Origin: Butyrivibrio sp.
GTDB taxonomy: Bacteria; Bacillota; Clostridia; Lachnospirales; Lachnospiraceae
DNA: 64,000 nucleotides
NCBI GenBank assembly: GCA_015056575.1
Contig: SVGA01000008.1
Coordinates: forward strand, 1-64,000
Direction: 5' to 3'
The notes beneath the pieces were generated by a model, which saw only the letters and a list, made by a program, of their open reading frames with translations, searched no databases and was not told the DNA's origin. Of the stretch, positions 1 to 64,000 are shown in pieces. Position 1 is the stretch's first letter. Each line of letters opens with the position of its first letter. A program made the translations under genes and the position numbers.

Positions 1-107
1 AGAATACACAACTGTCCAGGAAATAGCAGACTTCACAGAACTGATAAAGATACTTATGACACAACCATGAGGAACAATTTAAAGGCTTTTGCGATAAGGT
101 GGCAAAA

Positions 108-459
108 ATGAGAAAGAAACTGGTTTTAGCACTGATTATGATGTCAGCTGTCTTATCGTTTACGGCATGTGCTTCGTCCGGAAGCACCGGAGGGAGATAA
201 AGCTACACTGGCAGAGCAGATAAATGCATTCAGGACAGAATTGTTCTACAAGCTCATCAATAATGAAACTGAGATCAAAATCCAGATAGGCAGCCAGGAG
301 ATGAGCATAAAGGAATGGGATAAAGAACTTGAGACTATTCACGAAGCACTTCTGGAGAAAGAAGAAAAGCAGTCTGAAAAAGAGCAGGAAGAACGGATCA
401 GGAAGCTTTTTGAAGATAGAAACGCAAATGAAGAAATGACTAATGTGGTTGGCGCATAA
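108..459 (+). pseudogene. Putative lipoprotein gene split by a frameshift: signal peptide/lipobox frame (108-200) and body frame (169-459)
   Basis: Frame from ATG 108 reads MRKKLVLALIMMSAVLSFTACASSGSTGGR*, a lipoprotein signal; the charged body continues in another frame (169-459). Confidence 0.5.
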
Positions 460-625
460 TTTACGCCATTGAAAAAGCGTCCCCAAATGTCACCCAGATG
501 ACACCCAAATGGTAGTTTCCATGCGATTTTGGGCATGATATTATTATAATGAGCCAAGGAATGAACGAGAGAACAAAATCGATTCATTCTTTGGTTTTTC
601 TTTTGCAAAAGAATAACTGTTGTGA

Positions 626-664
626 AGCGCTGCTTCCGGTATCTGTACCGGGGTGGCGCTTTTA
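626..664 (+). terminator. Hairpin with short T tract
   Basis: AGCGC..CCGGTA TCTG TACCGG..GCGCTTTT. Confidence 0.45.
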
Positions 665-679
665 TTAAAGATGCTACAC

Positions 680-718
680 AAAAAGAACCGGAAGCGCCTA
701 AAACAAGGCATTTCCGGA
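680..718 (-). terminator. Terminator downstream of the tRNA gene
   Basis: Reverse strand CCGGAAATGCCTTGTTTTAGGCGCTTCCGG followed by TTCTTTTTG. Confidence 0.6.
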
Positions 719-731
719 ACTTTAACCTTAG

Positions 732-805
732 TAGCGAGAGGGGGACTTGAACCCTCGACACCGCGGGTATGAACCGCGTGCTCTAGCCAGCTGAGCTATC
801 TCGCC
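732..805 (-). tRNA. tRNA with CAU anticodon (Met or Ile2 type)
   Basis: Reverse strand GGCGAGATAGCTCAGCTGGCTAGAGCACGCGGTTCATACCCGCGGTGTCGAGGGTTCAAGTCCCCCTCTCGCTA; cloverleaf, anticodon loop TTCATAC. Confidence 0.9.
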
Positions 806-983
806 ATATTCATTCGGGAGTGACTGCTTGTCACAGCCGACTAAGATAATATACCGCGAAGAAAGCATGTTGTCAACACAAAAATTAAAATTTTCGGAAG
901 TTATCCCGGGGAGTGATTCGCGTACACTTTTTATTGTAAAATATAGATATGTAATGAAGTTAACAACAAGGAGGAAACAATGC

Positions 984-2288
984 ATGTGGGCTTATGAAAC
1001 TTCTTTTTATCAGATATATCCCCTGGGATTTTGCGGAGCTCCGTTTGAGAACGACGGTAAGCTTGAACACAGGATTCTGAAGGTCATCGACTGGATCCCG
1101 CATCTTGAAAAGCTGGGAGTTGGAGCAGTGCTCTTTAATCCTGTATTTGAGTCCGATACCCATGGCTACAACACCAGGGACTACAGGAAGATCGATGTGC
1201 GCCTTGGAACCAACGCTGACTTCAAGAAGGTCTGCAAGGCTCTCCACAAGAAGGGAATAAAGGTTGTACTCGACGGTGTGTTCAACCATGCGGGCCGTGG
1301 ATTCTTCGGCTTTAAGGATGTTCTTGAAAAGAAATGGGATTCCCCCTACAAGGACTGGTTTCATATAAGCTTTGACGGAAACAGCAATTATAATGACGGT
1401 CTGTGGTATGAGGGGTGGGAAGGCAATTTCGATCTTGTAAAGCTTAATCTTCGAAATCCTGCGGTTACCGATTATCTTATGGAAAGCGTCAAATACTGGA
1501 TCGACGAGTTCGGTATTGACGGTCTTCGCCTTGACGTGGCTTACTGCGTAGAGACTGATTTCCTAAGGCACCTTCGTCATGAGACCGCTGCCTGGAAAGA
1601 TGACTTCTTCCTTATGGGAGAGATGATAGGCGGTGACTACAACCGCATCATGGGGGATGAACTGTGCCACAGCGCTACCAACTATGAGTGCTACAAGGGC
1701 ATGTTTTCTGCCATGAACAGTATGAATATGTTTGAGATAATCCATTCTCTGCTTCGTCAGTTCGGACCGGAGAACTGGACATTGTACAAGGGAAGGCACC
1801 TTCTGAGCTTTGTTGACAATCACGATGTCAGCAGGATTGCGAGCACACTGAATAATCCGAATCACTTAAAGCTCATTTATACAATGATGTTTGGCATGCC
1901 CGGAATCCCCACCATTTACTACGGAAGTGAGTGGGGCGAAAAGGCTGATAAAAAACAGGGAGATCCGGCTCTAAGGCCCTGCTTTGAGAGTCCGAAGTGG
2001 AATGACCTCACAGACCACATATCGGCGCTGTGCAAGGCGCAGAGCGGCTCAAAAGCGCTTAACTACGGCGGTTTCAGATCTCTTGTGCTTACAAACCGCC
2101 AATGTATTTTTGAGAGAGAAGCAGATGGTGACAGGGTCCTTGTTGTGATAAATGCTGACGAGAATTCCTACCACGCTCATTTTGACGCAAGAGCCGGAAG
2201 GGCGAGGGACCTTATTACGGGCAAAGAGATAGATTTCGGCGGAGGTCTTGAGATTCCGGGATACACTTCCTACCTGCTTCAGATTTAG
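984..2288 (+). CDS. Alpha-amylase family (GH13) glycosidase
   Basis: FYQIYPLGF, GIKVVLDGVFNHAG, GIDGLRLDVAYCV, GEM and FVDNHDVSR motifs; AAGGAGG upstream of ATG 984. Confidence 0.88.
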   Translation: MWAYETSFYQIYPLGFCGAPFENDGKLEHRILKVIDWIPHLEKLGVGAVLFNPVFESDTHGYNTRDYRKIDVRLGTNADFKKVCKALHKKGIKVVLDGVFNHAGRGFFGFKDVLEKKWDSPYKDWFHISFDGNSNYNDGLWYEGWEGNFDLVKLNLRNPAVTDYLMESVKYWIDEFGIDGLRLDVAYCVETDFLRHLRHETAAWKDDFFLMGEMIGGDYNRIMGDELCHSATNYECYKGMFSAMNSMNMFEIIHSLLRQFGPENWTLYKGRHLLSFVDNHDVSRIASTLNNPNHLKLIYTMMFGMPGIPTIYYGSEWGEKADKKQGDPALRPCFESPKWNDLTDHISALCKAQSGSKALNYGGFRSLVLTNRQCIFEREADGDRVLVVINADENSYHAHFDARAGRARDLITGKEIDFGGGLEIPGYTSYLLQI

Positions 2289-2329
2289 TTAAAGTTGTTG
2301 TTGAATGCTTATTGTAATATAATAAATTT

Positions 2330-4240
2330 ATGGAAATACGCACACCTATTATTGCAATAATGGTATTAACAATATTGGTTCTTGTTTATATGAGGAACTC
2401 TATGCCTCAGGTTTTTTCTACCAGGGTGTTCTTCCTCTTTATTGTTGCGGCCTATATTAATATTATTTGTGAGATAGTAGAGTGTGCTGTTTTTTTGTAT
2501 CTGGTTAACGTTAACAGTGAGTTTTCCTCTTTGAAACGAACGTCCCAGAACCTGTACGTGGCATCACTTCTGGTATGTGCAGCAATTATATCGGTGTATG
2601 TTTACGCCAAGATCAAGTACGGCAGGAGAGTGAGAAAAGAAGTTGTAGCTTTTATATGCACTCCGGCTGTAATAGGGATCATCGTTATAATGGTCAGCAG
2701 GGTTTACTACGCCACCAATGATTTTGGAGACTATTACAATACCGGTCCCGGAATAACCTTTTGCTATCTGATCGGTTTTCTTTATATCTTCGCGACCATG
2801 GTAATTGCGACAGCCTACAGAAAAAGGCTGAACAAGAACGACGCCAGGGCAATAATCCTGGGACTTGTCATGTGGGCTATTCTGGCTCTTTTCCAGTTTG
2901 GATATAAGGGACTTCAGGTCTCATCCATAGCGATCATGCTTATGGCTCTGACTCTTTTCCTGACCATGGAGAACCCCAGGGAATATTATGAGAAGAGCAT
3001 ACCAAAGATCAGAAATAGGGATGCCTTCCAGATGGTTCTTATGGATCGGTTTTGCTACAGAAACCATTTTTTCATAGCATCCGTTATATTTACAGGCAAG
3101 ACCAATGTCCTTTCGGGAGAGGACAGGCAGGCGTTTTATGACCTTCAATCCGGAGTGGCACAAATGGCAGACATGTGCATAGGAGAGGCAGCATATCTTT
3201 CCAACTGGAACACCTTGAGCTTTTTCATCACGGATCCTGCGAAGGTTGAATCCCTTATGTCAATGGTAAACAACTACAAGGATGAAGTGGCTAATTACAA
3301 GCTCACCTTTTCGATCCTGGAAATACCAAAGAACACCTCACAGTTTGATGAGGCATTGCAGGCTCTGACTTATGTTTCTCAGGAATACGTGCTTGCCCAG
3401 TCATCTCCGAATCTTGTTATAGATGAGAAGATAATCGATAAGATGTCTTACAGAAACACCATAGAGGATGTGGTAAGGCAGGCTATCAAAGATAAGGCCT
3501 TTGACGTATACTATCAGCCTATATTAAGCGTTGCGGATGGGAAATTCCGTTCGGCTGAGGCTTTGGTAAGACTAAGAAGCCCAAGCACGGAAAGCTTTAT
3601 TTCTCCCGAGGATTTCATTCCCATAGCGGAACAATGCGGTCTGGTTCAGGATATTGACGATCTGGTATTTGAAAAAGTCTGCTCCTTCATTGACAGGGAG
3701 GACATTTCAGATTACGGGATAAAGAGAATCGAAGTTAACCTTTCAGGCAATGAGGTTGTGGACCGTCAGACCTTCGGAAGGCTGAGGGCCAAGATGGAGA
3801 AGTACCGCATTCCGCCGGATTTTATCAACTTTGAGATCACCGAGACGGCATACATCAACAACGACGAAGTGTTCAAGGACAACGTCAGAAAACTTAAAGA
3901 ACTTGGCAGCTCTTTTTCCATGGATGATTTCGGATCCGGATATTCAAATCTTCTGGAACTTCTTAAGATGGATTACGTACTGGTCAAGATGGACAAAGAA
4001 TTCATCTGGAACTGCCTGGATAAGAATAAGCCCGAGAACCTGAGGATGCTGGAATACTCCATAAGCTTCCTTAAGGATTACGGACTTCATGTGCTGGCTG
4101 AGGGAATTGAAACCCTGGAGCAGGCGCAGACCCTGATAGATTTTGGAGTTGAGTATCTGCAGGGATTTTATTATTCGAAACCGCTTCCCGAGAGCGAATA
4201 TATTGAGTTTCTCAAGGTACAGAAAGGAGACAGACAATGA
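2330..4240 (+). CDS. Membrane protein with C-terminal EAL (c-di-GMP phosphodiesterase) domain; preceding region looks like a degenerate GGDEF
   Basis: Multiple TM segments; EALVRL, EVNLSGNE, FEITETA, MDDFGSGYSNL, LAEGIET, LQGFYYSKPLP motifs. Confidence 0.88.
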   Translation: MEIRTPIIAIMVLTILVLVYMRNSMPQVFSTRVFFLFIVAAYINIICEIVECAVFLYLVNVNSEFSSLKRTSQNLYVASLLVCAAIISVYVYAKIKYGRRVRKEVVAFICTPAVIGIIVIMVSRVYYATNDFGDYYNTGPGITFCYLIGFLYIFATMVIATAYRKRLNKNDARAIILGLVMWAILALFQFGYKGLQVSSIAIMLMALTLFLTMENPREYYEKSIPKIRNRDAFQMVLMDRFCYRNHFFIASVIFTGKTNVLSGEDRQAFYDLQSGVAQMADMCIGEAAYLSNWNTLSFFITDPAKVESLMSMVNNYKDEVANYKLTFSILEIPKNTSQFDEALQALTYVSQEYVLAQSSPNLVIDEKIIDKMSYRNTIEDVVRQAIKDKAFDVYYQPILSVADGKFRSAEALVRLRSPSTESFISPEDFIPIAEQCGLVQDIDDLVFEKVCSFIDREDISDYGIKRIEVNLSGNEVVDRQTFGRLRAKMEKYRIPPDFINFEITETAYINNDEVFKDNVRKLKELGSSFSMDDFGSGYSNLLELLKMDYVLVKMDKEFIWNCLDKNKPENLRMLEYSISFLKDYGLHVLAEGIETLEQAQTLIDFGVEYLQGFYYSKPLPESEYIEFLKVQKGDRQ

Positions 4241-4674
4241 ACGAAGGACTCTATGAGGCAGTTTTTTGCTACGGAGAGAACAAGGTTGACCCCTTTGCAA
4301 AGACCTGTGTGGATTTTGACAGGATCATCGGCGACATGAAACTGGTGGGGTACGAGCTCAATTCATTTAACATTGCTCATCATATCATGCTTGAGCAGAT
4401 CGATTCCATGATCAGGACCAAGGGTAAGATCATTGAAGAGACCATGGACCTGGAAAACAGAGACGAATTCTGCCGGAATAAATACGGTCTTTCCTTCAAG
4501 GATATTGATGCGCTGGATCCCAGGAACGACATCGAGTGCGATATCAAGAGCGGAAAGGTTATCTACTACCTCACTCACGAAGCGAAGTACAAAGAAGCCC
4601 AGTATTCTGTACTCTTTAAGAAATCCTTCGATGCCTTCACGCAGAAGACCGGCTTTGAGTATGTGAGCCAGTAA
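4237..4674 (+). CDS. Hypothetical protein, translationally coupled to the EAL gene
   Basis: 145-aa ORF overlapping the upstream stop (ATGA), AGAAAGGAG upstream. Confidence 0.7.
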   Translation: MNEGLYEAVFCYGENKVDPFAKTCVDFDRIIGDMKLVGYELNSFNIAHHIMLEQIDSMIRTKGKIIEETMDLENRDEFCRNKYGLSFKDIDALDPRNDIECDIKSGKVIYYLTHEAKYKEAQYSVLFKKSFDAFTQKTGFEYVSQ

Positions 4675-4685
4675 AGGAAAAAGAA

Positions 4686-5225
4686 ATGGTGCTTGAAACC
4701 GACAGATTGATACTTAGAGGCTGGAGAGACGATGATGCCCCCAGCCTCTTTGAATATGCAAAAGATGAGAGAGTAGGGCCTGTTGCAGGCTGGGAAGTCC
4801 ACAAGAGTGTATCCTACAGCAGAGCGGTGATAAGAACTATTCTTGGGAGAGGGGAAACCTATGCCATCTGTCTTAAGGGCACGGACAAGCCGATCGGCAG
4901 TATAGGGCTGGTGCTTAAAGGAAGCCCCGAAAGACCGTTGGGGCCGGGGGAGGCAGAGCTTGGATACTGGCTGGGAGTTCCTTTCTGGGGGAAAGGCTTT
5001 GCCACTGAAGCGGGAAAAGAGCTGGTGAGACACGGTTTTACCGATCTTAAGCTCAAAGGCATTTTCTGCTGCTATTTCGAGGGTAACTTAAGGTCGCAAA
5101 AAGTGCAGATCAAATGCGGGTTCAAACCCCATCACGTAAACCCGGACTGTTATATCCCCATGCTGGGACAGACTCGTGTGGAATACATAAACTACCTGGC
5201 TTTTGATGACTGGAAGGGCTTATAA
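4686..5225 (+). CDS. GNAT acetyltransferase (RimJ/RimL-like)
   Basis: MVLETDRLILRGWRDDD, ELGYWLGVPFWGKGFATEA. Confidence 0.85.
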   Translation: MVLETDRLILRGWRDDDAPSLFEYAKDERVGPVAGWEVHKSVSYSRAVIRTILGRGETYAICLKGTDKPIGSIGLVLKGSPERPLGPGEAELGYWLGVPFWGKGFATEAGKELVRHGFTDLKLKGIFCCYFEGNLRSQKVQIKCGFKPHHVNPDCYIPMLGQTRVEYINYLAFDDWKGL

Positions 5226-5262
5226 AAATCACAAAAAAGTCACACTTTTTATGGACTTAAAT

Positions 5263-5292
5263 ATTACAAAAATTGTAATAATGTGATATAAT
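5263..5292 (+). promoter_or_regulatory. Promoter (TTACAA-N17-TATAAT) overlapped by palindrome ATTACAA-AAA-TTGTAAT
   Basis: Perfect 7-bp inverted repeat at 5263-5279; -10 at 5287-5292. Confidence 0.6.
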
Positions 5293-5380
5293 AAATCTTG
5301 TTCCTGTCAATGAAAGCACTTACTTTAGAAGCGCTTTTATGTCGGTATTGCGTATAGTTTTGTTTGTAAGGAGGAACAAG

Positions 5381-5899
5381 ATGCTGGGAATTGGTGAGTG
5401 CGTGATTTACGGAAGTCATGGTTTATGCAGAGTGCAGGATATTCTGGTGCCTTCTTTCCTTGAGAGAGGCAAAGAGAAGGAGTACTACCAGATGGAGTCT
5501 GCGGTAAATACAGGAAGTGTACTTTATGTTCCGGTGGACGGAGCAGAGGACAAGGTCAGAGAAGTCATTGCAGCTGATGAGGCCGAGGATCTTATCGAGG
5601 AGATCGAGGCAGCTCCTGAGCTGGAGCTCCCCGAAGGCAAGAAGGCAGAGCCTGCCATTATGGAGGTTATCAAGAGGAATCTTACCGATGAGATGATGAG
5701 CCTTGTGAAATCTCTTCGCAAGATCAAGGCAGTAAGAGAGGCACATGGTAAGAAGTTCGCCGCTCTTAATGAGAAGTACCTCAACATGGCTGAGAAGCTG
5801 CTTTATACAGAGCTTGCATTTTCCCTTAAGTCCGATAAGGACGTGATCAAGAGAAGAGTTCTGGACGAACTTTCACAGCTGCCTTTGGAAACCGCATAA
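5381..5899 (+). CDS. CarD/CdnL family transcriptional regulator
   Basis: MLGIGECVIYGSHGLCRVQDI, EYYQM, VPVD; RBS AAGGAGG before ATG 5381. Confidence 0.85.
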   Translation: MLGIGECVIYGSHGLCRVQDILVPSFLERGKEKEYYQMESAVNTGSVLYVPVDGAEDKVREVIAADEAEDLIEEIEAAPELELPEGKKAEPAIMEVIKRNLTDEMMSLVKSLRKIKAVREAHGKKFAALNEKYLNMAEKLLYTELAFSLKSDKDVIKRRVLDELSQLPLETA

Positions 5900-5913
5900 A
5901 TTCGCATAAATTA

Positions 5914-5946
5914 GGGAGACTGCTTAATGCAGTCTCTATTTTTTTG
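5914..5946 (+). terminator. Rho-independent terminator
   Basis: GAGACTGC-ttaat-GCAGTCTC followed by ATTTTTTT. Confidence 0.8.
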
Positions 5947-5962
5947 TGGTACAATGTGTTCT

Positions 5963-7162
5963 ATGGTTAAAACAAGAGAGATTTATTACGAAGACGCATA
6001 TATATCTGAATTTGACGCCACTGTTCTTGAATGTACCCAAAGGGACAAGGGCGGATTTTCTCTGATCCTTGATGCCACAGCCTTTTTTCCCGAGCAGGGA
6101 GGACAGAGCAGCGACATCGGAACTTTAAAAGCCTCTGATGCGGCGCAGGTTTCTGTCTCCCACACCGCCATAAAGGACGGTATCATAAGCCATATAACCG
6201 ATGCTCCTATAGAACCCGGAAGCAGGGTTCATGGCGTTATCGACTGGGAGCACCGCTTCTCCAATATGCAGCAGCATACCGGAGAGCATATTTTTTCGGG
6301 GATTGTCAACACCAGGTTTGGATACGACAATGTGGGCTTTCATCTTAGCGACTCGGAAGTTACCATGGACTACAGCGGCCCTATGAGCGGTGAAGATATC
6401 AAAGCGATAGAGCTTGCGGTTAATGAAGCCATCTGGCAGAATGTTGCCGTAAGATGCGAGTTTCCCACAGATGAAGAATTGGAGAGCATAGATTACAGAA
6501 GTAAAAAAGAGCTTTCCGGTCAGATCCGCATCGTGACTGTGGAGGGCTATGATGTATGCGCCTGCTGCGCACCCCATGTTCTAAGGACAGGAGAGATTGG
6601 ACTTCTTAAGGTCATCAGCTGCCAGAATTACAAGGGCGGTGTAAGAGTCAGTATTCTATGCGGCAAAAGAGCTATGGATTACCTTTCAGACTGCCAGAAA
6701 CTGGTAAGCGAACTCACAGGCTTTTTTACCACGGAGAGCTCCAAAGTTATGGATGCCGTTATACGGCAGAAGGATGAGATATATGAACTGAAGGGTAGAC
6801 TTTCAGAAACGGCACAGAAGCTTCTCAAGTACGAGGTGGATGAGCTGGCAACAGCTTCTCGGAAAGATGGAGTGTTTCTTGTAAGAGACTATGTTCTTGA
6901 CGGAAACGAAATGAGAAAAACAGCCAATGCCATCACAGAGAGATTTCCCGGGATATCCGGAGTATTTGCTCCGGCCGGTAGCGGCGGCTACAGATATGTA
7001 CTTGCATCGGGAGCGTATGGCTTGAATGCCAAAGATCTGCAGCAAAGGCTCTTTGAAGCCTTCGGTGCCAAGGGCGGGGGGAGCCCACAGATGGTGCAGG
7101 GGAGTATATACTGCGATGATATAGCAGAAGTTATTAAATGGTTAGAGGAAACAAAGGTATGA
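5963..7162 (+). CDS. AlaX-like alanyl-tRNA editing protein (AlaRS editing domain plus DHHA1)
   Basis: FFPEQGGQSSD, QQHTGEHIFSG, CACCAPHV, C-terminal GGSPQMVQGS. Confidence 0.85.
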   Translation: MVKTREIYYEDAYISEFDATVLECTQRDKGGFSLILDATAFFPEQGGQSSDIGTLKASDAAQVSVSHTAIKDGIISHITDAPIEPGSRVHGVIDWEHRFSNMQQHTGEHIFSGIVNTRFGYDNVGFHLSDSEVTMDYSGPMSGEDIKAIELAVNEAIWQNVAVRCEFPTDEELESIDYRSKKELSGQIRIVTVEGYDVCACCAPHVLRTGEIGLLKVISCQNYKGGVRVSILCGKRAMDYLSDCQKLVSELTGFFTTESSKVMDAVIRQKDEIYELKGRLSETAQKLLKYEVDELATASRKDGVFLVRDYVLDGNEMRKTANAITERFPGISGVFAPAGSGGYRYVLASGAYGLNAKDLQQRLFEAFGAKGGGSPQMVQGSIYCDDIAEVIKWLEETKV

Positions 7163-7905
7163 ATGGTGGGAGTAAAAAGGTCTTCAGGCAGGGACTTGTC
7201 GACGGTATTCCGATATGCCTCGGATATATAGCTGTCTCTTTTGCTTTTGGGATTGAAGCCTCAAAGATTGGCATGACCACGTTTCAGGCGGCAATGACAT
7301 CTTTGCTTAATGTTACAAGTGCGGGGCAGTTTTCTGCTTTGGAGATAATAGCTCAAAACGGTAGCTTTATCGAACTGGCTATTCTTCAGTTTATAATCAA
7401 TCTGAGATATATGCTTATGAGCTGCGCTCTGTCCCAGAAGCTTGACAGCAATGTGGGAACTCTCCACCGAATGGGAATTTCGTATGGCGTTACCGACGAG
7501 ATATTTGCTCTGAGCGTGATGAAGAAGGGGAAGCTATATCCCGCATATTCCTACGGACTGATAGTGATCTCTGTTTTCGGCTGGGTATTCGGCACGGTTC
7601 TTGGGGCATATTCGGGACAGATCCTGCCTCAGAGGCTTATAAGCTGTCTGGGATTGGCTATTTACGGTATGTTTATTGCCATTATCATTCCTGACACCAG
7701 GACCGACAGGGCGGTTATGGCGGTTGTCCTTTCCGCTATGGGGCTTAGCACGGTGTTTACCTACGCACCTTTCCTGAAAGACCACGTGTCATCGGGCTTC
7801 AGGATAATTATAATAACGGTTGTTGTGGCTGCGGCCGCTGCCCTTATTGCTCCCAGGAACGATGAGCTTCAGATCCCGGAAGAAACAAAAGGGGGTGAAG
7901 GCTGA
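7159..7905 (+). CDS. azlC: AzlC-family branched-chain amino acid exporter subunit
   Basis: Hydrophobic; GLVDGIPICLGYIAVSFAFG, INLRYMLMS; adjacent AzlD-like gene. Confidence 0.88.
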   Translation: MNGGSKKVFRQGLVDGIPICLGYIAVSFAFGIEASKIGMTTFQAAMTSLLNVTSAGQFSALEIIAQNGSFIELAILQFIINLRYMLMSCALSQKLDSNVGTLHRMGISYGVTDEIFALSVMKKGKLYPAYSYGLIVISVFGWVFGTVLGAYSGQILPQRLISCLGLAIYGMFIAIIIPDTRTDRAVMAVVLSAMGLSTVFTYAPFLKDHVSSGFRIIIITVVVAAAAALIAPRNDELQIPEETKGGEG

Positions 7906-8219
7906 TGGCGAAGATATACCTTTACATTATCCTGATGGCAGTGGTGACTTACCTCATCAGAGCACTTCCGCTGACTTTGATCAGGAAAGAGATAAATAGC
8001 ACCTTCATCAGGTCTTTTCTCTATTATGTGCCCTATGCGACCCTGGCAGCCATGACATTTCCGGCTATCTTAAGCGCCACGGATTACCTTGTTTCGTCTG
8101 TGGTCGGCTTCATAGTGGCTTTGGTGCTGGCGTTTAACAGAAAGAGTCTGATAGTGGTGGCGGCCGCATCCTGCGGCGTGGCTTTTCTGGTTGAGCTGTT
8201 CCTGCCCTATATATTATGA
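7905..8219 (+). CDS. azlD: AzlD-family membrane protein
   Basis: 104-aa hydrophobic protein, TYLIRALPL, overlapping azlC stop (TGATG). Confidence 0.85.
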   Translation: MAKIYLYIILMAVVTYLIRALPLTLIRKEINSTFIRSFLYYVPYATLAAMTFPAILSATDYLVSSVVGFIVALVLAFNRKSLIVVAAASCGVAFLVELFLPYIL

Positions 8220-8252
8220 TAGTAATGACGATTATTCAGCGAGGTAAAATAT

Positions 8253-8777
8253 ATGCGAGTTGGAATGGGATATGATGTCCATAAACTTGTTGAAGGAAGA
8301 GATCTTATAATAGGCGGCGTGAAGATCCCTTATGAGAAGGGACTTCTTGGCCACTCCGATGCGGATGTTCTTCTCCATGCGATAATGGATGCTCTGCTTG
8401 GGGCAGCTGCCCTTGGAGATATCGGGAAGCATTTTCCTGACAGCGATGAGAAGTATAAAGGGGCCAATTCCCTTGAGCTTCTTAAGGAAGTTGCTTCGAT
8501 CATCGACAAGGAGCACTATGTGGTTGAGAACATAGATGCCACGATCATAGCTCAGGCCCCCAAGATGAGGCCTTATATAGACGAGATGCGGATCAATATA
8601 GCTCAGGCTCTGAGGATAGAGATGAACAGGGTGAATGTGAAGGCAACAACGGAAGAGGGCCTTGGATTCACCGGAAGCAAAGAGGGAATTTCCTCACAGG
8701 CCATCTGCCTTTTGTCTAAACCCACAGAGGGCAGCGACGGAGGATCTGCACGATGTACAGGCTGTGACAGAGGATGA
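8253..8777 (+). CDS. ispF: 2-C-methyl-D-erythritol 2,4-cyclodiphosphate synthase
   Basis: [59 protein letters not shown]. Confidence 0.95.
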
Positions 8778-8817
8778 TGGCACGGTTTTTATAAATAATT
8801 ATGGCGAGGAGTAAAAA

Positions 8818-10242
8818 ATGGCACAGGATTTTAGCTTTTATAATTCACTTACAAGAAAGATAGATAAACTTGAGACCAATGAACCCGGCAAGGTGTCGAT
8901 CTACACCTGCGGACCTACGGTTTATCACTACGCACATATCGGAAATATCAGGACTTATATTATGCAGGATGCTCTGGTTAAGTCTTTAGAGTACGCAGGC
9001 TATCGGGTAAAGCGTGTCATGAACATAACCGATGTGGGCCATCTTTCATCGGATGCCGACACAGGTGAGGACAAGATGCTTGCGGGAGCAAAGAGAGAGC
9101 ACAAGTCTGTAATGGAGATTGCAAAGTTCTACACAGATGCATTCTTTAAGGATTTCAGAGCAGTGGGCAATAAAATGCCGGATGTTATTGAACCTGCCAC
9201 CAATTGCATTCCGGAGTTTATACACATGATTGAGGTTCTGCTTGAGAAGGGCTTTGCCTATCAGGCGGGTGGAAACATTTATTTTGACACCAGCAAACTG
9301 GATGATTACTATGTCTTTTCCTCAGCTCTGGAAAAAGAGCAGCTGGAAATAGGCGTAAGAGATGATGTGGAAGAGGATACCAACAAGAAGAACAAGACGG
9401 ATTTCGTTCTCTGGTTTACCAAGTCCAAGTTCGAGGACCAGGCTCTTAAGTGGGACAGCCCCTGGGGCGTCGGATACCCCGGATGGCACATTGAGTGCTC
9501 CTGCATCTCCATGAAGCATTTGGGGGATAAGCTGGATATTCACTGCGGCGGCGTGGACAATATGTTCCCTCATCACACCAACGAGATCGCTCAGTCCGAG
9601 AGCTATCTGGGACACAAGTGGTGCGGCTACTGGTTCCACAGCAATCATTTAAATGACAGAGCAGGCAAGATGTCTAAGTCCAAGGGCGCGGTTCTTACCG
9701 TATCCGTTCTCAAGGAGAAGGGCTATGATCCGCTGGTTTACAGATTCTTCTGTCTCCAGTCTCATTACCGCAAGCCTCTGGAGTTTTCCTTCGATGTCCT
9801 TGACAGCACTGCTTCTGTATACAACAAGCTTGTAAAAAGAGTCGCCGAGCTTAAGGAAGACGGCGCTGTAGATGAGAAGGTCAAGGAAGAGTTTGAGGCA
9901 AAGTTCAGAGAGACTCTCTCAAATGATCTTAACACCTCCATGGCCATCACGATCCTCTACGATGCCCTCAAGGCAGATACCAATGATGCCACAAAGCTGG
10001 CTATTGTAAAGAGTTTTGATACGGTACTTTCCCTTGATCTTGTGGGCCATGCTGCAGCTCTTTCAGAGGAGGCTGAGGTTGATCCCGAGCTTCTTAAGTA
10101 CATTGAGGAGCAGATTGCCAAAAGAACAGAGGCCAAGAAAAACAAGGACTTTGCAACAGCCGATGCAATCAGAGAGGAACTTCTTTCTAAAGGCGTAGAG
10201 ATCAAGGATACTCGCGAGGGCGTTAAATGGCAGCTGATCTGA
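8818..10242 (+). CDS. cysS: Cysteinyl-tRNA synthetase
   Basis: YTCGPTVYHYAHIGNIRTY, GWHIECSCIS, HCGGVDNMFPHHTNEIAQSE, KMSKSKG. Confidence 0.97.
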   Translation: MAQDFSFYNSLTRKIDKLETNEPGKVSIYTCGPTVYHYAHIGNIRTYIMQDALVKSLEYAGYRVKRVMNITDVGHLSSDADTGEDKMLAGAKREHKSVMEIAKFYTDAFFKDFRAVGNKMPDVIEPATNCIPEFIHMIEVLLEKGFAYQAGGNIYFDTSKLDDYYVFSSALEKEQLEIGVRDDVEEDTNKKNKTDFVLWFTKSKFEDQALKWDSPWGVGYPGWHIECSCISMKHLGDKLDIHCGGVDNMFPHHTNEIAQSESYLGHKWCGYWFHSNHLNDRAGKMSKSKGAVLTVSVLKEKGYDPLVYRFFCLQSHYRKPLEFSFDVLDSTASVYNKLVKRVAELKEDGAVDEKVKEEFEAKFRETLSNDLNTSMAITILYDALKADTNDATKLAIVKSFDTVLSLDLVGHAAALSEEAEVDPELLKYIEEQIAKRTEAKKNKDFATADAIREELLSKGVEIKDTREGVKWQLI

Positions 10243-10664
10243 ACAGATATATAAACGATGAATTCGGAATAGAGGCCAAGGACATCAGGACTTATTCGCC
10301 TCTTACGCTGGCCTATATCGGAGATGCTGTGTTCGATCTTGTTATCAGATCCGTTCTGGTGAACAAGGGTAATACCGCAGTGAACAATCTCCATAAAAGA
10401 GCAAGCGCTATTGTTAAAGCTCCCTCCCAATCTGCCATAGCAGCTGCTATCATGGATGATCTTACGGAGGAAGAAAAAGACATCTACAGAAGAGGCCGCA
10501 ATTCCAAGCCCCACACAAAGGCCAAGAATGCTTCTACCATGGAGTATCTTGAGGCAACCGGGTTTGAGGCGGTGATGGGATATTTGTACCTCTCGGGAGA
10601 TATGGACAGGGCTATGGAGCTGATTAAGCTGGGAGCCGGAAGGCTTGGGCTTGATATCGTCTGA
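10227..10664 (+). CDS. mrnC: Mini-ribonuclease 3
   Basis: LTLAYIGDAVFDLVIRSVLV, RGRNSKPHTKAKNASTMEYLEATGFEAVMGYLYL; overlaps cysS end. Confidence 0.92.
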   Translation: MAADLNRYINDEFGIEAKDIRTYSPLTLAYIGDAVFDLVIRSVLVNKGNTAVNNLHKRASAIVKAPSQSAIAAAIMDDLTEEEKDIYRRGRNSKPHTKAKNASTMEYLEATGFEAVMGYLYLSGDMDRAMELIKLGAGRLGLDIV

Positions 10665-10686
10665 GTTAATGATTTGAGGATTTAAA

Positions 10687-11451
10687 ATGGATAAAGACAA
10701 TAAAGAAATACTAAGTTCAAACGAAGAAAAGATAGAGGGAAGAAACGCTGTCATAGAGGCTTTTCGCTCAGGCAAGACTGTAGATAAGATATATATCCTT
10801 GACGGATGCCAGGACGGGCCTGTGGCTACCATCAGGCGTGAAGCCAAAAAGCAGGGAAGTCTTATAAAGTTTGTAAGCCGCGAGAGACTGGATCAGATGT
10901 CTGAGACCGGTAAGCATCAGGGTGTCATCGCCATTGCCGCGGCTTACAGCTATTCAGAGATGGAGGATATCTTTACTCTTGCCGAGAACAGAAATGAAGA
11001 TCCCTTTGTCTTTATTCTGGATAATATAGAAGATCCCCATAATCTTGGGGCTATTATCAGAACCGCCAATCTCTCGGGAGCTCACGGAGTCATCATTCCA
11101 AAGAACAGGGCTGTGGGGCTTACCGCCACTGTTGCCAAGGCGTCGGCCGGAGCACTCAATTATACTCCGGTGGTAAAGGTCACAAATATTGCCAAGACCA
11201 TTGAAGAACTGAAGGATAGGGGACTGTGGTTTGTTTGCGCCGATATGGGCGGGACCACTATGTATGAGCTCAATCTTAAAGGACCTATAGGTCTTGTTAT
11301 AGGAAATGAGGGAAGCGGCGTAGGGCGTCTTGTAAAAGAGAAGTGCGATATGATTGCTTCCATTCCCATGAAGGGAGATATCGATTCCCTGAACGCGTCG
11401 GTGGCAGCCGGGGTTCTGGCTTTTGAGATCGTCAGGCAGAGGTCAATGTAA
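10687..11451 (+). CDS. rlmB: 23S rRNA (guanosine-2'-O)-methyltransferase RlmB-like (SpoU/TrmH family)
   Basis: EGRNAVIEAFRSG, LDNIEDPHNLGAIIRTANLSGAHGVIIPKNRA, GNEGSGVGRLVKEKCD. Confidence 0.93.
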   Translation: MDKDNKEILSSNEEKIEGRNAVIEAFRSGKTVDKIYILDGCQDGPVATIRREAKKQGSLIKFVSRERLDQMSETGKHQGVIAIAAAYSYSEMEDIFTLAENRNEDPFVFILDNIEDPHNLGAIIRTANLSGAHGVIIPKNRAVGLTATVAKASAGALNYTPVVKVTNIAKTIEELKDRGLWFVCADMGGTTMYELNLKGPIGLVIGNEGSGVGRLVKEKCDMIASIPMKGDIDSLNASVAAGVLAFEIVRQRSM

Positions 11452-12077
11452 TGAGTAATGACAAGTACAGCAATATAGATGATGAGCAGCTTATCGTCCG
11501 GATTCATGACGGAGATGAGAGGGATGCTGTGGAATACATAATGAACAAATATAAGGGGCTGGTTCGAAAGAAGGCAGCCTCTATGTTTATATTGGGAGCT
11601 GACAGGGACGACCTTATCCAGGAGGGAATGATAGGTCTTTTCAAGGCTGTCAGGGACTATGATTCCGGAAGGGACGCCAGTTTCTCGACCTTTGCTGATC
11701 TGTGTATATCCAGGCAGATGTATTCCGCCATCAAAGCTCTGGCCAGGAAGAAGCACGCACCTCTGAACAGCTATATCTCCATCTATGCCAGCAGGGAAGG
11801 CAAAGAGACGGGATCTGAGGCTCCACTGGAGGAGATGCTTGAATCCGATCCCGGATTGATCCCGGAGCAGCATGTGATCGACCAGGAAAACCTTCAGGAT
11901 CTCGAAGAGGGAATAGAAAGAGAACTAAGTGACCTTGAAAGGCAGGTGCTTGATCTTTATATCACCGGAATGAGCGTAAAAAATATCTCTGCTGTGCTGG
12001 GCAGGGATGAGAAATCCACTGACAATGCAATGCAGAGAATAAGAAACAAATTAAGGAAGTATCTTAAAAAGAATTAA
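11451..12077 (+). CDS. RNA polymerase sigma factor, SigH-like
   Basis: ADRDDLIQEGMIGLFKAVRDYD, SFSTFADLCISRQM, LSDLERQVLDLYITGMS; follows cysS-mrnC-rlmB. Confidence 0.88.
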   Translation: MSNDKYSNIDDEQLIVRIHDGDERDAVEYIMNKYKGLVRKKAASMFILGADRDDLIQEGMIGLFKAVRDYDSGRDASFSTFADLCISRQMYSAIKALARKKHAPLNSYISIYASREGKETGSEAPLEEMLESDPGLIPEQHVIDQENLQDLEEGIERELSDLERQVLDLYITGMSVKNISAVLGRDEKSTDNAMQRIRNKLRKYLKKN

Positions 12078-12217
12078 ACGACGGCGTCATCTTTGTTTAA
12101 GACGTGAAAAAAGTCGCAGAAAATCGTAATTATGAATATTTGTACGTAAATTATGGTATAATAACCATGTATGAAATAGTACAATTCTACGGCATTGAAG
12201 GAAGGAAGGTCGCATCT

Positions 12218-13189
12218 ATGGCTACAAAAAATTTTGCAAAAGGCGAGATCATCTTTAAGGAAGGTGCAAACGGAGACAGCTTTTTTGATGTTCTCAAGGG
12301 AACTGTGGGAATTTTCATAAACTACGGTGAGGCCGATGAGCAGAAGCTTACAGAGGTTAAGGAAGGCGGTATCCTCGGTGAGATGGCTCTTATCGATGCT
12401 TTTCCCAGAAGTGCTACAGCAGTTGCTTTGGAAGACGTTGAAGCTGATGAAGTATCCGTTGACCAGGTAAAAGAGTATTTCAACTCCAATCCAAACAAGA
12501 TCGAGAGAATTCTCAATGTGCTCTGCCAGACACTGGCAAGACTTACAAACGATTATGTTGAAGTTTGTGATACTATCAAAAATCTTTATCCTGAAAGCGG
12601 AGAGAGAAAAGAGTCTCTTGCCGATAAGATCAAGAAGTTTGCTACATACTATAAGAGATTTAATAAGAACAATCAGCCCAGCGCAGAGTTCCTTCGCGAG
12701 ACAGGTCAGTCCGGACACAAGAACGGATATGCCAAGAAGGTTGAGTCCTACAGTGAAGGTACAGTTATCTTCAGAGAGGGCGAAGCCGGAAGATGCATGT
12801 ATGACATTCATGCCGGAAGTGTTGGTATTTATACCGGCTATGGCAAGCCTGAGGAGAAGCTCCTTACCAAACTTCATGTAGATACATTCTTTGGCGAGCT
12901 GGGAATGCTTGAGGATATGCCAAGAACAGCAACAGCAGTTGCCCTTGAGGACGGCACAACCGTTGAGAGCATCTATTCATCGGAATTTGCCGAGTTGTTC
13001 GAGAAGAATCCTGCCAAGATTGAGATGATCTTAAGACACCTGTCCTTCAGGATCAGAAGACTTACAGGTGAGTACGAGAATGCCTGCAAGATAATCAGTG
13101 ATGTAGCTGATGCAGAGGCTTCCGATGCCAATGTAAGCGATGAGATGAGACAGAAAGCAAGAGAGTTCAAGTCAAAATTATATGATTGA
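12218..13189 (+). CDS. Protein with two cyclic-nucleotide-binding (CNB) domains
   Basis: Two phosphate-binding-cassette motifs ILGEMALIDAFPRSATAVA and FFGELGMLEDMPRTATAVA; GGAAGG upstream of ATG 12218; TATAAT at 12157. Confidence 0.88.
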   Translation: MATKNFAKGEIIFKEGANGDSFFDVLKGTVGIFINYGEADEQKLTEVKEGGILGEMALIDAFPRSATAVALEDVEADEVSVDQVKEYFNSNPNKIERILNVLCQTLARLTNDYVEVCDTIKNLYPESGERKESLADKIKKFATYYKRFNKNNQPSAEFLRETGQSGHKNGYAKKVESYSEGTVIFREGEAGRCMYDIHAGSVGIYTGYGKPEEKLLTKLHVDTFFGELGMLEDMPRTATAVALEDGTTVESIYSSEFAELFEKNPAKIEMILRHLSFRIRRLTGEYENACKIISDVADAEASDANVSDEMRQKAREFKSKLYD

Positions 13190-14585
13190 TAATTCATCAG
13201 ATGTTTTTCAGAAGAATATAATGCTGAATATGTCCGAGGGTGTTATGACCATAAGCTTCGACGGTGTCGTAGCTTATGCTAACCCCTCGGCTCTTGTCAT
13301 ACTTGGCTTTACCGAGGATGAGCTTGTGGGCAAAAAGTTTGCCGGCTTATTCTTTGACCGTGAAGAGAATGATAAATTCTCCCAGGCCATACTGGATGCC
13401 ATATATGACAGGGAGCATCCCCATGATGCCATCGTGCCGTATACCAATGGAGACACTACAAGGCAACTTCGGGTTGTGACATCTTTTTTACAGGACAACG
13501 GTGAAAAGATAGGCATCATCGTAGTGTTCGGCGATCTTAGTGAGCTTATGGATCTTAGGGATGCGGTCAGATCCATGGAGAAGATCCGCGCCCTCAATGA
13601 ACAACTGAATATGAGAAATAAGCTCCTTAATGAGACCTTCGGTCGATTTTTGTCGGATGAGATAGTAAGGCAGCTTCTTGATACGCCGGATGGACTTAAT
13701 CTTGGGGGAAGCAAGAGAAAGCTCACTATCATGATGAGCGACTTAAGGGGATTCACCGCCATCAGCGAGAGGATGGATCCTGAGGAGCTTATCACCATGC
13801 TCAACCATTACCTGGGAGAGATGACAGAGATCATACAGCGCCATAACGGAACCATCATTGAATTTATGGGGGACGGTATATTTGCAATCTTCGGTGCTCC
13901 GGTAGCTTCCGATACTCACGCGGATGATGCGGTTGCTGCGGCCCTTGAGATGCAGGCTCGTATGGAACCCATAAATGCATGGAACAAGGAGCACGGTTAT
14001 ACCAATCTTCAGATGGGGATCGGCATAAATACAGGCGAAGTCATAGTGGGCAACATCGGCTCGGAAAGGCGCACCAAATACGGCGTTGTGGGCAGTGATG
14101 TTAACCTCTGCGGCAGGATCGAGAGCTATACCATAGACGGACAGGTCCTGATATCCCAGTCCACATTTGACGAAGCCAAGGCGGAAATAGTAATAGAAAA
14201 AGAAATTGTGGTCACTCCCAAAGGTGCATCCCAGCCTATGACCCTTAGAAGAGCAACAGGTATCGGAGAGCCTTACAATATCTATGTTCAGGACAAGGTA
14301 GAGGAAGCACCCAAGAAGCTTGATCGGATAATTCCCGTTACCTACTACAGGATAGAGGGTAAGCACAACCTTCAGAAGCCCTTCTTCGGGGGAATTGTGG
14401 CCCTTGCTCCGGATAAGGCGGTGCTGGATACTTCAGCGGAGCTTAAAGAGTATGACAACATTACAATAGATGTTGGAGAGAAACTTTACAGCAAGGTTAT
14501 AGAGAAGACGGAAGACGGCTTTCTTATCGGTTTTACCTCTGTTCCGGCAAGTTACAAGCACTGGCTTGAGGTCAATAAAAAATAA
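13182..14585 (+). CDS. PAS domain plus class III nucleotide cyclase
   Basis: PAS (NMSEGVMTISFDGVVAYANPSALVILGFTEDELVG); cyclase MSDLRGFTAISERM, IIEFMGDGIFAIFG, TKYGVVGSDVNLCGRIES; overlaps CNB gene by 8 nt. Confidence 0.9.
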   Translation: MIDNSSDVFQKNIMLNMSEGVMTISFDGVVAYANPSALVILGFTEDELVGKKFAGLFFDREENDKFSQAILDAIYDREHPHDAIVPYTNGDTTRQLRVVTSFLQDNGEKIGIIVVFGDLSELMDLRDAVRSMEKIRALNEQLNMRNKLLNETFGRFLSDEIVRQLLDTPDGLNLGGSKRKLTIMMSDLRGFTAISERMDPEELITMLNHYLGEMTEIIQRHNGTIIEFMGDGIFAIFGAPVASDTHADDAVAAALEMQARMEPINAWNKEHGYTNLQMGIGINTGEVIVGNIGSERRTKYGVVGSDVNLCGRIESYTIDGQVLISQSTFDEAKAEIVIEKEIVVTPKGASQPMTLRRATGIGEPYNIYVQDKVEEAPKKLDRIIPVTYYRIEGKHNLQKPFFGGIVALAPDKAVLDTSAELKEYDNITIDVGEKLYSKVIEKTEDGFLIGFTSVPASYKHWLEVNKK

Positions 14586-14701
14586 GTGATAAAAAGTGCT
14601 TGCTTTGAAAAGATAATTATGCTATATTTATATAGCTGTTGTGAAACAGATGTAACTATAGTTAATTAGAAGATATTTTGTCATATAGAGAGGTGAGAAA
14701 G

Positions 14702-14908
14702 ATGAGACAGGACATTCAGCCGGAATACCATCAGGCAACAGTTACTTGCAACTGCGGTAACACATTCACAGTTGGATCAACAAAGGGCGATATTCACGTA
14801 GAAATCTGCTCTAAGTGCCATCCGTTCTACACAGGTCAGCAGAAGGCAACAGCTGCTCGTGGACGTATTGATAAGTTCAATAAGAAGTACGGAATGGACA
14901 ACAAGTAA
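14702..14908 (+). CDS. rpmE: 50S ribosomal protein L31
   Basis: [42 protein letters not shown]. Confidence 0.96.
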
Positions 14909-14941
14909 TATCGTATCAGATTTAGTATTTGATGAAGATGA

Positions 14942-14973
14942 GAGGTTGAGGCTAAGGCCTCGACCTCTTTTTT
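14942..14973 (+). terminator. Rho-independent terminator of rpmE
   Basis: GAGGTTGAGGC-taag-GCCTCGACCTC followed by TTTTTT. Confidence 0.88.
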
Positions 14974-14991
14974 CGTAACATGGAGAGAAGT

Positions 14992-15960
14992 ATGAGGAGA
15001 AAGCGCAAGATCAGACATTACTCCGGGATAGGCGGACAGGCGGTTCTTGAAGGGGTAATGATGAAGAACAATGACATGTACGCTGTGGCTGTAAGAAAGC
15101 CTGACGGGGAAATTGCCGTTGAAGTGGATGAATACCACGGACCGGCCTATGGCAGTAAACTCAAGAGTATTCCCTTTATAAGAGGAGTATTCGTATTTTT
15201 GGATTCACTTATTTTGGGGCTTAAATCCCTTAATTATTCATCATCCTTTTATGAGGAGACCAAGGAAAAGCCCACCAAGCTGGATGAGGGCATAGACCAG
15301 GTGTCACAGGGACACGAGGATACGTTCCTTATGGTCCTTACCACCATCATTTCCTTTGCTTTTGCCATAGCTATTTTCATGATAGCTCCCTATGCTCTTT
15401 CTGAAGTGATCGGCAAATATGTAAGGAATGAGTCCCTTGTAGCCATTATTGAGGGGGTTCTGAGGATCGTGATATTTATCCTCTATATCCTTCTTATATC
15501 ACTTATGAAGGATATCAGACGACTCTTCCAGTATCACGGCGCCGAGCATAAGTGCATCAACTGCCTCGAAAGAGGAAGACCCCTTACAGTTAAGAATGTT
15601 CGCAGAAGCTCAAGGCTTCACAAGAGATGCGGAAGCAGCTTTATTCTTTTTGTAATGCTGATAAGTATAATTTTGTTTTTCTTTATCAGGGTTGATTCCT
15701 ATGCCCTGAGAATTGTTATAAGGCTTCTTCTGGTACCGGTTATCGCCGGAATCTCCTATGAGATAATAAGACTGGCGGGCAAGACGGATTTCTTCCTTGT
15801 CAAGATCGTTTCAGCTCCGGGACTCTGGCTTCAGAGACTTACCACCAAGGAACCTGACGACGATATGATAGAAGTTGCCATAAAGTCTGTGGAATCGGTA
15901 TTTGACTGGAAGGAGTTCCTTAAAGATTCCTTCGGATATGAGTTTGAAGAGGAAGAATGA
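14992..15960 (+). CDS. DUF1385 family membrane protein (YqhQ-like)
   Basis: YSGIGGQAVLEGVMMKN, RLFQYHGAEHKCINCLE; location between rpmE and prmC. Confidence 0.9.
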   Translation: MRRKRKIRHYSGIGGQAVLEGVMMKNNDMYAVAVRKPDGEIAVEVDEYHGPAYGSKLKSIPFIRGVFVFLDSLILGLKSLNYSSSFYEETKEKPTKLDEGIDQVSQGHEDTFLMVLTTIISFAFAIAIFMIAPYALSEVIGKYVRNESLVAIIEGVLRIVIFILYILLISLMKDIRRLFQYHGAEHKCINCLERGRPLTVKNVRRSSRLHKRCGSSFILFVMLISIILFFFIRVDSYALRIVIRLLLVPVIAGISYEIIRLAGKTDFFLVKIVSAPGLWLQRLTTKEPDDDMIEVAIKSVESVFDWKEFLKDSFGYEFEEEE

Positions 15961-16799
15961 ATTACAAAGAGGCCTATTTAAACGCAACAGAGAAACTTAC
16001 AAGAGCCGGGATCTGTGAAGCTAAGCTTGATGCCCGGCTCCTTTTGGAATACGTATGCGGCACGGATCACAGTGTCCTTTTGACTCATCCCGACAGGGAA
16101 CTGACAGATGATGAGGAAAAGAGCTATGAAAGCGCGATCAGCAGACGAAGCAGCCGTGAGCCTGTGGCCTATATCCTTGGAACCTGGGATTTTATGGGGC
16201 TTAGCTTCAAGGTGACCGGGGACGTACTTATTCCTGAGCAGGACAGCGAATTTCTGGTGGAGGAGGCCCTAAGGCACTGTGAGGACGGTATGAAGGTGAT
16301 GGATCTTTGTACCGGATCCGGATGTATTGGCCTTAGCATCCTTAAATTCACCAATGACACAAGTGCAGTCTGTACCGATATAAGTGAAGCTGCTCTGTCT
16401 GTGGCAAAAGAAAATGCAAAAAAACTGGAACTTGATGATAGAGTAAGCTTTTTAAAGACAGATCTTTTCCCGGGGGATAATAAGGAGAAGTTTGATATTA
16501 TTGTATCGAATCCACCATATATCAGAAGTGATGTGATACAGACCCTGGAGCCGGAGGTCAGGGACTTTGAGCCCAGGCTTGCGCTTGACGGAAGTGAGGA
16601 CGGACTTGTCTTTTACAGAAGGATAGCCGATACGGCGCCTTTATTCCTGTATTCCAGCGGATACCTCATTATGGAGATAGGCTATGATCAGGCGGAGGCA
16701 GTAAAGGGCATTTTTGAAAAGAAGGGATGCTATCACGCAGTAGAGGTCATCAAGGACTTCTCCGGCAATGACAGAGTTATAAAGGCCTGCTTTTACTAA
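15957..16799 (+). CDS. prmC: Peptide chain release factor N5-glutamine methyltransferase
   Basis: [31 protein letters not shown]; next to prfA. Confidence 0.94.
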
Positions 16800-16816
16800 G
16801 GGGCGGAGGAATTAAG

Positions 16817-17887
16817 ATGTTTGACAGACTGGAAGACATAATCAGAAGATATGAAGATATAACCATGATGCTGAATGACCCTTCCGTGGTATCGGATCAG
16901 GACAGGTTCAGGAGCCTTATGAAGGAGCAGAAGAGTCTGGAGCCTTTGGTTGACTGTTATAACAGATACAAGAAATGTAAGGAGACTATCGATGAGTCAC
17001 TTACCATGTTGGATGAAGAATCGGATCACGATATGAAGGAGATGCTGAAGGAAGAGCTTTCTTCTGCAAGGGAGGAGCTTCCAAAGCTTGAGGAGGAGCT
17101 TAAGATCCTTCTTCTTCCCAAGGACCCCAATGATGAGAGGAACGTTATCGTGGAGATCAGAGCCGGGGTTGGGGGCGATGAGGCAGCTCTTTTTGCGGCG
17201 GATATGTTCAGGGCTTACACCAGATATGCAGAGAGGCAGAACTGGAGGGTTGAGACCTTGAGTGTGGAGGATATAGGTATCGGCGGAATCAAGGCCGTGA
17301 GCTTTATGATCAACGGAAACGGTGCTTATTCCAGGCTTAAGTTTGAGAGCGGAGTTCACAGAGTTCAGAGAATCCCCGCGACTGAATCAGGCGGAAGGAT
17401 CCATACATCTGCCATAACCGTAGCTATAATGCCTGAAGTCGACGAGGTGGAGGTAGAGATAGATCCTAACGACTGCAAGTTCGATGTGTTCAGAGCTTCC
17501 GGAAATGGCGGACAGTGCGTTAATACCACGGACTCTGCGGTAAGACTCACCCATCTTCCCACAGGAATCGTTATATCCTGCCAGGATGAGAAGAGTCAGC
17601 AGCAGAACAAGGCTAAGGCACTTAAGGTTTTAAGGGCGAAGCTCTACGAGATGGAAGTGAGCAGACAGCAGAATGATGAGGCTGAGCTTAGAAGAAGTCA
17701 GGTGGGAAGCGGAGACAGATCGGAGAAGATAAGGACATACAATTTTCATCAGGGAAGGGTAACAGACCACAGGATAGGGCTTACTCTTTACAAGATAGAT
17801 CAGATCATGGACGGGGATCTGGATGAGCTCATCGATTCTCTTACCGCTGCAGATCAGGCAAAGAAGCTTCTGTCAATGAATGAGTAG
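16817..17887 (+). CDS. prfA: Peptide chain release factor 1
   Basis: [73 protein letters not shown]. Confidence 0.97.
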
Positions 17888-18008
17888 ATTCCCAATAAGT
17901 TAAAAAAGTCTAAATAACGTTCAATTAGTTTGAAGGCGTCAGTTAAATGATGTAAAATTATTATGTAGGAATATTTGCGAAATATCGTTTTACACGGACG
18001 GGTGATTT

Positions 18009-18368
18009 ATGGATGTTGGTTTAAAGACTGAACTGATAGAGTGGGGTGTTGACTGGAACGAGCTCCTGGACAGATTTATGGGCAATGAGGACCTGATCGC
18101 CAAGTTTATGTTTAAGTTTCTTAACGATCAGAGTATGAACGATCTCACCAAATATCTGGCAGAGGGGAATGTTGCAGAGGCCTTCAAGGCTGTACACACT
18201 CTTAAGGGTGTTGGCTCCAATCTGGCACTTAAGGGCTTCCTTGCACCGGTGCGTGAACTTACAGAGATCTTAAGAGCCGGTTCCATGGAAGGCTACAAAG
18301 AGAAGTATGATCTTATCAAACCCAAATATGATGAGCTGATCGTGATCTTGCAGAAATATCAGAGCTGA
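18009..18368 (+). CDS. Stand-alone Hpt (histidine phosphotransfer) domain protein
   Basis: KAVHTLKGVGSNLAL (HTLKG phosphorylation motif), 119 aa. Confidence 0.8.
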   Translation: MDVGLKTELIEWGVDWNELLDRFMGNEDLIAKFMFKFLNDQSMNDLTKYLAEGNVAEAFKAVHTLKGVGSNLALKGFLAPVRELTEILRAGSMEGYKEKYDLIKPKYDELIVILQKYQS

Positions 18369-18881
18369 TCAGAGAATTTCATAATCTATACCATTTGAAT
18401 CAAGAAAGCTTGGGATGTACGCATCCCAGGCTTTTTCTGCGGTTTTATCCATTGTAAATGTCTTGTGTGATATTCCCGTGGTGATCTGAACTTCCCCGGA
18501 TGAAAATTTTATAATTATACCAAATGACACCTGGTCGGCTTGCATATCTATTTCTTTTGCCCGGAGGAATTCTTCCTTGGAACATCGGTCAACAAGAAGC
18601 ACAAACTTAAAGCTTAGGGGAGTTTGCTTACCTTTGATCAGGTTAAGGCAGATGGGGCGTATCATTGACCAGGAAGAAAACTGCTCGCTTAATAGTGCTG
18701 TATCTGCTCCATTATCAAAGCCCTCGGATCCCGCAAAAAAATCCCTGTTAAGTTTCCCGTCTATTGTGAAGGTGTTGAAAGTCTCTATGGTGGCTTCCTC
18801 AAGAAGATACTTATCAAAAATATCTTTTGTAAGAAGTTTTGCCATGAAGTTTTTTTGCCCGCGAATTCTTATTGCTATCAT
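18369..18881 (-). CDS. Hypothetical protein
   Basis: 170-aa ORF in a non-overlapped slot convergent with the Hpt gene; no family recognised. Confidence 0.65.
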   Translation of the reverse strand: MIAIRIRGQKNFMAKLLTKDIFDKYLLEEATIETFNTFTIDGKLNRDFFAGSEGFDNGADTALLSEQFSSWSMIRPICLNLIKGKQTPLSFKFVLLVDRCSKEEFLRAKEIDMQADQVSFGIIIKFSSGEVQITTGISHKTFTMDKTAEKAWDAYIPSFLDSNGIDYEIL

Positions 18882-19070
18882 AAGTTTCTCCCTAATAACA
18901 TGGTTAATTATAAGCTATGATTAAGTAGGTATCAATATTAACAGCAAAATGAAATAATGATACCTAATCGCATAAATATGCATTGAAAACCATATAAAAA
19001 TTGGTATACTAAAGGATATATAAAACTGCAAATGGGAAGTGAAAATTAGTAAGATTGGAGAAAATTTTTT

Positions 19071-20090
19071 ATGGCGAAAAGCGTAAGGTTAAAGGACATT
19101 GCTGAAAGAGCAGGTGTCAGTACCGTTACCGTTTCCAAAGCTCTTTCCGGGCAAAAGGGAATGAGCGATGCAGTAAGGGAGAAGATACACGCCCTTGCCA
19201 ACGAGATGGGATATGTTCCGCCTGTTTCAAGAAAGGCGGAAGCAGGAGCCAGAAGCTACACCATCGGCGTTCTTATCTCCGAACAGTACATGAGTGAGTA
19301 CAACACTTTCTACAACAGGATGCACCAGCAGGTATCGCAGATAGCTATGGAGAAGGGGTGTTTTACCATGCTTGAGGTGATCTCGGAGCAGAGTGAGACT
19401 GAAGGCACCATACCTAAGCTTATTCTGGACCGCAAGGTGGAAGGCATAGTGGTTATCGGAAGCCTTAACGCCGAGTACCTTAGTGTTATCAAGCAGCAAT
19501 CGGGAATTCCCATGGTTTATCTGGACTTCTGCAACCACACAGGGGATGAGGATGCAGTTGTTTCCGACAGCTACAACGGTGCATATTGTATGACAAATTA
19601 CCTGTTTGATCAGGGACATCGAAGCATTGCCTTTGTAGGAACACCTCTGGCATCGGGAACCATAACCGACAGATACTTTGGCTATTGCAAGTCTCTTATG
19701 GAGCATGGCCTTCCTGCCAGCAAAGACTGGATAATAGAAGACAGGGATGTAGCCACAGGTGTTATGGATGGCAACAGATTTTTCAAGCTCCCTGAGAGAA
19801 TGCCTACAGCCTTTGTGTGCAACAATGATCTTACCGCCAGTGTTCTTATCAAGAAGCTTGGGGAAAAGGGATATCGTGTTCCTGAGGATATCTCGGTGGT
19901 GGGTTTTGATAATTACCTCTTCCCGGGACTTTGCGATATCAAGATAACCACCTATGGAGTAGATACTTATGAGATGGGCCGAAACGCGGTTATGAACCTT
20001 ATCCGCAAGATCAGCGGCGAGCGCTATCGCCAGGGCATTATGATCCTTGAGGGTCATATGGTGGAAGGAGAGTCAGTCAGAGCAATCTGA
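19071..20090 (+). CDS. LacI family transcriptional regulator
   Basis: RLKDIAERAGVSTVTVSKALSG N-terminal HTH; FVCNNDLTASVLIKKLGEKGYRVPEDISVVGFDN. Confidence 0.93.
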   Translation: MAKSVRLKDIAERAGVSTVTVSKALSGQKGMSDAVREKIHALANEMGYVPPVSRKAEAGARSYTIGVLISEQYMSEYNTFYNRMHQQVSQIAMEKGCFTMLEVISEQSETEGTIPKLILDRKVEGIVVIGSLNAEYLSVIKQQSGIPMVYLDFCNHTGDEDAVVSDSYNGAYCMTNYLFDQGHRSIAFVGTPLASGTITDRYFGYCKSLMEHGLPASKDWIIEDRDVATGVMDGNRFFKLPERMPTAFVCNNDLTASVLIKKLGEKGYRVPEDISVVGFDNYLFPGLCDIKITTYGVDTYEMGRNAVMNLIRKISGERYRQGIMILEGHMVEGESVRAI

Positions 20091-20119
20091 TCGCGGCTCG
20101 TAATACAAAAATTATAATA

Positions 20120-20184
20120 CCCCGCTCTGTATCTTTGATATGACGAGTTTTCTCGCTGTATCAAAGAGGCAGGGCGGGGCTTTT
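20120..20184. terminator. Long imperfect hairpin between convergent genes, likely bidirectional terminator
   Basis: CCCCGCTCTG TAT CTTTGATA TGA CGAG tttt CTCG CTG TATCAAAG AGG CAGGGCGGGG CTTTT. Confidence 0.75.
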
Positions 20185-20206
20185 GCTTCCTAAAGACAGA
20201 TGTGTT

Positions 20207-20941
20207 TTAGCCGTTTCTTTGTTTGGCCAGGGTTTCCCTGGTCTTTTGGATGTAGGTGCGGTAAGTAAAGGCGACCGGAATAGTGATGCCGTTGTCCATG
20301 GTGACCTTACCGAAGGATGTCTTTGCAACGTGATCCACATTGACCAGAGCATTGTCAGAAACAGGACAGATCTGGGGGAAGATGCGGCATTGATCGTAGA
20401 TATTGAAAATATCCCCGATAACTTTGATGGTGCGGTTATCGGTCATTGAGACTTCAATCTCTGACTTTTGTTTTCTGAAGCAGATTATCTCGTCCCCGTG
20501 GGCATAGACTGTCTCAGCCTTTCCGCGAAGTTCAAGAGTGGGGATGGTTACAGCGTTTTTCTCCCTGATAAGCTCTACCATCTCTGTAAGCTCAGCAACC
20601 TTCAGGGGTTTATCGAGAAAATACAGATTATCGGCACAAATGCCGGCATCAGCGATCATTTTCCTGTAATCGAGAGAGGACACACACATGATGATGGGCT
20701 GATCAATGCCCATCTTCAGCAGAAGCCTTACAATATCAAAACCGTTTATATCCCCTGATACCATGTCGATAAAAAGACCTGCATACATCTGGGGGTGGGA
20801 CATGAAGGCGTCCTCATTTCCATAGGAATCAATATAGATACGTTCCCCAAAATCCTTGAAAACCCGGTCAGACTGGCGAGAGAGGAGCCTTTCGGTCTGC
20901 TTACGGTCTGCTATGTTGTCGTCACATACTGCCAGATACAT
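20207..20941 (-). CDS. LytTR family response regulator
   Basis: Receiver MYLAVCDDNIADRKQTERLL, LFIDM..G; C-terminal LytTR-like domain. Confidence 0.85.
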   Translation of the reverse strand: MYLAVCDDNIADRKQTERLLSRQSDRVFKDFGERIYIDSYGNEDAFMSHPQMYAGLFIDMVSGDINGFDIVRLLLKMGIDQPIIMCVSSLDYRKMIADAGICADNLYFLDKPLKVAELTEMVELIREKNAVTIPTLELRGKAETVYAHGDEIICFRKQKSEIEVSMTDNRTIKVIGDIFNIYDQCRIFPQICPVSDNALVNVDHVAKTSFGKVTMDNGITIPVAFTYRTYIQKTRETLAKQRNG

Positions 20942-20953
20942 GGACTTCTCCTT

Positions 20954-21247
20954 TTACATGAAACTGAATTCTATGGGACTAAAATGTAGGAATGCGATAA
21001 TTCCGATCTGTATTAACAATATTATAGGCAATCCGAACTTGAAATACCAATGCCTGGTTTTGTGGCGGAAGAGGAACATGCCAAGGATGGATCCGATGCT
21101 TCCTCCGACAAGCGCAACCGAAAATAGGGTCGCCTCGGGGATACGGAAGGCATGTCGCACAGCCTTCCGCTTATCGATTCCCATTAAGGCAAACCCTAAA
21201 AGATTTACGATCACAAAATATCCAATGATAAAGAATATGGATTTCAT
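20954..21247 (-). CDS. DUF1294 family small membrane protein
   Basis: MGIDKRKAVRHAFRIPEATLFSVALVGGSIGSILGMFLFRHKTRHWYFKFGLP. Confidence 0.85.
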   Translation of the reverse strand: MKSIFFIIGYFVIVNLLGFALMGIDKRKAVRHAFRIPEATLFSVALVGGSIGSILGMFLFRHKTRHWYFKFGLPIILLIQIGIIAFLHFSPIEFSFM

Positions 21248-21250
21248 CTG

Positions 21251-22474
21251 TTATTTATTGTTTTCCACTTCCTGCATCTTCATGGCGCGAACCTTTGAAG
21301 CCAGACCAAAGAGATTGATGAAGCCCTCAGCATCGTGGTGATCGTAAAGGTCACCGGTCTTGAAGGATGCGATGCTCTCGTTGTAGAGAGAATAAGGGGA
21401 CTTGGTGCCGGCCTTGATGATGTTGCCCTTGTAGAGCTTGAAGGTAACTTCACCGGTAACATATTTTTGTGTTGACTCGATAAAGGCCTGTTCGGCTTCG
21501 CGAAGAGGAGTGAACCATTTCCCTTCATATACTAGATCGGCAAACTTGTTGCCCAGATCCTTCTTCATTGTATAGGTATCACGATCCAAAATCAACTCTT
21601 CAAGCTGCTGATGAGCCTCATAGAGGATGGTTCCTCCGGGGGTCTCATAAACGCCGCGGGACTTCATTCCAACAACACGGTTCTCAACGATATCTACTAT
21701 ACCGATACCGTTCTCGCCTCCCAGCTTATTTAATGTACGGATAATATCGGAGACCTTCATTTCCTTGCCGTTTACTGACTTGGGAATACCGCCTTCAAAG
21801 GTCATTGTAACAGTTGTGGGCTTATCGGGTGCATCCTCAGGTGTTTTGCCAAGGACTAAGAGATGCTTGTAATTGGGCTCCAGTGAAGGATCCTCAAGCT
21901 CAAGACCCTCGTGGGAGATGTGCCAGAGGTTTCTGTCACGGCTGTAGCTGGAATCTGCAGAGAAGGGAAGGTTGATCCCGTGTGCCTTACAGTACTCGAT
22001 CTCGGACTCACGGGAATCCATTGTCCACTTGTCATTTCTCCAGGCAGCAATGATCTTGATGTCGGGAGCAAGTGCCTTGATGCCAAGCTCGAAACGGATC
22101 TGGTCATTACCCTTACCTGTTGCACCGTGGCAGATGGCTACAGCGCCTTCTTTTCTGGCAATCTCGACCAGCTTTTTAGCAATAAGAGGACGTGCCATGG
22201 AAGTTCCAAGCAGGTACTTGTTCTCATAAACGGCATGTGCCATTACGCAGGGAACTATGTATTCATCACAGAACTCGTCTACTACATCCAATATGTAGAG
22301 CTTGCTGGCACCGCAGCTTTTTGCTCTCTCATCGAGACCGTCCAGCTCTTCTTCCTGTCCGCAGTCTACACAGACACAAACTACTTCGTAATCGAAATTT
22401 TCCTTGAGCCACGGAATGATAGCAGTGGTATCAAGACCGCCTGAATACGCAAGAATAACTTTTTCTTTAGCCAT
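21251..22474 (-). CDS. argG: Argininosuccinate synthase
   Basis: [40 protein letters not shown]. Confidence 0.97.
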
Positions 22475-22530
22475 AGTACTTTCCTCAACTTTCTTTATGA
22501 TACACTTAATCTGAAAGCTACTATAAACCT

Positions 22531-22619
22531 AAAATGCATAAAATGCAATAGGAAATGCATAATTATTTAATAAATAATCAAAAAATGCATAATTATGAAA
22601 ATTCATGTTGCATAATCGG
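22531..22619. promoter_or_regulatory. Cluster of ArgR-type operator sites between argG and argC
   Basis: Repeated AAATGCATAA / AAATGCAATA / AAATGCATAATTAT / AAATGCATAATTATGAAAATTCATG / TTGCATAAT. Confidence 0.65.
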
Positions 22620-22672
22620 CTTATGAGCCGTATACTAAAACAAGCATATTCTTATATGGAAAGGCGAAAACT

Positions 22673-23725
22673 ATGATAAAAGCAGGAATCATCGGTGCTA
22701 CCGGTTATGCAGGAGCTGAGATCGCAAGGCTTCTTCTTGCTCATCCACAAGCAGAGGTTGTATGGTATGGCTCCAGAAGCTATATCGATGAGAAATACAG
22801 CAGCATATACGGAAACTTTTTCAAGCTGGTGGATGCAAAGTGCATGGACGATAACATGGAGGAGCTGGCCGATCAGGTGGATGTGATCTTCACCGCAACT
22901 CCCCAGGGACTTTGCGCATCTCTTGTAAATGAAGATATCCTTAATAAGGTAAAGATCATTGATCTCTCCGCAGACTTCAGATTAAAGGATGTGTCTGTTT
23001 ACGAGAAGTGGTACAAGATCGAGCACAAAGCTCCTTCTTATATAGAAGAAGCTGTTTACGGGCTTTGCGAGATTAACAGGAAGGACATAGCAAAGGCAAG
23101 GATCGTAGCCAATCCCGGATGCTACACTACCTGCTCCATTCTTACAGCCTATCCTCTGGTAAAAGAAGGGCTGATAGATCCGGACACTCTTATAGTAGAT
23201 GCCCTTTCCGGTGTCTCCGGTGCAGGAAGAGGTGCCAAGGTTGCAAACCTTTATTGCGAAGTAAATGAGAGCGCCAAGCCCTACGGTGTTGCAAATCACC
23301 GCCACACTCCCGAGATAGAGGAGCAGCTTGGCTATGCTGCGGGAAAAGAGATAGTGATAAACTTCACACCTCATCTGGCTCCAATGAACAGAGGAATACT
23401 GGCAACGGAATACGCTTCACTAATAAAGAAAGACGATAAGCTCCCCACCTATGAAGAAGTGAGAGTTGCCTATGAGAAGTATTATAAAAATGAGACCTTC
23501 ATAAGACTCCTTGATAAGGATGTCTACCCTGAGACCAGATGGGTTGAGGGAAGCAACTTTGTGGATATAAACTTTAAGATAGATGAGCGCACCGGCAGGA
23601 TCATAATGATGGGCGCGATCGATAATCTGGTAAAAGGAGCAGCAGGACAGGCAGTCCAGAACATGAATATTCTCTTCGGGCTTTCAGAGGATATGGGACT
23701 TAAGCTGGTTCCCGCTTTTCCGTAA
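22673..23725 (+). CDS. argC: N-acetyl-gamma-glutamyl-phosphate reductase
   Basis: IIGATGYAGAEIARLLLAHP, VANPGCYTTCSILTAYPL, VSGAGRGAK. Confidence 0.97.
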   Translation: MIKAGIIGATGYAGAEIARLLLAHPQAEVVWYGSRSYIDEKYSSIYGNFFKLVDAKCMDDNMEELADQVDVIFTATPQGLCASLVNEDILNKVKIIDLSADFRLKDVSVYEKWYKIEHKAPSYIEEAVYGLCEINRKDIAKARIVANPGCYTTCSILTAYPLVKEGLIDPDTLIVDALSGVSGAGRGAKVANLYCEVNESAKPYGVANHRHTPEIEEQLGYAAGKEIVINFTPHLAPMNRGILATEYASLIKKDDKLPTYEEVRVAYEKYYKNETFIRLLDKDVYPETRWVEGSNFVDINFKIDERTGRIIMMGAIDNLVKGAAGQAVQNMNILFGLSEDMGLKLVPAFP

Positions 23726-23765
23726 TCCGGCAGGGAATACCTGCAGCAAGCGAGGTAAATGAGTA

Positions 23766-24209
23766 ATGGTTCGCGTAATGACAATGGATGATTATAATGA
23801 GGTTTACGGGCTATGGATGTCCATTCACGGTTTTGGGATACGCACCCTTGATGACTCCCGTGAGGGGATAGAGCTCTTTTTAAAAAGAAATCCCACCACC
23901 AGTGCGGTATATGAAAAGGACGGCAAGATCGTGGGAGCGATCCTCTGCGGCCACGACGGCAGAAGAGCCTGCATGTATCACGTATGCGTCAGCGAGGAGT
24001 ATCGTATGCACGGCATAGGCAAGAAGATGGTGGAGTTTTGTTGTGAGCAGCTCAAAAAGGAGAAGATAAATAAGGTATGCATCAATGCTTTTGTTACCAA
24101 CACCGTAGGCAACAAGTTCTGGCAGAAGATGGGCTGGACCTTGAGAGATGACATGAACTATTACGACTTCACCTTAAACCAGGATAATCTTACAGTATTT
24201 AATAAGTAA
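23766..24209 (+). CDS. GNAT acetyltransferase in the arginine operon
   Basis: MVRVMTMDDYNEVYGLW, MYHVCVSEEYRMHGIGKKMVEFC. Confidence 0.87.
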   Translation: MVRVMTMDDYNEVYGLWMSIHGFGIRTLDDSREGIELFLKRNPTTSAVYEKDGKIVGAILCGHDGRRACMYHVCVSEEYRMHGIGKKMVEFCCEQLKKEKINKVCINAFVTNTVGNKFWQKMGWTLRDDMNYYDFTLNQDNLTVFNK

Positions 24210-24235
24210 AAGATCACTCTTTTGGAGGATACAGC

Positions 24236-25459
24236 ATGAAGATTTTGGAAGGCGGAGTAACAGCTGCAAAGGGTTTTAAAGCTGCCAGCTGCGAGGCCGG
24301 TATTAAATATAAGAACAGAACGGATATGGCTTTTGTCTTTTCCGAGAAGCCCTGCGAAAGTGCGGGAACCTTCACAAGCAACCAGGTAAAGGCTGCCTGC
24401 GTGCAGTGGGATATGAAGCTGGTTCACGGAAACGGACCCCTTCATGGCGTTGTGATCAATTCCGGAATAGCCAATGCCTGCACGGGAAAAGAGGGCTTTG
24501 ATGCCTGTGAGGCTACCGCAAAGGCTGTAGAAGAGGTACTTTCCGTACCTTACGATTCCATCGCTGTTGCATCGACGGGTGTTATAGGAATGCAGCTTCC
24601 GGTGGACAAGCTTACCGCAGGAGTTAAAAAAATGGCGCCTTTGCTGGCGGATAGTCTTGAAGCGGGAACAGCTGCATCAAAGGCGATTATGACTACAGAC
24701 ACTGTGAATAAGGAAATAGCTGTCTCTTTTGACATCGGTGGAAAAGAGGTTACGCTTGGCGGAATGAGCAAGGGAAGCGGGATGATCCATCCCAATATGT
24801 GCACCATGCTGGCTTTCCTCACGACAGACATTTCCATTGAAAAGAAACTGATGCAGGAGGCCGTTTCCGAAGTGGTTAAGGACTCCTTCAATATGATAAC
24901 CGTGGATGGTGACACCTCCACCAACGATACTCTTATCCTTATGGCCAACGGCGAGGCTGGAAATGAGAAGATCGTAGCCAAGGATGAGAACTACGAGGCT
25001 TTCAGAAAAGCCCTTGAATATGTATGTACATTTCTTGCCAAGAAGATGGCGGCAGACGGCGAAGGCGCCAGCAAGCTTTTCGAGGCAAAGGTGGTAAATG
25101 CAAAGAGCAAGGATGATGCAAGAACTCTATCAAGAGCTATTGTGGGTTCGAATCTTTCCAAGGCAGCGATCTTCGGCTGTGATGCTAATTTCGGAAGGTT
25201 CCTTTGTGCTATGGGATACAGCGGAGCTGAATTTGACCAGAATGATGTGGAGCTTTTCTTTGAAAGTTCAAACGGTCGTCTTAAGGTCTTTGACAAGGGA
25301 ACACCCATTGTCTTTGACGAGGACGAGGCACTTAAGATCATGAAGGCGGACGCTGTCACCGTATTTGTTGACATGCACGAGGGCAGCGAGGAAGCGACAG
25401 CCTGGGGATGCGATCTCACCTACGATTATGTGAAGATAAATGCAGATTACAGATCTTAA
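24236..25459 (+). CDS. argJ: Bifunctional ornithine acetyltransferase / N-acetylglutamate synthase
   Basis: GVTAAKGFKAASCEAGIK, ASTGVIGMQLP, GMSKGSGMIHPNMCTMLAFLTTD. Confidence 0.97.
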   Translation: MKILEGGVTAAKGFKAASCEAGIKYKNRTDMAFVFSEKPCESAGTFTSNQVKAACVQWDMKLVHGNGPLHGVVINSGIANACTGKEGFDACEATAKAVEEVLSVPYDSIAVASTGVIGMQLPVDKLTAGVKKMAPLLADSLEAGTAASKAIMTTDTVNKEIAVSFDIGGKEVTLGGMSKGSGMIHPNMCTMLAFLTTDISIEKKLMQEAVSEVVKDSFNMITVDGDTSTNDTLILMANGEAGNEKIVAKDENYEAFRKALEYVCTFLAKKMAADGEGASKLFEAKVVNAKSKDDARTLSRAIVGSNLSKAAIFGCDANFGRFLCAMGYSGAEFDQNDVELFFESSNGRLKVFDKGTPIVFDEDEALKIMKADAVTVFVDMHEGSEEATAWGCDLTYDYVKINADYRS

Positions 25460-25477
25460 TAGAAAGAGGAGACAGGT

Positions 25478-26377
25478 ATGGACAAGGATATGCAGGATGT
25501 ACTGAAGAAGGCGGAAGTGCTTGTGGAGGCCCTTCCCTATATTCAGAAGTTCAACAGAAAGATCATCGTTGTAAAGTACGGCGGAAGCGCCATGAGCAAT
25601 GAAGAACTTCAGAAGAACGTCATCACCGACGTTACCCTTCTTAAGCTGGTAGGTTTCAAGCCCATCATTGTTCACGGAGGCGGAAAGGCCATCAGCAGCT
25701 GGGTTTCCAAGGTGGGAAAAGAGGCTGAGTTTGTAAACGGACTTCGCGTGACTGACTCAGAGACCATGGAGATTGCCGAGATGGTTCTTGGAAGAGTAAA
25801 CAAGCAGCTTGTTACCATGGTCCAGGAGCTCGGGGTGAAGGCAATCGGTATAAGCGGCAAGGATTCGGGTCTTTTACATGTGACCAAGAAGTATTCAGAC
25901 GGCAAGGACATTGGATACGTCGGTGAAGTGGACAACGTTGATCCCAAGGTTCTCTACGACCTTCTTGACAATGATTATCTGCCTATCGTTGCTCCTATCG
26001 GACTTGACGATAATTTCGATACCTACAATATCAATGCTGACGATGCCGCCTGTGCCATTGCCAAGGCAGTAGGGGCTGACAAGCTGGCTTTTTTGACCGA
26101 TATCGAGGGCGTGTACAGGGACATCAAGGATCCTTCCACCTTCATATCAAGACTTACCTGCTCCGAGGCGGATGCTCTTATCGCAAGCGGAAACATTGGA
26201 GGCGGAATGCTTCCCAAGCTCAACAATTGTACCGATGCCATTAAGCAGGGGGTTAACAAGGTACATATCCTCGACGGAAGGATTCCTCACTGCCTGCTTC
26301 TTGAGATATTTACCAATAAAGGTATCGGAACCATGTTTATGAGCGACAATGACGATCTGGCTAAAGATGCCGGTTGA
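25478..26377 (+). CDS. argB: Acetylglutamate kinase
   Basis: [34 protein letters not shown]. Confidence 0.97.
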
Positions 26378-26398
26378 GAATGAATGGGAGAAAATGCT

Positions 26399-27598
26399 AT
26401 GAGCGAACAGATGAAGAAGTATATCAGCGAGGCGGAAGCAGCACTGCTGCACACCTATAACCGTTATCAGATCGTGCTGGATAAGGGAGAGGGAGTATAT
26501 CTCTATGATATAGACGGCAAGAAGTATCTGGACTTTGTTTCCGGAATTGCCGTATTTGCCCTGGGCTACGGCAACAAAAAGTACAATGATGCCCTTAAGG
26601 CGCAGATTGACAAGCTTCTTCACACCTCTAATTATTACTATAATGTTCCCGCCATTGAGGCTGCAAAGAAGATCAAGGAAGTCTCGGGAATGGACAGAGT
26701 GTTCTTTACAAACAGCGGAGCGGAGGCTGTTGAGGGTGCTCTCAAGGCAGCCAGAAAATATGCTTTTCTTAAGGATGGCAGGACGGATCACGAGATCATT
26801 GCCATGAACCACTCCTTCCACGGAAGGACCTTCGGCGCACTTTCGGTTACGGGAAATCCCCACTACCGCGAGGCCTTTGAGCCTATGATCGGCAACATAA
26901 AGTTTGCGGATCTCAATGACCTTGACAGTGTTCTTTCTCTTGTAAATGACAAGACCTGTGCCATTATCCTTGAGACTGTTCAGGGAGAGGGCGGTATATT
27001 TCCTGCAACAAAAGAGTTTTTGGAGGGGATCAGGAAGGTTTGCGATGAAAAGGACATCCTGCTTATCCTGGACGAGATCCAGTGTGGCATGGGAAGAACA
27101 GGATATATGTATGCGTGGCAGAAGTACGGCGTAAAGCCCGATATCATGACAACGGCCAAGGCCCTTGGCTGCGGAGTGCCTGTGGGAGCCTTCCTTATGA
27201 CTGAGAAAGTGGGGCAGAATTCATTGGTTGCCGGTGATCACGGAACCACTTACGGAGGTAATCCCTTCGCCTGTGCCGCCATCAATAAAGTCCTTGATTT
27301 ATTTAAAGAGGACAATATAATAGAGAATGTGAATGCGGTGGCTCCCTATCTGGAACAGCGTCTTGATGAGCTTAGAGACAAATATGACTTCATCACGGAC
27401 AGGAGAGGTGCAGGTTTAATGCAGGGTCTGGTATTTGACAGACCAGTTGCGGAAGTGATCAACAAGGCTCTGGAAAAGGGACTTATCCTTATCAATGCCG
27501 GCACCAATATCATAAGATTTGTACCGCCGCTGGTTATTACGAAGGAGAATGTTGATGACATGATCGCTATTCTGGATTCATGTCTGGAGTCTATATGA
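26399..27598 (+). CDS. argD: Acetylornithine aminotransferase
   Basis: Class III aminotransferase motifs FTNSGAEAVEGALKAARKY, NHSFHGRTFGALS, LDEIQCGMGRTG, KALGCGVPVGAF. Confidence 0.95.
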   Translation: MSEQMKKYISEAEAALLHTYNRYQIVLDKGEGVYLYDIDGKKYLDFVSGIAVFALGYGNKKYNDALKAQIDKLLHTSNYYYNVPAIEAAKKIKEVSGMDRVFFTNSGAEAVEGALKAARKYAFLKDGRTDHEIIAMNHSFHGRTFGALSVTGNPHYREAFEPMIGNIKFADLNDLDSVLSLVNDKTCAIILETVQGEGGIFPATKEFLEGIRKVCDEKDILLILDEIQCGMGRTGYMYAWQKYGVKPDIMTTAKALGCGVPVGAFLMTEKVGQNSLVAGDHGTTYGGNPFACAAINKVLDLFKEDNIIENVNAVAPYLEQRLDELRDKYDFITDRRGAGLMQGLVFDRPVAEVINKALEKGLILINAGTNIIRFVPPLVITKENVDDMIAILDSCLESI

Positions 27599-29088
27599 AG
27601 TTACGTATCAGGATCTTTTCAATAATACTGGTTATCTGTGCCCTGGCGGGAACATTCGTCTATGCCCGCTCAGACAGAAATATTTTTGAAGATTATTCAC
27701 TTTTTGGCAACAATAAGACTACAGTCAGGCTTTGGTACACGGATGATTCACTTACCCCGTATCTTCAGAGCCGGGCTGTCGCCTATGCCGAGTCCAATGA
27801 AGACGTTCGTATCGAACCCGTACTGGTCTCAGGTCTTGAATACCTCGAGGCGATCAACAGGGCATCTGTAGATATGGACAATTACCCGGATCTTTACATC
27901 ACAACCAATGACTCTCTGGAGAAGGCTTATCTTGCAGGCCTTGCCATGGAGGTTGACGAGGACGGACAGTTTCTGACGGGAAGTCTTTTCCCTGAGGCTG
28001 CCCTTAATTCCGTCACCTACAAGGGTAAAAAGATTGCATATCCCTTCTACTTTGAGACCAGCTCTCTTATCTACAACAAGACCTACCTTGAAAACATGGC
28101 TGTTGAGACCATGCAGTCCGAGATCGATACAGCCGAGGGTGAGGCGGCCCAGGCCGCTGCGGAGGAGGCTTCAAGCGAAGAAGAGCTTGAAGAGGCATCT
28201 TCAACAGATGTAAGTGCTGAAATTACTCAGGGAATGATCGATGAGGCGGTTGCCGAGAGTCTTCCCCTTACCATTTCGGATATCCTGAAATTTGCCGAGA
28301 ACTACAACGCTCCCGAGCAGGTTGAAGCGGTGTTTGAGTGGGATGTGACTGATATTTTTTACAATTATTTCTTTGTTGGAAATTATATGAATGTAGGCGG
28401 CAATGCCGGGGATGATGTGAGTCAGATAGACATCTACAACACAGACACCATGAGCTGCATGAAGATATATCAACAGCTCAACCAGTTCTTTGCCATCGAT
28501 CCCGAGTCCATCGACTATGATCAGGTGGTTCAGGACTTTATTGACGGCAAGGTTGTATTTACAGTGGCAACTACCGATATCATCAAGAAGATTGAGGAAG
28601 CACAGGCAGCGGGAGAGTGTGACTTTGAATTTGCGGTTGCGGACATGCCCGGTATTACTGCGGATTTTGGATCAAGGACCATGTCCGTAACGGAGTGCCT
28701 TGTGGTAAACGGCCTTTCCGAGCACGGAAAAGAGGCTGCTGATGTTGCCAGGTTCCTGTGCAGCGATTCCTCCGGTGACATATTCAAGCATTCCGGCAAG
28801 ATAGCTGCAAGATACGGTGTAGAGTACGGGGATCCCAATATCGTGACATTTGTAAAGGTTTATGCGGATTCGGTTCCCATGCCCAAGACCATTGAGACCA
28901 GTAATCTTTGGATGCAGCTTGAGATTGCCTTCACCAAGATCTGGAACGGTGAAGACTGTAATTCTACATTGAGGCAGGTATCGGAGAATATTATGACCCA
29001 GATCACCGGCGAGCCCTTTACCGAGGAAACTTTGCCGGATCCCGATAATGTAGATATTACTGCCGACCTCAATGAAGATAATGATTGA
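27595..29088 (+). CDS. Extracellular solute-binding protein (sugar-type)
   Basis: N-terminal signal sequence; SBP-like fold pattern; overlaps argD stop; acidic low-complexity insert EGEAAQAAAEEASSEEELEEASS. Confidence 0.7.
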   Translation: MKLRIRIFSIILVICALAGTFVYARSDRNIFEDYSLFGNNKTTVRLWYTDDSLTPYLQSRAVAYAESNEDVRIEPVLVSGLEYLEAINRASVDMDNYPDLYITTNDSLEKAYLAGLAMEVDEDGQFLTGSLFPEAALNSVTYKGKKIAYPFYFETSSLIYNKTYLENMAVETMQSEIDTAEGEAAQAAAEEASSEEELEEASSTDVSAEITQGMIDEAVAESLPLTISDILKFAENYNAPEQVEAVFEWDVTDIFYNYFFVGNYMNVGGNAGDDVSQIDIYNTDTMSCMKIYQQLNQFFAIDPESIDYDQVVQDFIDGKVVFTVATTDIIKKIEEAQAAGECDFEFAVADMPGITADFGSRTMSVTECLVVNGLSEHGKEAADVARFLCSDSSGDIFKHSGKIAARYGVEYGDPNIVTFVKVYADSVPMPKTIETSNLWMQLEIAFTKIWNGEDCNSTLRQVSENIMTQITGEPFTEETLPDPDNVDITADLNEDND

Positions 29089-29148
29089 AATATTACAACA
29101 TATTTAATAAAATAGATTAGCATGGTGGGGTCCTCCACAGGAGGAAAC

Positions 29149-29862
29149 ATGCGAAAAAAGTTAATAGTTTTAATAGCGGTAGTTATGCTTGTAATGCAGA
29201 CAGGATGTACATTAGCAAGTACTGAAGTGATGCTTGAACCCGTAGCGGAAACGGCTGCTTTTGGATCATCTTCGGAGAATCTTGCTTCAGCCGGGGATAA
29301 GGGTGATGTCTCTTTTCCCGAGGAGAAGAAAGAGGGCTTAAGTGACGCTTCGGGGTATGTATCTGCCAATTCGCAGGTTGTGGTATATGTCTGCGGGGCT
29401 GTTAAGGATCCGGGGGTCTATGAGCTGGAAGCGGGATCAAGACTTGATGATGCGGTAAAGGCTGCAGGCGGTTTTGATGATGAGGCTGACAGGACCTATG
29501 TGAATCTGGCGGCTGTCTGTGAGGATGGGATCAAGCTTTATATTCCAACCGAACAGGAGATTGCAAAGCTGGCGGACGGGGACAGGACCATTGACAAGTT
29601 GGCAAAGGTATCCGGGAGCACCTCAGGCGGACCGGAAGCTTTAGGTGGAGCCCTGGCAGCTGAAGATAACGGCCTTATCAACATTAATACTGCTACGAAG
29701 GAAGAACTTACCTCTTTGCCGGGGATCGGCGGAGGATACGCGGACAGGATAATCGCCTACCGCAGTGAAAAGGGAGCCTTTAAGAGTATCGAGGATATCA
29801 AGAAGGTTTCCGGGATCAAGGATAAGCTTTTTTCCAAGATCAAAGATAAGATAACGGTTTGA
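29149..29862 (+). CDS. comEA: ComEA-like protein (SLBB plus helix-hairpin-helix), lipoprotein-like N-terminus
   Basis: VVVYVCGAVKDPGVYELEAGSRLDDAVKAAGGF, LININTATKEELTSLPGIGGGYADRIIAYR; LVMQTGC lipobox-like. Confidence 0.9.
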   Translation: MRKKLIVLIAVVMLVMQTGCTLASTEVMLEPVAETAAFGSSSENLASAGDKGDVSFPEEKKEGLSDASGYVSANSQVVVYVCGAVKDPGVYELEAGSRLDDAVKAAGGFDDEADRTYVNLAAVCEDGIKLYIPTEQEIAKLADGDRTIDKLAKVSGSTSGGPEALGGALAAEDNGLININTATKEELTSLPGIGGGYADRIIAYRSEKGAFKSIEDIKKVSGIKDKLFSKIKDKITV

Positions 29863-29884
29863 ATTATTTAGGAATGGTGAAGAA

Positions 29885-30565
29885 ATGAGTAAGAGAGCGC
29901 TGGTTGTTGACGACGAGAGAGCAATTGTAAAGGGGATAAAGTTCAGCCTGGAACAGGATGATATCGTGGTCGACTGTGCCTATGACGGCAACGAAGCGCT
30001 TGAGAAGGCCAGACAGAACGAATATGATATTATTCTTCTTGATGTGATGCTACCGGGACTTACAGGCTTTGAGGTGTGCCAGCAGATAAGGGAGTTTTCC
30101 AATGTACCCATAATAATGCTTACAGCCAAGGGCGACGATATGGACAAGATCCTTGGACTTGACTACGGTGCCGACGACTATATGACAAAGCCCTTCAATA
30201 TTCTTGAGGTTAAGGCCAGGATCAAGGCTATCATGCGCAGGATGAGCAGGCCCGGGGATGCGGATAAGGTTATCAGCTATGGCGATCTTAAGCTCAACGA
30301 GGAGTACAGGCGTGTCTTTGTTAAGGAGAGGGAGATCAATGTCACCAGTAGAGAGTATGAGCTTTTGGAACTTCTGGCATCCACTCCCGGCAAGACATAC
30401 TCACGAGAGGAGCTTCTTGAGACCATCTGGGGTAAGGATTATCCCGGTGATGAGAGAACCGTGGATGTTCACATCAGAAGACTTCGTGAAAAACTTGAGA
30501 CCAATCCCAGCGAGCCCCGTTATGTAAGGACCAAGTGGGGCAGCGGATACTATTTTCAGGCATAA
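29885..30565 (+). CDS. OmpR/PhoB family response regulator
   Basis: ALVVDDERAIVKGI, DIILLDVMLPGLTGFEVC, DDYMTKPFN; winged-helix C-terminus. Confidence 0.94.
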   Translation: MSKRALVVDDERAIVKGIKFSLEQDDIVVDCAYDGNEALEKARQNEYDIILLDVMLPGLTGFEVCQQIREFSNVPIIMLTAKGDDMDKILGLDYGADDYMTKPFNILEVKARIKAIMRRMSRPGDADKVISYGDLKLNEEYRRVFVKEREINVTSREYELLELLASTPGKTYSREELLETIWGKDYPGDERTVDVHIRRLREKLETNPSEPRYVRTKWGSGYYFQA

Positions 30566-30568
30566 TAT

Positions 30569-32086
30569 ATGAATACAACCGGTAGTTTTGCTGATTTTTT
30601 CAGGCAACTTAAAATACGTGACGTACTAAAGAGTCTTAGAGTGCGATTCTTTATCATAGTTTTCCTTACGGGATTGATCTCGTGCCTTGTTATGCACAGG
30701 GTCATCCTGGATAGCTATGAGGATCGTGCTGTCAATGTTAAATCGACGGAAGTCCAGACACAGCTTAGGATTCTGGCGAATCACCTTATTGTTTCCAATT
30801 ATCTTCAGGATACTTCCTCCGAGGTTATCAACGCAGAACTTGATATGCTGGCTAATCTTTACGATGGGCGAGTTATTGTCATAAGCGACGACCTCAAGGT
30901 TGTAAAGGACACATATAATATCAGTCAGGGCAAGACCATTATTTCCGAAGAGGTGGTCAGATGCTTAAAGACCGGGTCAAAGGGCTCTGTCTCAAAGTAT
31001 GACTCTGCCAGTGGTTATATAGAGGTTGTGACGCCCATCATTGAATCGGAGCTGATCCAGGAAGAGGATGTATCTGTATCCGGGAAGAGCGCAGAGGTTG
31101 TAAGAGGCGTTCTTCTTACCAGTGTTTCCACGGATACCATCGCCACTACTTTGGAGATCTTAAGCAGCCGTGCCCAAGCCATCGAGGTTATCATTATTCT
31201 TGTTATTTTGATGTTCGCTGCCTTTGTTTCCTACACGCTTCTAAAGCCCTTCGGAAGGATCACCGCTGCTATCAACGATGTCAAAGCGGGCTATACCGAT
31301 GAGCCTATCATCGGTCCCAACTACCTTGAGACCGAGCAGATCATAAACGCCTTCAATGCGCTGCTTAGGAGGATGAAGGTTCTTGATGACTCAAGGCAGG
31401 AGTTTGTGTCAAACGTCTCTCATGAGCTTAAGACTCCCATAACCTCCATGAAGGTTCTTGCGGATTCTCTTTTGGCTCAGGAAGATGTGCCCAACGAGGT
31501 ATACAGAGAGTTCATGAGCGATATCGGGGCGGAGATCGACAGGGAGGACAAGATCATCAACGACCTTCTTGCTCTTGTTAAGATGGACAAAAAAGCTTCC
31601 GGTCTTACCATAACCTCAGTGGATGTGGTAAGTCTTACAGAGGTTGTTTTAAAACGCCTTCGTCCCATTGCCAGGAAGCACAACATCGAGCTGACTCTGG
31701 AGAGTAAAAGAGCTATTACTGCAGAGATTGACGAAGTAAAGATATCTCTTGTTATCATGAATCTTGTGGAGAATGCCATCAAATATAACCGTGATGAGGG
31801 ATGGGTTCGGGTTGAGTTGGATGCCGACCATCAGTATTTTTATGTGAAGGTTATGGATTCAGGCTACGGAATTCCCGCTGAGTCTCTTGATCACATTTAT
31901 GAGAGATTCTACAGAGTTGATAAGTCAAGATCCAGAGAGATCGGCGGAACGGGACTTGGCCTTTCCATTGCAAGAAATGCTGTGATCATGCACAGAGGAA
32001 CCATTGAAGCTACAAGTGTTCCGGATGAGGGAACTACTTTTACAGTTAAGATACCGCTGACAAGTGCTGCGGTTTCAGGTAAGTGA
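30569..32086 (+). CDS. Sensor histidine kinase (HAMP, HisKA, HATPase)
   Basis: FVSNVSHELKTPITSMKVL, NLVENAIKYN, DSGYGIPAE, GGTGLGLSIARNAV. Confidence 0.94.
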   Translation: MNTTGSFADFFRQLKIRDVLKSLRVRFFIIVFLTGLISCLVMHRVILDSYEDRAVNVKSTEVQTQLRILANHLIVSNYLQDTSSEVINAELDMLANLYDGRVIVISDDLKVVKDTYNISQGKTIISEEVVRCLKTGSKGSVSKYDSASGYIEVVTPIIESELIQEEDVSVSGKSAEVVRGVLLTSVSTDTIATTLEILSSRAQAIEVIIILVILMFAAFVSYTLLKPFGRITAAINDVKAGYTDEPIIGPNYLETEQIINAFNALLRRMKVLDDSRQEFVSNVSHELKTPITSMKVLADSLLAQEDVPNEVYREFMSDIGAEIDREDKIINDLLALVKMDKKASGLTITSVDVVSLTEVVLKRLRPIARKHNIELTLESKRAITAEIDEVKISLVIMNLVENAIKYNRDEGWVRVELDADHQYFYVKVMDSGYGIPAESLDHIYERFYRVDKSRSREIGGTGLGLSIARNAVIMHRGTIEATSVPDEGTTFTVKIPLTSAAVSGK

Positions 32087-32093
32087 TAAGGAT

Positions 32094-33035
32094 ATGAGAC
32101 GATTTTTTTTGACCGGAAAAAACATAATAGCTCTGTTACTTGCCCTTATTCTGGGAGCCACTAGTCTTACAGGCTGCAGTATAGGAAGATCATCGGCTGA
32201 TGATGAGTCTTTTAAGCTTTTTTATGTGAACAACAGCGAGACGGCCATTGTGGCGGTAGACTATGAGATACAAAGCAGCAGCGTGGACACCGAGGCAGTT
32301 ATAGAAGAGCTTCTGGAGCAGCTTGGGACCATGCCTGAGAGAATGCAGTACGAGGCTCCTCTTACAGGTGAAGTAAACCTTCTTGGATATACCATTACCG
32401 ACAAGCTCCTTTCCCTGAACTTTGATATCTCTTATACAGAGATGGAGAGGACCATAGAGATCCTTGACAGGGCAGCCATCGTCAGAACCTTTACCCAGCT
32501 TCCTCAGATCGAGTATGTAAGCTTTTTGGTTGAGGGTAATCCTCTTACCGATCAGTACGGTAATGTCATAGGCAATATGTCTGCGGATACCTTTATCTAC
32601 AATATGGGTAATGAGATCAACACCTATGAAAAGATCGAGCTTAAGCTCTACTTTGCCAATGAGACCGGGGATAAGCTGGTGCCTGTGTACAGATCCGTTG
32701 TCTATAACAGTAATATTTCCATGGAGAGACTGGCAGTGGAGCAGCTGGTCAAGGGACCTAATTCTGATATCTGTTATCCCACTGTTTCCAAAGACTCCAA
32801 GATCAACAGCGTCAGTGTCAAGGATGGAGTCTGCTATATTGATTTTGATCCGTCCTTTTTAACCGAGCCCTATCAGGTCAGCGCTGAGATTGCGCTGTAT
32901 TCTATAGTCAATACAGTTACTGAGTTTTCTTACGTGAACAAGGTGGCTTTTTCCGTTGGGGGAGAGGCATCCTTCAAGTTTATGGACTATGACGTGTCCG
33001 GACCCTTTGAGAGGAATCTGGATATCATAGAGTAA
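32094..33035 (+). CDS. GerMN (sporulation/spore germination) domain lipoprotein
   Basis: Lipobox SLTGC; two GerMN-like repeats including AVEQLVKGP. Confidence 0.8.
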   Translation: MRRFFLTGKNIIALLLALILGATSLTGCSIGRSSADDESFKLFYVNNSETAIVAVDYEIQSSSVDTEAVIEELLEQLGTMPERMQYEAPLTGEVNLLGYTITDKLLSLNFDISYTEMERTIEILDRAAIVRTFTQLPQIEYVSFLVEGNPLTDQYGNVIGNMSADTFIYNMGNEINTYEKIELKLYFANETGDKLVPVYRSVVYNSNISMERLAVEQLVKGPNSDICYPTVSKDSKINSVSVKDGVCYIDFDPSFLTEPYQVSAEIALYSIVNTVTEFSYVNKVAFSVGGEASFKFMDYDVSGPFERNLDIIE

Positions 33036-33068
33036 TAATAAAAATAATTCTATTGGGAGATCAATTCT

Positions 33069-35456
33069 TTGAAGCGGCCGTTATGCGTTTTTGCGCTTAT
33101 TTTAACGGCGGCTGTCCTGCTTTATCTTGAACTGTTTTATTCTGATATTTCCAACCAAGGTTCATGCCCTGAGCCGGAAGGCAGCTATGCCGAAATTCTC
33201 GGAAGAGTATCGGAAAAAGAGCTTGTGAAAGGCTATGACGGAGAAGAACAGGTGGTTATCTATATTTCTTCTGATGATTCCATGTCAGTTCAATGTTATC
33301 CGGAGGGGAATGATGTTCCGGCCATAGGCACTTTTGTGCGGATCGGCGGGAAGGTAAAGACCTTTTCATCCCCTACCAATCCCGGCGAGTTCGACAGCCG
33401 TCTCTATTACAATACCCTGAAAATTTCATACAGACTAACGCATGCCAGGGTCCTTGCGGTTGGAGGTAAAAAGAACGGATATCGTGAGGCATTGTGGGAT
33501 ATTAAGACGTATCTTGCTGCTTCCCTGGATAAGAATCTTCTGCCGGAGGATGCCGGCATCATGAAGGCCATGCTGCTTGGGGACAAGAGCAGCCTTGACG
33601 GTGATGTGCAAAGCCGATTTAAAGCTGCAGGAGTTGTCCATATACTCTGTATAAGCGGAACCCATATCGCCCTGCTGGGGATGTGGCTATACAGACTCTT
33701 AAAGCGCATTTTGGATGTGGTATATCGGTGCAGCAAAGGCTTTATAAAAGGGCGTATTTTCCTGCATCTTTCAAATACGCTGTCCTGCATATTAGCTGTG
33801 GCGGCAATGTATTCCTATGGAGTCATGTGCGGAATGGGAAGCTCTGCCTTCAGGGCAATCCTTATGTTCAGCTTAAGGCTTCTTGCACCTGTACTTGGAA
33901 GGACCTACGATATTCTCACCGCCCTGGCTATTTCGGAGATTCTTTTACTGCTGCATCAGCCTCTGTACATATACAACAGCGGCTTTTTGATGTCCTTCGG
34001 GGCAGTGGTGGGAATAGTTGTCATAAAGCCCTGTCTTACAGTCATGGGCCTGTCAAAAGGACAGGAGATGAGATTTGTGGATGATAAGAAGAGCAAAGGA
34101 ATAAGCGGCGAAAAGGTGTTAGCTTTTATTAAGGGAGGTGTTCTTAGCTCAGTCTCCATCGGTATTGCGACCCTTCCTGTCTACGGGCTGTATTACTATA
34201 CTTATCCGCTGCATTCCATCATTCTGAATCTTCTCGTGATTCCGGTTCTGGGGCTGCTTCTGGCTCTTGGAGCGGGAGCAGTTATCATAAAACCCTTGGG
34301 ACTTTTGGTTCATCTTATACTTTCAGGTTACAGTCTGATAAGTTCTTTTAGCGGGCTAAATGCTGCATTTACCTGGTATATGGGGCATCCCGCAAGGTGG
34401 CAGGTATTTACATACCTGTGCCTGATATGTCTCTTTGTGGTAATAACAAAAAGATACGGTGAATCCGGCGTAGCAGCTTCAAAGCTTCAGAGCACCGGTA
34501 GGAATCAGGGCACCGGCAGAACGCCGGGCATCGGATGGACTCCGGGCACCGGAAGGGGCTTTTTTATTCTCTTTCGAAGGGACATTATCAGATATTCCAT
34601 TCTGCTGGCGGCGGTGGTGATCTTTTCCTTGAGATTCCATCCTGATCTTGAGGTGAATATGATCGACGTGGGGCAGGGAGATTCAATCCTGGTTTCAAGC
34701 AAAGGGCGGAATCTTCTGATAGATGGCGGCAGTACTTCAAAGAAAAACGTAGGTAAATACCGCATTATTCCGTTTCTTAAATATCATGGAACAGGAAAGC
34801 TTGATGCGGTGGTTATAACACATGAGGACGAAGACCATATAAGCGGAATTCTTGATATCATGGACGACATGGAGATGGGGGGAATCAGGATAAAGAAACT
34901 GATACTTCCGGAAGTGGCAGAAAGCTCAAGAGGAGAGAATTATCATTTGCTGGAACAAAGAGCAGCAAAGCTTGGAATCCCAATCCTATATATAAACAGT
35001 GGTGAGGAATTCAGTATTGGGAAGGCGAATCTCACCTGTCTAAACCCTGCCAGGGACAAGGCATTTTCCGGAGCCAATGAATACTCAACGGTTCTTCATC
35101 TTCGCTGCGGGGAGTTTACGGCTCTTTTCACCGGGGATGTGGAAGGAGAGGGGCAGGAGTATCTGCGGGATGCCATAAAAAATAATCTGCCTCTTTACGC
35201 AGATGTTGATCTTCTCAAGGTTGCTCACCATGGTTCGCAGTACACAACGGACTATGATTTTCTAGAACTTGTCCGACCGGAGATTGCACTTATAAGCTGC
35301 GGTGAGAATAACTCCTACGGTCATCCCCATGAAGATTTGCTGGATAGACTAAAGCAGGCCGGATCAAAAGTATACAGGACTGACAAAACGGGCTGCATCA
35401 CAGTGAAGCTTAATGGAAAGGCATTGAGGGTCAGAGGATTTATAAGTCAAAGGTAG
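33069..35456 (+). CDS. comEC: ComEC/Rec2 competence protein with C-terminal metallo-beta-lactamase domain
   Basis: AAGVVHILCISGTHIALLG, MIDVGQGDSILVSS, VITHEDEDHISGI, LLKVAHHGSQYTT. Confidence 0.95.
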   Translation: MKRPLCVFALILTAAVLLYLELFYSDISNQGSCPEPEGSYAEILGRVSEKELVKGYDGEEQVVIYISSDDSMSVQCYPEGNDVPAIGTFVRIGGKVKTFSSPTNPGEFDSRLYYNTLKISYRLTHARVLAVGGKKNGYREALWDIKTYLAASLDKNLLPEDAGIMKAMLLGDKSSLDGDVQSRFKAAGVVHILCISGTHIALLGMWLYRLLKRILDVVYRCSKGFIKGRIFLHLSNTLSCILAVAAMYSYGVMCGMGSSAFRAILMFSLRLLAPVLGRTYDILTALAISEILLLLHQPLYIYNSGFLMSFGAVVGIVVIKPCLTVMGLSKGQEMRFVDDKKSKGISGEKVLAFIKGGVLSSVSIGIATLPVYGLYYYTYPLHSIILNLLVIPVLGLLLALGAGAVIIKPLGLLVHLILSGYSLISSFSGLNAAFTWYMGHPARWQVFTYLCLICLFVVITKRYGESGVAASKLQSTGRNQGTGRTPGIGWTPGTGRGFFILFRRDIIRYSILLAAVVIFSLRFHPDLEVNMIDVGQGDSILVSSKGRNLLIDGGSTSKKNVGKYRIIPFLKYHGTGKLDAVVITHEDEDHISGILDIMDDMEMGGIRIKKLILPEVAESSRGENYHLLEQRAAKLGIPILYINSGEEFSIGKANLTCLNPARDKAFSGANEYSTVLHLRCGEFTALFTGDVEGEGQEYLRDAIKNNLPLYADVDLLKVAHHGSQYTTDYDFLELVRPEIALISCGENNSYGHPHEDLLDRLKQAGSKVYRTDKTGCITVKLNGKALRVRGFISQR
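34490..34561 (+). repeat. In-frame 18-nt tandem repeat inside comEC (about 3.5 units)
   Basis: GAGCACCGGTAGGAATCA / GGGCACCGGCAGAACGCC / GGGCATCGGATGGACTCC / GGGCACCGGAAGG. Confidence 0.75.
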
Positions 35457-35478
35457 GGCAGGGCTTATAAGGATAAAA

Positions 35479-35516
35479 AAGGCCTCCCAAAGATATACAT
35501 CTTTGAGAGACCTTAA
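35479..35516. terminator. Hairpin between convergent comEC and MCP genes
   Basis: AAGGCCTCCCAAAGAT-atac-ATCTTTGAGAGACCTT. Confidence 0.65.
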
Positions 35517-35545
35517 ATTTATCATTGCTTTTACGATTAGCGGTC

Positions 35546-37588
35546 TTATTCGCCAATCTTGAAGAACTTGATGTTTTCGCTGATCTGGTCTGCGGAACTT
35601 GCAACAGATCCTGCTGCTTCCGATACTTCACGGCTGGAATCGGCAACTTTTCTGGAGCTCTGTGTAAGACGATTTACAGTCTCGGTGATCTCCTGGGTAG
35701 ATGCCGATTGCTCCTCGGAAACGGAAGCCATGTTGGTGGCAACGTCGTTTACGCTGTTCATCTTGTCAGCCATTTCGATAAGGGTCTTGTTTGCTTCATT
35801 AAGGTCATTGGAGATCTGCATGAAGGTATCGGCGGCTGCATTTATGGACTCGGCACTGCTGTTGATAAGGTTGGTGTTGGTCTCTGACTTGGTGGCAAGA
35901 TCGCGAACCTTCTCACCCATTCCCTCGATTATCTCAGCAATCTGCTTGGTGGCGTCGGAACTGTTATTGGCCAGCTGGCCGATCTCTGTAGCAACTACTG
36001 CAAAGCCCTTGCCGGCTTCACCTGCTCTTGCAGCCTCGATGGAAGCATTAAGGGACAGGAGATTGGTCTGGCTGGCGATACTGTTGATCATATCCACGAT
36101 CTGATTGATCTGATTAGCTGCATCGTCCACGGACTGTACGGCTTCGTTCATATCGTTCATGGAAGCAACGATATTGTTCATCTCGCTGCTTACTGCGCTC
36201 ATGTCTTTCTGGCCTGTAGCTGCCTTATCAACAAGAACTGACATACTGCTTTCAATATTCTGCTCGGCATCTGTGAGCTCGGATACTGTCTGGGCCAGTG
36301 TTGTGGCATTCTCGGCTACCTCAGCTACGGCACTGGACATGCTCTCCATGTTATCAAGAATCTGCTCCATAGACTGGGACTGCTCATCAGCTTCCTGACT
36401 CAGGAGCTCTGAAGTATCTCTTGATCTGGAAGAGTCTTCTTCCAGCTGACGGGTTGCATTTTGAATATCTTTGATGGTGCCGCGCATGTTTCCGATGAAT
36501 CCGTTCATGGAACTGTTCATGAAGGCTATTTCATCATCGCCGGAGTTATTGATATCATTGGTGAAATCACCGTTGGCGATGTTCTCGATATTGTCAGTAA
36601 GGTCTTTTATAGGCCTTCTGATAAGTTTTCCAACCAGAAGAGCAAATACTGCAGCCAGTACAATAAGAAGGACAACTACAATGATGGCAAGGACTATGAT
36701 CATGTAGGTAATGGACTTAAGAACGGAAGCGGAGTTGGCATAATCAACAACCTTCCAGTTTGTCCCGCTTACAGTCTGCATAACTGCATAGTAGGTGCCG
36801 TCGTTTCCTTTGATCTTCTGTACTTCACCGTCCTGGCCGGAAGTGACCATTCCGTATATGGAAGTAAGAAGCTTATCATTTGCTACATCGGCTACATTCT
36901 GGCCGCAGACATCAGCTACGGGATAGCTAAGAATAAGGCCTTCATCAGTGAGCATCATGGCATGTCCGGTCTCATAAATGGAAATGCCGTTGAGATATTC
37001 CTGAGCTGCAGCCATGAAAAGATCCGAAGCGATAACGCCTTCACGGCCGTCCGGAAGATGAAGATGCCTTACCACGGTAGCACACAGCTCGCCTGTGTCA
37101 CTGTCAAAGTAGGGTACATCATAGTAATAATAAAACTTATTGTCATAACCGATTCCCTGCTTGTACCATGCGGATTCACGGGTATCCTTTCCGGGATCCC
37201 ATCCCGAAGGATCGATATATGCACCATCATTTAAGGTAAGATATGTACCGGTGGGGATTATGTCATATCTTCCAAGAGATGTTGCCATGTATTCCTTGAT
37301 CTCTTCGTCATTTTTAAATTTGACGGTTTCAATGGTGTCACCGACACCGTTGAGGTAATAGAATATGGAATTCAGCTGCTTATTGATCTGACCCGCATCA
37401 GAATTTACCTGCTGTTCAAGAGAGGTATAAAGAAGGTTTCTGATAACGGAGCTTATAAAGGTAGCCAGAACAGCAAGCATCACTGCAACACCTACTGCAA
37501 ATAATGGAATAATAAACTTTATAAGCTTGGTACTTAGCTTTTTGATCTTCTTGGGATTGGTGTTCATTGTTGTGGTTTCAGAGCTCAT
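35546..37588 (-). CDS. Methyl-accepting chemotaxis protein
   Basis: Two TM segments, [47 protein letters not shown]. Confidence 0.95.
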
Positions 37589-37680
37589 AAATTGTCCTCC
37601 TGATAAACGAATAAAAGATCACAACCGCATTATAATTGTATCATTTAAGCAATATTACGTTTATAAAAATACAATAAAAA

Positions 37681-37712
37681 ACAAGGGACGAAAGAGCATG
37701 CTTTCGTTCCCT
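37681..37712 (-). terminator. Terminator downstream of the DUF4003 gene
   Basis: GGGACGAAAG-AGCATG-CTTTCGTTCCC; minus strand followed by TTGTTTTTT. Confidence 0.65.
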
Positions 37713-37744
37713 ATTATATATATGATTATTATAAGTGTTGAGAC

Positions 37745-38740
37745 TCAGGTAGATGAGCTGCTGGCAGCATTTGAAGCGGTTATCACAGTAAGAGCGATCA
37801 TCAGAGCAATCTGCTGTGCGATAACCGATGCGATGGTTCCACTGATAACCGAGGCATTCATGGATGTATCCTCAGGGGCATATACACCGGCTGCAAGCAG
37901 GGCTGCGAACATATGTCTAAGGCTCTTGCCCATTGTGATATTGCCGAATCCTTTTCTTGTCTTGAGATAGTCGGAAGCTTCGGCGATGTCGCTGACAAGG
38001 GTGGCTGTGTCCACATTAAGGTTTACCAGAGCACCAAGAGATGCCAGCTCGTATTCCTTACCATACTTGATCTTTGAAGCTTTCAAAGCATCGTAGATCT
38101 CTATGGCTTTTTCGCATTTGCTTTCAACGCTTCCTTTGCTCAGAGCGATGATCTGTGCAAGAGAATGAACGGAGTTAGAGTGGAACGGGAACTTGTCCTT
38201 GAGAATCTTATATCCTGTATTTACTTCATCGACTATGTCATCAACGCTTCTTCCTGTAAGAGCAAGAAGTGCAACAAATGAAGTATCGGAACTGTCAGTG
38301 AGGAAAGGATGATCTTTCTTCATTGCGGCCAAAAGCTCTCTGGTCTTTGTCGCAACTTCCTCAGCATGATCGAGGTTTCCGGTATCTGCGATGCTAAGGG
38401 CAGCCAGAGCCATGTGCTCTGAAGTGAATATCTTGCCGTTTCTGATGATCTTATATATATCGATGACATCCTTGATATAGCTTTCGGGATCCTCTTGAAG
38501 TGCCATTTTTGAAATGACAAGCAGCTCGGAATAGCCTCTGAAATCAGAAAAAACACCCTGATTTTTCTTGAGAATTTTGCGGCATTCCTTCATGCGTTCG
38601 GGATCAGCGGCTTTGCCGGCCCCGGTGAAAACGGTGGCTGCTACAATTCTCATGAGGTCCCGCTCCCAGAAGAAGCCTTTTTTTACGGCATCTCTGTTGT
38701 CGGCCAAAAGATCACATTTTCTTCTTAATGCTTCGTTCAT
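37745..38740 (-). CDS. DUF4003-like protein
   Basis: 331 aa, pattern of DUF4003 (KILKDKFPFHSNSVHSLAQIIALS). Confidence 0.75.
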   Translation of the reverse strand: MNEALRRKCDLLADNRDAVKKGFFWERDLMRIVAATVFTGAGKAADPERMKECRKILKKNQGVFSDFRGYSELLVISKMALQEDPESYIKDVIDIYKIIRNGKIFTSEHMALAALSIADTGNLDHAEEVATKTRELLAAMKKDHPFLTDSSDTSFVALLALTGRSVDDIVDEVNTGYKILKDKFPFHSNSVHSLAQIIALSKGSVESKCEKAIEIYDALKASKIKYGKEYELASLGALVNLNVDTATLVSDIAEASDYLKTRKGFGNITMGKSLRHMFAALLAAGVYAPEDTSMNASVISGTIASVIAQQIALMIALTVITASNAASSSST

Positions 38741-38793
38741 GTTAATTCCCCTTTCTTTTTTCGTACATGTCAACAATTATAGCAAGAATAAAA

Positions 38794-38816
38794 GGACCTC
38801 TCAAGATAAGAGGTCC
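38794..38816 (-). terminator. Terminator overlapping the 3' end of the preceding minus-strand CDS
   Basis: GGACCTCT-CAAGATA-AGAGGTCC; minus strand followed by TTTTATT. Confidence 0.6.
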
Positions 38817-39304
38817 CTGACTGAAATATGTCTTGGCTTGCCCTTTCTGGGGGCTTCCATATGGACGGTAAATCCGTAGATGCCGTCCGAGAACAGGAAG
38901 GTGTGAGTTCCGTCCTTTTCGGTCAGAACTAAGGCTTTGGCCCGGCAGATATTTATCTGGGGGAAGGTGATGTTTGAAACAACATCCCTTGAAACCATCA
39001 TGGTGGTTTCTGCCAGAATGCTTTCTCTGGTCTTTCGCTTCTTCTCAGCAGAAGAGTTCTCGCCGTTTTCGATTTCCGCCTTTTGTGCTTTGGCAGGAAG
39101 CTCCAGGAAGTAGAGTTTTAAGCTTTCGATGCACAGGGACTGACAGCTTACCGAGGAAAAGAGATCTGATACTGCAAGGAAGAGAGCGTATTCATACTGG
39201 AACTGCCCGGTCAGGGGATTTTTGTAGTTCCGCTCAAACTGGGCGGCATCCGGAAGCTTTACTTCACTGTAGGTCTTGCGAATAACTTTTTTTACTTTTT
39301 TCAT
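38801..39304 (-). CDS. Hypothetical protein
   Basis: Start ATG at 39304 preceded by AAAAGGAG; no family recognised. Confidence 0.7.
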   Translation of the reverse strand: MKKVKKVIRKTYSEVKLPDAAQFERNYKNPLTGQFQYEYALFLAVSDLFSSVSCQSLCIESLKLYFLELPAKAQKAEIENGENSSAEKKRKTRESILAETTMMVSRDVVSNITFPQINICRAKALVLTEKDGTHTFLFSDGIYGFTVHMEAPRKGKPRHISVRDLLS

Positions 39305-39831
39305 GGCTTTTGTCTCCTTTTCTTTAAATAATTGTTTAGTTTTCAAGGTCCAAAAACCGCAATAAAAAAGACTGATATTGCGGGCAGAGAAGGGCAGAGT
39401 TATCCCGTGCTCTCTCTTGTCATTAACCTTCAATATCTGTCTTGTTGTGTTCGCCCCAAGGGCTTGCTATGCATTTATTTTAGCAAAACGTATTCTGGGT
39501 GCAATAAACCGTGGGTTTATTTTCATCAGGATAAAAATGGTGTATAGTATACAGGCACTAAAAAATTTAGGTTGAGAATAATGTAAAGATGCCGATAATT
39601 TAAACAGCGGCAAATTTACAAAGCTGCCGGATAGGAGTTTTTAATTGGCGGTTTATAGCCTTTATTAAAATTCATTGCTGCTGCATAATAATATCACCAA
39701 AAGCAACACAGCACTTTTAAAATTCAATATTCGCCTTTCATCCTTTAGAGGCAGAGGTGCCAAATGCCACAGGGCAGAGGATGATGTAACTGAAATTAAA
39801 CCAACAAACAGCTTACACTAAGGAGGCAAAG

Positions 39832-40110
39832 ATGTTCGATTACTTTTCAATCAGACTTGATACCAAGGCCACAGGCGCCAGGATCAAGCAGCTCAGAACA
39901 GAAAAGCACATAAAAGTATCGGAACTGGCAGAAATGCTTGGAAGTTCCGAAAACGCCATCTTCAAATGGCAGAGGGGGGACAGTGTTCCGACCATAGACA
40001 ACTTAATAATACTAAGTGTGATCTTTGAAACACCGATAGATGACATAATACAGAAAGAAGAGGCCGGCGAGCCTCTTCTTCCTTTTTATATCTTATATTA
40101 TGATACATGA
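39832..40110 (+). CDS. XRE family helix-turn-helix protein
   Basis: GARIKQLRTEKHIKVSELAEMLGSSENAIFKWQRGDSVPTIDNLIILS; AAGGAGG upstream. Confidence 0.88.
   Translation: MFDYFSIRLDTKATGARIKQLRTEKHIKVSELAEMLGSSENAIFKWQRGDSVPTIDNLIILSVIFETPIDDIIQKEEAGEPLLPFYILYYDT
40055..40087. terminator. Hairpin inside the 3' end of the XRE ORF, probably serving the convergent genes
   Basis: AAGAAGAGGC-cggcga-GCCTCTTCTT followed by CCTTTTT on +, TCTG on -. Confidence 0.55.
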
Positions 40111-42506
40111 ATATTTTCAATCCATGACTTGATGTCTGATACTCCCAGCAGCTTCTCGTAACCTTCTCCTGAAGGAACAACAAGGGTAGGAGCCTGCATG
40201 ATTCCGTATTTCTCCACAAGATCGGGATTTTCGTTGGCATCAAGAGTCTTGTAGATAACGCCTGCCTTGTCCAAGAGAGATCCTGCAATCTTGCAGTTGG
40301 GACAGGTCTGAGTCTTGAACAGCATAACTGTATTGGTAGTAAGGTTAGCTGCATTCTCTTTGGAATCTGTGTTTGACTTCTTAACAGACGCCTCAACAAA
40401 ATCAACCTTCTTGGGACCCTCATGAGTCAGCTTGGAGTGGCCGATGTTGTAAACCCGGCGATCTTTGTATTCCTGAGCTTTTCCGTCATTCCAGTTTGCA
40501 ACAGGGCGGTAGTAACCGGTAATACGGCTGTAAACCTCTGTTTTGGCTCCGCAGTGAGGGCAGACTGTCTGTTCACCTGAAAGGTAGCCGTGCTCTTTAC
40601 ATACGGAATATGTAGGTGACATTGTGTAGTAAGGAAGCTTGTAGTTCTCAGCGATCTTTCTCACGAGAGTAGCAGCTGCCTTCCAGTCGGGAAGCTTCTC
40701 ACCCAGGAATGCGTGGAATACTGTTCCCGATGTATAAAGTGTCTGCAGCTCATCCTGTATATCAAGAGCAGAGAAGATATCTTCAGTATAACCAACGGGA
40801 AGGTGAGATGAGTTGGTGTAATAAGGTGTTCCGTTCATGTTTGCAGTGATGATATCAGGATAGAGCTCCCTGTCATGCTTTGCAAAACGATATGTGGTAG
40901 ATTCTGCAGGTGTTGCCTCAAGGTTGTAGAGGTCACCGTCATATTTCTCCTGATAATCGGAAAGGCGATCTCTCATGTGATTGAGAACTGCCTTGGAGAA
41001 TTCCTGAGTCCTCTCATCCGTCATGTCAACGCCAAGCCACTTTGCATTAAGACCAACCTCGTTCATGCCGATAAGACCGATGGTTGAGAAATGGTTTGAG
41101 AAGGTTCCCAGATATCTCTTGGTGTAAGGGTAGAGACCCTGATCAAGTAGTTTTGTGATGACCTGTCTCTTGGTATGAAGGCTTCTTGCCGCGATATCCA
41201 TGAGATGGTCGAGTCTCTTGTAGAAATCTTCTTCATCGGTGGCAAGGTATGCGATCCTTGGCATATTGATGGTAACAACACCGATAGAACCTGTTGACTC
41301 GCCGGAACCGAAAAATCCGCCGGATTTTTTGCGAAGCTCTCTGAGGTCGAGACGAAGTCTGCAGCACATTGAACGAACGTCTGAAGGCTCCATGTCGGAG
41401 TTGATGTAGTTTGAGAAATAAGGGGTGCCGTATTTAGCGGTCATTTCGAAGAGGAGCTTGTTGTTCTCGGTCTCACTCCAATCGAAATCGCGTGTTATTG
41501 AATAAGTAGGTATAGGATACTGGAATCCGCGACCGTTGGCATCTCCTTCAATCATAGTCTCAAGGAATGCCTTGTTGACCATATCCATTTCCTTCTGGCA
41601 GTCGCCGTAGGTGAAATCAAGCTCCTTGCCGCCTACGATGGCATTTAGATTCTTGAGGTCGGCGGGAACTGTCCAGTCTAAGGTAATGTTTGAGAAAGGC
41701 GCCTGTGTTCCCCATCTTGAAGGAGTGTTTACGCCGTAAACAAAGGACTGAACGCACTGCTTAACTTCCTTATAGGAAAGATTGTCAACCTTAACAAAAG
41801 GTGCAAGATATGTATCAAAGGATGAGAATGCCTGAGCGCCTGCCCACTCATTCTGCATGATCCCAAGGAAATTGACCATCTGATTGGCCAGTGTAGACAG
41901 ATGGTTGGCAGGAGATGAAGTTATCTTGCCGGGAACACCCCCAAGACCCTCCTGGATCAGCTGCTTAAGACTCCAGCCTGCGCAGTAGCCGGTGAGCATG
42001 GAGAGATCATGAATATGGATCGCAGCGGATCTGTGAGCGTTTGCAATCTCCTCGTCATATACTTCTGAAAGCCAGTAGTTGGCTGTGATGGCTCCGGAAT
42101 TGGACAGGATAAGTCCGCCGACAGAGTAGGTTACGGTAGAGTTCTCCTTAACCCTCCAGTCATTGATCTTAAGATAATCGTCAACAAGATCCTTATAGTT
42201 AAGAAGGGCAGAGTTGACGTTACGAACCTTCTCACGCTGTTTACGATAAAGAATATATGCCTTTGAAACATCAGAGTAGCCGGATTCGGAAAGCACCTTC
42301 TCTACGCTGTCCTGGATCTCTTCTACAGTGATCTTGCCATCTTTTACCTTAGGCTCGAAATCTGAAGCTACCCTCAGAGCGATAAGGTCGATGACGCTTG
42401 AGTGATAATCCTTCTCAAGGGCAACGAAAGCTTTGGTTATAGCTGCAGAGATCTTGGAAATATTAAACTCCGCAATTGTTCCGTCTCTTTTTACTACCTG
42501 ATACAT
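40098..42506 (-). CDS. nrdD: Anaerobic ribonucleoside-triphosphate reductase with C-terminal glutaredoxin/thioredoxin-like domain
   Basis: ATP-cone N-terminus; GYLSGEQTVCPHCGAKTEVYSRITGYYRPVANWNDGKAQEYKDR; C-terminal VMLFKTQTCPNCKIAGSLLDKAGV..QAPTLVV. Confidence 0.95.
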   Translation of the reverse strand: MYQVVKRDGTIAEFNISKISAAITKAFVALEKDYHSSVIDLIALRVASDFEPKVKDGKITVEEIQDSVEKVLSESGYSDVSKAYILYRKQREKVRNVNSALLNYKDLVDDYLKINDWRVKENSTVTYSVGGLILSNSGAITANYWLSEVYDEEIANAHRSAAIHIHDLSMLTGYCAGWSLKQLIQEGLGGVPGKITSSPANHLSTLANQMVNFLGIMQNEWAGAQAFSSFDTYLAPFVKVDNLSYKEVKQCVQSFVYGVNTPSRWGTQAPFSNITLDWTVPADLKNLNAIVGGKELDFTYGDCQKEMDMVNKAFLETMIEGDANGRGFQYPIPTYSITRDFDWSETENNKLLFEMTAKYGTPYFSNYINSDMEPSDVRSMCCRLRLDLRELRKKSGGFFGSGESTGSIGVVTINMPRIAYLATDEEDFYKRLDHLMDIAARSLHTKRQVITKLLDQGLYPYTKRYLGTFSNHFSTIGLIGMNEVGLNAKWLGVDMTDERTQEFSKAVLNHMRDRLSDYQEKYDGDLYNLEATPAESTTYRFAKHDRELYPDIITANMNGTPYYTNSSHLPVGYTEDIFSALDIQDELQTLYTSGTVFHAFLGEKLPDWKAAATLVRKIAENYKLPYYTMSPTYSVCKEHGYLSGEQTVCPHCGAKTEVYSRITGYYRPVANWNDGKAQEYKDRRVYNIGHSKLTHEGPKKVDFVEASVKKSNTDSKENAANLTTNTVMLFKTQTCPNCKIAGSLLDKAGVIYKTLDANENPDLVEKYGIMQAPTLVVPSGEGYEKLLGVSDIKSWIENIHVS

Positions 42507-42573
42507 AATAATCCCCCTACATATGATGGTGTGGCTATTTTCGATAGATAAACCATATCACAATTGTTAATTT

Positions 42574-42621
42574 GTGTCAATATATTGATAGACGAAAAAA
42601 CGCAAACACAATATATTGTGG
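42574..42621 (-). promoter_or_regulatory. Pair of NrdR boxes upstream of nrdD
   Basis: GTGTCAATATATTGATA and ACACAATATATTGTGG; palindromic cores CAATATATTG at 42578 and 42609, 31 bp apart. Confidence 0.85.
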
Positions 42622-42628
42622 TTTAGTA

Positions 42629-43318
42629 TCAAATTCCCCGGATCATCGCAGAAGGTACATATTCTCTGACTGTATCCAGGAAAAGAGCCATTTCTTCTTC
42701 GGAAGGGCTCGTAAGAGCCTTGTCCGGTACGGTATCCCGTTCAACAAACTGCTGCAGATAGTATGCTTTGGCGCCTTTTATCCATTTTCCGATCTTAGTA
42801 AAACTTTCCTCATTATGGAGCTCTTTTACAACGGTGGTCCGAAACTCGTAGTCGGGAGCGCTGTCCATGATGATCCGGACACTTTTTTCGATATTTTCCA
42901 TATTGAGGTTTGAAACTCCCGAGGTGACACAATATCTTGTGGGAGAATTCTTTATGTCCATGGCAACGTAATCCGCAAGCCCTCTTTCAAGAAGCTCTGA
43001 AAGCCGCTCCGGATGGCACCCGTTGGTATCAAGCTTGATTAGATACCCCATTTCCCGTATTTTTTTTATAAAAATATCGATGTCCGGCCGCATCAGAGGT
43101 TCTCCTCCGGTTATCGCTACACCGTCAAGCAGTCCATGTCTCTTTTCCAGGAAGGAAAAGAACTCTGTATCATCCATTACAGGCTCTGCTGTGCCATCCA
43201 CAAGCTCAAAATTGTGGCAGTAGGGGCACCTTAGATCACACCCTGCAAGAAATACCGTGCAGGCCACATGCTCAGGGTAATCCAGCAGGGTCATTTTCTG
43301 TAAACCATGAATCAACAT
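42629..43318 (-). CDS. nrdG: Anaerobic ribonucleoside-triphosphate reductase activating protein (radical SAM)
   Basis: FLAGCDLRCPYCHN CxxxCxxC motif, AITGGEPL; adjacent to nrdD. Confidence 0.92.
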   Translation of the reverse strand: MLIHGLQKMTLLDYPEHVACTVFLAGCDLRCPYCHNFELVDGTAEPVMDDTEFFSFLEKRHGLLDGVAITGGEPLMRPDIDIFIKKIREMGYLIKLDTNGCHPERLSELLERGLADYVAMDIKNSPTRYCVTSGVSNLNMENIEKSVRIIMDSAPDYEFRTTVVKELHNEESFTKIGKWIKGAKAYYLQQFVERDTVPDKALTSPSEEEMALFLDTVREYVPSAMIRGI

Positions 43319-43415
43319 ATTGTCTCTCCTTTGCTAAAATCATCGGGAATATGCGCCTATCTAGTATATCAAAAAAAGCCATATCGTGATAACATAGAAA
43401 ACGAGGTGTTTAAAA

Positions 43416-44441
43416 ATGGCAGCCAAGACTTCGGACTTTAACGTCAAGCAAAGACAACTTAATGAAGATATTTCCGGGGGCAATTTTAAGCCCTGTTACC
43501 TGTTGTACGGAGAGGAGGCGTATCTTCGCTTTCAGAACAGGGATAAGCTCCTTAAGGCTCTTTCCTGTGATGCTTCTTCCATGAATTTCAACAGATATAA
43601 GGGCAAAGATATTGTGCCCGCAGAAGTGATCGATATGGCGGAGACCATGCCGTTTCTTGCAGACAGAAGAGTGATCCTGATCGAGGACAGCGGCCTTTTT
43701 AAGGAGGGATGTCCCGAGCTTGCCGAGTACCTCAAGGCCCCGGCAGAGACGGTTCTTTTTATTTTTGTGGAGCAGGAGCTGGATAAGCGTAAGGATATGT
43801 TCAAGGCTGTTTCCAAGCTTGGCTTTGAGATGGAATGCGAGATCCAGACCGAGGAAACCCTCTACAGATGGATAAAGAGCAGATGCGCAAACGAGGGAAA
43901 AGAGATATCCCCGAGGGCCCAGGCACTTTTAGTTGAGCGGGTGGGCACCGACATGTCAAACATAGCAACTGAAATTGAAAAGCTGGTGTGCTACTGCATT
44001 GACAGACCTTCAATAACCGAGGAGGATATCGAAGCGGTATGTGCCCACTACCTCACCAGCAGGATCTTTGCCATGACCGATGCCATATCCGAGAGGAATC
44101 AGAGAAAGGCCATTGAGCTTTATTATGACATGCTGGCACTCAAGGAGCCGCCGGCCAAGATACTGGCCATGATCACCAGGCAGTTCAACATTATGTATCA
44201 GGTCAAGGAGATGAATGACAGGGGCGTTGACAGAAACACTATCGCCGGTGCTGCCAAGATCCAGCCCTTTTTTGTTCAGAAGTATCTGGGCTGGGCCAGA
44301 GGCTACAGCTTTAAGGAGCTGCGGGATACGCTGGAGCTGTGCGCTTCCCAGGACGAAGCTGTCAAAACCGGCAGACTTGACTACGTTATTGCCGTTGAGA
44401 TGGTGATAGTAAGGTGCAGCAGAGCGGGCAAGGCAGGTTGA
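43416..44441 (+). CDS. holA: DNA polymerase III delta subunit
   Basis: CYLLYGEEAYLRF, IEDSGLFK, ITEEDIEAVC, AMITRQFNIMYQVKEM. Confidence 0.9.
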   Translation: MAAKTSDFNVKQRQLNEDISGGNFKPCYLLYGEEAYLRFQNRDKLLKALSCDASSMNFNRYKGKDIVPAEVIDMAETMPFLADRRVILIEDSGLFKEGCPELAEYLKAPAETVLFIFVEQELDKRKDMFKAVSKLGFEMECEIQTEETLYRWIKSRCANEGKEISPRAQALLVERVGTDMSNIATEIEKLVCYCIDRPSITEEDIEAVCAHYLTSRIFAMTDAISERNQRKAIELYYDMLALKEPPAKILAMITRQFNIMYQVKEMNDRGVDRNTIAGAAKIQPFFVQKYLGWARGYSFKELRDTLELCASQDEAVKTGRLDYVIAVEMVIVRCSRAGKAG

Positions 44442-44512
44442 CATTGAAATAACAGATTCGTTATTTTATAATATGCAGATGTGTGACAACTGGTCACAGA
44501 GAGGGGAAAACA

Positions 44513-45079
44513 GTGGAAAGACCGAGACCGCAGGAAATCTACAGACATTTTAAAGGAAATCTTTATCAGATCGTGACCGTAGCCATCCACTCGGAAACAA
44601 GAGAGGAAATGGTGGTGTATCAGGCTCTTTATCCGGATTTTAAGACCTATGTAAGGCCTTTGGATATGTTCATGTCGGAGGTTGACAGGAACAAGTATCC
44701 CGGTGCAAGACAGAAGATGCGTTTTGAGAAGGTTACTGATCTTGAGCCAGCTCCCAGACCTGAATTCAGATCAGCCGATCCGGAACCGGGAAAAGAGCCT
44801 GCAAGAACCGGCGATGTCATGAGCAAGAGCCTGGACGAGGAAGCCAGGGATCTTAACCTTGATCCATTGGTGATTCAGTTCATGGATGCGGATCTTGCCG
44901 CTGAGAAGTTGGATATTCTGGCAAGACTCAGACCCACAATAACAAACGATATGATTGATATCATGGCTTTGTCTGTGGGAGTGGTTGTCAATGAAGGGGA
45001 CGTTTACGACAGGTATGTGGACCTTCGAAACTGTCTTTCGGCAATCGAGAAGTTTGAAAGCAAGAGATTAAGGGATTAA
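44513..45079 (+). CDS. DUF1653 domain protein with C-terminal extension
   Basis: IYRHFKGNLYQIVTVAIHSETREEMVVYQALYPDFKTYVRPLDMFMSEVD; GAGAGGGG before GTG 44513. Confidence 0.8.
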   Translation: MERPRPQEIYRHFKGNLYQIVTVAIHSETREEMVVYQALYPDFKTYVRPLDMFMSEVDRNKYPGARQKMRFEKVTDLEPAPRPEFRSADPEPGKEPARTGDVMSKSLDEEARDLNLDPLVIQFMDADLAAEKLDILARLRPTITNDMIDIMALSVGVVVNEGDVYDRYVDLRNCLSAIEKFESKRLRD

Positions 45080-45113
45080 GGAAAAAGGATTAAGGAATTA
45101 AGGAGTCGGAATT

Positions 45114-46139
45114 ATGAAATTACTGTCAATTGCAGTTCCCTGCTACAACTCGCAGGACTACATGTCAAAATGTATCGATTCATTGCTTGTGGGCGGTGAA
45201 GAGGTTGAGATTCTTATTGTGGACGACGGGTCCAAGGACAGGACAGCTGAGATCGCAGATGAGTACGCTGCCAAGTATCCCACGATCTGCAGAGCGATCC
45301 ACAAGCCCAACGGCGGACACGGTTCAGCAGTTAATGCAGGTATCGAGAATGCATCAGGTCTTTTCTTCAAAGTAGTGGATTCTGATGACTGGGTAAAAGA
45401 GATAGCTTACCGCAAGATCCTCAGCACACTGGCAGAGCTTGCCGGCGGAGAGAAGCAGCTGGATCTTCTTATCAGTAACTTTGTATACAACAAGGTGGGA
45501 GAGAAGCGCCACAAGGTTATGCGCTACAGCACCATGTTCCCCATCGAGCAGATGTTTACCTGGAAGGATGTAAAGAGAACTCCCAAGGGACATTATCTTC
45601 TCATGCATTCCGCCATCTACAGGACAAAGCTCCTTAGACAGTGCGGCCTTAAGCTCCCGGAGCATACCTTCTATGTTGACAATATCTATGTTTTTAACCC
45701 GCTTCCTTTCGTTAAGAACATGTACTATCTGGATGTTAACTTCTATTACTACTACATAGGAAGAGAAGATCAGTCCGTGAACCAGAAGATAATGCTCTCC
45801 AGGATCGATCAGCAGATCAGGGTCAACAAGATCATGGTTGACTATTATGTTGAGAATATCGGAATGATCAGAAGCCGCAAGGAACTTAACAAGTACATGT
45901 TCAATTACCTTGAGATCATTACCGCTATTTCCTCAGTTCTTTTGATCACTGAGGATACAAAGGAGAACCTTGCCAAGAGACAGGAGCTTCTTAACTATAT
46001 TAAGGAAAAGAGTGTTCCTCTTTACCTCAAGATCCGGTACAGTATCGAGGGTAACTACATCTACCTTCCCGGAAAGGGCGGAAGAAAGATCACTCTTGCA
46101 GGCTACAAGCTCCTGCAGAGAATATTCCATTTCAACTGA
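45114..46139 (+). CDS. Family 2 glycosyltransferase
   Basis: LLSIAVPCYNSQDYMSKCIDSLL, ILIVDDGSKDRT, KVVDSDDWV. Confidence 0.92.
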   Translation: MKLLSIAVPCYNSQDYMSKCIDSLLVGGEEVEILIVDDGSKDRTAEIADEYAAKYPTICRAIHKPNGGHGSAVNAGIENASGLFFKVVDSDDWVKEIAYRKILSTLAELAGGEKQLDLLISNFVYNKVGEKRHKVMRYSTMFPIEQMFTWKDVKRTPKGHYLLMHSAIYRTKLLRQCGLKLPEHTFYVDNIYVFNPLPFVKNMYYLDVNFYYYYIGREDQSVNQKIMLSRIDQQIRVNKIMVDYYVENIGMIRSRKELNKYMFNYLEIITAISSVLLITEDTKENLAKRQELLNYIKEKSVPLYLKIRYSIEGNYIYLPGKGGRKITLAGYKLLQRIFHFN

Positions 46140-46270
46140 TATCATTGTAATTTTACATGAAGAATTAACGTTTATTTGAGATAATATGTTAATTTTGGAC
46201 ATTTACACTAAAAGATAAAGTGTTAAAATAATCTTTAAAATGTAGATGTGAACCGGTTTATTTTGCTTGA

Positions 46271-46999
46271 ATGTTTTTTATGAGGAATATTATGAAAAAG
46301 AAATATGAAATGTGGACGGGGAGAACTGTCGACAGGGATCTTTTCAGAGACCTTTTCAGACTGGCGCTGCCGATTCTCTTTTATGCGCCTGTTTATCTGA
46401 TCTGGTTTGTGTACATTGAGAAGCATACCTTCGCACATTACTCCATTATTCACACAGCGGTAGATGACATGATCCCCTTTGTTGAGGCCTTTGTCATCCC
46501 ATATTATATGTGGTTTGCGTATGTTTCGGTAGTTTTACTGTTTTTTATGCTTTCATTTGATGTGGAGGACTATTACAAGAACTTCATTTTCCTGGCAGCC
46601 GGAATGACGGTTTTCCTTATTGTATCAACACTGTTTCCCAACATGCACCAGCTTCGTCCCGTGGTTATGCCAAGAGACAATGTATTTACACAGTTGGTTG
46701 GGGTGATATACAGAACGGATACATCATCAAATCTCTGGCCCAGCATTCATGTTTACAACTCGATCGGAACCATGATCGCGATCCATCACAGCAAGAGATT
46801 TGGAAGAGTCGGGAAGATGATCGGAGACGTTATCGGAATCTCCATTATCCTTTCCACACTGTTTATCAAGCAGCACTCTGTATACGATGTTATTACAGCC
46901 TTTATCATGGCTATCGTTTTTTACCTGCTGTTCTATCACACAGCACTTCTCGAGAACTTCTGCACAAGACAGGAGGAGAGAGTGGCAGTGAGGGTTTGA
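46271..46999 (+). CDS. PAP2-family membrane phosphatase
   Basis: Multiple TM; LWPSIHVYNSIGTMIAIH and IKQHSVYDVITAF motifs. Confidence 0.82.
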   Translation: MFFMRNIMKKKYEMWTGRTVDRDLFRDLFRLALPILFYAPVYLIWFVYIEKHTFAHYSIIHTAVDDMIPFVEAFVIPYYMWFAYVSVVLLFFMLSFDVEDYYKNFIFLAAGMTVFLIVSTLFPNMHQLRPVVMPRDNVFTQLVGVIYRTDTSSNLWPSIHVYNSIGTMIAIHHSKRFGRVGKMIGDVIGISIILSTLFIKQHSVYDVITAFIMAIVFYLLFYHTALLENFCTRQEERVAVRV

Positions 47000-47017
47000 T
47001 CTGCAGAGACATAAATT

Positions 47018-47051
47018 AAGCGCACAGGCTTTTTGCCGGTGCGCTTTTTTG
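47018..47051 (+). terminator. Rho-independent terminator
   Basis: AAGCGCACAGGC-ttttt-GCCGGTGCGCTTTTTT. Confidence 0.85.
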
Positions 47052-47062
47052 TAAGGCAGTCA

Positions 47063-48034
47063 TCATATCATGAGATGAAGCTTTTTCTGAAGGCATTCCA
47101 GGGTGATATTATCCGATTTGACGGAAACCTCTCCGTCGGTGTGGACCCAAAGAGGCTCGGCAGTCCTTATGGTAAGCTTCCTTGCTGTGTAGTGATAAAT
47201 GCCCTTGAACCTGTAGTGCTTGCCAAAGTAGGCAAAGGGGAGAGCTCTGAACATGGCAGGTTTAGACATGTTTCCGATCACACACAGATCGAAAAGACCG
47301 TCGGCGAGATCTGCGGTGGGAGTCATGTTAAATCCGCCTCCCTCGTAGTGGTGGATCATGGTTGCGATAAAGAGGAAGTGATCCAGGTGATGGGTGGTAC
47401 CGTCGTCGAGTTCAATATCACATGGTATCTTTTTGGCACCCATCAGCTGTCTGATCGCGATGCTTCCGTAGGTAAGTTTTCCAAGGCCAAGCTTATTGAA
47501 AAAGTTCTTGGTGCCGGATTTTAATGCTTCTTCACAGACTGCTGCATCGAAGCCTATCCCCGCACTTACATCAAATATCCTGACTTTAGATATGTTCTCA
47601 TCGTGAAGCCTTGAGAAGGTATCTGACATGCTGTTATAGGTAAGTCGTCCTAAGTCCAGGGCCCGAAGCTCCTTGCCCTCGACGATCCTTTCGACCAGCT
47701 CCAAAGTGTTCTTCGGAAGATCCAGATCCCTTGAAAAATCGTTACTGGATCCTATGGGGATATATCCGACAAGAACCTTGTCAAAGTCATCTATTCCGTT
47801 TATGGCTTCATTGAGAGTCCCGTCTCCTCCAAGAACAACAATCTTCAGCGGATAATCCGAAGGGTCTCTTTTTGCAGCAGTGATCTGCTGTGCCAGCTGC
47901 GTGGCGTGTCCGGGGCCCTTTGTAAATGCGGCTCGAAACTCAAGCCCCCTGTCTTTAAAGCTCTTTTCCAGCTTTTTCCATATCTCTTTTCCCTTGCCCG
48001 AGCGGGCGGAAGGATTGACTATGCAGTAATACAT
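47063..48034 (-). CDS. Diacylglycerol kinase / YegS-like lipid kinase
   Basis: IVNPSARSGKGKEIW, VVLGGDGTLNEAINGI, IPIGSSNDFSRDL. Confidence 0.92.
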   Translation of the reverse strand: MYYCIVNPSARSGKGKEIWKKLEKSFKDRGLEFRAAFTKGPGHATQLAQQITAAKRDPSDYPLKIVVLGGDGTLNEAINGIDDFDKVLVGYIPIGSSNDFSRDLDLPKNTLELVERIVEGKELRALDLGRLTYNSMSDTFSRLHDENISKVRIFDVSAGIGFDAAVCEEALKSGTKNFFNKLGLGKLTYGSIAIRQLMGAKKIPCDIELDDGTTHHLDHFLFIATMIHHYEGGGFNMTPTADLADGLFDLCVIGNMSKPAMFRALPFAYFGKHYRFKGIYHYTARKLTIRTAEPLWVHTDGEVSVKSDNITLECLQKKLHLMI

Positions 48035-48210
48035 ATATGAAACTCCCGTGTTAAATAAGATAATATTCTCTAGAATTGTATCACAAATTTGGATACTTAT
48101 TTTTATATTTTGCGGGTAGAATTTTATCGGATAGTATGATACTATAAGCAGGATGTTTGTACTTTAACGCATTAAACTGTAAAAAGATTATATTTCGGGA
48201 GGAAAAGGGA

Positions 48211-49449
48211 ATGTATTCATTGGAAGAAGTCAGAAAAGTTGACCCTGAGATTGCAGCTCTTATAGAGGAAGAGCTTGCACGTCAGAACGATCACATCGAG
48301 CTGATCGCATCGGAGAACTGGACCAGCAAGGCAGTTATGGCAGCCATGGGCAGTCCTCTTACCAACAAGTACGCTGAGGGTCTTCCGGGGAAAAGATACT
48401 ATGGCGGATGCTACGTTGTTGATAAGGTAGAGAACATTGCCCGTGACAGAGCCAAGGAGCTGTTCCACTGCGATTACGCCAATGTTCAGCCTCATTCAGG
48501 TGCACAGGCCAATCTGGCTGTTCAGTTTGCACTTCTTAAACCCGGCGATACCGTAATGGGTATGGATCTTAGTCAGGGTGGTCACCTTTCACACGGAAGC
48601 AGTGCCAATATTTCAGGAACCTATTACAATGTCATTTCCTATGGCGTTGATGATAACGGAATCATTGACTACGATAATATGTACAAGATGGCAGTAGAGC
48701 ACAAGCCCAAGCTCATTATCGCAGGCGCTTCCGCTTACTGCAGGATTATTGACTTCAAGAAGTTCAGAGAAGCAGCTGATGCCTGCGGCGCAGTTCTTAT
48801 GGCAGACATAGCCCATATTGCTGGACTTGTTGCCACTGGACTTCATCCCAGTCCTTTCCCTTATGCAGATGTTGTTACAACCACAACACATAAAACCTTA
48901 AGAGGTCCCAGAGGCGGACTTATCCTCTGGAATCAGGAGGCTCAGGACAAGTACAAGTTCAATAAGGCTGTATTTCCCGGAATCCAGGGCGGCCCTCTTG
49001 AGCACGTTGTTGCAGCCAAGGCTATATGCTTTAAAGAAGCTCTTTCTCCCGAATTTAAGACATATGCTCAGAACGTTGTGGACAATGCCAAGGCACTTTG
49101 CAACGGTCTGATGAGCCGCGGTATCAAGATTGTTTCCGGCGGCACAGACAATCACCTTATGCTGGTAGATCTTACAAACTTTGGTCTTACAGGTAAGGAA
49201 GTTGAGGCATGGCTTGACGATGCTCACATCACAGCCAACAAGAATACAATCCCCAACGAGCAGCAGTCACCTTTTGTTACCAGCGGAATCCGCCTTGGAA
49301 CTCCTGCAGTTACCACAAGGGGCATGAACACTGAGGATATGGACAAGATTGCCGAGGCTATCTCTATTGTTATCAAGAACAAGGGAGAGAAGAACGACGA
49401 GGCAAGAGCAATTATTAAAGAACTGACAGACAAATATCCTCTGGACTGA
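48211..49449 (+). CDS. glyA: Serine hydroxymethyltransferase
   Basis: [39 protein letters not shown]. Confidence 0.97.
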
Positions 49450-49514
49450 CGGTCAGAAAACAAAGTGTGTCTGAATTGAAAATGTTACAGAACGCGTAAT
49501 AAATGGAATCTTAT

Positions 49515-49602
49515 AATATGTCGAGTGAATGTGCAGAATTGTATGAAAAGAATATACAATTCAAATAAATAACAGAAAATGGCACAATTCGCTCGACATA
49601 TT
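49515..49602. repeat. Nested inverted repeats (MITE-like or structured element)
   Basis: Outer arms AATATGTCGAGTGAATGTGC / GCACAATTCGCTCGACATATT; inner perfect arms GAATTGTAT / ATACAATTC. Confidence 0.7.
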
Positions 49603-49633
49603 CTAAATAATTAAAAGTTTTTATGAAAATGTA

Positions 49634-49661
49634 TTGACAAATTTAGACCGGCTGATATAAT
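49634..49661 (+). promoter_or_regulatory. Strong sigma-A-type promoter
   Basis: TTGACA-N16-TATAAT with consensus hexamers. Confidence 0.75.
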
Positions 49662-49667
49662 AAAATC

Positions 49668-50088
49668 ATCAAAAGGAACTTATAAGTTATCCAAAAATAC
49701 TTCTCCACGATAATATAGATGACGAACGGAAATCGGGGAGAAAGAAAGGCAGGTACACTCCAAAGGGATAGATAGTTAAAATATTCAGAGAAAGGATGGT
49801 ACACTCCACCAAAACATTAAGCGAGTAATATAGATTGTAAGAAGTTTTAAGAAACAGAACGACAGCACTTCAAGTACATGAATAGGTGGTTCGGGCAATA
49901 CTAAATATATTGCAACCACAGCATATGAATGCAAAGGTTAATGGAAAGATGAGGCTGAGAAATTGGAGGATGGTCCGTTGGACGTAAAAACTATAGAATT
50001 AGATGAGTACTCGGCATAAGGGCAGAAGCAGGTAATATAGATGAAGCTTCTGCCCTCGATTATTGTATGGAACTATGTTACAATAATC
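49668..50088 (+). ncRNA. Candidate structured noncoding RNA of unknown class
   Basis: No ORF on the ORF track covers the interval; consensus promoter upstream; several strong hairpins; TAATATAGAT x3 and GGTACACTCCA x2. Confidence 0.55.
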
Positions 50089-50122
50089 CCTAAGAAAAAA
50101 GTTTTTGGTTGCGGGGAAAACA

Positions 50123-51406
50123 ATGGCTAGATTAGAAGAACAGGATTTTGATGAAAAGAGGCTGGCTCGTAGGCAAAGAAGGAAACAGAGCCAGCTTATT
50201 GCATATATAACACTGGTGGTTGCTCTTTTGGTTATCGTGGTGGGAGTTGCCGCCGGAATACACTTTTTGAGGGCTGCCCTTAAAAAAGCTCCTGCTGAGA
50301 GCGAAACTGTCACGGAGGTTACAGAAACCCCGGAAGAGCCGCAGGAGATTGTCATCGAGACTCCTGAGGAATCGGAGCCCCAGGAGATGAGTCAGGATGA
50401 TCTTCTCAATGAAGTGGTTGAGACCTGCATTTCCGAGATGCCCCTGGAGGATAAGGTGGCAGGTCTTTTCATAGTAACACCCGAGCAGCTTACCGGTGTT
50501 GCCACGGCGGTTAAGGCAGGCAGCGGAACTCAGGAAGCTCTTGGCAACTATGCAGTGGGCGGTATCGTTTATTCAGCCAAGAACATCAAATCGGAAGAAC
50601 AGATAAAAGAGATGTTGCAGTCAACGGCATCTATGAGTAAGTATCCTATATTTACAGCTGTTTTTGAGGAGGGTGCTTCTTCATCTTCAGTGACCTCATC
50701 CATAGGAATCGAGGGTATTACACAGATCACTGATGCCGAATCTGCGACAAACACTGCAAAGACCATCGGATCGGCACTTTTTCAGTACGGATTCAACCTT
50801 GATCTGGCCCCTAATATGGGCATAACGGAAGATTCTCTTTACGGAACAGATGTATCTGCGGTAAGAGATATTACCACTTCGCTTGTCACAGGAATACAGG
50901 AATCGGGAGTTTCGGCCTGTGCCTATGCATTTCCTTTAAAGGGCGATACATCTGCGTCAATGGCTACCAGCGATGCCACCAAGGATCAGCTGGTGGTTAA
51001 TGAGTACGAGGTATTCAAAGGAGCTATTGATAACGGCGGTGTCAATGCCATTATGGTCTCCAACATTTCTCTTCCGCAGCTTACCGGAGACAATACTCCG
51101 GCATCACTCTCGGAGAAGGTAATACAGGAGGAACTCAGAGGAACCCTTGGTTTTGGCGGAATTGTCATTACCGATTCTCTGAGCGAGGGAGCAGTCACAG
51201 AGTATTACACCCCCGGCGAGGCAGCAATAGCAGCTGTTAAGTCAGGTGCAGACATGCTCTATCTTCCCCAGGATTTTACACAGGCCTACGAAGGTCTTCT
51301 TGCCGAGGTCAAGGACGGAAGTATAAGCGAAGAGCGCATCAATGAGTCCCTTCGCAGGATCTATAGGATCAAGTATTCAGAGCGTATTGACCAGATCTCA
51401 AATTGA
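50123..51406 (+). CDS. Membrane-anchored GH3 (NagZ)-like protein, probably catalytically degenerate
   Basis: N-terminal TM; GH3-like EDKVAGLFIVTPEQLTG, NYAVGGIVYSAKNI, LGFGGIVITDSLSEGAV; missing KHFPGHG and D-x-EGGR motifs. Confidence 0.8.
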   Translation: MARLEEQDFDEKRLARRQRRKQSQLIAYITLVVALLVIVVGVAAGIHFLRAALKKAPAESETVTEVTETPEEPQEIVIETPEESEPQEMSQDDLLNEVVETCISEMPLEDKVAGLFIVTPEQLTGVATAVKAGSGTQEALGNYAVGGIVYSAKNIKSEEQIKEMLQSTASMSKYPIFTAVFEEGASSSSVTSSIGIEGITQITDAESATNTAKTIGSALFQYGFNLDLAPNMGITEDSLYGTDVSAVRDITTSLVTGIQESGVSACAYAFPLKGDTSASMATSDATKDQLVVNEYEVFKGAIDNGGVNAIMVSNISLPQLTGDNTPASLSEKVIQEELRGTLGFGGIVITDSLSEGAVTEYYTPGEAAIAAVKSGADMLYLPQDFTQAYEGLLAEVKDGSISEERINESLRRIYRIKYSERIDQISN

Positions 51407-51413
51407 TGATTCC

Positions 51414-51444
51414 CCTCCGACAGAAAAATCGGAGGGATTTTTTT
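51414..51444 (+). terminator. Rho-independent terminator
   Basis: CCTCCGA-cagaaaaa-TCGGAGG-GATTTTTTT. Confidence 0.88.
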
Positions 51445-51503
51445 GCCACGGGGCATGTAAGTTCGTATATAATATTAAGAAGAAGTTCAGGAGGTGTTAA
51501 CAA

Positions 51504-51746
51504 ATGGGAACAGAGGAAAAGAAATTATTAAACGAGGAAGCGCTTGAGGGTATCAGCGGCGGACTCTTAAAGGCATCTGATGAGCTTTCACAGAAAAAGG
51601 CTGCTTTTGAAAAGGCATGGGATCTGCTTGGTCTGGATGCCAAGGGATATTCTGGAATGAGAATGGCTCAGCTTTTCGATGATTGGGAGCTGGCAGGATT
51701 TCAGCCCGATGCTGTTGCATTTTTGAAGGCACAGCTTCTTTCCTGA
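51504..51746 (+). CDS. Small protein with double-glycine leader-like N-terminus (candidate secreted peptide/RiPP precursor)
   Basis: MGTEEKKLLNEEALEGISGGLLKASDELSQ..; RBS AGGAGGTG before ATG; own terminator. Confidence 0.65.
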   Translation: MGTEEKKLLNEEALEGISGGLLKASDELSQKKAAFEKAWDLLGLDAKGYSGMRMAQLFDDWELAGFQPDAVAFLKAQLLS

Positions 51747-51773
51747 GAAAACTTTGAATTTGCAGAAACGGAT

Positions 51774-51806
51774 GGCAGTGGTGATTTTGACCACTGCCAT
51801 TTTTTC
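51774..51806 (+). terminator. Rho-independent terminator
   Basis: GGCAGTGGT-gattttg-ACCACTGCC-ATTTTTT. Confidence 0.88.
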
Positions 51807-51851
51807 ATGGTAAAGTATTGAAATAAGACATCGAAAAGGGGGAGGAAATCT

Positions 51852-53693
51852 ATGGCAGGGGGAAGAGGACCGGGAGGCCCGTTCGGCAGGGCGTATATGT
51901 CTGAGGAGGAAAAGGCAAATCAGCCCAAGATCACATTCGCACTTATAAAAAGAGTCATGTCATACTTAAAGCCCTATGTATTGCAGCTTTTACTGGTTAT
52001 GGCATGTATTCTGATATCTTCGATACTTAAACTTCTGCCCTCCATCATCACCGGAAAAATCGTGGATGAGGGCCTTATCGGCAGGAATCTTCGCGCTCTT
52101 ATCTACTATATTCTGATTTCCCTTCTGGCTACATTTGTGGGGAATCTTATAGGCGTTGCGGAAAGCTATCTTAACAACTGGATCGCGCAGCATATCACCT
52201 ACGATATGAGAAACCAGATGTTTAAGCATCTTCAGCGCATGTCACAGCGTTTTTTCACCAATAACAATCAGGGCGATATCATAACAAGGATGACCAGCGA
52301 TATAGACGGAGTGGAGACGGTAATAGCAAACACCTTTACCTCCATCATCTCAAACGTTATGACCCTTGTTGTGGCTCTTGTTGCCATGTTCCAAAGAAAC
52401 TACCTGCTGGCCATAATCGGGATTATCATCGTACCTCTTTTTACCATACCCACAAGAAGGGCCGGCAAGACCAGGTGGACTCTCACAAGAGAATCCCAGG
52501 CCTGCAACGATGAGATAAACGGCATACTGAACGAGACCATGTCCGTCAGCGGTCAGCTTCTTGTTAAGCTCTTTGGAAAAGAGGAGTATGAGTACGACAG
52601 GTACTCAAAGGCCAACGACAGAATGGTAAAGCTCAATATCAGAGAAAAGCTTGCGGGACGCTGGTTCTTTGTGGTGCTGCATACCTTTACCAGCATAGGG
52701 CCCATGCTGATCTATCTGGTGGGCGGAATCCTGATGATAAACCATGGGGCAGATCTTACTGTTGGTGATATCACAGTGATGGTGGCTCTTCTTGGACAGA
52801 TGTACATGCCGGTGAATTCACTTCTCAACATTCAGGTGGACTGGATGAGGTCCATGGCTCTTTTTTCCAGGATATTTGAGTACTTTGATATGGAGGTGGA
52901 GGTTAAGGATCCCGAGAACCCTACCAATCCAAACCTTCGTCATGGCAATATAGTCTTTGACCACGTGAACTTCTCCTATGACGGGTCAAAAGAAATATTG
53001 AAGGACATAAGCTTTACTCTTAAAAACGGTGATTGTATAGCCATTGTAGGCCCTTCGGGGTCCGGAAAGAGCACTATCATAAATCTGATCCCAAGGCTCT
53101 ATGATGTGGGAAGCGGCAGGATCAAATGGAACGGCATAGATGTACGGAATATGAGTCTTGATCACCTTCGGGCCGGGATAGGCGTGGTGTCTCAGGAGAA
53201 TTATCTTTTTAACGGGACAATCAGGGAAAATCTTCTTTATGCTAAGCCTGATGCCACTGAGGAAGATATGATAGAGGCCTGCAAAAAGGCAAATATCTAT
53301 GACTTCATAGAGAAACAGGAGAAGGGCCTTGATGCCATGGTGGGCAACAGGGGACTTAAGCTCTCGGGAGGCGAGAAACAGCGTATAGCTATAGCGAGAG
53401 TTCTTTTGAAGGATCCGGCACTGTTTATCTTTGACGAGGCGACATCGGCTCTTGATTCCATTTCGGAGAGCAGGATACAGGAAGCCATTGAGCCTATCAT
53501 TGAAACCAGGACCAGTATTCTTATAGCCCACAGGCTTTCAACTATTTTAGAAGCAGATGAGATCCTGGTGGTGGATGAAGGGCGCATTGTGGAACGGGGC
53601 CAGCACGCAGATCTTGTAAAAGCGGGAGGTGTATATCAGAAGCTTTACGAAACCCAGTTTTCAAAGGCCCTTGAGAATGGTGATGAAGAATAA
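51852..53693 (+). CDS. ABC transporter, fused permease and ATP-binding domains (exporter type)
   Basis: Six-TM region; Walker A GPSGSGKST, signature LSGGEKQRIAIARVLLKDP, Walker B LFIFDEATSALD. Confidence 0.95.
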   Translation: MAGGRGPGGPFGRAYMSEEEKANQPKITFALIKRVMSYLKPYVLQLLLVMACILISSILKLLPSIITGKIVDEGLIGRNLRALIYYILISLLATFVGNLIGVAESYLNNWIAQHITYDMRNQMFKHLQRMSQRFFTNNNQGDIITRMTSDIDGVETVIANTFTSIISNVMTLVVALVAMFQRNYLLAIIGIIIVPLFTIPTRRAGKTRWTLTRESQACNDEINGILNETMSVSGQLLVKLFGKEEYEYDRYSKANDRMVKLNIREKLAGRWFFVVLHTFTSIGPMLIYLVGGILMINHGADLTVGDITVMVALLGQMYMPVNSLLNIQVDWMRSMALFSRIFEYFDMEVEVKDPENPTNPNLRHGNIVFDHVNFSYDGSKEILKDISFTLKNGDCIAIVGPSGSGKSTIINLIPRLYDVGSGRIKWNGIDVRNMSLDHLRAGIGVVSQENYLFNGTIRENLLYAKPDATEEDMIEACKKANIYDFIEKQEKGLDAMVGNRGLKLSGGEKQRIAIARVLLKDPALFIFDEATSALDSISESRIQEAIEPIIETRTSILIAHRLSTILEADEILVVDEGRIVERGQHADLVKAGGVYQKLYETQFSKALENGDEE

Positions 53694-53771
53694 TCCGCTG
53701 TTTTTCTTTATGGATAAAGATGGTATAATCGAAATACCGATTCATTTCTTATGAGAGAAGGAGATCTGTTT

Positions 53772-54758
53772 ATGAAGTTAAGAAGAGTATTAGCAGCTGT
53801 AACAAGTATCCTTAGTGTTTGCATGCTGTCAACAACTGTGTATGCGGGGGCATCAGAGCTGACAGGACTGGAGATAAGCGATTCCATCGCAAGCCAGAGA
53901 CCTGTTGCCATCATGGTGGACAACGAGAAGAAGGCACTTAAGCATTACGGCACAGCTGAGGCTGACATTGTCTATGAGATCATGAACAGTACAGCCAACG
54001 GCCGTATCACTAGGCTTATGTGCATCTATAAGGACTGGGCAAATCTTGGACAGACCGGAAGCATCCGCAGCACCCGTACCACAAATGTAATGCTGGCAGA
54101 TGAGTACAATGCCGTTCTTATCCATGACGGCGGACCTTTCTATATCAATACTTATCTGGCTCAGCCCTATGCAGCCCATATCAGCGGCGGCTTTTCCAGG
54201 ATCAAGAACGGAAAGCCCAGGGAGTTTACAGAGTATTGCTTCGGCTCCGAGCTGGTAAACAGGTTCGCCAAGGCAGGAATTCCCACAACCTATGCTCAGG
54301 CACCCGAGAGAGCATCCCACTTCCTCTTTAACGGAGCGGATACGGATCTTACAGGCGGCACGGTTGCAAACAACATCGATATGGGAAATATCTTTGTTCA
54401 CAACAAGAGCAGGCTGGCTTACAATGCGGGAACCAGAACCTACGATTACTACGAGTACGGCCAGATCCATCAGGACGCCGAGGATTCACAGGTTCTTACT
54501 TTCAAGAATGTTATACTTCAGAATGTGTCATTTAACCAGCTTGATCCCAACGGATATCTGACATACAACGTCATCGGATCAGGAAGCGGCTACTATATCA
54601 CCAACGGACAGGCCATTCCCATCACCTGGTCTAAGGGAAGCGAGACCGGTATAACCCATTATTACAATGCATCCGGCGCTGAGATCAACATCAACAGAGG
54701 AAAGACCTACATCGGAATTCTTCCTTCCGATACCTGGGGGAGCCTCATTATTAACTGA
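53772..54758 (+). CDS. DUF3048 (YerB-like) exported protein
   Basis: Signal peptide; RPVAIMVDNEKKALKHYGTAEADIVYEIMNS, GSIRSTRT. Confidence 0.85.
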   Translation: MKLRRVLAAVTSILSVCMLSTTVYAGASELTGLEISDSIASQRPVAIMVDNEKKALKHYGTAEADIVYEIMNSTANGRITRLMCIYKDWANLGQTGSIRSTRTTNVMLADEYNAVLIHDGGPFYINTYLAQPYAAHISGGFSRIKNGKPREFTEYCFGSELVNRFAKAGIPTTYAQAPERASHFLFNGADTDLTGGTVANNIDMGNIFVHNKSRLAYNAGTRTYDYYEYGQIHQDAEDSQVLTFKNVILQNVSFNQLDPNGYLTYNVIGSGSGYYITNGQAIPITWSKGSETGITHYYNASGAEININRGKTYIGILPSDTWGSLIIN

Positions 54759-54782
54759 TAAAACTTTATATGTATGAATAGA

Positions 54783-54822
54783 GCAGCCTCGCAGATGTGA
54801 CAATCATGCGGGGCTGTTTTTA
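54783..54822 (+). terminator. Rho-independent terminator
   Basis: CAGCCTCGCA..TGCGGGGCTGTTTTTAT. Confidence 0.78.
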
Positions 54823-54904
54823 TGTTACGGGACAGCTTTTTTATGAAAATAAGAAAAGCTATCTTATGGTTCCGTATGTTTCTTATGGTTTTGGCAGGTT
54901 TATC

Positions 54905-54953
54905 TTGCTATTAAAAACGTTCGTTCGTATAATGTTATCAGAACAAACGTTTG
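54905..54953 (+). promoter_or_regulatory. Promoter TTGCTA-N17-TATAAT with downstream LexA-like box GAACAAACGTTTG
   Basis: Box matches the Gram-positive LexA core GAACRNRYGTTYG and sits directly after the -10. Confidence 0.7.
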
Positions 54954-54966
54954 TAGGAGATTTTAA

Positions 54967-57126
54967 ATGCAGGATTTTCTTGAACAGCTTAATGATGCCC
55001 AGAGAGAGGCAGTGACTACTACGGAAGGATACGTGAGGGTTATTGCCGGAGCCGGGAGCGGCAAAACAAGGGCTCTTTCAGGTCGCTTTGCTTATCTGGT
55101 AAATGGCCTCGGTATTATGCCCGGCCATATTCTGTGTGTTACCTTTACCAATAAATCCGCCAATGAGATGAGGCAGAGAATACACAGACTTACGGGAGAC
55201 AATGATACAGGTTATATCAATACCTTCCACGGATTCTGTGTATCCGTCCTCCAGGAGGATTCCCATGCGGTGAGCTATCCCAAGAACTTCCTGGTCCTTG
55301 ATAACTCTGATATCGACGATATGCTTAAGATCATCTACGAGGAGAGGGGATTATCTCTTCGGGATATGACCTTCAGCTCAGCAAGGGACATGTTCGAGAT
55401 ACGAAAGATCTTTGAGGAGCCCGAGTACTACCTTGATATGCTTACCATGCCCCTTGATACTTTGAAGGACAAGTATGACTCCGCAACAGAGGTTAAGGAT
55501 ATTCTCTTTTACGGGTATCTTTATCAGGAGAAGAAGTGCTTTGGCCTTGACTATAACGATCTTATCAAATTCAGCCTGTATATATTCAAGGAGAACCCCG
55601 ATATCAGGCTCAAGTGGCAGAAGCGCCTTGAGTACATCATGATCGATGAGTTTCAGGATATAGACAGCCTTCAGTATGAGCTTATGGATGTTCTGGCGGG
55701 TTATCACAAGAATCTTTTTATTGTGGGAGATCCCGACCAGACCATATACACCTGGAGAGGTGCCAATGTAAAGTATCTCCTGGAATTTGACAAACAGTAT
55801 TCTGGCGTTAAGACAATTCTCATGAATGACAATTACAGATCTACTCCCCAGATCCTTAAGGCTGTCAATTCACTTATTGACAAGAATCGCTTCAGGGTTA
55901 AGAAGGATCTGGTTCCTACTCTGCCGGAGGGGGAGAGTGTGCTCTGTCATCTTGCCCCCAATACCGCAGATGAAGCGGACTGGCTTACAGGGGAGATACT
56001 GGCACTTAAAGGGTGCGGCATTCCCTACAGGGATATGACCATCCTCTACAGAGCCCACTATGTCACAAGGACTGTGGAAGAGGGTCTTATGAAGGAGAAG
56101 ATCCCCTATACCATTTATTCCGGCGTTCAGTTCTTCGGAAGGCTGGAGATCAAGGATGCCTTATGTTACCTTCGTATGATCGTATATCGTGATGATATTT
56201 CCTTCAGGCGTATTGCCAACGTACCCAAGAGAAACCTTGGTAAAAGACGTATGGCTTTTCTTGAGGAATACGCTAAGGACCATAATTGCTCCCTTTATCA
56301 GGCTCTTACCGAGAATCTTGAGAATGAGCTTATCAAGGGCACAAAGGCGGGGCAGTTTATAGACCTTATCGAGAAGTTCGCCGTAAGCTATGAGGGGCTT
56401 CCTGTGTCGGAGGTTCTTGCCAAGATCCTTGATGAGAGCGGATATGAGAAGATGTTAAGGACAGAAGGAGCCCAGGAGAGACTGGATAATCTGGCAGAGC
56501 TCAAGCAGTCTGTCTTTGAATATGAGACCACCTGCGGTGAGGAGGTGGGTCTTGAAGACTACCTTAAGCACATAGCTCTTTTTACCAATGCGGATTCCGA
56601 TTCCGGGCAGGAGGACAAGGTGAGGCTTATGACGGTTCATGCCGCCAAGGGCCTTGAGTTTCCTTATGTTTTCCTGTGCGGTATGAATGAGGGCATATTT
56701 CCCTCAAGGAAGGTGCACACCTTAGAGGGAATGGAGGAGGAGAGGCGCCTTGCATTTGTTGCAATGACCAGGGCAAAGAAGAGACTCTTCATTTCCGAAG
56801 CGGGAGGCAATACCTTTGAGGGAATCCCAAGGTATCCCTCCAGGTTTATCATGGACATTGACCCGGAGCTTTTGGAATTTACCGAGAAGCCTGATGAGCG
56901 GATGATGACCGCAGTAAGGAAGTTTATCGAGAATGACTCAAGGCATCTTAAGGGAGCGCAGAAGTTAAACCTTTTAGAGAAGGGACAGCGGGTGGAGCAT
57001 GCCATTCTGGGAATTGGTACTATCCTTGATATCAATACCGATGAGGAGAGCTACCTTATAAAGTTTGATGAGATGGAGACCCCGAGACAGATTTCCATGA
57101 AGGTAAGACTAAAGGCGATAGATTAA
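54967..57126 (+). CDS. pcrA: UvrD/PcrA-type superfamily I DNA helicase
   Basis: LNDAQREAV, VIAGAGSGKTRAL, VTFTNKSANEM, DEFQDID, VGDPDQTIYTWRGA, MTVHAAKGLEFPYVFL. Confidence 0.94.
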   Translation: MQDFLEQLNDAQREAVTTTEGYVRVIAGAGSGKTRALSGRFAYLVNGLGIMPGHILCVTFTNKSANEMRQRIHRLTGDNDTGYINTFHGFCVSVLQEDSHAVSYPKNFLVLDNSDIDDMLKIIYEERGLSLRDMTFSSARDMFEIRKIFEEPEYYLDMLTMPLDTLKDKYDSATEVKDILFYGYLYQEKKCFGLDYNDLIKFSLYIFKENPDIRLKWQKRLEYIMIDEFQDIDSLQYELMDVLAGYHKNLFIVGDPDQTIYTWRGANVKYLLEFDKQYSGVKTILMNDNYRSTPQILKAVNSLIDKNRFRVKKDLVPTLPEGESVLCHLAPNTADEADWLTGEILALKGCGIPYRDMTILYRAHYVTRTVEEGLMKEKIPYTIYSGVQFFGRLEIKDALCYLRMIVYRDDISFRRIANVPKRNLGKRRMAFLEEYAKDHNCSLYQALTENLENELIKGTKAGQFIDLIEKFAVSYEGLPVSEVLAKILDESGYEKMLRTEGAQERLDNLAELKQSVFEYETTCGEEVGLEDYLKHIALFTNADSDSGQEDKVRLMTVHAAKGLEFPYVFLCGMNEGIFPSRKVHTLEGMEEERRLAFVAMTRAKKRLFISEAGGNTFEGIPRYPSRFIMDIDPELLEFTEKPDERMMTAVRKFIENDSRHLKGAQKLNLLEKGQRVEHAILGIGTILDINTDEESYLIKFDEMETPRQISMKVRLKAID

Positions 57127-57170
57127 CCGGTATTGAAAGGCCTTTTATATGACTGTAAATGTAGGTCAGG

Positions 57171-57199
57171 TTGCCTGCTTTGGGGCCTTGTGCTACAAT
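57171..57199 (+). promoter_or_regulatory. Promoter of the B12 operon (TTGCCT-N17-TACAAT)
   Basis: 17-bp spacer, just upstream of the cobalamin riboswitch. Confidence 0.5.
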
Positions 57200-57221
57200 G
57201 TGGATGAATCTTGATATTGTC

Positions 57222-57412
57222 AACAGGCGGTGCCTTCGACTGCAGTTATTTAGCAGGGCCGGAGGGTAAAAGGGAAACAGGTGCAAGGCCTGTGCGATCT
57301 CGTCACTGTAGGAGAGGAGTCCGGAAGCATTTCGTTTAGGCGTATGTCACTGAGGAAACTTGGGAAGACAGCTTACGGATGAAGATACTCAAGCCAGGAA
57401 ACCTGCCGAATG
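57222..57412 (+). ncRNA. Cobalamin (AdoCbl-type) riboswitch
   Basis: GGTGCC..AGGGTAAAAGGGAAACAGGTGCAAGGCCTGTGCGATCTCGTCACTGTA..GTCACTG..GGGAAGAC..GAAGATACTCAAGCCAGGAAACCTGCC (B12 box). Confidence 0.93.
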
Positions 57413-57452
57413 TTGGGTGCATTAGATCACGAGGAATTGGTCGTACCGAATG

Positions 57453-57505
57453 AAGGGCTTTAAGGCCTTTCTTTTTGGCGTCCATTTTACGATGGGCGTT
57501 TTTTA
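57453..57505 (+). terminator. Candidate expression-platform terminator(s) of the riboswitch
   Basis: AAGGGCTTTAAGGCCTTTCTTTTT then GGCGTCCAT..ATGGGCGTTTTTT. Confidence 0.65.
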
Positions 57506-57599
57506 ATTAGTAAAAGTCCATGATCACGGATCGACAGAACCGGAGGCATTTTTATGGTGCTTTCGCAATATTGGGAAATAAGATAAGAGGAGAGGAAAA

Positions 57600-59549
57600 A
57601 TGAAAAAGAAACTATTTGGAATTATTATGGCAACAGTACTTACTTCCTCCATGGCAGTGGGGTGCGGAAAGGCAGCTCCTGAAGCTGTTTCACAGGATAC
57701 AGAAGTTGCTGAACAAGCGCAGACTCAGGAGCAGGCTCAGGAGGTTGATGATAAGGCTGTAGCAGATGAGGTTGCCGCACTTATTGATGCAATCTATGTT
57801 CAGGAGAGAACAGAGACAACGGATGCTGACTGCGCAGCAGCTAAGGCTGCCTGGGATGCCCTTACAGATACCCAGAAGGAACTGGTGGAAGGCGAAAATG
57901 CAGATCCTGATTATTTTGGAAGAGATACAGGAGATGCCTCAAAGGATGATCCCCTTAATCAGGATGAGATTGGTGAAAACGAGATCCTTGTAGTAAGTTT
58001 TGGTACTTCCTTTAATGACAGCAGAGCAGAGGATATCGGAGGGATTGAGAAGGCAGTTGCAGCTGCATTCCCTGACTGGTCTGTAAGAAGAGCTTTCACT
58101 GCTCAGATCATCATAAATCATGTTCAGGCAAGGGACGGAGAGTTTATTGACAACATGGATCAGGCTCTTGAAAGAGCTGTAAACAATGGAGTTAAGAACC
58201 TTATCGTTCAGCCAACACACCTTATGCACGGCGCTGAGTATGATGAGCTTGTTGATACCCTGGGAAATTACTCCGATAAGTTTGAAAATGTTTATGTATC
58301 AGAGCCCCTTCTTGGTGAAGTCGGAAAGGATGCAAGCATTGTCAATGATGACAAAAAGACTGTGGCAGAAGCAGTTGTAAAGGCTACAGTTGAGGAGTCT
58401 TCCTATGACTCTCTGGATGCAGCAGCGAAGGATAGTGCAGCAATTGTCTACATCGGACACGGTACTTCCCATGCTGCTAAGGTTACCTACTCTCAGATGC
58501 AGACCCAGATGAATGATCTTGGATATGAGAACGTATTTGTTGGAACAGTCGAGGGTGAACCTGAGGAGACTTCCTGCGAGAGTATCATTGATGCCGTACA
58601 TGAAGCCGGCTACACAAAGGTTATCATGAGACCTCTTATGGTTGTTGCCGGAGATCATGCCAACAACGATATGGCAGGAGACGATGAGGATTCCTGGAAG
58701 TCAATGTTTAATGCATCAGGATACTTCGAGAGTGTAGATTGCCAGATTGCAGGTCTTGGAAGAATAGAGGATGTTCAGAAATTATATATCGATCACCTTA
58801 ACAGTGTTTCCGGAAATTTTAATATTGCCGGCACTGATGGCAGTGCTTCCGGAGAACTTAAGGACGGAACCTACCTTGCAGACTTTGATACCGATGGTTC
58901 CATGTTCCATGTGAATGAAGTATGCGAGGGAAAGGGTACACTTACAGTTAAGAACGGCGAGATGACGATACATATTGTTATGCCTTCAAAGAATACAGTA
59001 AGTCTCTTTGAGGGATCTGCCGAGGATGCCCAGAAGGAAGGTGCAAAGCTTATTGAAGCTACTGTAGAGGAAGTAACCTACAGCGATGGACTCACTGAAG
59101 AAGTAAATGCCTTTGATGTTCCCGTTCCCTATCTTGACAAGGAATTTGATCTTGCCCTTGTAGGAACCAAGGGCAAGTGGTATGACCACAAGGTAAAGGT
59201 TTCAAATCCCGAAGCTGCGGATGGCGCAGCGGAGGTTAAGGACGGCGAGTACACCATAGAAGTCACCATGGAAGGCGGCTCGGGAAAAGCGACAATAGAG
59301 TCTCCCACAAAGCTTGTTGTAAAGGACGGGATGATGACAGCGACCATCACCTGGAGCAGCCCCAACTACGACTATATGATTGTGTCCGGCCAGAAGTATG
59401 AGCCTGTAAACAAAGAGGGTAACTCCGTATTTGAGATACCTGTAGCTTTTCTTGACAAGGATATTACAGTTATAGGCGACACAACAGCAATGAGTAAGCC
59501 CCACGAGGTTGAGTATACTCTGAATTTCAAATCCGATTCCATGAAGTAA
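57600..59549 (+). CDS. cbiK: Secreted lipoprotein: CbiK-type sirohydrochlorin cobaltochelatase fused to two C-terminal NEAT-like domains
   Basis: Lipobox SSMAVGCGK; ILVVSFGTSFNDSR, VQPTHLMHGAEYD, YIGHGTSHAA, MVVAGDHANNDMAGDDEDSW; repeats starting LKDGTYLADF and VKDGEYTIEV. Confidence 0.88.
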   Translation: MKKKLFGIIMATVLTSSMAVGCGKAAPEAVSQDTEVAEQAQTQEQAQEVDDKAVADEVAALIDAIYVQERTETTDADCAAAKAAWDALTDTQKELVEGENADPDYFGRDTGDASKDDPLNQDEIGENEILVVSFGTSFNDSRAEDIGGIEKAVAAAFPDWSVRRAFTAQIIINHVQARDGEFIDNMDQALERAVNNGVKNLIVQPTHLMHGAEYDELVDTLGNYSDKFENVYVSEPLLGEVGKDASIVNDDKKTVAEAVVKATVEESSYDSLDAAAKDSAAIVYIGHGTSHAAKVTYSQMQTQMNDLGYENVFVGTVEGEPEETSCESIIDAVHEAGYTKVIMRPLMVVAGDHANNDMAGDDEDSWKSMFNASGYFESVDCQIAGLGRIEDVQKLYIDHLNSVSGNFNIAGTDGSASGELKDGTYLADFDTDGSMFHVNEVCEGKGTLTVKNGEMTIHIVMPSKNTVSLFEGSAEDAQKEGAKLIEATVEEVTYSDGLTEEVNAFDVPVPYLDKEFDLALVGTKGKWYDHKVKVSNPEAADGAAEVKDGEYTIEVTMEGGSGKATIESPTKLVVKDGMMTATITWSSPNYDYMIVSGQKYEPVNKEGNSVFEIPVAFLDKDITVIGDTTAMSKPHEVEYTLNFKSDSMK

Positions 59550-59556
59550 TTACAGG

Positions 59557-60744
59557 ATGGGAATAAAACCATACATGAAACAAAGGATATCTGACATATT
59601 TAAAAGAATAAGTACAGCTATTTTTCCGGCTCTTTTTGCGCTGGTCATTGTGACTGCCTGCGGCAAAGGGCCGGAGAGTGCTGTTACAACTTACAAAAAG
59701 ACAGGAGAGCTGGAGCTGAAATATGCTGACCAGCTCTTTGTGGATTTTTATGAAGGTGGATATACGCATATTCACATTGAGGACGGCACGGATTATGTGC
59801 TGGTCCCTGAGGGGCAAAGTGACAGTGATCTTGGGCTCAATAATCCGGTCATTGTTCATCAGCCTCTCAAGGATATATATCTGGCGGCATCCTCCGCCAT
59901 GGACTTTTTTGTGACACTGGATAGTCTGGACATGATCAGGAGCTGTTCCACCAGCGCCTCCGATTATTCAATAGACCAGGTTAAAAGAGCCATCGAAGAA
60001 GGAAAGATTGATTACGTTGGCAAGTACAGTGCCCCGGATTATGAGCGTATAATAAGCTCACAGTGCAACATCGCCATAGAATCTACCATGATCACCCACA
60101 GCCCTGAAATAAAGGAAGAACTTACAAGGCTTGGAATACCGGTAATGGTTGAAAGATCCAGCTACGAGAAGGACCCCATGGGGCGCCTTGAATGGATTAA
60201 ACTCTACGGCGTTCTTCTTGGAAAGCAGAAGGAGGCAGAAGAATTTTTTGATACCCAGGAGGATAAGCTCCTTGAGGTGAAAGCCTCTTTGGAAGAAGCC
60301 TCTGCAAACAGTGAAGCCAGGCCTTCAGTTGCATTCTTTTACATATCCTCAAACGGATATATTAACGTCAGAAAACCCGGAGATTATATCTCTTCAATGA
60401 TAGAAATGGCCGGAGGACGCTATTGTCTTTCGGACCTTAAGGTCCAAAATGAAAACGCCCTCTCAACAATGAATATAAATTGGGAAGACTTCTATGAACT
60501 TGCCCATGATGCTGATATTCTTATATATAACGGAACCATTGAGGGGGAACTCTCCTCGGTGGAGGACCTTAAAGACAAGAATCCGCTTTTTGCCGATTTT
60601 AAGGCAGTAAAGGATGGAAAGGTCTATTGCACAAACGCTGACATGTTTCAGAAGAGCAGCAGCATCGTTGATGTTGTTGTGGACATGTATAAGGTCATAA
60701 GCGCACAGGATTGCGCTGACCTTAAATATATTATCAGATTGTAA
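59557..60744 (+). CDS. BtuF/FecB-like ABC substrate-binding lipoprotein
   Basis: Lipobox-like VTACGK; DYERIISSQCNIAIESTM, LGIPVMVERSSYEKDPMGRLEWIKLYGVLLG. Confidence 0.88.
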   Translation: MGIKPYMKQRISDIFKRISTAIFPALFALVIVTACGKGPESAVTTYKKTGELELKYADQLFVDFYEGGYTHIHIEDGTDYVLVPEGQSDSDLGLNNPVIVHQPLKDIYLAASSAMDFFVTLDSLDMIRSCSTSASDYSIDQVKRAIEEGKIDYVGKYSAPDYERIISSQCNIAIESTMITHSPEIKEELTRLGIPVMVERSSYEKDPMGRLEWIKLYGVLLGKQKEAEEFFDTQEDKLLEVKASLEEASANSEARPSVAFFYISSNGYINVRKPGDYISSMIEMAGGRYCLSDLKVQNENALSTMNINWEDFYELAHDADILIYNGTIEGELSSVEDLKDKNPLFADFKAVKDGKVYCTNADMFQKSSSIVDVVVDMYKVISAQDCADLKYIIRL

Positions 60745-60757
60745 CTTTGGAGCATCC

Positions 60758-61762
60758 ATGAAAAGACATTGTATCCTATATGCAAGCTTAATAATACTGG
60801 TATTGATACTGATGGTGCTCTGTATCTGTGTTGGCAGCGTGGATATCAGTCCTTTTGAGATACTGCATCTTTTTACCGCAGGAGATCACAGCTCCTCGGC
60901 AGGAAAAATCCTTTTTGACATAAGACTTCCAAGGACTGTGGAAGCTCTTTTTCTGGGAGGAGCTCTTGCTCTTTCAGGGTATCTTTTGCAGACCTTTTTT
61001 TCAAACCCAATTGCCGGTCCTTATATCCTTGGTATATCCTCGGGAGCAAAGCTTGTGGTGGCAATCCTCATGGTGGCTTCTCTTAAAGCGGGATTTGTCA
61101 TGAACTCCTGGATGATGATCGTATCTGCCTTTGCAGGGTCCCTCATCGCAACCGGATTTGTGCTGGCTGTTTCCACAAGAGTCAGATCCATGTCGGTCCT
61201 TGTTGTCTGCGGCGTTATGGTGGGGTATATCTGCTCGGCGGTAACGGAGCTTCTGGTATCCTTTGCCGATGATGTCAATATTGTAAATCTCCACAACTGG
61301 GCTCTGGGAACTTTTTCCTCAGCGGCCTGGAGAGATGCTTTTTACTACATTCCGATTTCAATGGCAGGTCTTATTGCTGCTTTTATGATATCCAAGAGCA
61401 TGGAAGCCTATATGTATGGCGAGAATTATGCCACAACCCTTGGCATAAATGTCAGGGGCTTCAGAACAGCTCTGATCATACTTTCCAGTATCCTTTCGGC
61501 TACCGTAACAGCTTTTGCGGGACCGGTATCTTTTGTTGGAATAGCGATGCCACATGTGGCAAGACTGCTTTTTAAATCGGGAAGACCAAGGGTGATCATT
61601 CCGGCGTCTTTCCTTATGGGAAGTGCATTCTGTCTTTTCAGTGACCTTATAGCCAGAAGCCTCTTTTCACCAACGGAGCTGTCAATAAGCACGGTTACGG
61701 CAATTTTCGGAGCTCCTGTGGTAGTCTCCATGATGATCGGCAGGAGGAAACAGGATGGCTGA
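60758..61762 (+). CDS. FecCD/BtuC-family ABC transporter permease
   Basis: FDIRLPRTVEALFLGGALALSGYLLQTFFSNPIAGPYILGISSGAKL, FAGPVSFVGIAMPHVARL. Confidence 0.93.
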   Translation: MKRHCILYASLIILVLILMVLCICVGSVDISPFEILHLFTAGDHSSSAGKILFDIRLPRTVEALFLGGALALSGYLLQTFFSNPIAGPYILGISSGAKLVVAILMVASLKAGFVMNSWMMIVSAFAGSLIATGFVLAVSTRVRSMSVLVVCGVMVGYICSAVTELLVSFADDVNIVNLHNWALGTFSSAAWRDAFYYIPISMAGLIAAFMISKSMEAYMYGENYATTLGINVRGFRTALIILSSILSATVTAFAGPVSFVGIAMPHVARLLFKSGRPRVIIPASFLMGSAFCLFSDLIARSLFSPTELSISTVTAIFGAPVVVSMMIGRRKQDG

Positions 61763-62507
61763 GATAATATTTGAAAAGGTTTCTCTTGGATATCAGAAAA
61801 AAGAACTGCTTAAGGACATTGACCTTTCTGTTGATAAGGGAAAAATAGTAGCCCTTATCGGTCCCAACGGTGCTGGCAAATCCACGATCCTCAAGGCTGC
61901 TGCAGGGCTTCTTTCACCTATGGAAGGCAGGATCCTTATTAAGGAAAAAGATCTGTCAACATATAAGAGCAGCGACCTGGCCAAGATCATGTCTGTAATG
62001 CTGACAGAAAAGGTTGCTTCGGAATATGAAACCTGCTTTGATGTAATAAGGGTAGGACGTTTCCAATACACGGATATGTTCGGAAGACTGACCAAAGAAG
62101 ACAGGATGGCAATAGACTCGGCTATGGAGACCATTGGAGTAAAAGATCTTGAAAAGAGGCAGTTTAAAAGCCTTTCCGATGGCCAGAAACAGAGGGTGCT
62201 TCTTGCAAGAGCAATTGTGTCCGATCCGAAGATTCTCATACTTGACGAGCCCACCAGCTTTCTTGATATGGGATATAAGACCGAGTTCTTCGATGTGCTT
62301 AAGGCATATGTGGCAGAAAGAGAAGCCTGCGTTCTTATCTCAATGCATGAGATAGAGCTGGTAAAAAAAGTGGCGGATATTGTCGTTACCATCACCCATG
62401 ACAACAAAACGGAAAAGTGCGGACCTCCCGAAGAAATACTGACACCGGAGTACTTAGAGCAGCTCTTTTCCATGAGCAGCGGAAAATATAAAGAATACTA
62501 TGAGTAA
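61755..62507 (+). CDS. BtuD/FecE-family ABC transporter ATP-binding protein
   Basis: [52 protein letters not shown]. Confidence 0.94.
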
Positions 62508-64000
62508 TGATAAGATAAGACCAAAGTTCATAATGGTTCAGGGCACTATGTCAAATGCCGGGAAAAGCCTTCTGGTGGCTGGGCTTTGCCGCGTACTTAA
62601 AAAGGACGGATTCAAGGTGGCTCCTTTTAAATCCCAGAACATGGCCCTTAATTCCTGTATCACAGAGGATGGTCTGGAGATGGGACGTGCTCAGGTAATG
62701 CAGGCTCAGGCTGCCGGGGTTAAACCCTCAGTCTATATGAACCCCATACTTCTTAAGCCCACGGATGATGTGGGAAGCCAGGTAATTGTCAACGGCAAAG
62801 CCGTGGGCAATATGAAGGCCAGGGACTATTTTGAGTACAAAAAGCAGCTGGTGCCGGATATCATGGCTGCCATAGATAAACTCTCAGAAGACTTCGAGGT
62901 GATAGTAATTGAGGGAGCCGGGTCTCCCGCAGAGATCAACTTAAAGCAGAACGACATAGTAAATATGGGAATGGCCGGGCTTGTGGATTCACCTGTAATA
63001 CTTGTGGGTGACATTGACAGAGGCGGGGTTTTTGCCCAGCTCTACGGCACAGTGGAACTTCTTGAACCTGAGGAAAAGAGCCGGATAAAGGGGCTTGTGA
63101 TCAACAAATTCCGGGGAGATAAGAACATTCTTGATCCCGGCATTGAGATGATAGAAGAAAAGACCGGGATAAAGGTCGTTGGAGTTTTGCCCTACGGCGA
63201 TTTTAAGCTGGAGGATGAGGATTCCCTGACGGAGCGTTTCGATGCAGAAGCCCGCGGTCTTATAGATATTGCGGTCATAAGGCTTCCACATATTTCCAAT
63301 TTCACCGATTTCAATGTGTTTGATGAGTTTAAAGAGGTCTCGGTCAGGTTCGTTAAGAGTGTACGGGAACTTGGCGATCCCGATATCATAATGCTCCCCG
63401 GAACCAAGAGCACAATCTCAGATCTTAAGTGGCTTATTGAGAGAGGCTTTGAAACTGCCATAAGAAAGTATGAAGGATCCGGCGGAATTGTTTTTGGCAT
63501 CTGCGGAGGTTTTCAGATGCTTGGGGAAGATGTCTGCGATCCTGATGGAGTTGAGAGCGGCGGCAGTATAAGGGGCCTTGGACTTCTTCCTCTGTCAACT
63601 ACTCTTGCTAAAGATAAAGTAAGAAGCCTTACAGAAGGCATGGTGGAGGAGCCGACAGGTCTTTTGTCCGGATTAAAAGGCAAAAGATACAGCGGCTACG
63701 AGATACATATGGGTAAGACGGTTCTTATAGAAGGTGCCAAGGCTTTGCCCTTTACAGACGGCGGGAGTGGATACTGCGCAGGCAATGTCTACGGAACCTA
63801 TATCCACGGCTTTTTTGACGAAGCGGAAATTGTCAGGGAACTGGTGGAGATGCTTGCAGCCGGAAAAGGAGTGAGCCTTTCCGGAGACAATATTGTAGGC
63901 TATGAGGAATTTCGCGAAAGGCAGTTTGATGCTCTGGAGGATATGATAAGAAAGTATATGGACATGGATGCCATATACAGGATGATCGGAATAGAAAAGA
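62500..64000 (+). CDS. cobQ: Cobyric acid synthase (CobQ/CbiP), truncated by the window end
   Basis: [61 protein letters not shown]; open to position 64000; absent from the ORF track because no stop is reached. Confidence 0.95.

Follow-up and report, generated by a model that had tools for sequence, protein, structure and literature searches.

Cyclic GMP has, to our knowledge, an established signalling role in a handful of bacteria only, namely cyanobacteria, Rhodospirillum, Xanthomonas and Sinorhizobium. We found no report of a cGMP pathway in Butyrivibrio or in Lachnospiraceae in the open-licence literature, in agreement with an earlier sequence-only reading of the locus described here, which had held that cGMP was not established in the family.

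The nucleotide preference of class III cyclases can be followed at two purine-specifying positions. In guanylyl cyclases Glu replaces the Lys that reads adenine and the second site varies, the pair being Glu/Gly in Cya2 of Synechocystis (PMC4215837). The mutation E488K alone converts Cya2 to a specific adenylyl cyclase, wild type and mutant each turning over little of the other nucleotide, and both Cya2 and the fusion PagC show only minor conversion of ATP (PMC5995499). K101E/D157G gave the best guanylyl activity among the double mutants of Ma1120 (PMC4215837). The affinity of Cya2 was nevertheless reported to be similar for ATP and GTP, and a Tyr three residues past the Asn (N+3) aids its guanylyl activity (PMC4215837). 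On the receptor side, an Asn-Glu diad reads guanine in the cyclic nucleotide-binding (CNB) domain of XC_0249 (PMC3770947; PMC11224242), and the Thr-Thr motif of Clr binds cAMP as well as cGMP (PMC10127613).

Architecture and setting of the gene pair

We analysed a 64,000-nucleotide stretch of DNA, the window, which contains a double-CNB gene followed by a class III cyclase gene (Table 1). The source organism is a rumen bacterium related to Butyrivibrio, and strain FCS014 has this pair at the corresponding position, its cyclase being 94% identical; in the FCS014 locus an IS30-like transposase frame is added downstream, and a further reading frame is inserted upstream.

Table 1 Features of the CNB-cyclase gene pair, in window coordinates.
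Feature	Position	Strand	Remarks
Double CNB-domain protein, stand-alone, presumed receptor	12218..13189	+	323 aa; PF00027 twice
PAS - signalling helix - class III nucleotidyl cyclase - PilZ-like barrel, predicted guanylyl cyclase	13182..14585	+	467 aa
PAS sensor domain	13215..13544	+	About residues 12-121; PF13426, PF00989, PF08448
Cyclase-transducing element ETFGRFLSDE (FGRY-type)	13635..13664	+	Aligned to NTFGRYLTDQ in the Cya2 part of 6fht
Codon of Glu227, at the first of the purine-specifying positions (adenylyl cyclases: Lys)	13860..13862	+	Alignment with Cya2, CyaB and CyaC
Codon of Gly301, at the second of the purine-specifying positions (adenylyl cyclases: Thr or Asp)	14082..14084	+	Alignment with Cya2, CyaB and CyaC
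C-terminal PilZ-like beta barrel, without c-di-GMP motifs	14295..14582	+	Residues 372-467; AF2 pLDDT 86.6

The Pfam results show that the cyclase matches PF00211 (E 1.8e-29) and PAS_9 (E 1.8e-10), while the upstream protein matches PF00027 twice (E 1.7e-38), with domain A at about residues 1-115 and domain B at about 173-290. The two reading frames share 8 nt, up to the end of the CNB frame at 13189, which suggests that the genes are translationally coupled; a cyclase gene overlapping a double-CNB gene, as originally described, was thereby confirmed. The CNB frame is open already from a GTG at 12104, and the ATG at 12218 is the likely start because GGAAGGAAGG lies about 8 nt upstream of it. 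The pair is set amid housekeeping genes. From reading their sequences, we take the genes 5' of it to be rRNA methyltransferase-like and sigma-factor-like, and those 3' of it to be presumably an L31-type ribosomal protein gene and prmC-like and prfA-like genes.

Within its own genome the window cyclase is the only PF00211 match, class I and CYTH cyclases gave no match, and intact CNB cassettes were found in the window protein only. The other CNB proteins of this genome are two CRP/FNR-like proteins, which have a DNA-binding domain and no cassette, and one marginal match. A second CNB-only protein, of 169 aa, was also observed (L005:1285-1791, contig C29); its cassette is degenerate and the Arg is lost. 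Searches of the genome for PDEase_I and PDEase_II, for which the controls were weak or empty, returned nothing.

Kinship of the cyclase with Cya2

Alignment with Cya2, CyaB and CyaC places the metal-binding aspartates of the window cyclase at D187 and D231 and the transition-state N-x3-R pair at N308 and R312. At the two purine columns CyaB and CyaC have Lys/Thr (K/T), and Cya2 has Glu/Gly (E/G), like the window cyclase. All of these residues, including the Glu at codon 13860 and the Gly at codon 14082, fall where the sequence-only reading had put them. None of the 27 E/G sequences of the tree described below, Cya2 among them, departs from this pair, nor does any row of an 18-row alignment.

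The nearest solved chains by sequence, 6fht and 2w01, are both Cya2, and the Lys found in 6fht at the first purine column is explained by the engineered E488K. Identity to Cya2 (2W01) is 50-52%, and 52% over the catalytic domain, with the purine columns aligned gap-free. The catalytic domain of the AlphaFold (AF2) model of the window cyclase, which was made from relatives, superimposes on 2w01 with a TM score of 0.94 and an rmsd of 1.8 Å. The same grouping emerged from a quick tree, computed without the two specificity columns on 89 catalytic domains that had been collected for their similarity to the window protein: one branch (SH-aLRT 97) sets off all Glu-type sequences, namely Glu/Gly, Glu/Asn and Cya2, from the K/T sequences, which belong to the same family and class. 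Lys occupies the first purine site in every K/T relative and in none of the 27 E/G sequences. These sequence comparisons support a placement of the window cyclase with the Cya2-type guanylyl cyclases, apart from the K/T cyclases of the family; the assignment of Glu/Gly to the guanylyl-cyclase state, proposed earlier, is thus backed by the alignment, the tree and the nearest solved relative.

The Tyr at N+3, a feature of Cya2 and not a defining residue of guanylyl cyclases generally, is absent: the window cyclase and its clade have Gly there. We consider that the window cyclase likely prefers GTP, with strict specificity not assured, because Cya2 binds ATP and GTP similarly and the N+3 Tyr is Gly here; the similar affinities reported for Cya2 also make a mixed ATP/GTP activity possible.

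Outside the catalytic core, the transducing element ETFGRFLSDE is nearly invariant among relatives. A fold search with the C-terminal barrel returned mostly PilZ domains among the best 25 PDB matches (E 2.7e-3 to 0.1), and the cyclase tail has no Pfam match to PilZ. The RxxxR and [DN]xSxxG motifs are absent from the window tail, and the family alignment contains no conserved RxxxR or Arg; binding of c-di-GMP is therefore not predicted, and we discarded it as a function of the tail. A regulatory or dimer role is more likely than c-di-GMP binding.

Linkage of CNB genes to the cyclases

A CNB gene is present in 20 of the 25 E/G loci, or in 20 of the 22 informative ones, since in three loci (L042, L054 and L118) the contig stops shortly before the cyclase gene on its upstream side, and these were left out; the other two (L041 and L052) have an E/G cyclase without a nearby CNB gene. 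The cyclase-CNB pair is thus conserved among relatives. With comparable flanks, the same linkage was seen in 0 of 8 Glu/Asn (E/N) loci and in 1 of 20 K/T loci, the latter count holding for that sample, as a later search with CNB proteins brought up another five K/T cyclases in the genus that have a CNB gene in their vicinity. The difference gives a Fisher p of 8e-6 against E/N and 2e-8 against K/T, values which refer to related loci and not to independent trials. The CNB gene is therefore a near-constant neighbour of the E/G cyclase and often the sole shared one, and in some relatives two or three single-CNB genes in tandem replace the one double-CNB gene. The invariance of the E/G pair in 27 sequences, together with this linkage, argues that the pair is not a product of chance.

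Other neighbours were recorded as well. In five E/G loci (L039, L042, L047, L049 and L053) the gene immediately 5' of the cyclase encodes a xylose-isomerase-like TIM barrel (PF01261); in three of these loci it separates the CNB gene from the cyclase gene. In L042 and L052 the E/G cyclase adjoins genes for a GAF-ABC ATPase and an FtsX-like permease, with no CNB gene nearby (L042 being the locus cut upstream). Neither group was retained as a shared output gene, both being missing from the window, and ABC transporters, SpoIIE and others, which stand beside single loci, are not conserved in this position.

The CNB protein and its putative ligand

For the window protein Pfam gives no domains other than CNB; an output domain such as GGDEF, a DNA-binding part and an enzymatic part are all lacking. 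The phosphate cassettes Gly-Glu...Arg-[Ser/Thr]-Ala are intact in both domains, GEMALIDAFPRSATAVA and GELGMLEDMPRTATAVA. The Ser/Thr after the phosphate-binding Arg had initially been taken to favour cGMP. On the other hand, PRSATAV is also found in CNB proteins near K/T cyclases of the same genus (one of them reads PRSASAV), and the PRTATAVA of window domain B is PRSATAVA in the nearest relative, FCS014, with Ser in most relatives. We therefore dropped the motif as evidence for cGMP. As it is common to K/T-linked proteins and its Ser and Thr are exchanged between relatives, cyclase and receptor do not point independently to cGMP, contrary to what the sequence-only reading had proposed; of its guanylyl cyclase with a cGMP receptor, the cyclase half is supported and the half based on the receptor motif is not.

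A difference between the two kinds of receptor lies elsewhere. At the position of Thr127 of CRP, in the base-contacting helix, Thr is present in the six K/T-linked domains, whereas of the 39 E/G-linked domains that could be read 36 have Leu, two Val and one Arg; this is one of 14 columns that separate the E/G-linked from the K/T-linked domains, the latter set coming from one genus. At the position of Ser128, Thr or Ser occurs in both groups, and the window protein has Thr, like receptors of the cAMP type. Where XC_0249 has its Asn-Glu diad, the aligned residues are Leu-Thr. Going by these alignments, the E/G-linked receptors are different from the presumed cAMP receptors at a base-contact site, a difference which does not by itself name the nucleotide; in Clr, moreover, Thr-Thr goes with binding of both cAMP and cGMP (PMC10127613).

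Sister cyclases in the genus and family

CHASE2-containing K/T cyclases of the genus are also found with CNB proteins. In L170 and L172 they immediately follow an HD-CNB fusion gene, in L173 they adjoin a CNB-only gene, and in L137 and L171 such a gene is no more than a few genes away; in L174 a K/T cyclase lies about 11 kb from an HD-CNB gene. The fusions consist of an HD domain and a C-terminal CNB domain (L170:2249-4762, L172:8404-10881 and L174:2545-4986), and it is possible that these HD-CNB proteins serve as an output for cAMP. Two loci (L137:7013-11410 and L171:7441-12058) combine the CHASE2 K/T cyclase with genes for a metallo-beta-lactamase-fold protein, a FecR-domain protein and a CNB-only protein. 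One genome, G776, with a listed contamination of 4%, contains both an E/G cyclase with a double CNB protein (L115) and a K/T cyclase with its own CNB-only gene (L173), as expected if E/G and K/T enzymes use different nucleotides.

The E/N sister clade of Lachnospiraceae shows a conserved operon without a CNB gene (L055 and L057-L062, e.g. L061:3335-8836). Its genes, not all of which occur in each locus, encode a xylose-isomerase-like TIM barrel, a GAF-GGDEF protein, a TIR_2 protein, a receiver-like cyclase and a protein of about 340 aa without a Pfam match. In L056 the cyclase stands alone; the E/N cyclase of L016/L056 (L056:5519-8032) has about 840 aa, with about 300 extra residues past the barrel.

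Discussion

The locus probably encodes a two-gene module in which a Cya2-type guanylyl cyclase is paired with a dedicated double-CNB receptor that binds cGMP. As a prediction from sequence, a guanylyl cyclase plus linked receptor is well supported, because the kinship with Cya2, the invariant Glu/Gly pair and the CNB gene in nearly all informative relatives agree with each other. The PAS domain would read a cytoplasmic signal, which the FGR-type transducing helix would relay to the catalytic dimer, and a soluble homodimeric Cya2-type core would convert GTP to cGMP. The co-translated double-CNB protein would then act as the dedicated receptor, with cGMP bound by either domain or by both. Since it lacks an output domain, it would have to work by contacting a partner, possibly the cyclase itself or another effector, much as the regulatory subunit of a kinase does.

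A cyclase of adenylyl or dual specificity in spite of its Glu/Gly pair, with the CNB protein as an ordinary cAMP receptor, is an unlikely alternative, since the adenine-accepting Lys of every K/T relative never occurs among the E/G sequences, Cya2 and PagC convert ATP only slightly (PMC5995499), and the Thr at CRP position 127 is lost in the E/G-linked receptors. It draws on the comparable binding of ATP and GTP by Cya2, on the missing N+3 Tyr, on the Thr/Ser of cAMP receptors that the CNB domains keep at CRP position 128, and on the occurrence of the same cassette in CNB proteins beside K/T cyclases. It is also conceivable, if rather doubtful, that the cyclase makes cGMP while the CNB protein is mainly a feedback subunit of the cyclase and not the output of the pathway, which would be a sub-case of the two-gene module and does not exclude it. 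The lack of an output domain, the overlapping genes and a CNB gene that accompanies the cyclase in almost all cases, often as the only neighbour that the loci have in common, would suit this arrangement. The interaction of CNB protein and cyclase is purely putative, however, and the sister K/T systems include CNB domains that form fusions with an HD domain and hence with an output.

The PycC and PycTIR models of PADLOC match the cyclase and the CNB domains, as they would in a Pycsar-like phage-defence pair with a cyclic pyrimidine product. Their scores are, however, those of generic class III and CNB domains, and the E/N cyclases are matched just as well by these PycC models. The window cyclase also has Glu/Gly, a pair of the purine type, where pyrimidine residues were reported for PycC (PMC11224242). 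Gene maps show no fused or adjacent TIR or membrane effector, and the flanks are housekeeping genes; we dropped this reading on its architecture and regard it as highly improbable.

Returning to the cGMP module, we put forward tentatively, as a wider possibility that we would not yet favour, that rumen Clostridia run two insulated purine channels on one plan, one for cAMP and one for cGMP, in which the specificities of cyclase and receptor changed together. The cAMP channel would consist of a CHASE2 Lys/Thr cyclase and a CNB-only or HD-CNB protein, and the cGMP channel of a PAS Glu/Gly cyclase and a stand-alone CNB protein acting on a partner as kinase regulatory subunits do. In this joint change the enzyme would have exchanged Lys for Glu, and the receptor Thr for Leu at CRP position 127. 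The window genome is a clean test case, its single class III cyclase and its single CNB protein with intact cassettes being encoded next to each other, and the contrast with the sister Lys/Thr modules of the genus would allow a direct test of how cyclase and receptor switch nucleotide together.

Comparison with known systems

Cya2 of Synechocystis (PDB 2W01; 6FHT for the fusion) resembles the window cyclase in the Glu/Gly pair, the metal aspartates, the Asn-Arg pair and the FGR[YF] element. It has CHASE2 and a membrane helix where the window cyclase has a PAS domain, and Tyr at N+3 where the latter has Gly; the linked CNB gene and the PilZ-like tail are on the window side, the tail of Cya2 lying outside the comparison.

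In Xanthomonas campestris a class III guanylyl cyclase gene likewise adjoins the gene of a CNB receptor (XC_0250/XC_0249; PMC3770947). That cyclase has TPR repeats and its receptor is a CNB-GGDEF protein with the Asn-Glu diad, whereas the window receptor has two CNB domains, no output domain and Leu-Thr at the diad positions. GcyA/CgrA of Rhodospirillum centenum and Clr of Sinorhizobium meliloti provide further bacterial CNB receptors that respond to cGMP (PMC10127613); CgrA and Clr are CRP-family transcription factors with a DNA-binding domain, which the window protein does not have. Pycsar systems (PycC with PycTIR or PycTM) also encode a class III cyclase and a CNB receptor together, but the window pair differs from them in its purine-type residues and in having neither a toxic effector domain nor a defence context. 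The window pair is of a kind known from Xanthomonas and Rhodospirillum, and its combination of a PAS-cyclase-PilZ-like protein with stand-alone CNB proteins in Clostridia appears to be a new variant.
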